DNA of 34,151 nucleotides from Nitrospirota bacterium. GTDB taxonomy: Bacteria; Nitrospirota; Thermodesulfovibrionia; Thermodesulfovibrionales; SM23-35. Below, one piece after another: positions 1 through 34,151 of the stretch (position 1 is its first letter; each line of letters begins with the position of its first letter). The position numbers were made by a program, and so were the translations under genes. The notes under the pieces are model-generated. The model did not search any database, had not been told where the DNA came from, and saw only the letters and a list, made by a program, of their open reading frames with translations. The DNA lies in assembly GCA_013388455.1 (NCBI GenBank), contig JACAFF010000019.1, positions 1 through 34,151 on the forward strand, in the 5' to 3' direction.

Positions 1-1
1 A

Positions 2-145
2 TTGACCTTACGTAATTCCTTTTACTCAAAGATACAGATTGGACAATATTTCACTAATTTAAGTTATTCTGCAGTAGCAAAGATATATGAACGGTTTAAA
101 AGAAGATTGAAAGAAGACACAAGATTAAGAAGAGAGGCTGACTGA
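2..145 (+). CDS. C-terminal end of REP-associated (Y1-type) transposase, partial
   Basis: The frame starting at base 2 is open to a TGA at 143-145 and gives 47 residues cut by the window edge. The tail contains IGQYFTNLSYSAVAKIYERF followed by a basic stretch ending KEDTRLRREAD. This matches the DnaA-like helix-turn-helix that closes many REP-associated tyrosine transposases (pattern: ysaVaKiy.RF...L..D..L). The catalytic HUH domain would lie upstream, outside the window. Immediately after the stop there is palindromic DNA (143-174), as expected next to such transposases. It could also be another protein using the same DnaA-C-like fold, so the family call is good but not certain. Confidence 0.6.
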   Translation: MTLRNSFYSKIQIGQYFTNLSYSAVAKIYERFKRRLKEDTRLRREAD

Positions 146-174
146 CATTCGCTTAGCGAGTTCCGTTAATGTCA
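143..174. repeat. Nested palindrome after the transposase end
   Basis: TGACATT (143-149) is repeated inverted as AATGTCA (168-174), and inside it CGC-TTA-GCG (150-158) forms a second small hairpin. The left arm starts at the transposase stop codon. The structure could be a REP-like target of the upstream transposase or a weak transcription terminator; it lacks a T-tract, so I favour the repeat reading. Confidence 0.45.
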
Positions 175-254
175 TGTGCCGACTTTTTATAAGTGCCCTT
201 AATTCTTCACCAAAATTCATATCCTGCTATTATAGAAAATGCTGTAAATTGATA

Positions 255-270
255 GTGACCTTAACGTCAC
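255..270. repeat. Short palindrome upstream of the DUF72 gene
   Basis: GTGAC (255-259) and GTCAC (266-270) flank CTTAAC. The site lies 73 bases before the DUF72 start and may be an operator or another remnant of the transposase-associated repeats (it shares the ttaa.gtca pattern with the palindrome at 143-174). Otherwise the 146-342 interval is AT-rich and holds no gene I can see. Confidence 0.35.
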
Positions 271-342
271 AAAATACAAAATAGAGTTGCAAGTATTTCT
301 TAGGGCATTATATTTTTTTTGAAAAGTCTGAGATAATAAAAT

Positions 343-1236
343 ATGATTCATGTAGGGACATGCTCATGGACAGAAAAGACGTTAATTCAAAGCGGTGAGT
401 TTTATCCTAAAGAAGCAAGAACAGCCGAAAGCAGACTTAGGTACTATGCCCAGCATTTTGATACCGTTGAGGTGGACTCTACTTATTATGCCATTCCCGA
501 TAAAAGAACCGCATATTTATGGAACAATAGAACTCCTGAAAATTTCCTTTTTCACATTAAAGTTTATGGGGCGCTTACAGGACACGGGATTGACCCTAAA
601 ACCCTCCCAAAGGATATTTTCAATCTTCTTCCGGAAAAAGATAAAGCTAAAAGGAATGTCTATATAAAAGAGCCAACAATATTGCGCTCTGTCGCTGAAA
701 CATTCAGAGATATGCTTTATCCTCTGAGAATGAATAACAAGCTTGGATTGCTGGTATTTCAATACCCTCCGTGGTTTCACTATAAAGCAAATAACATGGA
801 ATACATTCTTTTATGTAAAGAACTAATGCAACCTTATCCTATCGCTGTAGAGTTCAGGCATGGAAGTTGGCTTGCGGAAGATGTTAGAGATTCTGTCTTT
901 CATTTCCTCATGAAGAATAATATGACTTATGTAATAGCAGACGAGCCGCAATATGGCAGTCATGCCACGATTCCTTTTATCCCTCAATTGACTACTGATA
1001 TTGCGTATTTTAGATTTCATGGAAGAAACAAGGAGAATTGGTTTAAAAAAGGCATAGCCACGTCCTTGAGATTCGCATATCAGTATTCTGACAAAGAGCT
1101 AAAGGACTTCAGGGATTACATTAAAAATATTAATAAAAGAGCAAAAGTGACCTTTGCCATGTTCAATAACTGTCACGGGGGCTTTGCCATAAGAAATGCT
1201 GTTAGATTGAGGGATTTAATAGCAGATGAAGCTTAA
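343..1236 (+). CDS. DUF72 family protein (YecE-like TIM barrel)
   Basis: The 297-residue product begins with the DUF72 signature (GTCSW near residue 5), then has FYP, a strand with VEVDSTYY, NFLFHIKVYGALT, an internal VEFRHGSW and a late YFRFHGRN, all in the order and spacing of DUF72/YecE proteins, and its length is typical. These proteins adopt a TIM-barrel-like fold; their biochemical role is not established and a nuclease-like activity has only been suggested. Upstream is the transposase tail and downstream the convergent thioesterase gene, 34 bases away, so this is a single-gene unit. The start is the only ATG before the motif; no good Shine-Dalgarno sequence is seen. Confidence 0.88.
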   Translation: MIHVGTCSWTEKTLIQSGEFYPKEARTAESRLRYYAQHFDTVEVDSTYYAIPDKRTAYLWNNRTPENFLFHIKVYGALTGHGIDPKTLPKDIFNLLPEKDKAKRNVYIKEPTILRSVAETFRDMLYPLRMNNKLGLLVFQYPPWFHYKANNMEYILLCKELMQPYPIAVEFRHGSWLAEDVRDSVFHFLMKNNMTYVIADEPQYGSHATIPFIPQLTTDIAYFRFHGRNKENWFKKGIATSLRFAYQYSDKELKDFRDYIKNINKRAKVTFAMFNNCHGGFAIRNAVRLRDLIADEA

Positions 1237-1243
1237 ATTGAAA

Positions 1244-1260
1244 AGAACGGGGTCAGACTT
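1244..1260. repeat. Short GGGGTCAGACTT-type sequence, possible transposase-associated remnant
   Basis: The 17 bases GAACGGGGTCAGACTTG sit between the convergent DUF72 and thioesterase genes. I recall closely similar GGGGTCAG strings near Y1 transposases in related draft genomes, and such a transposase ends about 1.1 kb upstream. Only a genome-wide repeat search can confirm this. Confidence 0.3.
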
Positions 1261-1270
1261 GTTTAGCATC

Positions 1271-1666
1271 TTACTGTCTTAGCAATTTAGCATGTCCTCT
1301 GGCTATTATTGTATTGTCTATTTTCTTAACAGTCGCTGATGTTTCAATAATCTTTTTATTTATTTGTAATATTTCTGCTTCAATAATTGCTTTTTCTCCA
1401 ATCAAGAGAGAATTTTTAAATCTCACATTGATTTCAGCAGTCACAGCAGGCATACCCTGCAACAAGGCAACCTTCACCATAGCCTCATCAAGAAGTGTTG
1501 ATAGTATTCCACCGTGTACTATATCCTTGTAACCTTGATGGATTTTCTGAGGCATGAATTCAGCATACACTTTACCATCATGGAGATTGAACTGAATGTG
1601 GAGGCCAGAGGGATTTTTTTCTCCACATACAAAACAGAAATGGTCGTCTTCTAAAGTTTTATTCAT
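1271..1666 (-). CDS. PaaI-family hotdog-fold thioesterase
   Basis: The 131-residue protein carries the PaaI/4-hydroxybenzoyl-CoA thioesterase-type motif HGGILSTLLDEAM at about residues 51-63, where the HGG and the acidic residue form the active site in the family, followed by VTAEINVRFKNSLLIGE, the usual second strand region. An N-terminal C-x-x-C pair (CFVCG, residues 11-15) precedes NPSGLHIQF, an arrangement common in one branch of the family. It probably hydrolyses an acyl-CoA; the substrate cannot be read from the sequence. The gene lies 19 bases after rho on the same strand and is probably co-transcribed with it. No clear Shine-Dalgarno site is visible. Confidence 0.85.
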   Translation of the reverse strand: MNKTLEDDHFCFVCGEKNPSGLHIQFNLHDGKVYAEFMPQKIHQGYKDIVHGGILSTLLDEAMVKVALLQGMPAVTAEINVRFKNSLLIGEKAIIEAEILQINKKIIETSATVKKIDNTIIARGHAKLLRQ

Positions 1667-1685
1667 TAAGCAGCAAGAAAAAATA

Positions 1686-2972
1686 TTATTTGTTCATCAT
1701 CTCCAGAAAGTCTTTATTGCTTTTGGTGCCCATGAGTTTACCGAGTAGAAATTCCATGCTCTCAACTGTACTCAAAGGAGTAAGGACTTTTCGCAGAATC
1801 CACATTTTATTAAGAACATCTTTTTCCACGAGGAGTTCTTCTTTTCTCGTGCCTGAAGCATTGATATCAATGCTCGGGAATATCCTTTTGTCAACGAGTT
1901 TTCTATCAAGGTGTAATTCCATGTTGCCTGTACCTTTAAATTCTTCAAATATAACATCATCCATTCTGCTTCCAGTGTCAACGAGTGCAGTTGCCAGAAC
2001 GGTCAGACTACCCCCATCTTCTATATTCCGTGCAGTACCAAAGAATCTTTTAGGCTTCTGTAAAGCATTTGAGTCAAGACCGCCCGAAAGTACCTTTCCG
2101 CTTGCAGGAATTACAGCATTATAAGCACGTGCAAGCCTTGTTATACTGTCAAGTAAGATTACTACATCACGTTTGCATTCAACAAGTCTTTTTGCTCTTT
2201 CCATAACCATTTCTGAGACCTGACAATGTCTCTGAGGTGGTTCATCGAATGTTGAGCTAATTATTTCAGCTGTTGGAACCTGCCGTTTCCAGTCCGTAAC
2301 TTCTTCAGGCCTTTCATCAATTAACAATATAATCAGGTGAATATCACGGTGATTTTTCTTTATTGCTTTTGCTATAGACTGAAGAAGCATGGTTTTCCCG
2401 GTTCTTGGTGCAGCGACAATCATGCCCCTCTGTCCTTTTCCGATTGGGGTTATAAGATCCATAACACGTGTACAATAATCATTACTGTCATATTCGAGTT
2501 TAATCTTTTCTGTGGGATAGTAAGGGATAAGGTTATCGAATAATGGCCTGTTGATATTTTCTTCGGGGGGTTCGTGATTTATTGCCTCTACTTTGAGTAA
2601 GGCAAAATATCTTTCACTTTCTTTTGGTGGTCTTATCTGTCCAGAAACAAGATCACCTGTCCTGAGATTGAATCTCCTTATCTGAGAAGGTGAGACATAT
2701 ATGTCGTCAGGACCGGGGAGGTAGCTATAATCAGGTGAACGTAGAAATCCAAAACCATCAGGTAGGATTTCAAGTACACCTTCAGAGAATACATAACCTG
2801 TCTTTTCTGTCTGTGCCTGAAGAATAGCAAAGATAAGGTCCTGTTTCCTCATGCTACTTGCCCCTTCAACATTAAAACCCCGTGCAACTGACGTCAATTC
2901 GTCTATTGTTTTTTCTTTCAATTCTGCAATAGAGACATTTTCGTTCAATAAACTTTTCTTCTGATTTTCCAT
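1686..2972 (-). CDS. rho: Transcription termination factor Rho
   Basis: This 428-residue protein has the full Rho layout: an N-terminal Rho_N helical domain (about 14-52), a cold-shock-like RNA-binding domain (about 60-132, with [11 protein letters not shown]) and the RecA-type ATPase domain. The Walker A is AAPRTGKT (187-194), [13 protein letters not shown] follows at 216-228, and Walker B is VVILLD (270-275). The Q-loop region ([15 protein letters not shown]) and the R-loop region (around [13 protein letters not shown]) are intact. Rho is the hexameric helicase that ends transcription of untranslated RNA. The ATG is preceded by TAGGAG at 7 bases. A promoter candidate lies about 110 bases upstream, leaving a leader of roughly 100 bases; Rho is autoregulated through its leader in other bacteria. 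Confidence 0.97.
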
Positions 2973-3081
2973 CGTTAAACTCCTATCAGGATTTTTTCTC
3001 TGGTGGTTTTTCTAACCCGGAAGGACTATGCCTATCCAGGGAGGTTAATACGATTTATAAAGAAGTTTTTTTCTTAAAAAT

Positions 3082-3111
3082 ACAATACAAAAACTAAAAC
3101 AATTTTGTCAA
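3082..3111 (-). promoter_or_regulatory. Sigma-70-type promoter candidate for rho
   Basis: On the minus strand TTGACA (3106-3111) is followed after 18 bases by TATTGT (3082-3087). The predicted transcript would start near 3075 and have a leader of about 100 bases before rho. Confidence 0.5.
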
Positions 3112-3143
3112 TACTTGTTTTTTAACGTATTATTTTAAAAATT

Positions 3144-3173
3144 TTGTTTACATTCTACCTCAATTTGTATAAA
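3144..3173 (+). promoter_or_regulatory. Promoter candidate for sufCB
   Basis: TATAAA (3168-3173) is preceded at 18 bases by TTGTTT (3144-3149), or at 15 bases by TTTACA. It is the best match in the AT-rich interval before sufC and diverges from the rho promoter just upstream. Confidence 0.35.
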
Positions 3174-3234
3174 CATAAAATAAATTAACCTGAAAAATGT
3201 AATTTAACTCATTGTTTTACTGAATGTTTAATGA

Positions 3235-3247
3235 AAGCTTATAGCTT
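3235..3247. promoter_or_regulatory. Palindrome upstream of sufC
   Basis: AAGCT-TAT-AGCTT is a perfect 13-base inverted repeat centred about 27 bases before the sufC start. It may be an operator. It does not resemble the IscR consensus I know. Confidence 0.3.
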
Positions 3248-3267
3248 AACAAAATAAAGGTGAGAAA

Positions 3268-4005
3268 ATGGATGAAATGTTAAAAACACAGGATCTTTGG
3301 GTCTCTGTTGGTAACAGGCAGATTTTGAAAGGTGTCAATTTTTCAATGAGATATGGGGAGATAAACGTCTTATTTGGACCTAATGGAGCCGGGAAAACTT
3401 CATTTATGATGACGCTTATGGGATTCCCAAGATACAAAATCGATCAAGGGAAGATATATTTTAAAGGTGAAGATATAACAGAGAAAGATATTTACGAAAG
3501 GGCACGGATTGGACTTGGCGTCTCTTTTCAGAGACCTCCTACTGTCAGAGGCATTACTTTGAAAAAAATTATCGAGATAATCACACATAATAGTGCAGAT
3601 AAAGGTAGTATTGAAGAAAATATTATAAAACTTAAACTTTCCGAACATTTAGATAGAGGACTAAACGATGGATTTTCAGGAGGAGAGATGAAAAGGTCAG
3701 AACTCCTTCAATTAATGGTGCAAAGACCTGATCTTGTTCTTATTGATGAACCAGAGTCTGGTGTTGATATTGAGAATATTGCACTGGTTGGTGAAGCGAT
3801 AAATTCTCTTCTCGGAAAAGATAAGGTAAAAGATCCGAAAAGAGGTGCTATAATTATAACTCATACAGGATATATCCTTGATTTTGTTAATGCTGATAAG
3901 GGATATATAATTTTTGAAGGGAATTTTGTCTGTGGAGGGAACCCAAGGGATATTCTTTCAGAAGTAAAAAAGCATGGATATAGAAGGTGTGCTGAATGCC
4001 GATAA
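3268..4005 (+). CDS. sufC: Fe-S cluster assembly ATPase SufC (minimal SufCB type)
   Basis: The 245-residue ABC ATPase shows Walker A GPNGAGKT (37-44), Q-loop Q88 (SFQRPP), signature FSGGEMKRSELLQ (136-148), Walker B LVLIDEPESGVD (156-167) and the switch histidine H199. The SFQRPP and GEMKR-ELLQ features are those of SufC rather than of transporters. It would power the SufB scaffold in cytoplasmic Fe-S assembly. The C-terminus ends GYRRCAECR, with two cysteines, as in the archaeal-like short SufC proteins. A good ribosome site (AAAGGTGAG) precedes the ATG. The stop overlaps the sufB start by 10 bases, indicating translational coupling. Confidence 0.93.
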   Translation: MDEMLKTQDLWVSVGNRQILKGVNFSMRYGEINVLFGPNGAGKTSFMMTLMGFPRYKIDQGKIYFKGEDITEKDIYERARIGLGVSFQRPPTVRGITLKKIIEIITHNSADKGSIEENIIKLKLSEHLDRGLNDGFSGGEMKRSELLQLMVQRPDLVLIDEPESGVDIENIALVGEAINSLLGKDKVKDPKRGAIIITHTGYILDFVNADKGYIIFEGNFVCGGNPRDILSEVKKHGYRRCAECR

Positions 4006-5246
4006 GTGAGAAATATCTTAATCAAATAAAAGAAAAGGCTGAACAAGCAAAAGAAAAAAAAGCGGTTTTTGGTCCGGATATTGATCTGTCGATTTATTCA
4101 CAACATATAGAGAGAGGAAAGATAGAGAGTCTCGAAAGTCTCTCATATCAGGCCAAAGAAGCAGCAATTCTAACCGGAATCAATCTAAAAGAAGAATCAC
4201 GCTCAGGTTCATATTTACAGATTGATCAGTCTGTGGTTTATGAGAGTCTTAATAAAGCATACGAGGGACAACTCGAAATCATGAGCACAACAGATGCTTT
4301 ATTAAAATATGAATGGATGGAAAAGTATTTCTGGAAATCCGTCCCTATTGATCAAGATAAATATACGGCTCAGGTAGCTCTTAATATGACGCATGGTTAT
4401 TTCATAAGGGTTTTCCCGGATCAGAAACCAAAATATCCTGTGCAATCTTGTTTGCTTGTTGCAGAAAACTATGTAAGTCAGAATGTGCATAATATTATAA
4501 TCGTTGAGGAAGGAGCTGAACTTCAGGTCATAACCGGCTGTACATTATCAAAGAACAATGCTGAAGGAATACATCTCGGGATTTCTGAATTTTATGTAAA
4601 AAAGGGAGGCAGGTTGTTTTTCACGATGATCCATAACTGGGCTGAAAATTTTCATGTGAGACCCAGGACATGGGCTGTTATAGAGGATGATGCATCATTT
4701 GTAAGCAATTATGTTCTCCTCAAACCTGTCAAATCCATTCAGGCCTTCCCCGTAGCTTATCTTAAAGGAGACAGAGCTTCAGCAAAGTTTAATACAGTTG
4801 TATATGGTCTTAAAAACTCATATATTGATCTCGGCTCAAGAATAATCCTCGAAGGAAAAGATACAAGGGGTGAATCCATTGCAAGAACAATAGCAGCTGA
4901 CGAGAGCACTGTCTACTCAAGGGGAGATCTTATAGCAAAGACAAAAGATTATTGTCTGGCTCATCTTGATTGCAGGGGCATTCTATTCTCTGAAAGGGCT
5001 AAGATTTATGCTATCCCGCAGCTACTTTCAGAAGGTGCAACGAAAGCTGAATTGTCCCATGAGGCTTCTATTGGTCCTATAGCCGAAGAACAGGTTGAAT
5101 ACTTAATGTCAAGAGGTATAGCGAGGGAAGATGCAGTATCTGCAATCACTTCAGGATTTCTTAATCTGAATATCCCTTATATCCCGGATTTTCTCGATAA
5201 GAATATTAAGGAGGTTATAGCAGCTACCGCCAAAGAGGCCCTTTAA
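3996..5246 (+). CDS. sufB: SufB/SufD-family Fe-S scaffold protein
   Basis: The 416-residue protein has a helical N-terminus and a long beta-helix core, with the family end pattern ECRG-like LDCRGILFS, then PQLLSEGATKAELSHEASIG and EEQVEYLMSRGI, followed by a C-terminal helical segment. The SHEAS-IG and Q..YL-SRG patterns are diagnostic of SufB/SufD. It forms the complex with SufC that builds Fe-S clusters. No sufD, sufS, sufE or sufU follows, so this is the two-gene layout typical of archaea and several deep anaerobic bacteria (the SUF-like minimal system). It is shorter than E. coli SufB (about 495 residues), consistent with that type. Confidence 0.9.
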   Translation: MPISEKYLNQIKEKAEQAKEKKAVFGPDIDLSIYSQHIERGKIESLESLSYQAKEAAILTGINLKEESRSGSYLQIDQSVVYESLNKAYEGQLEIMSTTDALLKYEWMEKYFWKSVPIDQDKYTAQVALNMTHGYFIRVFPDQKPKYPVQSCLLVAENYVSQNVHNIIIVEEGAELQVITGCTLSKNNAEGIHLGISEFYVKKGGRLFFTMIHNWAENFHVRPRTWAVIEDDASFVSNYVLLKPVKSIQAFPVAYLKGDRASAKFNTVVYGLKNSYIDLGSRIILEGKDTRGESIARTIAADESTVYSRGDLIAKTKDYCLAHLDCRGILFSERAKIYAIPQLLSEGATKAELSHEASIGPIAEEQVEYLMSRGIAREDAVSAITSGFLNLNIPYIPDFLDKNIKEVIAATAKEAL

Positions 5247-5256
5247 TTTAAATTTG

Positions 5257-5310
5257 GTTGATAGACATGCTAAGATAGAAAAAATTTTTTCTATATATAT
5301 CTAAATCAAC
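5257..5310. repeat. Long AT-rich inverted repeat between sufB and the DUF1015 gene
   Basis: A perfect 20-base palindrome (5275-5294, six A then six T at the centre flanked by ATAG and CTAT) is nested in outer arms GTTGAT (5257-5262) and ATCAAC (5305-5310). It could be a weak terminator, an mRNA-stabilising stem-loop or an operator for the next gene. Confidence 0.5.
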
Positions 5311-5322
5311 GGAATCTGTATC

Positions 5323-6561
5323 ATGGCAAAAGTAATCCCGTTCAAGGGAATTCTTTACAATACGTCTAAAGTTTCAATAGAGGATGTCTTAGCTCCTCCA
5401 TACGATATTATTACGCCTGAATATAGGGAAGCGTTATACATGCAGAGCCCATATAATATTGTAAGAATAGATTTTGGTAAGGAAGAAATAGGAGATAATG
5501 AAATAGAAAATAAATACTTAAGAGCCAGAAGATATTTTGATGAATGGATGAAAGAAGGCATTTTCATTCAAAGTAAAAAACCTTCTTTCTATGTATATGA
5601 AATGTCTTACAATATTCATTCTGAAACAAAGAAACTTATTGGATTTCTCGGCCTTGTAAAACTCGAAGAACTGGGTAAAGGAAGTATCTACCCTCATGAG
5701 TGTACACATGCTAAACCGAAACTTGACAGGTTAAACCTTATGAGATCTTGTGAAGCTAACACAAGTCCCATATTCTCATTATATAAGAGTTCAGAAAAAG
5801 GTATCTCAGACGTGCTGTTGGGTATCTCCCATGAAAAACCTTATATACAAGACATAGATATCTCCGGGGACGTTCACAGGCTTTGGGAGATTAATGATAG
5901 TGAGAAGATAAAGATAATTCAAAAAGAACTTAAGAACAAAGCTGTCTTTATTGCTGATGGACATCACAGATATGAAACAGCACTTGAGTTTTATAAAGAA
6001 AAAAATATTAATAAAATGTCGTCAATAGATGAACCATATGGTTATGTTCTTATGTTTCTGGCGAATATGCTTAGTGAAGGCATAACAATTTTACCGACGC
6101 ACAGATTGTTGAAAGAAATCCCCGAGGATTTGAACAAGATGTTACCACAGTATTTTGATATCGAACCTGTAAAAGATAATTTTGATATAAGAAAAAGACT
6201 ATATGATAAAAGGAGAGTTTTTGGTTTTTTTTACAAGGGGAGCAAGGAGTGGTATGTCCTCCATTACAAGGAAGGGGTTTTATCAGAAATACATCCTGAC
6301 CTGAGGGAAATTGATGTTATAGTACTCCACGAGTTGATACTGAAAAAATTATTTCACACTGCTGATATTGGATATGATATGGATATTAAGAGCACCATCG
6401 ATAAAGTTCAAAATGGAGAATTTGTTGCTGCCTTTTTCCTTAACCCCACAAGGGTTGAAGATATAGAAAAGGCAGCTCTTTTATCATTCAGGATGCCTCC
6501 AAAATCAACATATTTTTATCCAAAACTTTTGACAGGTATGGTTTTAAATAGATGGGGGTAA
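5323..6561 (+). CDS. DUF1015 family protein
   Basis: The 412-residue protein starts with VIPFKGILYN and has LAPPYDIITPE (about 24-34), NIVRIDFGKEE, YPHECTHAKPKLDR and the central IADGHHRYETALEF (about 209-222), all hallmarks of DUF1015, and the length is typical. The family is widespread in anaerobes and has no proven biochemical function; the HHRYE motif suggests a catalytic or metal or phosphate site, but this is inference. It lies between the suf genes and gap-pgk on the same strand. The ATG has only a weak GGAA site ahead of it. Confidence 0.9.
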   Translation: MAKVIPFKGILYNTSKVSIEDVLAPPYDIITPEYREALYMQSPYNIVRIDFGKEEIGDNEIENKYLRARRYFDEWMKEGIFIQSKKPSFYVYEMSYNIHSETKKLIGFLGLVKLEELGKGSIYPHECTHAKPKLDRLNLMRSCEANTSPIFSLYKSSEKGISDVLLGISHEKPYIQDIDISGDVHRLWEINDSEKIKIIQKELKNKAVFIADGHHRYETALEFYKEKNINKMSSIDEPYGYVLMFLANMLSEGITILPTHRLLKEIPEDLNKMLPQYFDIEPVKDNFDIRKRLYDKRRVFGFFYKGSKEWYVLHYKEGVLSEIHPDLREIDVIVLHELILKKLFHTADIGYDMDIKSTIDKVQNGEFVAAFFLNPTRVEDIEKAALLSFRMPPKSTYFYPKLLTGMVLNRWG

Positions 6562-6592
6562 TGAAAAAACGAATAATTTTTATAACTTTTAA

Positions 6593-7612
<1,020 letters not shown>

Positions 7613-7614
7613 AA

Positions 7615-8850
7615 ATGAAAAAAAAGAATGCTGTAGAACCATTGCCAATTAAGGATATTTTCAATAAACTCACGATTGAGGATATTGATATTAAAGGGAA
7701 AAGGGTTTTCATCAGGGCAGATTTTAATGTGCCTCTCGATGAGAATCTTCAGATTACAGATGACAGAAGAATACGATCAACCCTCCCAACTATAAATTAT
7801 GCTATAGATGAAGGTGCAAAAGTTATAATCTCATCACACCTGGGAAGACCAAAAGGGAAGGTTGATTTGCGATATAGCCTTGCTCCTGTTGCAAAAAGAC
7901 TTCAGCGGCTCCTTAATAAAGAGGTTGTTTTTGCTCCAGATTGTATTGGCAGTCAAGTTGAAAAATTAGTCTCTAAGATGAAAAATGGGGATGTTCTTCT
8001 TTTAGAAAATCTTAGATTTCACGAGGGGGAAGAAAAAAATGATGAAGAATTTGCAAGGTCATTAGCAAGGCTTTCTGATATATATGTAAATGATGCTTTT
8101 GGTGCAGCTCACAGAGCACATGCATCAACAGTCGGTATGACTAAATTTCTTAAATCTGTTTCAGGATTTCTTTTGAAAAAAGAGATTGAATACCTCAAAG
8201 GAGTTGTTGATAATCCAATAAAACCATTTGTGGCCATTCTTGGAGGGGCAAAGGTTTCAGGAAAAATTGGAGTTCTCGAAAATCTGGCTTGTAAAGTTGA
8301 TAAGGTTATCGTAGGTGGTGGTATGGCATATACATTTATAAAATCTATGGGTTATGAGATAGGGAACTCACTCGTTGAAGACGAAATGCTTGAGACTGCT
8401 CAGAGGATTTCTAATAAGCTGAAAGAAGCAGGGATAAAACTTTATTTGCCGGTCGATTGTGTTATTGCACAGAATACCGAACCAGGAACCGTAATCAAGA
8501 TTGTCCCGATTATTGAAATACCAAGAGGCTGGAGGGCTCTCGACATCGGGCCGGCATCTGTTAAACTTTTCTCTGAAGCAATACAAGATGCGAAAACAAT
8601 TTTATGGAACGGTCCGATGGGTGTGTTTGAAATAGATGCTTTTTCGAGGGGCACATATGAAATTGCCCATGCAATTTCAGAAGCTTATGCCTTTACGATT
8701 GTTGGTGGAGGTGATACCGACCTTGCGGTGCATCGAGCAGGGGTATCAGATACAATTTCTTTTATATCTACCGGTGGAGGTGCGTCACTTCAGCTTCTCG
8801 AAGGTAAAGAACTACCTGGTATTGCAGCCTTAACGGACCGGGAAGATTAG
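7615..8850 (+). CDS. pgk: Phosphoglycerate kinase
   Basis: The 411-residue enzyme shows RADFNVPLD, SSHLGRPKG, LLENLRFHEGEE, AILGGAKVSGKIGVLENL, GGGMAYTF, WNGPMGVFE and VGGGDT in the normal order, covering both domains of PGK. It makes ATP from 1,3-bisphosphoglycerate. The start ATG is preceded by AGAGGG and lies 2 bases after gap. The product has about 17 more N-terminal residues (MKKKNAVEPLPIKDIF) than the usual family start at the conserved KLTIEDIDIKGKRV segment, and no better start codon lies closer to it, so the extension is probably real. Confidence 0.97.
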   Translation: MKKKNAVEPLPIKDIFNKLTIEDIDIKGKRVFIRADFNVPLDENLQITDDRRIRSTLPTINYAIDEGAKVIISSHLGRPKGKVDLRYSLAPVAKRLQRLLNKEVVFAPDCIGSQVEKLVSKMKNGDVLLLENLRFHEGEEKNDEEFARSLARLSDIYVNDAFGAAHRAHASTVGMTKFLKSVSGFLLKKEIEYLKGVVDNPIKPFVAILGGAKVSGKIGVLENLACKVDKVIVGGGMAYTFIKSMGYEIGNSLVEDEMLETAQRISNKLKEAGIKLYLPVDCVIAQNTEPGTVIKIVPIIEIPRGWRALDIGPASVKLFSEAIQDAKTILWNGPMGVFEIDAFSRGTYEIAHAISEAYAFTIVGGGDTDLAVHRAGVSDTISFISTGGGASLQLLEGKELPGIAALTDRED

Positions 8851-8871
8851 AGAAATATTTTTATTTCCCTC

Positions 8872-9300
8872 TTACCGTGCAATCGCTTGATAACATGGTG
8901 TTTCTACAGGAGGTATATCAGGTATCTTGTGTGGTAACTTCTCGTTTTCATGCGAAAGTATCCCTCTTTTTAATTCTACAATCGATGGGTTTTTACACTC
9001 TAATTTTTTTACTAAATATGAAGCTGCTATTTCTGGTCTGAGTGTTTCACCACATGTGAAAATATCAACTGCTGCATAGCCATATTCAGGCCACGTATGA
9101 ATTGTTAAATGAGACTCTGCTATGACAACGACACCGCTAATACCAAATGGTTGAAACTCACGGAAGGAAATGTCTATTATAGTAGCTCTGGCCTCTTTTG
9201 CTGCTGAGACCATTAAATCTTTGACCTTTTCAAGGCTTTTTAGAATTTCAGGATTGCAATCCTTTAATTCAACTAATAAATGGGTACCTAAAGCATACAA
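8872..9300 (-). CDS. speD: S-adenosylmethionine decarboxylase proenzyme (prokaryotic class 1B)
   Basis: The protein contains AESHLTIHTWPEYGYAAVDIF, in which the serine (residue 63 from the start used here) is the site of self-cleavage that creates the pyruvoyl cofactor, and the later cysteine in FTCGE is also conserved. It makes decarboxylated AdoMet for spermidine synthesis; no speE is in the window. I place the start at TTG 9300 because a GGGGGG Shine-Dalgarno tract lies 7 bases ahead and the product then begins LYALGTHLLVEL, as in the family. A longer reading from TTG 9318 has no ribosome site. It is convergent with pgk, 21 bases apart. Confidence 0.93.
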   Translation of the reverse strand: MYALGTHLLVELKDCNPEILKSLEKVKDLMVSAAKEARATIIDISFREFQPFGISGVVVIAESHLTIHTWPEYGYAAVDIFTCGETLRPEIAASYLVKKLECKNPSIVELKRGILSHENEKLPHKIPDIPPVETPCYQAIAR

Positions 9301-9349
9301 TTCTCTACCCCCCTTCAAACGTCAAAATTTAAATACTTGAGATTTTAAA

Positions 9350-9377
9350 AATACAGAAAATTTGAAGATATTGTCAA
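9350..9377 (-). promoter_or_regulatory. Sigma-70-type promoter candidate for speD
   Basis: On the minus strand TTGACA (9372-9377) is followed at 16 bases by TGTATT (9350-9355), about 50 bases before the speD start. Confidence 0.45.
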
Positions 9378-9397
9378 GAGAATTTTAAAAAATTGCG

Positions 9398-9820
9398 TTA
9401 AAAGTTTCTGTTGTTATTGCAGTCTATCCTGAACGTATCTCCTGTAACACGTGTTCCATTATTTCCGAAAGCACTTGCTCTAAAACATGGGGTTTGAGCT
9501 ACACCATTTATATTAATATTTTGCTCTATACAATAGCTAAAACTAAGACCAGTGCCAGGTCTGAAACCCGGGATAACTGCTTGTATCGCTGCTATATTGT
9601 CATTATCTGGATTGCATGTTCCGAGATTTCCAGTATATTGACCATTTTCAGCAAAAAATTGCTCTTCCAAAAGCCTCAGATTTTCAAGATTACTGTATGC
9701 TTCGCTTCTTGTAGCTTTTTTCTGCTGGCCGATATAAGCAGGGACTGCAATTGCAGCAAGAAAGCCAATTATTGCCAGAACTATAAGAAGTTCAATTAAT
9801 GTAACTCCTTTTTTATTCAT
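9398..9820 (-). CDS. Type IV pilin-like protein with four cysteines
   Basis: The 140-residue protein has a class III prepilin signal: MNKKG then VTLIELLIVLAIIGFLAAIA. Cleavage by prepilin peptidase would fall after G5, giving an N-terminal Val instead of the common Phe, with the essential Glu at mature position 5. The first hydrophobic helix is followed by YIGQQKKATRSEAYSNLENLR and a globular part with Cys 69, 97, 112 and 134, probably two disulphides. It differs from the two pilins at 23.8-25.0 kb and is likely a minor or alternative pilin exported to the inner membrane. GAGGAGGG precedes the ATG. A -10 TATAAT (9847-9852) lies upstream, so it may have its own promoter. Confidence 0.92.
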   Translation of the reverse strand: MNKKGVTLIELLIVLAIIGFLAAIAVPAYIGQQKKATRSEAYSNLENLRLLEEQFFAENGQYTGNLGTCNPDNDNIAAIQAVIPGFRPGTGLSFSYCIEQNININGVAQTPCFRASAFGNNGTRVTGDTFRIDCNNNRNF

Positions 9821-9846
9821 TTCAGCCCTCCTCGTCTTTATTGAAA

Positions 9847-9875
9847 ATTATAAAACAATTTATCACATTTTTGAA
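9847..9875 (-). promoter_or_regulatory. Promoter candidate for the pilin at 9.4-9.8 kb
   Basis: A consensus TATAAT (minus strand, 9847-9852) with TTCAAA 17 bases upstream (9870-9875) sits 27 bases before the pilin start, overlapping nothing but the spacer after the TPR glycosyltransferase gene. Confidence 0.4.
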
Positions 9876-9887
9876 TTATTATTTATT

Positions 9888-11789
9888 TCATTTCTTCTTG
9901 GACAGTGCGAGGGACAAATTTGAACGGAGATGGGGGTCATCTCTGATTTTGAGACCTTTTTCGAGTATCTTAATTGATTCATCGAATCTTCCCATTTTTA
10001 TATACTGAAGGCCAAGATTATTATATGGAATGACAGATGATGGTAAAATTTCGATGGCTTTCTTGAAGGCAGTAACAGCCTCTTCATCTTTGCCTGTTTC
10101 ACTATATAAAATGCCAATAGAGTTAAAGATTTCCATATGAAGCTGTGGGGTTAATTCACAATCGAGAGCTTTTCTGAAATATATTAAAGCATTTTCATAT
10201 TCCCCAAGTTTATAATTAACGTAGCCAATATTATAATAGGTAAAGGCATAATTCTGATTTATCATTAATGCTTTTTCAAATTGTTCCATGGCCTCAGTAT
10301 ATCTTCCTTCATCTCTAAAAATAGCTCCAAGTTCATTATAAGCCCTTACATTAGTCGGAGCCTTCTTGATAACATCTGCCCAGAGTTTCTGCGGATCTTT
10401 CCAGATGGTATTCCGGTAGTATGTGCTAATTGAAAGCGATAATATGATAAGGATGACTAAAAAAACCTTTATTTTCAATCGACTAATTGTGTAGTCTGCC
10501 AAAGATATGCAGGCAATGAAAAAACCTATAGAAGGAAGATATAATCGATGTTCAACAATCACATCTCTTATGGGAATAATACTTGATTCAACAGAAAGTG
10601 TGATGAAAAACCAGAAAATGCCAAAGGAGATCAGTCGAAAGTGAAGGGCTGAATATTGATTGCTGATGGATTTCAAATCGTGTTTTTCATTCCTTGAGCG
10701 ATAAAAAAGATAAACGGCCGCTGAAGCTATTATTAATAAAAAAAGAAATGATAATAATACATGCATATTCAGTAAAGAATGATATATAGGAAACCGATAA
10801 TCGAGATTTTGATTGACAGGTAAGATTAGTAGACGCAGGTATGTAACCACAACTCTGAACTGAGTAAAGAGATAATCAGTGCGTTCAATTACAGGGGTTT
10901 CTTTCGAGAACTTATCTGCGTCCTCAAGAATATTTTCAAAAGGGGAATTGATATTGAGTATACTGAGAGGTATAATGAGCATTGTAAGTAGCAGGGGGAA
11001 AAGATACAGGAATCTCCTCCATTTCAAAGTTGCCTTAAATCTGATTGAAGGATTATAAAAAAAAGAAAATTCATAGAGAATAATGATGACGGGCAGAGTG
11101 AAAGCTATTTCCTTGGTTTTCATCGCGAGAACCGCAGAAATAAAAGAAATAGCATACAGGGTATATGGTGTAGCCGCAAGCTTTAGCCTGCGAATTTGAA
11201 TTTCACACCCTCTCCCTTCCCCTCCTCCCTTGAGGGGGAGGGAGGTTTTTATGAGTCTCCATTTTATATACATAATGAGAGAAAGAAGATAGAACAATGT
11301 TGTCATAGAGGTTGCTCTCTGTGCTATATATGTTACAGCCTGTGTCTGAATCGGATGAGATATGAAAATAAAGGCTGATGAAAAAGCCAAAAAATATCTT
11401 GAGAAATTAACAGACTCATTTTTTATGTAATTTCTAAAAAAGGGCGTATTAAAGGTAATAATAATAAGATAGTAAATAAGAAGTGCATTTATGATATGAA
11501 TTAGATTATTAATAAGATGATATCCAAAAGGCTTTACCCCACTCAGAGCAAAATTAAGAGCAAAACTCAGCATGGTTATATATCGGGTATTAGAATGTTT
11601 CTTCAGTGTAGTTTCGAAATCTTTAATTGTTTCATTGTCTATGACTGAAATAAAATCGTCAAAAACAAATGGGGCATTAAGAATATTTGAATATATGATT
11701 AAACCTAAAAGGACAAGAGCAAATAAACCTAATGTTGAATAACGTGATTTGTAAATTTCAGGCTGATTTCTCAAAGAAGTTAGTTTCAT
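9888..11789 (-). CDS. TMTC-like membrane glycosyltransferase with C-terminal TPRs
   Basis: The 633-residue protein has about ten membrane segments followed by about four tetratricopeptide repeats (485-625, e.g. AYNELGAIFRDEGRYTEAME). The N-terminal half has the GT-C pattern of the TMTC/ArnT-like group: an acidic pair in the first periplasmic loop (FVFDDFISV, 41-49), GYHLINNLIHIINALL, HPIQTQAVTYIAQR, then TKEIAFTLP and VEHRLYLPS. Such enzymes move sugars from lipid carriers to proteins or glycans outside the membrane. Residues about 183-209 (GGGEGRG then RRLKLAA) are encoded by inserted repeat DNA (11165-11247) in a cytoplasmic loop. The ATG lies 32 bases inside the end of the upstream SDR gene; no other start precedes the first helix. 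The substrate is unknown. Confidence 0.8.
   Translation of the reverse strand: MKLTSLRNQPEIYKSRYSTLGLFALVLLGLIIYSNILNAPFVFDDFISVIDNETIKDFETTLKKHSNTRYITMLSFALNFALSGVKPFGYHLINNLIHIINALLIYYLIIITFNTPFFRNYIKNESVNFSRYFLAFSSAFIFISHPIQTQAVTYIAQRATSMTTLFYLLSLIMYIKWRLIKTSLPLKGGGEGRGCEIQIRRLKLAATPYTLYAISFISAVLAMKTKEIAFTLPVIIILYEFSFFYNPSIRFKATLKWRRFLYLFPLLLTMLIIPLSILNINSPFENILEDADKFSKETPVIERTDYLFTQFRVVVTYLRLLILPVNQNLDYRFPIYHSLLNMHVLLSFLFLLIIASAAVYLFYRSRNEKHDLKSISNQYSALHFRLISFGIFWFFITLSVESSIIPIRDVIVEHRLYLPSIGFFIACISLADYTISRLKIKVFLVILIILSLSISTYYRNTIWKDPQKLWADVIKKAPTNVRAYNELGAIFRDEGRYTEAMEQFEKALMINQNYAFTYYNIGYVNYKLGEYENALIYFRKALDCELTPQLHMEIFNSIGILYSETGKDEEAVTAFKKAIEILPSSVIPYNNLGLQYIKMGRFDESIKILEKGLKIRDDPHLRSNLSLALSKKK
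11165..11247. repeat. Two palindromic repeat elements inserted in frame in the TPR glycosyltransferase gene
   Basis: Two different repeat types lie side by side. CGCAAGCT..AGCCTGCG (11175-11192) resembles common GCAGGCTAAAGCTTGCGG-type intergenic palindromes. The second (about 11206-11247) is a C-rich tract followed by a G-rich one, CTCCCTTGAGGGGGAGG at its core, of the kind often translated as SPFPSSLEGEG. On the coding strand both are read through without a stop and add about 27 residues. Confidence 0.7.
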
Positions 11790-12717
11790 ACCAGCTAATT
11801 GTTCTTTTTAGCCCTTCATACAGGTCAATAGTTGGAGACCAGCCAAGAAGCCTCTTAGCCTTTTCATTATTGCAAAAAAAGTGTTTTGTCTCTCCTGGAC
11901 GTTTGGGCAGAGCGCCGATTTTCAACTGTATAGGATTCCCCATCATACGCACTATCATCTCTGCCACATCTCTAATTCTGTATTCAATACCATTGCCAAT
12001 ATTTATTACTTCTCCTATGGCTTCTGGAGATTCTACAGCAAGGATATATGCATTAACAATGTCATCCACATAATTGAATTCCCTTGTTTGATCACCTTCT
12101 GTCATTGGGAAGTCCTTTTTGTCGAGACAATGTTTAATAAGAGATGGAATAAACATATCAGTATCCTGTGAAGGTCCATAGGTGAGCAAAGGCCTTAGTA
12201 TAACAACAGGCAGTTGCATTGTCTTGCAAATCATCTGACTGAAATATGTAGCTGCTACCTTACTGGCTGAATAGGGTGAGACAGGGCTTTCTCTTTGATT
12301 TTCATTGAAAGGTGCTATACCATCTCCGTATTCTTCAGAACTCCCTGTGCTTACGAAACAGTCAATATTAATATTTTCCTTTATCACTCCCTTTAGAATA
12401 TTGATTGTGCCTTTTAAATTTATATCAATCATTTGTTCAATTAAATCAGGGTCTCTATTTACATTACGAAAAGCAGCAAGATGAAAAATAATCTGAGGCT
12501 GAACGTGTTTCAAGCAAGTAGACACCTCGGATAAGTTTCTTATATCACCATACCATAAATTAATATATTCTCTAATGTCTTTAATTCTGAAAAGATTGCT
12601 GTTTTTCTTTAAAAAAATATGAACATTTGCTTTTTCGCTGAGTAGTTTCCTCGTAAGATGAGAGCCAATGAATCCAGTAGCTCCTGTGACAAGTACAGTT
12701 TTATTTCTTAAATTCAT
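11758..12717 (-). CDS. NAD-dependent epimerase/dehydratase (extended SDR), nucleotide-sugar modifying
   Basis: From the ATG at 12717 the product is 319 residues and begins MNLRNKTVLVTGATGFIGSH. It has the NAD motif GATGFIG (12-18), the catalytic Y149-x3-K153 (YSASK), STGSSEEYG and a C-terminal LGWSPTIDLYEGL typical of nucleotide-sugar SDRs. The reading frame continues upstream to 12762, but the family start and the overlap pattern favour 12717, inside the last 17 bases of the cytidylyltransferase gene. Given its partner it may act on a CDP-4-keto-6-deoxyhexose (as a reductase or epimerase), or be a GDP-mannose or UDP-sugar enzyme; the sequence alone does not decide. Confidence 0.85.
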   Translation of the reverse strand: MNLRNKTVLVTGATGFIGSHLTRKLLSEKANVHIFLKKNSNLFRIKDIREYINLWYGDIRNLSEVSTCLKHVQPQIIFHLAAFRNVNRDPDLIEQMIDINLKGTINILKGVIKENINIDCFVSTGSSEEYGDGIAPFNENQRESPVSPYSASKVAATYFSQMICKTMQLPVVILRPLLTYGPSQDTDMFIPSLIKHCLDKKDFPMTEGDQTREFNYVDDIVNAYILAVESPEAIGEVINIGNGIEYRIRDVAEMIVRMMGNPIQLKIGALPKRPGETKHFFCNNEKAKRLLGWSPTIDLYEGLKRTISWYETNFFEKSA

Positions 12718-13504
12718 CTCCCCAGACTTTCCATGGTATATCCCCGCTATCCCAGTATTCATTTAATAGATTCATATCTCTTAAAGTATCCATACACTGC
12801 CAGAAACCGTCATGTTTGTAGACCATAAGTTCTCCATCCTTTGCCAGTCTTTCCAGTGGTTCCTTCTCTAAAGTGCAATGATCATCATCCGAAAGATAAC
12901 TAAACATATCCTTGTTGAATACAAAAAAACCGCCATTTATTAATCCTGCCCCAACCTGCGGTTTTTCACTGAATTCAATCACCTGATTGCCGTCAGCGAC
13001 CAATTCGCCAAAACGAGATGGTGGCTTTACCCCGGTAACAGTAGCAAGTTTTTTATGGGAAATATGAAATGTGACTGTTTTTGCAATATCAATATTAGCA
13101 ACCCCATCTCCATATGTTAGAAGAAAGACATTAGTATCAATATATTTTTCAATACGCTTGACCCTTGCTCCAGTGAAAGCCTTTAAGCCGGTATCAGCAA
13201 GGGTAACTTCCCAGTCATCTGCGCTATGCTGGTCATGGATACGAATATCGTTATTGTTATTAAGTTTAATAGTAAAATCGCAATTTCTTATCCTGTAATT
13301 AAGAAAATAATCTTTAATTATTTCACCCTTATATCCAAGGCAGATAATAAAGCGTTTAAATCCATAGTGGGAGTATATTTTCATGATATGCCATAAGATA
13401 GGTTTTGTTCCTATTGGAACCATTGGTTTTGGTATGAATTCAGTCTGCTCTCTCAACCTGGTTCCTAAGCCCCCTGCTAAAATAACAACAGGAAAATTTT
13501 TCAT
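12701..13504 (-). CDS. rfbF: Glucose-1-phosphate cytidylyltransferase
   Basis: The protein starts with the sugar-nucleotide transferase motif AGGLGTRLREQTEFIPKPMV, and the EQT..IPKPMVPIG form is diagnostic of RfbF/DdhA rather than of RmlA or GalU. Further family motifs are LTYGDGVANI, SRFGEL, EKP and GFWQCMDTLRD near the C-terminus. It makes CDP-glucose from CTP and glucose 1-phosphate, the first step to CDP-6-deoxy sugars. I use the ATG at 13504, which has GAGGG 5 bases ahead, instead of an upstream TTG (13516) that sits directly against a Shine-Dalgarno sequence. The length (267 residues) is normal. It is 8 bases from the preceding GT2 gene and overlaps the next SDR. Confidence 0.93.
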   Translation of the reverse strand: MKNFPVVILAGGLGTRLREQTEFIPKPMVPIGTKPILWHIMKIYSHYGFKRFIICLGYKGEIIKDYFLNYRIRNCDFTIKLNNNNDIRIHDQHSADDWEVTLADTGLKAFTGARVKRIEKYIDTNVFLLTYGDGVANIDIAKTVTFHISHKKLATVTGVKPPSRFGELVADGNQVIEFSEKPQVGAGLINGGFFVFNKDMFSYLSDDDHCTLEKEPLERLAKDGELMVYKHDGFWQCMDTLRDMNLLNEYWDSGDIPWKVWGDEFKK

Positions 13505-13512
13505 ATTATCCC

Positions 13513-14502
13513 TCAATCCCTCCGTATATTTTCATGGAAACTTTTATCATTGAAGTCATGATTATATTTTTCTCTCACAATAAATAAAGGTCTCTTTTTT
13601 ATCTCGCTATATAATCTTCCAATATATTCACCAATCAAGCCGAGGAAAAAAAGTTGTAGTCCTCCCAGGGCAAGAATAGGGAGCAAAGTGGAAGCCCAAC
13701 CTGGTATAAACTTATTGGTAAATAATTTTATATATAAAACCCATAAGGCAAAAAGGAAAGTAAAAAAAGATATTAAAATGCCAACTACAGATGTTAATCT
13801 CAATGGAAAGTATGTGAAGGAGACAATTCCATCAACAGCAAGGGAAAATAATGAAGAGATGTTGAATTTTGAATGTCCTGCTTTTCGCGCTTCCCTTTTA
13901 TATGGCACTATAGCGTACCTTGACTCCAATTGTAAAATCATAGCCCGTATAAGGCGATTTCTCTCGGGAAGGGCATTAAATTCGTCAACCAGTGCTCTTG
14001 ACATCAACCTGAAGTCACCATGATTATGTACAATCTCCACTCCCATCAGTTTCATTAAACGGTAGTAATTTTCTGAAAAAATTCTTTTCAAAAAAGAATC
14101 AGTTGAGCGGTCTTCACGTACACCTAAAACAAGATCATATCCCTCTTTAAAAAGTTTTATCATCTCTCGGATCTTTTCAGGAGGATCCTGAAGATCAGCA
14201 TCAATAGTTACAGCAGCATCACCTTTTACATGAAAAAGTCCTGCAGATATTGAGCCCTGGAAGCCGAAATTTCGCCTGAGAACAATAATCCGGGATCGGG
14301 GGTCATTTCTGAAAATTTTTTTTAATTTTTCGAGAGTATTGTCAGTTGAACCATTATCTACATATATCAACTCATAATCCATAATTTCATTTTGCGTAAT
14401 TAAATTATTGAGATTTTGGCTTAATCTATTATGAGAAGATTCAAGAACTTCCTCCTCGTTATGACAGGGAACAACAACAGATAATAATTTAATAATTCTC
14501 AT
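13513..14502 (-). CDS. GT2 glycosyltransferase with two C-terminal membrane helices (GtrB/ArnC/DPM-like)
   Basis: The 329-residue protein has the GT-A fold start SVVVPCHNEEEVLE, YVDNGSTDNT, the metal-site region TIDADLQDPPE (about 98-108) and RNFGFQGSISAGL. Two long hydrophobic stretches (about 235-260 and 268-292) end in LGLIGEYIGRLYSEIKKRP, the classic tail of polyprenyl-phosphate sugar transferases. It probably loads a hexose onto undecaprenyl phosphate in the inner leaflet, providing donor for the GT-C proteins nearby. Its start overlaps the stop of the upstream methyltransferase by 4 bases (ATGA), indicating coupling. Confidence 0.9.
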   Translation of the reverse strand: MRIIKLLSVVVPCHNEEEVLESSHNRLSQNLNNLITQNEIMDYELIYVDNGSTDNTLEKLKKIFRNDPRSRIIVLRRNFGFQGSISAGLFHVKGDAAVTIDADLQDPPEKIREMIKLFKEGYDLVLGVREDRSTDSFLKRIFSENYYRLMKLMGVEIVHNHGDFRLMSRALVDEFNALPERNRLIRAMILQLESRYAIVPYKREARKAGHSKFNISSLFSLAVDGIVSFTYFPLRLTSVVGILISFFTFLFALWVLYIKLFTNKFIPGWASTLLPILALGGLQLFFLGLIGEYIGRLYSEIKKRPLFIVREKYNHDFNDKSFHENIRRD

Positions 14503-15236
14503 ACTTTTTTAGCCAGGACAAAAAGACTTACTCCAAAAGGGAAATTTATTCCAGCTGATAAAAGTCTGTTTTCGAATTTAATCATAATTTCTAAAAATTT
14601 ATTAATAAAAGTATTTACCTGAAATAATTGATCACCATTTTTTTTTGAATTATTGAATAATAATCGTTGAGAAAGCCTTATAATACTTGTTGGTATAAAT
14701 AAAAGAAAATTCCAGTACGAAATTCTCTCAATTTCGAAACATGCTTTACTTAAAATCTTTTTGAGTCTAAAACTGGAATATCTTCTGAAATGATGATTCA
14801 CTTCATCATGTTTGCTCCATAAAAAATTAAAAGCTGGAACGAATATCAATAATTTGCCATGTGGTTTTAATATTCTATGCCATTCAATAAGTGCCTTTTC
14901 ATCATCTCTTAGATGTTCCAGAATATCAGAAGCAATAATAAGATCAAACAACTGATTTTTTAACCCAGTATTTTCTGCATCAGAGACTAAAACTTCATTA
15001 AGTCCTTTATTTTTACAAAGGTCAATTGCCTCTTTACTAATATCAATACCATTTACATTCACAAAACCATGCCTCTTTAAAGATAGCATAAGCGGTCCAC
15101 CCGAACATCCAACTTCTAATATTTCAATGTCTTTTCGTGCCTTCATTATTAAATGAATTATAATATCCCTTCTGCCAATGAACCACCAGTAATTTTCTTC
15201 TAATCCGTGATACTTTGAAGCATATAATACATCCAT
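14499..15236 (-). CDS. Class I SAM-dependent methyltransferase
   Basis: The 245-residue protein shows the SAM-binding motif ILEVGCSGGPLML (about 39-51), the acidic strand end GIDIS, and DLIIASDILEHL followed by WHRILKPHGKLLIFVPAF, the standard Methyltransf_11 pattern. The N-terminal KYHGLEENYWWFIGRRDII is common in methyltransferases of polysaccharide clusters. Substrate unknown; a sugar or lipid-linked glycan is likely from context. A modest hydrophobic stretch near residues 170-190 may associate with membrane. No clear Shine-Dalgarno site precedes the ATG; it lies 21 bases after the preceding GT2 gene. Confidence 0.85.
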   Translation of the reverse strand: MDVLYASKYHGLEENYWWFIGRRDIIIHLIMKARKDIEILEVGCSGGPLMLSLKRHGFVNVNGIDISKEAIDLCKNKGLNEVLVSDAENTGLKNQLFDLIIASDILEHLRDDEKALIEWHRILKPHGKLLIFVPAFNFLWSKHDEVNHHFRRYSSFRLKKILSKACFEIERISYWNFLLFIPTSIIRLSQRLLFNNSKKNGDQLFQVNTFINKFLEIMIKFENRLLSAGINFPFGVSLFVLAKKV

Positions 15237-15257
15237 TGTTAATTAGTTTAACAGAAT

Positions 15258-16025
15258 TTATTTTCTATTTTCCCTGCTTATAATATCTTTTTTAAAAATA
15301 GTGAAGCTCATGATACCCAATTTATGAAATAGATATTTCATCGTAGTAAATAGGACACCAAATCCATAAATAACACTCTTTTTAAAGTTTATAGAAGATG
15401 CATCTCTAAAGTATCTTGTCGGACAGCTTATTTCCCCTATTCTGAAGCCAAAGGAGACAGCTTGAACAAGAATTTCGTTATCGAATACAAAATCATCAGA
15501 GTTTTTTTCGATAGGCAATGTTTCGAGGACTCTGCGATTGAATGCACGAAACCCTGTATGATATTCAGAAAGTTTTGCCCCGAGAATAATATTTTCAATT
15601 AGTGTGAGGATTCTATTCGCAATATATTTATACAATGGCATACCTCCATTTAGAGCCATCCCCCCGAGTATTCTCGACCCGAGCACAATATCGTAATGTC
15701 CTGATGCAATCATTGATGCCATAGCAGTTACAAGACGGGGGGAATACTGGTAATCAGGGTGTATCATAACAACTATGTCTGCTCCATGACTTAATGCTTC
15801 ACGATAACAGGTTTTCTGATTACCTCCATACCCCCTATTTGTACTATGAATTATTGTTCTAATATTCAATTCTCCAGCAATTTTTACTGTTCGGTCTGAA
15901 GAGCCATCATCAACAAGAATAACCTCATCTACATATTCATGAGGTAGTTCTTCATATGTCTGAATGAGGGTTTTTTCAGCATTATAAGCAGGCATTACTA
16001 CAACTAGTTTTTTCCCAAGAATCAT
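15258..16025 (-). CDS. GT2 family glycosyltransferase (dolichol-phosphate-mannose-synthase-like)
   Basis: Starting at ATG 16025 the protein is 255 residues and begins [20 protein letters not shown], followed by [29 protein letters not shown] and [10 protein letters not shown] in the place of the usual DxD segment. HPDYQY is the version found in a known sub-branch of DPM1-like enzymes. [12 protein letters not shown] and FDNEILVQA also fit. Unlike the GT2 at 13.5 kb it lacks paired C-terminal helices. It could make a polyprenyl-phosphate sugar or extend a lipid-linked glycan. An in-frame TTG at 16037 is possible but the ATG is adjacent to the family start. The gene is 18 bases from its upstream neighbour. 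Confidence 0.88.
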
Positions 16026-16043
16026 AGGTAAATACAATTAAAT

Positions 16044-17006
16044 TTATTCTTTAATGGCAAATATCTCAACAGTGCCTCCTCTTTTTAATACAAAGGACTC
16101 GAATAATGAAAGTGCGATAGATAAAGGCACATATAATGGAATAGCCATAAATGTGAATAATATATGCCAATGATTAATATCTTTAAACAGCTTACTTCTG
16201 ATTGAGGGTCTTTTAAGTATATTAAAGAGAAGATTTTTTTTGATACCGGAGACGTTCAATAATGTTTGTAACCATCCAAAGGGATTATATTCCAAATCAA
16301 ATCGTCTTATTTTTAGGATTCTAAAAGAATTATTTTCCAATAAACGGATTAATCCAGGCTCAGAAAAATGATAAATATGATAAGGAATATCGAGATGAAA
16401 CCATAGATGTTTTCCAATAAAAGCCTGAAGGCTTTCGAAATTTGGGACAGCACATACAAAAAGGCCATTTTTTTTCAGCAATCTTCTGCATTCAATTATC
16501 ATATCAAGTGGATTTGTAAGATGTTCAAGTACATGATTCATTGTGATTATATCAAAACTTTTATCTGAAAACCCCCAGTCAGAAGGATGTCCACTCTTGA
16601 TGTTCAAACCATAAACCCTTGAAATATTCAGAGCGGTTTCTTTATTGAATTCAACTCCTGAAACACTCCATCCCCTGTTCTTCATGATACTCAGAAAAAG
16701 ACCCCTTCCGCACCCAATATCAAGTATACTACCCTTTGTAAAATACTTCTCTAATCTTTTTTTCCTCTGAAGCCTCGAGATATAAATGAGTAATTCTATA
16801 ACCGTATTGAATCTCTTGCCATCCCATGTTCGATAATTTTCGGAGTCATAGAAACTTAAAATCTCGGGCCCAGAAGGCACAGGGATTGTCATGCCAATCC
16901 TGCAATGTTTGCAGAAATAAACACTATAAAACTTGCCCTCTTTTACTGTTTTTTTAATAGCAGAAGAGCTTAAAATGTTATTGCAAATACCACAGATATT
17001 TTCCAT
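16044..17006 (-). CDS. SAM-dependent methyltransferase with N-terminal zinc-ribbon-like CxxC pairs
   Basis: The 320-residue protein opens with C5-x2-C8 and C32-x2-C35, a four-cysteine arrangement likely to bind zinc, as in methyltransferases of deoxysugar and surface-polysaccharide clusters. The SAM motif ILDIGCGRGLF lies at about 94-104, with DIITMNHVLEHLTNP and RLLKKNGLFVCAVPNF following. A hydrophobic stretch (about 270-300) near the C-terminus may bind membrane. Acceptor unknown. No strong Shine-Dalgarno site is seen. It lies 39 bases after the large membrane protein gene. Confidence 0.85.
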   Translation of the reverse strand: MENICGICNNILSSSAIKKTVKEGKFYSVYFCKHCRIGMTIPVPSGPEILSFYDSENYRTWDGKRFNTVIELLIYISRLQRKKRLEKYFTKGSILDIGCGRGLFLSIMKNRGWSVSGVEFNKETALNISRVYGLNIKSGHPSDWGFSDKSFDIITMNHVLEHLTNPLDMIIECRRLLKKNGLFVCAVPNFESLQAFIGKHLWFHLDIPYHIYHFSEPGLIRLLENNSFRILKIRRFDLEYNPFGWLQTLLNVSGIKKNLLFNILKRPSIRSKLFKDINHWHILFTFMAIPLYVPLSIALSLFESFVLKRGGTVEIFAIKE

Positions 17007-17045
17007 AAAAAATTATTTATTGATTCCTTATTAAATGGTACCACT

Positions 17046-19040
17046 TCATTTATTAGAGTTCACTTTATATACCACATAAGATTTATTTTTTAACTTCATT
17101 GTCAACATTGATTCCTGACTAAGAATATCAGCATATGCAGATGGAGCATAGACATAATCCACTTTATATTTGTTTAAAATTACAGACCTCTTGATTGAAT
17201 CATATGGATTGAAAAATACTACTATATCCCGTGTCCTTTCCAGATGTTCTTTTTCTCCTATCCAGTCTGGTGTGAATGAGAGAAACAGGTTTATAACTGA
17301 TGGTCTGCCGGCAAAATTTGAAGCAAGAGAAGGACCAATTTCATCAGGATGAATTGGGGGGTGGAGAACAGTCGAACCAACAGGAGTGGACTTAAGATAT
17401 TCGGTTACCTCTATAGCATCAGAATCAACTGTATGATAAATATTAGCAGAGCGAAGAACGAAGAAATGAACTGAAGTGGGGAAAGCTGTCATTACTACAG
17501 CTATTGTCAATAAGTATTTTTTCCAGTTCCTGCTTATTCTTGAGAATAGATAAGGGAATAAAATCCATGCACACATAAAAGACTGTTCTGCAAAAAAGTA
17601 TGCTTTGTTTACTTCATGTTCTGGAGGACCTATATATACAATTTCTGCTACAAGGAATCCTGATATGCTAAAGAAAATGATAAAAAATAATACGGGATCA
17701 AAAGATTTTTTATTAAAACATCCTTTTATAAGATAAAAACCAAATGACCGTGCTCCGTAAACACAAAGTAAATATAATGGAAATATTAAACTTAATAATA
17801 ACCACGATACTTGTGAATATCCAAGCATTGTTAAAGAACGCCGGAGACCATTAAGCATGTCAAAATCTAAAACATCAACGCTTTTTGCCATAAATGTAGA
17901 AAGTTCAAGTATTATTGCTACAGCACTGATTGTCATTGCCGTACAAAAATGTATCCATTTTTTTTTGTCTTGAAAAAGAAAAACAGAAACAATACCAGTC
18001 AAAAGTGCTGTGGCAATTAAATGAGGACCCATTGAACTTTTAAAACCATATGCTGAATATCCGAGAAAAGATAAAATTATTAAATAAGATCCTCTACCGT
18101 TTTCATTATATTCTTTCATATAAAATATGAACAAAAACATTATAAATAGAGATGGCAGATAACCGTTAAGGGTCATAAGGGACCATATGGTTGTTGAAAA
18201 AATCCATGGTTTTCCGGAAGATATATCGAACAATTCAGGAATGAAAGAAAGATCTGAACCAAAAAAAAGCATACAGGTAAAAATGCCCAAGAATTGCGAA
18301 TTAAAATTTCTTTTTATAAAACTGTAAGGTATAAAAATAAGAAGAACAAAATAGAGAAGTGGAAAATAAAAATATGTGAGCTTCAGTGTATCAATTGAAA
18401 AAAACCTGTAAAACATCTCTATCTCAAGATGCATATTTAGATGATAATGGGAGAAATCATGCCCGCTTGCATAGGGAAATAAAGGTGGATACATATCCTT
18501 CATCATGTTTATTATTCCGAGATGGAAAGAGGTCTCGGTTAGTAGAGTGTTCCGTATTTTAAAGCCTCCGTTATAAAAGATAATATCAGTAAAATAACTG
18601 AAGTGAAGTAGTAACAGTATTACAACAACGAGAAAGAATAGAGGTAACACATTTTTTGATGATGAACGAATAAAAATTCTTTTATACTTTAAATCTTTAT
18701 ATAAAAGAAAGAGCCAGAAAAGAAATGTAACAAGGTAAATTGATAATAACATTTCTGGTATGGAGAGAATCCTGAAGAATTTATAAAGTAATGGAGTAAA
18801 AGCTGCTCCAAATGCTACTGAATGAAAAAGCCTAAGGAAAAAGTCCTCTTCATAAAAGTCTATAAACCTCAGTAAAATACTGCCTGGTATAAAAAAATAA
18901 ATGAAGATACCTAAAAACCACAGGAATGAATCTCTAATGGAAATTGCATAAGATATTTTAAAAAAAAAAGTTATTAAAAGTAAGAAAGATAAGAGAATTA
19001 GGTGAACAATTAGTCCCTCATTTTTTCTATATTTAAACAT
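17046..19040 (-). CDS. Large polytopic membrane protein, GT-C-like
   Basis: The 664-residue protein has a dozen or more hydrophobic segments through about residue 520 and a soluble C-terminal part (about 525-664). Between helices lies ETSFHLGIINMMKDMYPPLF (about 169-188), followed by a histidine-rich stretch (H194, H198, H200), a position where GT-C glycosyltransferases place their acceptor-side residues. The soluble tail contains VTEYLKSTPVGSTVLHPP, a pattern common in such bacterial membrane proteins of surface-glycan clusters. I do not recognise a named family and infer a glycosyltransferase or glycan-handling role from context. It is 14 bases from the upstream SDR gene, and no ribosome site is visible. 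Confidence 0.75.
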   Translation of the reverse strand: MFKYRKNEGLIVHLILLSFLLLITFFFKISYAISIRDSFLWFLGIFIYFFIPGSILLRFIDFYEEDFFLRLFHSVAFGAAFTPLLYKFFRILSIPEMLLSIYLVTFLFWLFLLYKDLKYKRIFIRSSSKNVLPLFFLVVVILLLLHFSYFTDIIFYNGGFKIRNTLLTETSFHLGIINMMKDMYPPLFPYASGHDFSHYHLNMHLEIEMFYRFFSIDTLKLTYFYFPLLYFVLLIFIPYSFIKRNFNSQFLGIFTCMLFFGSDLSFIPELFDISSGKPWIFSTTIWSLMTLNGYLPSLFIMFLFIFYMKEYNENGRGSYLIILSFLGYSAYGFKSSMGPHLIATALLTGIVSVFLFQDKKKWIHFCTAMTISAVAIILELSTFMAKSVDVLDFDMLNGLRRSLTMLGYSQVSWLLLSLIFPLYLLCVYGARSFGFYLIKGCFNKKSFDPVLFFIIFFSISGFLVAEIVYIGPPEHEVNKAYFFAEQSFMCAWILFPYLFSRISRNWKKYLLTIAVVMTAFPTSVHFFVLRSANIYHTVDSDAIEVTEYLKSTPVGSTVLHPPIHPDEIGPSLASNFAGRPSVINLFLSFTPDWIGEKEHLERTRDIVVFFNPYDSIKRSVILNKYKVDYVYAPSAYADILSQESMLTMKLKNKSYVVYKVNSNK

Positions 19041-19054
19041 TGATATCGAAATAT

Positions 19055-20038
19055 TTATATTGTAACTGTTGCGAAATAGTTTTCATACCATTTTATAGTC
19101 TCTTTGAGTCCTTCTCTTAAAGAAAACACTGGCTTCCAACCAAGTATCTTGCGAGCTTTTTTCGAAGAGAGATATTGCTTTAAAATCTCACCTTTCGCTT
19201 CATTAAGTATGACAGGATGCAAATCCGAACGCTCCATCAAAGTAAGAAGTTCCCCTGTTATTTCTAATACAGTCATAGGGGTATCGTTTCCGAAGTTAAA
19301 TGTATGACCAATAATTTTTTCATTATCCATTTTTTCTGCTAAGCAGAGATATGCATTTGCTGCATCTTTAACATAAAAATAATCTCTCACGTATTTGCCA
19401 TCACTTCTAATAATCGGGTTTTCTCCATAGTATATTGAGCGTATTGTCCCTGGAACAATACGATTAAAATTGAGATCTCCACCTCCAAATAAGTTGCCGC
19501 ATCTTGTGACACAGACAGGGATTTTATAATAATGAAAGTACATCTGTGCAATTAAATCAGCACAACTTTTTGAAACATCGTATGGATATTTCCCCTGTAG
19601 TGGCATATCTTCGGTATAAGGAAGTTTTTGATGTTCGCCGTATGCTTTGTCACTTGAAGCAACTATTATTTTCTTTATCTTCCTGTTCCGCCTGCATGCT
19701 TCCAATAAAGTCCATGTTCCTCTAATATTTGTCTCGAATGTTGAAAGAGGGTTATTATTTGCTATAGGCACAATTGTCTGAGCAGCAAGATGAAAAACAA
19801 TTTCAATTTCATATTCATTTAATGCACGTTCGATTAAATAAAAATCTTCTATATTCCCTGTTACGGTGGTTATTTTCTGGATAAGTCCATCGTGGTAGAT
19901 CCTCGATTGAGGAACATAATCTCTTAAAAGTCCTATCACATTGGCCCCCTTATGGATTAATTCTTCTACAAGCCATGAACCCAGAAGCCCGGAACATCCT
20001 GTTACAAATACATTTTTATTTAGCCAGTTTTTTCTCAT
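19055..20038 (-). CDS. rfbG: CDP-glucose 4,6-dehydratase-like SDR
   Basis: The 327-residue extended SDR has GCSGLLG (14-20) for [40 protein letters not shown] with the SDK triad segment (129-131), Y153-x3-K157 and [18 protein letters not shown]. The SDK and RxGNxxGGGD-x-x-x-x-RIVP features are those of RfbG-type CDP-glucose dehydratases, which would take the CDP-glucose made by the rfbF product to CDP-4-keto-6-deoxyglucose. It is somewhat shorter than Salmonella RfbG (about 359 residues), so a related NDP-sugar dehydratase remains possible. rfbF lies about 5.6 kb downstream in the same strand block. Confidence 0.8.
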
Positions 20039-20075
20039 TTTTATATTTTACAAATCAACTCTTACTTTTATATAA

Positions 20076-21953
20076 CTAATTTCCCCTTGCCTTTTGCTTT
20101 AAAACGAGATAAGCATTGCAGAAATTGGCTACAAGGTCATTTTGATCAAGTTCGAGAGCAGCATCTATCATTTTTTTTGCGTCGTTTTCCCGCCCTTTCA
20201 TCATGAAGGCAAAAGCAAGACTTGAATAAGGTGTAGAAATAGTAGGTCTTTGACTGACAGCCGGCATAGCCTCAAAGATTATTTCGTCGTACACTAATGT
20301 TTTCGGTAATTTGTATTGTTTTATAATATCAGAATACTTTTCAACATCTTTTATGAAAATAAGCATAGTTCCATCAAAATATATTAGAGACCATTCATCA
20401 TCCTGAATAAGTCTGAGAACGATTGGATAAAGCTCTTTTGTAAAATGTGAACATGCTTCATGGACTATGAGATTAATATTATATTTTTCAAGCAATTTTT
20501 TCCACAGTGGCTTATAATTCTTTGTGATAGGGACATTATTTCGAGAAAAAACTTCGATTCTTCCCATCTCATCTGGAACAAGAGATATTATGGCATTTGT
20601 AAGGCCTACATAAGTTGGCTGTTTATAATCATCAAGTGTATAAGCTATTACATCAGTATCATGGACAGCTTCTAAGCTGATAAAACGAGTATCATTGAAA
20701 ACTTTATAATAAGGATAAAGCCTCCATATAAAATAACTCCCTTTATTATGTTGATTAAACATATTGGCATCTATCTTGTTAGCGAGAAGAAAACTTGCTG
20801 CACCTTCTGGATATCTTGATGTATCAATTCCAAAAAGTTTCGAATAGTTTTTCAACCCAAAGACAATAGTAAATGTGAAAAATATTAGCAGTAAAAAAAA
20901 CATTATTGAATTTACCCTTAACTTTTTTATTGAATCTATGTTACTGAAAAACGTGTATTTTCTTGAAACAGGAATTGAAATTGCAACAAAAAAGGGGATA
21001 TATCTGATAGAGGTGAAAGCAGCAACAGAGGAAAAGATAATAAGAGAAAGGGAAGTTATATCTAAAGATTTTGACCTGAAAAAATTTAATGTTATAACAA
21101 TAATTATATACCCAAAAATAAAAAAGAATGAAAGAATAGAAATTCTATTCCCATAGTGAACCCCCATCTCCTTTATAGGACTTATATATTCTCTATTTTC
21201 ACTATATAACCAATTCGCATAAGTATGAGAGTTCAAGGCTTCCAGCAGTTGCCCATTAATACAGGGGTTAATATAAGAAAATACTATCGCAAGGAATATT
21301 GTAATAAGTAATGTAAGAACTGCTTTTTTTTCTAAAGGCTGACCAAAAGTAGACTTGCTTATAAGTATTTTAAAAGATTCTGTTAATGCATAAATCAAGA
21401 TAGCAGCGATACCAAAAACAAAGCCGGCGTGCATGTTAGCCCAAATGAGCATAAGAGGTGGAATAAAGAACAGGGGCATTTTTGAAGCTGGATTTTCCCT
21501 GAATCTTTCAAGGAGCAAGATCAGGATAATCATAAAGAGAAAGGAAAACGATTGAGGTCTGTCAAGTTTGGATGCTTGAAGCATAATCGCAATAATAGAT
21601 GCTAAAAATAAAGCTTTATAAAAGCCTTTCTTTCGAAGAAAAAACCAGATAATAAAAACAAATGATGAAAAAATAATAGCCCTAAGCAGAATGATACCAG
21701 CTGAACCAAAAAGAGAGTAGAGTTTATAATATATAATTTGAGTAATCCAGTACTGCGAAAGTGTAAATTTTTCCCTATCAGTCTTAATCCCTTCCCCATA
21801 GAAAGAAAAGGGGTCATCTGATGGTATCGCTCTATGCTGATAAATATATTCTCCTGTTTTAAGATGAAAAGGGAAGTCAGGACAAACAATTGGCCCTAAA
21901 AAATTAATAAATACTGCTAAGCAAAAGAGGCCTATTAATATCTTTTCTCTCAC
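20076..21953 (-). CDS. GT-C-like polytopic membrane protein with periplasmic tail, paralogue A
   Basis: The 625-residue protein has an N-terminal helix, then VCPDFPFHLKTGEYIYQH (about 23-40), in the first outside loop where GT-C enzymes hold the catalytic acid, about eleven helices to residue 370, and a soluble part ending in a TPR-like helix pair (PYSSLAFAFMMKGRENDAKKMIDAALELD). It is clearly paralogous to the next gene upstream: SQYWITQIIYY, SAGIILLRA, WANMHAGF and the IWRLYPYYKVFNDTR segment have direct counterparts. I infer a membrane glycosyltransferase. Context suggests a role with the adjacent pilins. It lies 21 bases after its paralogue. Confidence 0.75.
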   Translation of the reverse strand: MREKILIGLFCLAVFINFLGPIVCPDFPFHLKTGEYIYQHRAIPSDDPFSFYGEGIKTDREKFTLSQYWITQIIYYKLYSLFGSAGIILLRAIIFSSFVFIIWFFLRKKGFYKALFLASIIAIMLQASKLDRPQSFSFLFMIILILLLERFRENPASKMPLFFIPPLMLIWANMHAGFVFGIAAILIYALTESFKILISKSTFGQPLEKKAVLTLLITIFLAIVFSYINPCINGQLLEALNSHTYANWLYSENREYISPIKEMGVHYGNRISILSFFFIFGYIIIVITLNFFRSKSLDITSLSLIIFSSVAAFTSIRYIPFFVAISIPVSRKYTFFSNIDSIKKLRVNSIMFFLLLIFFTFTIVFGLKNYSKLFGIDTSRYPEGAASFLLANKIDANMFNQHNKGSYFIWRLYPYYKVFNDTRFISLEAVHDTDVIAYTLDDYKQPTYVGLTNAIISLVPDEMGRIEVFSRNNVPITKNYKPLWKKLLEKYNINLIVHEACSHFTKELYPIVLRLIQDDEWSLIYFDGTMLIFIKDVEKYSDIIKQYKLPKTLVYDEIIFEAMPAVSQRPTISTPYSSLAFAFMMKGRENDAKKMIDAALELDQNDLVANFCNAYLVLKQKARGN

Positions 21954-21974
21954 ATGTTTAACCAGAATTATATT

Positions 21975-23834
21975 TTAATCACTTTTTGGTTGCTCTTTTT
22001 TTGTTTTTATCTCTAATTCAATCTGAGCAATCTTTCTTTGAATACTTTTATCATCCGGCATCCTTTCCAGAGCATATTTATATGCCTTTAGAGCATCTTC
22101 TGATCTATGCATTCTATAAAAAACATCACCAAGCGATATCAATGAGCGAGGATTTGTTTTATTGTTTAGTGCTCGACTGGCTCCTTGATATATTATTGTA
22201 TTATAAACTTCTTCAGTTGGAATTCGGTTTTTTTTAATAATATCATTGTTGCGTAAATTGTTTTTTACAAATATTACACTCATTTCGTCACTATATACAG
22301 GAATCCAGTCATCACTTTCGATAAGTTCGAAAATTAATGGATAAATTTGTGAAATTGGATTTACAACCGATAGCACTATATAGTTTATATCGTAATGATT
22401 AATCAGAACTTTCCACAAAGGGTTATTTGACTTTCCTTCGATGCTTTTGTCAACATCACTCATCATCAAAGCATTTATAATCCAGCCGTATTCCATCTTT
22501 ACAGAGATATTTAGTGCACGTGTATCTATAAAAGTTTTTTTATATGGATAGAGTCTCCATGATATATATCCACCATAACCATAGTCATTAAACATGTTGC
22601 CTGAAAGATTGTTTTTTTCAATAAAATTGACTGCTCCAACTGGAACTGAATAATTATTCGCAACTTCAAATTGAAATCCGTCATGTCCATATATATTACC
22701 TGCAAAAAAGGCTACTGATGAAAATAATGCAACGAATGACAATATAGTTATAATCTTTTGATAATCGAATTCTGAAAATCTTTTTTTTATTAAACTTTTC
22801 ATCAAAATATCAAACTCATTACCTAAAATCATGGAACCTAAAATCACATAGTAAATCATAAATCTGCGTGCTGAAATACTCGGAATAAGAAATATTAAAA
22901 GCACAATGAGATGGGATAAATATATTTTCTTCCATCGTAGAAACAGGATTATTGGAAAGAGAAAAACAAGAATTACATATTCATATGGTAATGGATATAT
23001 TTTTGATTTATAAAAAATAAATGGGGAGAAATATTCCTGAATATTCTCATGTATTATTTTATATTTAAAAGGGATATTTATTGAAATAAATAATGCATCC
23101 CAGCCGGTTGGGTTGATAAAAGAGACAGCGATTGAAAGGATTGAGACGATATAGAATATAAAGATTTCCTGCTTTGTATAATCACTCTTTTTTAGGAAAA
23201 AATTAATTCCTTCTCCAAACATAAAAGCAGTGATAATACCTATTCCGATGATGAACCCTCCGTGCAAATTGCACCAAAAAAGCATCAGGGGAATGAGCAA
23301 TACTATCCGCTTTTTCCTATTTCTTCTGAAATCTTCTAAGAGAAAAAATATCAGAGCAGTAAAAAGTATCGTGAAGAGAACCGGACGTTCCCCTGTAGTT
23401 TTAATAGTAGCTATGAAAACAATAAAAGTAAATAAAAATGCAATTGGAAAACTTACAGACCATCGCTTGAGTTGCCAGAAAACTATTATAAGTAGTATAA
23501 GAAGAAGGAGACTTCTTAGTATGATAATGCCTGCTGTGCCTGAAGAATTGTAGATTAAATAAAAGATAATTTGACTGAGCCAGTATTGTTTTAAAATGAA
23601 GTTTTCCCACTCAGGAAATGGATTTTTATTTTCTTCGAGTATTGAAGTAAAGCAAAATGGATCTTTTTCAGGCAGGGTTCCTGAAGTTACTATATATCTA
23701 CCATTTGCAATATGCCACCAGAAATCACTGTCCCATAAAGGAGTGGAAAGATAATTAAGTGCGAATGATAAAAAAAGAAAAATTATTGCTGAAAGTTTCA
23801 ATATTTTAAGAAAGGCAGAATTATCAGAATTCAT
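21975..23834 (-). CDS. GT-C-like polytopic membrane protein with TPR-like tail, paralogue B
   Basis: The 619-residue protein matches its downstream neighbour along its length: DSDFWWHIANGRYIV (about 35-49) in the first outer loop, KQYWLSQIIFY, TAGIIILRS, WCNLHGGF, and ISWRLYPYKKTFIDTR before a soluble tail that ends in a tetratricopeptide-like repeat (SLISLGDVFYRMHRSEDALKAYKYAL). The D-x-D-WWH motif in the first loop suits a GT-C-fold transferase. The gene begins only 15 bases after the pilin at 23.85 kb, which argues for co-expression and for the pilin as a possible acceptor. No named family recognised; function is inferred. Confidence 0.75.
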   Translation of the reverse strand: MNSDNSAFLKILKLSAIIFLFLSFALNYLSTPLWDSDFWWHIANGRYIVTSGTLPEKDPFCFTSILEENKNPFPEWENFILKQYWLSQIIFYLIYNSSGTAGIIILRSLLLLILLIIVFWQLKRWSVSFPIAFLFTFIVFIATIKTTGERPVLFTILFTALIFFLLEDFRRNRKKRIVLLIPLMLFWCNLHGGFIIGIGIITAFMFGEGINFFLKKSDYTKQEIFIFYIVSILSIAVSFINPTGWDALFISINIPFKYKIIHENIQEYFSPFIFYKSKIYPLPYEYVILVFLFPIILFLRWKKIYLSHLIVLLIFLIPSISARRFMIYYVILGSMILGNEFDILMKSLIKKRFSEFDYQKIITILSFVALFSSVAFFAGNIYGHDGFQFEVANNYSVPVGAVNFIEKNNLSGNMFNDYGYGGYISWRLYPYKKTFIDTRALNISVKMEYGWIINALMMSDVDKSIEGKSNNPLWKVLINHYDINYIVLSVVNPISQIYPLIFELIESDDWIPVYSDEMSVIFVKNNLRNNDIIKKNRIPTEEVYNTIIYQGASRALNNKTNPRSLISLGDVFYRMHRSEDALKAYKYALERMPDDKSIQRKIAQIELEIKTKKEQPKSD

Positions 23835-23849
23835 AAATGAAGAGACTTT

Positions 23850-24359
23850 TTAATCAGCGGAGATAGTTTTTCTATACATTGAGTTTCCTTGTTTATCTCT
23901 TGCTTCGAGGATTATCTGTCCTGAATTAGCAGAATGATTACATGAAATCCTGCCATTAGTTGTTGCATTGCTTGATGCAGCAGTAGTCCAGAGGCTCGTT
24001 GCTGTTGGATTCCATGGAGAATATTCTGGATTCATATTCCAACGTGCCTCAATATAGCGGGAGCATAGCTGATTTGCACCAGTTAAATCCTGTGCAAGGT
24101 CAGTATTTGTTGCATCATTACTATCAATTATGCCATTCCCATTTGAATCTACTTCTCTCAAAGTACTATTCCCCCTTCTTGCTGACTGTAGCCAACCCTG
24201 AATTTCAGCTTCTGCTGATACAACAGCCCTCTGAACAGAGCCCTTTCTTCCTCTTTCCTGCATTCCAATATAACCAGGAATTGCAATTGCTGAAATTATA
24301 CCTATTATAGCTACAACAATTAGTAATTCAATAAGTGTGAACCCTTGCTGTCTTTTCAT
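23850..24359 (-). CDS. Type IV pilin with EF-hand-like loop (second copy)
   Basis: The 169-residue prepilin has a short leader MKRQQG then FTLIELLIVVAIIGIISAIA, with cleavage after G6, Phe1 and Glu5 intact. Then follow GYIGMQERGRKGSVQRAVVSAEAEIQGWLQSARRG, a DSNGNGIIDSND loop (71-82) that fits the 12-residue EF-hand calcium pattern, and a cysteine pair C99/C140. It is a close paralogue of the pilin immediately upstream; the first 60-70 residues are almost identical while the C-terminal parts differ. A 38-base palindrome separates the two genes, so this copy may be transcribed by read-through. Its ribosome site is weak. Confidence 0.92.
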   Translation of the reverse strand: MKRQQGFTLIELLIVVAIIGIISAIAIPGYIGMQERGRKGSVQRAVVSAEAEIQGWLQSARRGNSTLREVDSNGNGIIDSNDATNTDLAQDLTGANQLCSRYIEARWNMNPEYSPWNPTATSLWTTAASSNATTNGRISCNHSANSGQIILEARDKQGNSMYRKTISAD

Positions 24360-24377
24360 AAATTCTTGTAATTTTTA

Positions 24378-24415
24378 AAAACAAAAGACCCTACTATAGT
24401 AGGGTCTTTTGTTTT
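24378..24415. terminator. Bidirectional terminator between the two pilins
   Basis: A perfect 38-base palindrome with the core GACCCTACTATAGTAGGGTC, flanked by an A-rich arm and a T-rich arm, lies 13 bases after the stop of the upstream pilin. It has the form of a Rho-independent terminator in both directions. It would end most pilin mRNA and lower expression of the genes beyond. Confidence 0.85.
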
Positions 24416-24427
24416 CTTTACAATTTT

Positions 24428-24958
24428 TTAGTCAGCAGCAATAACTTTTCTATAAAGCTGTGTTCCCGTTTTGTCATATGCTGTAAGGATAACTTGTGGG
24501 TCGGTTGTGTTATGCACACAGCTAATACGGCCATTGGCAGTTGCATTAGTTGCAGCTGTTGTCCACAAGCTTTCTATCGCATTCCATGGTGAATATTCGG
24601 GATTCTGTGCAAATCTTGCAGAGATATAATCAGAGCATATTCCGTTGGCTGTAGTTAAGTCCCCTGCAAGGTCAGAATTTGTCAGATCATTACTGTCAAC
24701 TATGCCGTTTCCATTTGAATCAACTTCACGAAGTGTGCTTCCACCCCTTCTTGCTGACTGTAGCCAACCTTGAATTTCAGCTTCTGCAGCTACGGCAGCC
24801 CTCTGGACAGAGCCCTTTCTTCCTCTTTCCTGCATTCCAATATAACCAGGAATTGCAATTGCTGCCAGAATTCCGATGATTGCTACGACAATTAGAAGTT
24901 CAATGAGGGTGAACCCTCTTTGCTCTCCTTTTTTCATTTTGTAAACAGTTTTAAACAT
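24428..24958 (-). CDS. pilA: Major type IV pilin (PilA-like) with EF-hand-like loop
   Basis: The 176-residue prepilin has a 15-residue leader ending in R-G, then FTLIELLIVVAIIGILAAIA, with Phe1 and Glu5 of the mature protein intact. The globular part contains the 12-residue loop DSNGNGIVDSND (80-91), with Asp/Asn at 1, 3, 5, 9 and 12, Gly at 6 and Val at 8, as in EF-hand or dockerin calcium loops, and a probable disulphide C108-C147. ATG 24958 is preceded by a GGGGG tract at 4 bases; the internal ATG 24937 has none. The own sigma-54-type promoter, long leader and strong terminator suggest this is the major pilin subunit assembled into fibres. Confidence 0.92.
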   Translation of the reverse strand: MFKTVYKMKKGEQRGFTLIELLIVVAIIGILAAIAIPGYIGMQERGRKGSVQRAAVAAEAEIQGWLQSARRGGSTLREVDSNGNGIVDSNDLTNSDLAGDLTTANGICSDYISARFAQNPEYSPWNAIESLWTTAATNATANGRISCVHNTTDPQVILTAYDKTGTQLYRKVIAAD

Positions 24959-25032
24959 CTTACCCCCTTTTACTATTGTTTACATTTTTAAACTACTATC
25001 CGGAGACCTTTTTATAAAGTCACTATTTTTTA

Positions 25033-25044
25033 CATCACCTCCTT
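25033..25044 (-). promoter_or_regulatory. Full Shine-Dalgarno sequence in the pilin leader without an ORF
   Basis: On the minus strand AAGGAGGTGATG complements the 3' end of 16S rRNA perfectly, but the ATG is followed at once by TAA and no other start with an open frame lies downstream. It sits about 75 bases before the pilin ATG, inside the predicted leader. A ribosome standby site or a start-stop regulatory element is possible. Confidence 0.45.
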
Positions 25045-25063
25045 CTTTTTTTATTGTTATTAT

Positions 25064-25079
25064 TGCAAACTTTATACCA
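25064..25079 (-). promoter_or_regulatory. Sigma-54 (RpoN) promoter candidate for the major pilin
   Basis: The minus strand reads TGGTATAAAGTTTGCA. It has GG and GC separated by exactly 10 bases and a perfect TTGCA -12 element, fitting the TGGCACG-N4-TTGCA consensus apart from three bases in the -24 part. Transcription would begin near 25053, about 95 bases before the ATG. RpoN with PilR drives pilA in several bacteria. Confidence 0.6.
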
Positions 25080-25227
25080 TACCCTTAAATCGGGTATTCA
25101 TTGAAAAAGTATACATAAAAAAATTAAAAAATACAAGTCAATCAATTACTTTTATATATATCTTATGAGAAAGCTTTAAGTTTTTCTGAAGAATAGTAGA
25201 TATAAAAAGTAGGATGCTTTTCGCTCG

Positions 25228-25260
25228 TGACAAAAAATGTCAATTGTAAGGACAAAAAAG
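25228..25260. promoter_or_regulatory. Upstream activating site candidate (PilR-like) for the pilin promoter
   Basis: TGACA-AAAAA-TGTCA (25228-25242) is a perfect inverted repeat, and GACAAAAAA recurs at 25229 and 25251, 22 bases apart (two helical turns). Read on the minus strand these are T-rich tracts ending TGTC, like the PilR sites described in Pseudomonas. They lie about 165-195 bases upstream of the sigma-54 candidate, a normal enhancer distance. Confidence 0.5.
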
Positions 25261-25268
25261 GGTATTAT

Positions 25269-25703
25269 TTACTCCCAACTTGTGATGTCGGCGTTTTCAC
25301 CTTCACCACCTGGTGAACCATCAACACCATAAGATATGAGGTCATAATCACCATGGCTTCCAGGTGATTCATAATGGTAGGGATGTCCCCATGGATCATT
25401 TGGGACGGCCTTTTTCAAATACGGTCCATCCCAATTTTGTATCCCTGGATTGGTAACAAGGGCGTTTAATCCCTCTGATGTAGTTGGATAACGTCCAGTA
25501 TCAAGTTTGAATTGGTCAAGCGCCTGCCCAAGGAGTTCTATCTGTGTTTTTGCAGCTGATTGCTTACCTTTACCAACTTTTGGTATTAATCTTGGGAAAA
25601 CAAGGGCTGCTAACATTCCAAGAATAACCATTACAACAATTAACTCGACGAGTGTGAATCCATTTGTATTTTTTATAAGCGATTTCTTTTTTAAATAATC
25701 CAT
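25269..25703 (-). CDS. gspG: Type II secretion major pseudopilin GspG-like protein
   Basis: The 144-residue protein has a prepilin leader cut after G15, then FTLVELIVVMVILGMLAALVFPR, and the GspG signature LGQALDQFKLDTGRYPTTSEGLNALV, YLKKAVPNDPWGHPYHY and a C-terminal YGVDGSPGGEGENADI loop, which binds calcium in GspG. Length and layout are normal. It would form the periplasmic pseudopilus of a type II secretion system, yet no other gsp genes are in the window, so it is isolated or has been recruited to the pilus locus. GGAGGAAAT before the ATG is a strong ribosome site. Confidence 0.92.
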   Translation of the reverse strand: MDYLKKKSLIKNTNGFTLVELIVVMVILGMLAALVFPRLIPKVGKGKQSAAKTQIELLGQALDQFKLDTGRYPTTSEGLNALVTNPGIQNWDGPYLKKAVPNDPWGHPYHYESPGSHGDYDLISYGVDGSPGGEGENADITSWE

Positions 25704-25774
25704 ATTTCCTCCGTAATTATTTTGACAACAATCAAAGAATTAATAATGACTTCATTTCCAAATTTATTCCAATT

Positions 25775-25814
25775 ATACAATCATAATACAATAATTCATA
25801 TTGTATCACAATAT
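25775..25814. promoter_or_regulatory. Operator-like cluster between gspG and radC
   Basis: ATACAAT occurs at 25775 and 25786 (11 bases apart, same face of the helix) and inverted as ATTGTAT at 25800. ATATTGT-ATC-ACAATAT (25798-25814) is a perfect palindrome. A minus-strand TATAAT (25772-25777), possible -10 of gspG, overlaps the first copy. The arrangement suits a repressor controlling divergent genes. Confidence 0.45.
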
Positions 25815-25821
25815 ATCTGCA

Positions 25822-26562
25822 ATGAACTCTTTACCAATTAATATTACAGATGCTAATATTTCTAACTCAATGGGATATCAGAGTATTAAAAAATGGCCTG
25901 AAAGTGAGAGACCAAGAGAAAGGTTACTCAAACATGGTGCTCGTAGTCTCTCTGATGCTCAACTTCTTGCTATTGTTTTGAGAACCGGTAGTGGTGCAAA
26001 AAGTGCACTTGATCTTGCTATTGAACTTATCAATACTTTTGGAAATCTTAAAAAAATTGAAGATGCAGCACCTAAAGAATTTGCTTGCCTCAAAGGAATA
26101 GGAGATGCAAAAATCTCACAGATAAAAGCTGCCTTTGAACTTGGCAGAAGGCTTTTTGAAGAACATCAAGCTAAAGGGCCAGCTTTCTTATCTGGGTATA
26201 ATGTTTTTATTTACTACCGAAAACATTTTAAAAATATGCAGAAAGAGGAATTCCGGTGTGCATTACTTGATGCAAAAAACAGATTTTTTAGAGATTGCCG
26301 AATTTCTGAGGGAACATTAACTAATTCACTGATACATCCACGTGAGGCGTTTAGGGATGCAATAAAAGAGTCTGCAGCATCTGTAATTTTTATACATAAC
26401 CATCCAAGCGGAGATCCTACTCCAAGCAGAGAAGATATAATAATAACAGAAAGGCTTGTTAACGCAGGAGATATTGTAGGGATTAGGGTGCTTGATCACA
26501 TAATAATTGGAGATGATACATATATTAGCATGATGGAAAAGGGATATATAAAAAATACTTAA
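25822..26562 (+). CDS. radC: RadC family protein (JAB/MPN domain)
   Basis: The protein has the RadC N-terminal pattern IKKWPESERPRERLLKHGARSLSDAQLLAIVLRTG, a helix-hairpin-helix region (CLKGIGDAKISQIKAAFELGRR) and the C-terminal JAB/MPN metal-binding motif HNHPSGDPTPSREDI. RadC proteins were once linked to DNA repair, but their role remains uncertain; the JAB domain suggests a metal-dependent hydrolase. The open frame reaches back to TTG 25801, which lies within the palindrome. ATG 25822 and ATG 25870 are both possible; 25870 gives about 231 residues, nearer the usual length. Neither has a ribosome site. Confidence 0.9.
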   Translation: MNSLPINITDANISNSMGYQSIKKWPESERPRERLLKHGARSLSDAQLLAIVLRTGSGAKSALDLAIELINTFGNLKKIEDAAPKEFACLKGIGDAKISQIKAAFELGRRLFEEHQAKGPAFLSGYNVFIYYRKHFKNMQKEEFRCALLDAKNRFFRDCRISEGTLTNSLIHPREAFRDAIKESAASVIFIHNHPSGDPTPSREDIIITERLVNAGDIVGIRVLDHIIIGDDTYISMMEKGYIKNT

Positions 26563-26610
26563 AAGTTTAAAATTAGCAATATAAAACATAAATCTTTATG
26601 GACATTGATA

Positions 26611-26709
26611 ATGAACCCGAAAAACAAGTCTCTTCTGAACAATATCTGCATTATTTTAATTGCATTTTTTGGGTTAATTAATCTTTTAGGTAATGCCAAA
26701 TTTAGGTAA
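26611..26709 (+). CDS. Possible small membrane peptide of 32 residues
   Basis: ATG 26611 opens a frame for 32 residues, MNPKNKSLLNN then ICIILIAFFGLINLLG, ending NAKFR. The hydrophobic stretch could form a single membrane helix with a positively charged N-terminus. No convincing ribosome site is present (GGA 10 bases upstream), and the 3' end lies in a duplicated 16-base sequence. It may be chance coding in the radC-purH gap; I recognise no relative. Confidence 0.25.
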   Translation: MNPKNKSLLNNICIILIAFFGLINLLGNAKFR

Positions 26710-26716
26710 TGCCAAA
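26685..26716. repeat. Perfect tandem duplication of 16 bases
   Basis: TTTAGGTAATGCCAAA (26685-26700) is followed directly by an identical copy (26701-26716). It is a recent slippage product or part of an insertion footprint in the radC-purH gap (26563-26871). Confidence 0.8.
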
Positions 26717-26768
26717 AGTTTATGAAAAGCAGGAAGATAATATGAAAGAGGAAAGTTTATCAATTCCG

Positions 26769-26791
26769 GTAGGAGAGGCGTCTCGCCTGTC
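26769..26791. repeat. Palindromic repeat, AGGCG-TCT-CGCCT core
   Basis: The core AGGCG-TCT-CGCCT (26776-26788) is a perfect inverted repeat within GTAGGAGAGGCGTCTCGCC. This string resembles GGCGAGACGCCTCTCCTACC-type elements that I recall as dispersed intergenic repeats. It is GC-rich against the AT-rich surroundings. Confidence 0.55.
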
Positions 26792-26871
26792 AGATTGAAA
26801 ATCAAGAGTTTTAGACATTTTTGTTTAAAAACTTTTGACAATACTATTATTCTTTTATTAAAGGAGGAATT

Positions 26872-27486
26872 ATGTCGAAGATTAAAAGGGCAATTATAAG
26901 TGTGTTTAATAAAAAGGATATTATTGAATTTGCAAAAGAAATTCAAGCAATGGGTTTTGAAATACTATCAACTGGTGGAACAGCAAAGACATTGAAAGAT
27001 GCAGGTGTAATTGTTAAAGAAGTATCCGAATATACAGGTTTCCCAGAAATGCTTGATGGAAGGGTAAAGACACTTCATCCAAGAATACACGGAGGTTTGC
27101 TTTCAAGAAGGAGTAATATCAAGGATATGGAGGAAATTGACAAACACGGCATTAATACAATAGATATGCTGGTTGTAAACCTTTATCCTTTTGAAGAGAC
27201 AATATCGAAGCCCGGAGTCACATTACAAGAGGCTATTGAAAACATTGATATAGGCGGGCCTGCAATGTTGCGGTCAGCATCTAAAAACTTTCAAGACGTT
27301 ATTGTTATTGTTGACCCATCAGATTATAGAAAAGTTATTGAAGAACTTAAAAGGCTTGGTGGTGATATAAGCTACGAAATGAGATTAGAACTTGCGCAAA
27401 AGGTATTCAAACATACTTCGAGATATGATGGATTAATTGCTGATTTTCTTGCAAAAGAACTGAAACAACAAAAGAATGAAACTTAA
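26872..27486 (+). CDS. purH: IMP cyclohydrolase (PurH N-terminal domain only)
   Basis: The 204-residue protein corresponds to the MGS-like IMP cyclohydrolase half of Pur[20 protein letters not shown], the phosphate-binding [47 protein letters not shown] and [16 protein letters not shown] are all intact. It closes FAICAR to IMP, the last step of purine synthesis. Standard PurH is about 520 residues; here the AICAR transformylase half is absent and the stop falls at the domain boundary, with unrelated coding sequence following, so this is a real single-domain gene and not a frameshift. A strong AAAGGAGG site precedes the ATG. The transformylation must come from another gene (PurP or a separate domain). 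Confidence 0.92.
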
Positions 27487-27515
27487 ATAAAGATAATTAT
27501 GAAGGTCATCTGTTT

Positions 27516-28772
27516 ATGAAAGTGCTTGTCATCGGTGAGAGTGCCAAGGAACATGCGATCGTATGGAAATTATCACAGAGTAAATATGTCGATAAAATTT
27601 ACTGTTGTCCTGGGAATGCTGGAATCGCAGAAATCGCTGAATGTGTTGATTTCAGTCCAAGAAATTTTGATGCTTTAACCGATTTTATCAAATATGAGTG
27701 GATTGATCTCACCATAATTGGTGACGAAGAACAGTCTGCACATGGAATTGCTGATATATTGGAAAGAGAAGGGTGTAAGGTTTTTGGAGCAAATAAAATC
27801 TCTGCACAATTGAGAACAAGAAGATCTGCTGCTAAAAACTTTCTTAAAGTTCACGGGATTTTGACCCCTGAATACAAGGTCTTTAATTCTTACTCCCTTG
27901 CTGAAGATTATATAAGGTTAAAAGGGGCCCCTATAGTTATAAAGACTGATAATTGCTTAGATAGAAATATTGTTTATACTGCTTTTTCTGTGGATGAAGC
28001 AATGTCTATTCTTAGAACTATGATGAATGATGGAAATCATGATGATACCAGCAAGAAAATAATTCTGGAAGAATATATTAAAGGGAAGCATGCAACTTTT
28101 ACATTTCTGACTGATGGAAATATTGCACTCCCATTTGTAAGTCTATATAAATATTTTTGCTTTAATGCGACCGATGCTAATCAAATGTCAGATGGTATCG
28201 GATCTTATTGCCCTTTTCATTTAGAGCCCAATAATCTGTTGAGTATTCATAAAATTATCGATTTATTTTCAAGAGCACTTAAAACAGAAGGGTTCCGATA
28301 TAAAGGACTGTGTTCATTAGAACTAATTATTACTGATAGACCTTATGTGGTAGAAGTTAATACATGTATAGGTGAGTTAGATGTCCAGACTATACTGCCA
28401 AGGCTGAAAACAGATTTCGTTAATATTGTATTATCTGTAATAAATGATAATATAAATGAATTGAATATAGAATGGTATAAAAAGATTTCTGCGGGAGTTG
28501 TGCTATACTCCGAAAATATCGATATAAACTTTCAAAAAGGTTTTATAATAAAGGGACTTGAACAGGTCAAAAAGATAACAGATACTCATTTATTTCACAA
28601 TAATACCAAATTTCAGAATGGCAATATTACAACATGTGGAGGAAGGGTGATGAGTGTAATTGCAATCGGGGATAGATTTGAAGATGCAAAGAAAAGGATT
28701 TATACAGCAATAGAGAATATAGGTTTCGAAAAAATGCATTATATAAAAGACATTGGTCTTGTCCCCAAATAA
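27516..28772 (+). CDS. Divergent PurD-like ATP-grasp protein, active-site motifs degenerate
   Basis: The 418 residues follow the PurD (phosphoribosylamine-glycine ligase) outline: MKVLVIGESAKEHAIVWKL at the start, CCPGNAGIAEIAE, IDLTIIGDEEQSAHGIADIL, and a C-terminal TCGGRVMSVIAIGDRFEDAK and HYIKDIG. Yet family motifs are altered: GSGGREHA is GESAKEHA, ADGLAAGKGV is TDNCLDRNIV, the QDHKR segment reads LYKYF, NTGGMGAYSP is MSDGIGSYCP and FNCRFGDPETQ is VNTCIGELDVQ. The gene is full length without frameshifts. It sits between purH and purE, so a purine-related role, changed substrate or regulatory pseudoenzyme is possible. The family is secure but catalytic activity is doubtful. Ribosome site weak (AAGG 11 bases ahead). 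Confidence 0.8.
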   Translation: MKVLVIGESAKEHAIVWKLSQSKYVDKIYCCPGNAGIAEIAECVDFSPRNFDALTDFIKYEWIDLTIIGDEEQSAHGIADILEREGCKVFGANKISAQLRTRRSAAKNFLKVHGILTPEYKVFNSYSLAEDYIRLKGAPIVIKTDNCLDRNIVYTAFSVDEAMSILRTMMNDGNHDDTSKKIILEEYIKGKHATFTFLTDGNIALPFVSLYKYFCFNATDANQMSDGIGSYCPFHLEPNNLLSIHKIIDLFSRALKTEGFRYKGLCSLELIITDRPYVVEVNTCIGELDVQTILPRLKTDFVNIVLSVINDNINELNIEWYKKISAGVVLYSENIDINFQKGFIIKGLEQVKKITDTHLFHNNTKFQNGNITTCGGRVMSVIAIGDRFEDAKKRIYTAIENIGFEKMHYIKDIGLVPK

Positions 28773-28799
28773 TGCATTTTTGTGTGTAGAGGAGACAAA

Positions 28800-29297
28800 A
28801 TGAAACCAAGGGTATTAATTATTGTGGGTAGCGATTCTGATCTTACGATTATGGAAAATGCTGGAAAAACACTCGAGGAACTTGACATTGCTTATGAAAT
28901 TACTATTGCGTCTGCACATAGAACACCGGAACGTGTTATGATTTTAGCTTCTCAGGCTGAAGAAAAAGGCATCGAGGTAATCATTACTGGTGCAGGTATG
29001 GCAGCCCATCTGGCAGGAATTGTAGCAGCACACACAATTTTGCCTGTAATAGGAGTGCCAATAGATTCCTCCCCTCTCAAAGGTATAGATTCGCTTCTAT
29101 CAATTGTTCAGATGCCAGTTGGAGTGCCTGTTGCAACAGTGGCTATTGGCAAGGCAGGAGCGAAAAATGCTGCGATTCTTTCAGCTCAAATAATCGGAAG
29201 GAAAGACCCTGTTGTTGCCGCAAAACTCAAGACTTTAAAAAAGAAGATGACCGAAGAGGTAGAGAATAAAGCAAAGATGCTCAGAAAGACTAAATAA
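28800..29297 (+). CDS. purE: N5-carboxyaminoimidazole ribonucleotide mutase (PurE class I)
   Basis: The 165-residue protein has GSDSDLTIMENA (10-21), IASAHRTPERV (37-47) with the catalytic histidine, ITGAGMAAHLAGIVAAHT and PVIGVPIDSS, all diagnostic of PurE. It rearranges N5-CAIR to CAIR in purine synthesis. I start at ATG 28800, which has AGAGGAG with good spacing, in place of an in-frame GTG at 28782 that lacks one. It follows the PurD-like gene by 27 bases and is 3 bases ahead of the DUF89 gene, consistent with an operon. Confidence 0.95.
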   Translation: MKPRVLIIVGSDSDLTIMENAGKTLEELDIAYEITIASAHRTPERVMILASQAEEKGIEVIITGAGMAAHLAGIVAAHTILPVIGVPIDSSPLKGIDSLLSIVQMPVGVPVATVAIGKAGAKNAAILSAQIIGRKDPVVAAKLKTLKKKMTEEVENKAKMLRKTK

Positions 29298-29300
29298 TTT

Positions 29301-30146
29301 ATGCGCGTACATCTTGATTGTTTCCCATGTTTTCTTCGGCAGGCATTAATTGCGCTTCGCCTCGGGACAAAAGATGAATCATTACAAGAAAGAATTTTAA
29401 AAAGTATTCTTGAGCATATCGAAAATGCTGATACTTCAAAACCTCCTGCTTATACTACAACCTTTATTCATCGTAAGATAAGACAGTTGCTTGGCGGGGA
29501 TCCTTTCAGAGATATAAAATTAAAATATAATCAGATTGCAATGAATTTATATCCTTCTTTAAAAAATCTTGTTGAGAAAAGTAATGATCCTTTATGGATG
29601 AGCACACGGCTTGCAATCGCCGGGAATGTTATAGATTTCGGTATTTTTACATCTGTAGATATCGAGGGCGCTATCCAAAAAGCATTGCGCACTCCACTTG
29701 CTGTCGATGACTATGATGCTTTAAAAGAGGCTATTTTATTAACGGATAAAATATTATACCTGACTGACAACGCAGGAGAAATTGTTTTTGATAAAATTCT
29801 TATTGAAACATTAATAAAAATTAACAAAAGAGTTATAGTAGCTACTAAAGGGTCCCCTGTTATAAATGATTCAACAATCGAAGATGCAATTCAAACAGGA
29901 CTTAATGAAATCTGTGATTTGATAGACAATGGCTCGGAAGCAGTCGGAACAATCCTCGAATGGACATCACCTGCTTTTCAAAAGATATTCAATGATGCTC
30001 CACTGATAATCAGCAAAGGACAGGGAAACTTTGAAACATTATTTGGTAAAAACAAAACAATATTCTTCCTTTTCCAATCAAAATGTGATGTGGTTTCTAA
30101 AGAACTTGGTTTAACACATGGTTCAATGCTTCTCAAGAAATCATGA
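29301..30146 (+). CDS. DUF89 (ARMT1-like) protein, prokaryotic subfamily
   Basis: The 281-residue protein starts with C7-x2-C10 (LDCFPCFLRQAL), then has the DUF89 elements NVIDFG (109-114), LTDNAGEIVFD (154-164), KGSPVINDST (183-192) and SKGQGNFE. The DN-AGE, N-x-x-D and KG motifs form a metal-binding site, and family members have been shown to act as metal-dependent phosphatases, proposed to remove damaged sugar phosphates and related metabolites. Its position 3 bases after purE suggests a house-cleaning role linked to phosphoribosyl intermediates, which is inference. No good ribosome site; translation may be coupled to purE. Confidence 0.88.
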   Translation: MRVHLDCFPCFLRQALIALRLGTKDESLQERILKSILEHIENADTSKPPAYTTTFIHRKIRQLLGGDPFRDIKLKYNQIAMNLYPSLKNLVEKSNDPLWMSTRLAIAGNVIDFGIFTSVDIEGAIQKALRTPLAVDDYDALKEAILLTDKILYLTDNAGEIVFDKILIETLIKINKRVIVATKGSPVINDSTIEDAIQTGLNEICDLIDNGSEAVGTILEWTSPAFQKIFNDAPLIISKGQGNFETLFGKNKTIFFLFQSKCDVVSKELGLTHGSMLLKKS

Positions 30147-30177
30147 TTTTTTATGGCTGGAAGATTTCAAAAAACTT

Positions 30178-30489
30178 TTATTGTTTTTCACCTCTCATGC
30201 GAAAACTACTTCTTTCTTTTGAACGCTCTCTACCACGTTTTTCCTGTGGTTTTGCCTGATTGACAACGATGCTCCTCTCCATAAAGTTATTCCCGTTAAA
30301 CTTTGAAATTGCTTTCTGTGCATCTTCATTTGAGGCCATCTCCACAAAACCAAAGCCCCTGAGTCTTCCGGTCGTTGCATCTTTTATAAGTTTTACAGAA
30401 ACTACTTCACCAACCTGTGAGAACAGATTTTTTAAATCCTCTTCGGTGGCCTTAAAGGAGATGTTACCAACATAAAGCCTTGTACTCAT
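30178..30489 (-). CDS. RRM-type RNA-binding protein
   Basis: The 103-residue protein is a single RNA-recognition motif: RNP2 LYVGNI (5-10) and RNP1 RGFGFVEM (44-51) with aromatic residues at the RNA-contact positions, then an Arg/Glu/Lys-rich tail (about 82-103). Such small glycine- or arginine-tailed RRM proteins are common in cyanobacteria and several anaerobic phyla and often respond to cold. An AAAGGAGG site precedes the ATG. The promoter candidate at 30559-30586 gives a leader of about 60 bases. The gene is convergent with DUF89. Confidence 0.94.
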   Translation of the reverse strand: MSTRLYVGNISFKATEEDLKNLFSQVGEVVSVKLIKDATTGRLRGFGFVEMASNEDAQKAISKFNGNNFMERSIVVNQAKPQEKRGRERSKERSSFRMRGEKQ

Positions 30490-30558
30490 TATTCCTCCTT
30501 TGATATTGTTAATACAGCTCTTGAAATCCCTTGAAGGAAGTTCAAAATGCCAGATAAC

Positions 30559-30586
30559 TATGTAAGATGAAAAGGTAATTTGTCAA
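30559..30586 (-). promoter_or_regulatory. Sigma-70-type promoter candidate for the RRM protein
   Basis: Minus-strand TTGACA (30581-30586) is followed after 16 bases by TACATA (30559-30564). The -35 is perfect and the -10 is weak. Confidence 0.4.
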
Positions 30587-30620
30587 GTAATAATTGTGGG
30601 TTATGGAAAAAGTAGCTTAT

Positions 30621-31025
30621 TTATATTTTTTTTATCTCATCTATTGATTCCTGTGCAATAGTCTTAACATTTTCGTCTTCATCTTCTTTCAACTTTTCGA
30701 GAAGATGCATGGTGTCCTTATCACCAATTATTCCCAGTACGTATGCAACGTCACCTCTTACAACCGGACTTTCATTTTCCAAAAGAGGAATAAGTGAATT
30801 AATGGCTTTTTTGACATTTACTGGGTCTTCTGATTTTAATGTCTCGATAAGGGCCGCTGTCCCAATTCTTACCCGCATTCTTTCGTCTGTAAGTAACTCA
30901 CCAACAAAGACATAAAGACTTGGATCATGTTTAAACATATCTATTATATTATCTAGATAACCTCCTTCCATATAATCAGCAATCATGGTCTTTAAATCGT
31001 TAGTTTCTTTTTTCCCCTGCTCCAT
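30621..31025 (-). CDS. Small HEAT-repeat protein
   Basis: The 134-residue protein is made of helical pairs: KEDTxx-like segments are absent, but RIGTAALIETLKSEDPVNVKKAINSLIPLLENESPVVRGDVAYVLGIIGDKDTMHLLEKL shows two to three HEAT-like repeats (about 50-115) with the VRGDVAYVLG core. Such proteins act as protein-binding scaffolds; no partner can be named. The N-terminal part (YMEGGYLDNIIDMFKHDPSLYVFVGELL) is a helical cap. Similar short proteins occur in Deltaproteobacteria and Nitrospirota without assigned function. It lies upstream of the RRM gene on the same strand and diverges from cysS. No clear ribosome site. Confidence 0.8.
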   Translation of the reverse strand: MEQGKKETNDLKTMIADYMEGGYLDNIIDMFKHDPSLYVFVGELLTDERMRVRIGTAALIETLKSEDPVNVKKAINSLIPLLENESPVVRGDVAYVLGIIGDKDTMHLLEKLKEDEDENVKTIAQESIDEIKKI

Positions 31026-31087
31026 TGCAAAAATATTAGCATAACTCCCTTATTCTTTTCATCTTGACATAGGGGTTTAATTAAAAA

Positions 31088-31116
31088 GGTAATGAAAAAA
31101 AGAATTGTTGTATAAT
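31088..31116 (+). promoter_or_regulatory. Promoter candidate for cysS
   Basis: A consensus TATAAT lies at 31111-31116, 35 bases before the cysS start; the matching -35 (near 31088-31093) is poor. Confidence 0.35.
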
Positions 31117-31151
31117 TTTATTGCTGAATATTAACAAATTAAGGAAGAGAC

Positions 31152-32609
31152 GTGAAAATATATAACACTTTAACAGGTTGCAAAGAAGAATTTATTCCTA
31201 TATTACCAGATAAAGTAAGAATATATGCATGTGGAGTAACTGTTTATGATTATTGTCACATTGGTCATGCTCGAAGTGCGATTATATTCGATGTGATAAG
31301 AAGATATTTACAGTATAAAGGTTACGATGTTAAATATGTTCGGAATTTCACTGACATAGATGATAAGATTATCAACAAAGCGATACGGGAAAAGGTAAGT
31401 TGGGATGTCATTGCAGCAAAATACACGGATGAGTATTATGCAGATATGGATAAGCTTGGCGTTGGGAGAGCTGACATTGAACCAAAGGCAACAGAACATA
31501 TTCCAGAAATGATTGCTATTGTAAAAAGTCTTATTGAAAAAGGTTATGCATATGAAATTGACGGAAATGTTTTCTTCTCTGTAGAAAAATTTCCGGAATA
31601 TGGGAAATTATCAAAAAGGGATATAAAAGAGTTGATGGCTGGTGCAAGGGTTGATGTAGATGAAAATAAAAGAAATCCGATGGATTTTGCTTTGTGGAAA
31701 AAATCAAAAGAAGGGGAACCAGCATGGGAAAGTCCCTGGGGATTGGGAAGGCCTGGATGGCATATTGAATGCACTGCAATGTCAATAAAACATTTAGGCG
31801 AAACTTTTGATATCCACGGTGGTGGTGCTGATTTACTTTTCCCCCATCATGAGAATGAGATTGCTCAGTCTGAGGCATACACAGGCAAGCCATTTGCAAA
31901 ATACTGGGTGCATAATGGTTTTATTACTGTTGATAGAGAAAAAATGTCGAAATCCCTTGGTAATTTTTTTACTATTAAAGAGATTCTTAATAAGTTTGAT
32001 CCAGAGGTTTTAAGATTATTCCTTTTGTCGACTCATTATCGTAGCCCCATAGAATTTTCTGATGAACAATTACGAGAGATAGAGACTTCCCTCGACAGAT
32101 ATTATGCTACTGTCGTTAGAATTAATGATATTCTTGAAAAAGATGGTTATGATAGAGAAGGGTTATCAACAGATGTTGAAAAATATAGTAATTTTCTCTA
32201 CAAATTCAGGGAAAATTTTGAAGAGGCAATGGATGATGATTTTAATACAGCATTCGCAATCGGCTGCATATTTGAACTTATAAGAGAGCTTAACAGATTT
32301 CTTGATAGTAGACCTTCTGGCAGAGAGACTAAGAAACTACTTAAAGAAACAAAAGCACAACTTTCAGAAGCAGGGAAAATACTTAACATCTTTAATAAAA
32401 CTCCCTATGAATGGTATTTATCTTTAATGAAAATAAAGAAAATAGAGTTTTCAGAAAGAGATATTATCGAAAAAATAAAGCTTAGACAAGAAGCAAGGAA
32501 AAGAAAAGATTGGAAATTAGCAGATACAATTAGAAGAGAATTCGAAATGAAAGGTATCATACTTGAAGATAAGAAAGACAGAACTGATTGGAAGGTTAAG
32601 ATTGGATAG
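31152..32609 (+). CDS. cysS: Cysteinyl-tRNA synthetase
   Basis: The 485-residue class I synthetase starts KIYNTLTGCKEEF and has YACGVTVYDYCHIGHARS with the HIGH motif (36-39) and zinc ligand C27, further zinc ligands in HIECTAMS and HHENEIAQSE, and the KMSKS loop in DREKMSKSLGNF. The alpha-helical anticodon-binding part follows. It charges tRNA-Cys in the cytoplasm. Translation starts at GTG 31152, preceded by AAGGA. Length is typical. The rlmB start lies within its last 8 bases. Confidence 0.97.
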   Translation: MKIYNTLTGCKEEFIPILPDKVRIYACGVTVYDYCHIGHARSAIIFDVIRRYLQYKGYDVKYVRNFTDIDDKIINKAIREKVSWDVIAAKYTDEYYADMDKLGVGRADIEPKATEHIPEMIAIVKSLIEKGYAYEIDGNVFFSVEKFPEYGKLSKRDIKELMAGARVDVDENKRNPMDFALWKKSKEGEPAWESPWGLGRPGWHIECTAMSIKHLGETFDIHGGGADLLFPHHENEIAQSEAYTGKPFAKYWVHNGFITVDREKMSKSLGNFFTIKEILNKFDPEVLRLFLLSTHYRSPIEFSDEQLREIETSLDRYYATVVRINDILEKDGYDREGLSTDVEKYSNFLYKFRENFEEAMDDDFNTAFAIGCIFELIRELNRFLDSRPSGRETKKLLKETKAQLSEAGKILNIFNKTPYEWYLSLMKIKKIEFSERDIIEKIKLRQEARKRKDWKLADTIRREFEMKGIILEDKKDRTDWKVKIG

Positions 32610-33366
32610 TGAATGGTTGTATGGATTGAACCCTGTCAGAGAGGCATTAAGAGCAGGCAGAAATATTAAATGTATCTTTATATCTTACAGAAGAAAAGAT
32701 AGTGTGAAAGAGATTAAAGAACTGGCAGAGAAAAAAGAGATTCCTGTAATTTTTAAAGATGCAGTTTTCTTCGATTCACGATTCAAAAAAGGACATCAAG
32801 GGATTGCAGCAGAGGTTCATCACAAAGAATATACAACTTTGAATGAAATGCTTGAGATACCTTTCAGTAATAAAGAAATCCCCTTATTTTTAATAATCGA
32901 TTGTCTTGAAGACCCGAGGAATTTGGGTGCTATATTAAGAGTGGCTGATGCCGCAGGTGTTCATGGTATTGTTTTGCAATCTCATAGATCCGTTACTCTA
33001 AGTTCTGAGGTGTCAAAGGTTTCTGCTGGAGCTGTTGAATATGTTCCAGTAACAATGGTATCGAATATAAAACATGCGATAAACAAGATGAAAGAGACTG
33101 GAATAATGATAATAGGAGCTGAAGCAGAATCAGATAAAGAATTTTGGCAAATAGATTTTATACAACCACTTGCAATTGTTATTGGTTCAGAAGGGAAAGG
33201 AATAAGAAAAACTGTTAGTGAAAAATGTGACATAATAGTAAGAATACCGATGTTTGGGAGAATAAATTCTTTGAATGTTTCAGTAGCTACTGGAATAATC
33301 CTTTTTGAGATATTGCGTCAAAGAATATTTAATAATGAAAAAAACAAAGAAATAATGAGAAAATAG
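32602..33366 (+). CDS. rlmB: 23S rRNA 2'-O-methyltransferase RlmB-like (SpoU/TrmH family)
   Basis: The protein has the SpoU substrate-binding N-domain (YGLNPVREALRAGRNI...GHQGIAAEV) and the knotted methyltransferase motifs: LEDPRNLGAILRVADAAGVHGIV, IVIGSEGKGI and IPMFGRINSLNVSVATGI. RlmB modifies G2251 of 23S rRNA; other TrmH-family rRNA targets are possible. I place the start at TTG 32602 (254 residues) because GGAAGG lies 6 bases ahead and the product begins DSEWLYGLNPV, as in the family. It overlaps cysS by 8 bases, a common cysS-rlmB pairing. Confidence 0.92.
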   Translation: MDSEWLYGLNPVREALRAGRNIKCIFISYRRKDSVKEIKELAEKKEIPVIFKDAVFFDSRFKKGHQGIAAEVHHKEYTTLNEMLEIPFSNKEIPLFLIIDCLEDPRNLGAILRVADAAGVHGIVLQSHRSVTLSSEVSKVSAGAVEYVPVTMVSNIKHAINKMKETGIMIIGAEAESDKEFWQIDFIQPLAIVIGSEGKGIRKTVSEKCDIIVRIPMFGRINSLNVSVATGIILFEILRQRIFNNEKNKEIMRK

Positions 33367-33389
33367 AATTTAAACACTAATTTTTAAAA

Positions 33390-33419
33390 TTGACCATTTA
33401 ATTATAAAAATTGTTTAAT
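33390..33419 (+). promoter_or_regulatory. Promoter candidate for the tRNA-tuf operon
   Basis: TTGACC (33390-33395) and TTTAAT (33414-33419) are separated by 18 bases, about 70 bases before the first tRNA. Confidence 0.45.
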
Positions 33420-33490
33420 AAATATTTCATAAAGAAGAGGGTAAACTGTTGTCTTTTTCCGCCATTATTTTTTATCGAGGAGATGATGAA

Positions 33491-33566
33491 GCCACCGTAG
33501 CTCAGCAGGCAGAGCAGCTGATTTGTAATCAGCGGGTCGGGGGTTCGATTCCCTTCGGTGGCTCCA
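33491..33566 (+). tRNA. tRNA-Thr (anticodon TGT)
   Basis: A full cloverleaf: acceptor GCCACCG/CGGTGGC, D-arm GCTC/GAGC, anticodon stem GCTGA/TCAGC with loop TTTGTAA, and T-arm GGGGG-TTCGATT-CCCTT. CCA is encoded. It reads ACA. Confidence 0.97.
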
Positions 33567-33583
33567 GGTATTCTAAATGTAGA

Positions 33584-33668
<85 letters not shown>

Positions 33669-33692
33669 GCAAACTTATTTTTAGAAGTTTGC
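33669..33692. repeat. Hairpin just after tRNA-Tyr
   Basis: GCAAACTT (33669-33676) and AAGTTTGC (33685-33692) form a perfect 8-base stem with an 8-base loop beginning right after the tRNA CCA. There is no T-tract, so it is more likely a processing or spacer structure than a terminator. Confidence 0.6.
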
Positions 33693-33743
33693 AGTAAAAA
33701 CTTATGAGTGAAGTGTTAGAAGAAAATGAAAATGTTTTTGTGT

Positions 33744-33818
33744 GCGGGAGTAGCTCAGTGGTAGAGCGTCAGCCTTCCAAGCTGAGGGTCGCGGGTTCGA
33801 ATCCCGTTTCCCGCTCCA
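33744..33818 (+). tRNA. tRNA-Gly (anticodon TCC)
   Basis: Acceptor GCGGGAG/TTCCCGC (one G-T pair), anticodon stem TCAGC/GCTGA with loop CTTCCAA, T-arm GCGGG-TTCGAAT-CCCGT, discriminator T and encoded CCA. It reads GGA. Confidence 0.97.
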
Positions 33819-33824
33819 TCAACC

Positions 33825-33857
33825 GTTTGAACAGTTTGAACCGTTCGAGCGGTTAAC
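33825..33857. repeat. Degenerate 9-base tandem repeat between tRNA-Gly and tRNA-Thr
   Basis: GTTTGAACA, GTTTGAACC and GTTCGAGCG follow each other exactly, then a partial GTTAAC. AACCG (33840-33844 area) and CGGTT also form a small hairpin. It fills most of the 41-base spacer between the two tRNAs. Confidence 0.65.
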
Positions 33858-33859
33858 GT

Positions 33860-33932
33860 GCCCATGTAGCTCAGTCGGTAGAGCACATCCTTGGTAAGGA
33901 TGAGGTCACCGGTTCAATCCCGGTCATGGGCT
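33860..33932 (+). tRNA. tRNA-Thr (anticodon GGT), no encoded CCA
   Basis: Acceptor GCCCATG/CATGGGC, D-arm GCTC/GAGC, anticodon stem CATCC/GGATG with loop TTGGTAA, T-arm ACCGG-TTCAATC-CCGGT, discriminator T. The next bases are TTGAAC, so CCA must be added by the nucleotidyltransferase, unlike the other three tRNAs in the cluster. Confidence 0.96.
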
Positions 33933-33943
33933 TTGAACAAGGC

Positions 33944-34023
33944 GGTCATTGGTCATTTATCAGTAAAGTGTGATTGTATTGAAATTTGTGCTAATTAATG
34001 ACTGATGACTATTGACTAATGGC
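33944..34023. repeat. Imperfect inverted repeat in the tuf leader
   Basis: A left arm of TGGTCAT and TCATT units (33944-33964, ending TATCAGT) pairs imperfectly with ACTGATGACTATTGACTAAT and the following GGC (34001-34023). The 36-base loop is AT-rich. The arms are built of GTCATT-like units that are often repeated between genes in related genomes. Confidence 0.5.
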
Positions 34024-34041
34024 TAAAATAAAGGAGGAAAT

Positions 34042-34151
34042 ATGGCGAAGGCGAAATTTGAGAGGGTAAAGCCTCATGTAAACATAGGTACGATAGGACA
34101 TGTAGACCATGGCAAGACGACATTGACATCAGCGATAACGAAGGTATTGTC
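34042..34151 (+). CDS. tuf: Elongation factor Tu, N-terminal fragment cut by the window end
   Basis: The first 36 codons read [20 protein letters not shown] and continue [16 protein letters not shown], including the G1 P-loop GHVDHGKT (19-26) of EF-Tu. EF-Tu delivers aminoacyl-tRNA to the ribosome. An AAAGGAGG site precedes the ATG. The rest lies beyond the window. The preceding Thr-Tyr-Gly-Thr tRNAs form with it the same order as the E. coli thrU-tyrU-glyT-thrT-tufB operon. Confidence 0.97.

Follow-up and report, generated by a model that had tools for sequence, protein, structure and literature searches.

A catalytically eroded PurD homologue in the purine gene cluster of a Nitrospirota family is probably a pseudoenzyme retained by selection

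The window, i.e., the entire 34,151-nucleotide stretch of Nitrospirota DNA analyzed here (contig JACAFF010000019.1, positions 1 to 34,151), contains a purine gene cluster on the forward strand, in which a native purD homologue designated copy A (27516-28772) lies between purH (26872-27486) and purE (28782-29297), the latter encoding N5-CAIR mutase. The original prediction had named purH and purE as the flanking genes, and while this is correct for purE, the upstream gene encodes only the IMP-cyclohydrolase part of PurH (204 aa). A divergent AICAR-transformylase of ~430 aa is encoded on a separate contig (G000:C30:54185-55333; L010). The same purH split occurs in several other families of the order. 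In nearly all members of the window's family, purE is followed by a gene for an ARMT1-like damage-control phosphatase (PF01937; 29301-30146 in the window), the product of which scores below the cut-offs of the NCBIfam damage-control models that it matches. Further upstream, glycosyltransferase and sugar-epimerase-like genes follow one another, and among them are two adjacent genes for large membrane proteins that are related to each other and carry TPR-like stretches at the C terminus (20076-21953 and 21975-23834). Two type IV pilin-like proteins, very much alike and each with a GFTLIELLIVVAIIGI leader, are encoded in tandem at 23850-24359 and 24428-24958, and a third pseudopilin-like ORF lies close by (25269-25703).

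Copy A is, as had been claimed, a full-length and intact gene: an uninterrupted reading frame with an ATG start and no internal stop, encoding 418 aa. Its product matches the purD model TIGR00877 over its full length with 298 bits (cut-off 288) and possesses all three GARS Pfam domains (GARS_N, GARS_A and GARS_C), and is thus homologous to PurD from end to end. The residues through which PurD contacts ATP, magnesium and glycine have been described as E100, K103, K143, E185, E192, D212, K214, R284 and E289 (PMC8880213, where the last two are R287 and E292); the published numbering equals that of the window up to residue 214, and the last two residues were mapped to positions 284 and 289 via an alignment with PDB 2yw2. 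Only K143 and E185 of these nine survive in copy A, the others being substituted (E100R, K103R, E192H, D212K, K214F, R284C and E289D), so that it lacks most of the ATP, magnesium and glycine residues of a PurD enzyme. The surrounding motifs have changed likewise: the N-terminal GSGGREHA reads GESAKEHA; the remains of the ATP-binding glycine-rich loop (residues 143-153; 27942-27974) read KTDNCLDRNIV in place of KADGLAAGKGV; the former DHKR site (residues 212-215; 28149-28160) is now KYFC, the QDHKR segment as a whole having become YKYFC with loss of the glycine ligand D212 and of K214; and the former GGMG site (residues 226-229; 28191-28202) is now DGIG. The metal/glycine motif (residues 280-291; 28353-28388) has changed from EFNCRFGDPETQ to EVNTCIGELDVQ, which includes R284C and E289D. 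All segments listed as changed in the original prediction are therefore altered, although the metal motif is partly left, as E280 and N282, which are missing in most eroded relatives, are retained in the window copy.

An AlphaFold2 model of copy A, built on 65 sequences, reached a pLDDT of 89 and a pTM of 0.90, with pLDDT values below 50 for residues 173-178 and 217-223, and its best match in the PDB is the GAR synthetase of Aquifex aeolicus (2yw2; TM 0.92, Z 52.4). As the underlying alignment consists mostly of canonical PurD sequences, the model indicates that copy A is compatible with this fold and does not amount to proof of it; a first model built on 13 eroded sequences alone gave a pLDDT of 54.5 and was set aside.

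The window genome (2.1 Mb, 99.4% complete) encodes one other full PurD, designated copy B (G000:C1:68946-70253; L008:10947-12254; 489 bits), which carries all nine residues, in agreement with the expectation that a normal purD would be present elsewhere; a search for such a gene thus found one, and copy A is not the only purD of this organism. Copy B is situated in a folate/methylene-THF gene cluster, among genes that we take, from their sequences and families, to be folD, a metV-like gene, a DUF2520-like gene and the gene for methylene-THF reductase. Since PurF is also encoded in this genome, the organism should produce phosphoribosylamine and needs a GAR synthetase, and we infer from its intact residues that copy B is the working one. 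Of note, copy B deviates at 15 of 109 positions that are conserved in 95% of other PurD sequences (e.g., G7D, E12G and H361A in window numbering), and it carries an insertion of ~15 aa in its C-terminal domain. Among 296 genomes of the phylum, matches to copy B of at least 750 bits are confined to the window's family, the best match elsewhere scoring 397 bits. The B copies group together (100/100) and, via a long stem of 1.45, branch among PurD sequences from outside the Nitrospirota, while an AU test did not reject their joining the Nitrospirota PurD (p 0.28); copy B may therefore be either foreign or an ancient duplicate.

The family was sampled with 20 genomes from 15 genera, all of which appear to be draft assemblies. 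An eroded copy A is present in 18 of the 20 genomes and 14 of the 15 genera, with the copies of G009 and G015 cut by contig ends, and it is accompanied by a whole or cut copy B in 17 of these 18 genomes; the exception is G001, where no copy B was found, perhaps owing to assembly incompleteness. Genome G005 possesses a canonical copy A together with a full-length purH and without copy B, while in G016 (73% complete) copy B is present and copy A was not found. In the sampled remainder of the order, aligned orthologues of copy A have canonical motifs and are nearly always the sole PurD, copy B being absent. The eroded copies form a single clade (100/100) on long branches, the sister of which is the canonical G005 sequence (99/95), followed by HGW-Nitrospira-1, and this nesting within native PurD indicates that copy A is native and vertically inherited. 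Furthermore, the eroded gene shares its neighbourhood with the canonical purD of related families. Wherever the contig suffices, the order and strand of radC, the N-terminal part of purH, copy A, purE, the ARMT1-like phosphatase gene and cysS are kept within the family with few exceptions (e.g., G006, without an ARMT1 match). The suggestion that the gene might form a conserved clade beside purH and purE is accordingly confirmed, its position between the two being retained wherever the contig reaches.

The pattern of erosion across the family is informative with regard to what was lost and when. All nine residues are kept in 17 of 17 canonical orthologues of copy A and in 15 of 15 full-length B copies, whereas E100, D212 and R284 are missing from each of the 16 full-length eroded copies. 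Erosion is mildest in G004, which keeps six of the nine residues, and in G001 and G010, which keep five, and these members might retain residual traces of binding. Polar residues that are invariant in the eroded copies are E12, H13, S22, N34, D200, D300, S332, H361 and T364. A ligase of the ATP-grasp type acting on a new substrate had been considered in the original prediction, and the large retention of K143 (14 of 16) and E185 (13 of 16), together with the intact predicted fold, would suit such an enzyme. That reading is nevertheless disfavoured and appears most improbable, because ATP and glycine residues (the loop, D212, R284 and E100) have been lost and are replaced differently from lineage to lineage, as is seen for the substitutes in the glycine-rich loop, while the ATP-grasp part has gained few new conserved residues and no replacement catalytic set is conserved. 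The loss of key residues in common, followed by separate drift in each lineage, fits an early inactivation and not a new common active site. A pseudoenzyme is defined as an enzyme homologue without the conserved catalytic motifs of that enzyme (PMC10211241), a description which applies to copy A.

Selection on copy A was assessed from four close pairs of eroded sequences, which returned dN/dS values of 0.162, 0.173, 0.174 and 0.226 (Fisher p 4e-9, 2e-27, 5e-5 and 5e-14, respectively); the same measure gave 0.04-0.08 for copy B, 0.04-0.12 for canonical copy A, and 0.05-0.12 for purE and the N-terminal part of purH. The eroded gene is thus relaxed approximately two- to fourfold and yet far from neutral. 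A full-length open frame is found in every eroded copy not cut by a contig end, across 14 genera, so that neither mark of a pseudogene, i.e., a broken frame or neutral amino-acid change, is observed, and the assertion that the gene is too regular for a pseudogene is borne out (p at most 5e-5 for dN/dS of 0.16-0.23). These values, in combination with retention in 14 genera, are those of a protein maintained by selection. The constraint is unevenly distributed: identity among eroded versus canonical copies amounts to 0.65 versus 0.74 in residues 1-100, 0.53 versus 0.75 in residues 101-190, 0.41 versus 0.72 in residues 191-320, and 0.45 versus 0.68 in residues 321-418, the loss being least in residues 1-100 (p 2e-7) and almost nil in residues 1-60. 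These first 60 codons (27516-27695), the N-terminal part of the GARS_N domain, are conserved nearly as in working PurD, and they seem, judging by this conservation, to be the part that carries the retained function. A cause at the RNA or DNA level for the conserved 5' end was considered and rejected, as fourfold third-base differences are 0.67 in codons 1-60 and 0.62-0.71 in other regions; synonymous change is ordinary there, and the constraint therefore acts on the protein. An Rfam search of the window returned four tRNAs and no other match.

Selection on the ATP-grasp part of copy A is clearly relaxed, and copy A could be decaying slowly. A rival reading treats the gene as a remnant in decay whose loss is still to come, being either a slow pseudogene or a frame kept solely for the translation of purE. 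Its dN/dS, two to four times that of its neighbours, and its long branches would be expected of such a remnant, and the adjacent transformylase half of purH has already been deleted, no remnant of it being detected in the purH-purD gap of the eroded lineages. This last observation also provides a local control, given that redundant sequence at this locus does get deleted while the eroded purD has remained whole. We consider the leftover explanation improbable, since dN/dS is far below 1 in each close pair, all uncut copies retain their frame across 14 genera, constraint is concentrated on residues 1-60, and coupling to purE would demand an open frame and not a conserved protein.

A natural replacement experiment appears to have taken place in G008. 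On contig C106 of this genome, copy B lies in its standard neighbourhood (folD, an FAD/Fe-S protein gene, metV, DUF2520, copy B, MTHFR and PilZ), but lacks its first ~235-245 codons, and downstream of the cut gene are an IS200-like transposase gene (PF01797) and a foreign, canonical purD, the closest affinity of which in the tree is to family f2. The cut copy B, the canonical purD and the transposase gene occupy positions 735-2587 and 4801-5358 of G008:C106 (L173), apparently a second purD replacement under way. The eroded copy A of G008 is intact, on contig C103. Provided that contig C106 is not chimeric, the assembly having 6% contamination, a canonical PurD has replaced copy B, which supports the assignment of copy B as GAR synthetase, while the persistence of copy A without a full copy B weakens the case for an obligate A-B complex.

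The first of these points bears on the converse assignment, whereby copy A would be a weak, divergent GAR synthetase and copy B would have another function. Copy A does exceed the TIGR00877 cut-off, and copy B is odd at its 15 otherwise conserved positions and in its insertion; even so, this reading is very unlikely, considering that E100, D212 and R284 are absent from all 16 full-length eroded copies, that copy B keeps all nine residues, and that in G008 it was copy B rather than copy A that was lost on arrival of the canonical purD.

The second point concerns the possibility that copies A and B jointly constitute a two-gene GAR synthetase, in which copy B would perform the ATP-grasp chemistry and the dead copy A would activate or complete it in a prozyme-like manner, or would handle phosphoribosylamine. 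The tight association of the two genes within the family (17 of 18 genomes) is in keeping with this, as is the precedent of dead paralogues that activate living ones (PMC5201418, PMC3663545). In addition, of the 15 conserved positions altered in copy B, nine are kept by copy A in all members, versus only 15 of the remaining 94 (p 0.0006, for a pattern noticed before it was tested). This complementary retention is only suggestive of a division of labour and was downgraded as a heterodimer signature, because it is also expected if copy A keeps residues needed for the fold and copy B those needed for catalysis; moreover, G008 retains copy A despite a truncated copy B, and G001 possesses copy A with no copy B found. 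A joint enzyme is thus rather unlikely, though a somewhat better prospect than a decaying leftover.

The evidence, which is genomic throughout, is best accommodated by copy A being a PurD pseudoenzyme retained by selection across the clade, a conclusion that we consider highly probable; the pseudoenzyme option of the original prediction is thereby supported by the survival of only two of nine catalytic residues, an intact second PurD and purifying selection, and the regulator proposed there would be one possible form of it. ATP, magnesium and glycine residues disappeared from the native purD in the stem of the family, after the G005 lineage had diverged, and copy B, with its full catalytic set, presumably performs GAR synthesis. 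The remaining task of copy A would need the fold and the N-terminal domain, and no ATP. A candidate is a docking or handover function at an early stage of the purine pathway, such as the transfer of unstable phosphoribosylamine from PurF to PurD or a tether to neighbours, for instance PurE or PurH; other partners are also conceivable. By analogy with PurF and PurD of Escherichia coli, docking or handover is judged the likeliest form of such a role, albeit tentatively.

Pseudoenzymes are a known kind of protein, of which the present case is a PurD example with unusually good natural controls: a core metabolic enzyme was displaced and yet kept, catalytically dead, family-wide, with an intact sister in G005 and a re-replacement in G008. 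An open-access literature search found no PurD pseudoenzyme. The case makes it testable whether the PurD body performs non-catalytic work, e.g., accepting phosphoribosylamine from PurF. It also exposes an annotation trap, in that the dead copy A scores above the cut-off of the curated PurD model and would be annotated as functional. A two-gene GAR synthetase, if true, would be an arrangement without description for the GAR step, as far as searched.

Among known systems, the trypanosomatid prozymes, dead copies that bind and activate their partners (the AdoMetDC prozyme, PMC5201418, and the dead paralogue of deoxyhypusine synthase, PMC3663545), resemble copy A in that a catalytically dead relative is retained alongside a living one; they differ in that binding to the partner is known there, whereas copy A persists in G008 next to a truncated copy B. 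For PurF and PurD of E. coli, kinetic evidence of phosphoribosylamine channelling and a docking model have been reported, with no stable complex (Rudolph and Stubbe 1995, reviewed in PMC10912719). If a PurD body has a spare, non-catalytic function, docking or handover is therefore the most natural possibility; the E. coli work concerns an active PurD, no inactive PurD being reported there (PMC10912719), while copy A is eroded. The closest comparison is with PurD itself, i.e., the GAR synthetases of A. aeolicus (2yw2) and E. coli (1gso), to which copy A is homologous throughout, with the same three domains and the same predicted fold, and from which it differs in that seven of the nine ATP, magnesium and glycine residues are replaced and that the genome encodes another PurD in which all nine are intact.
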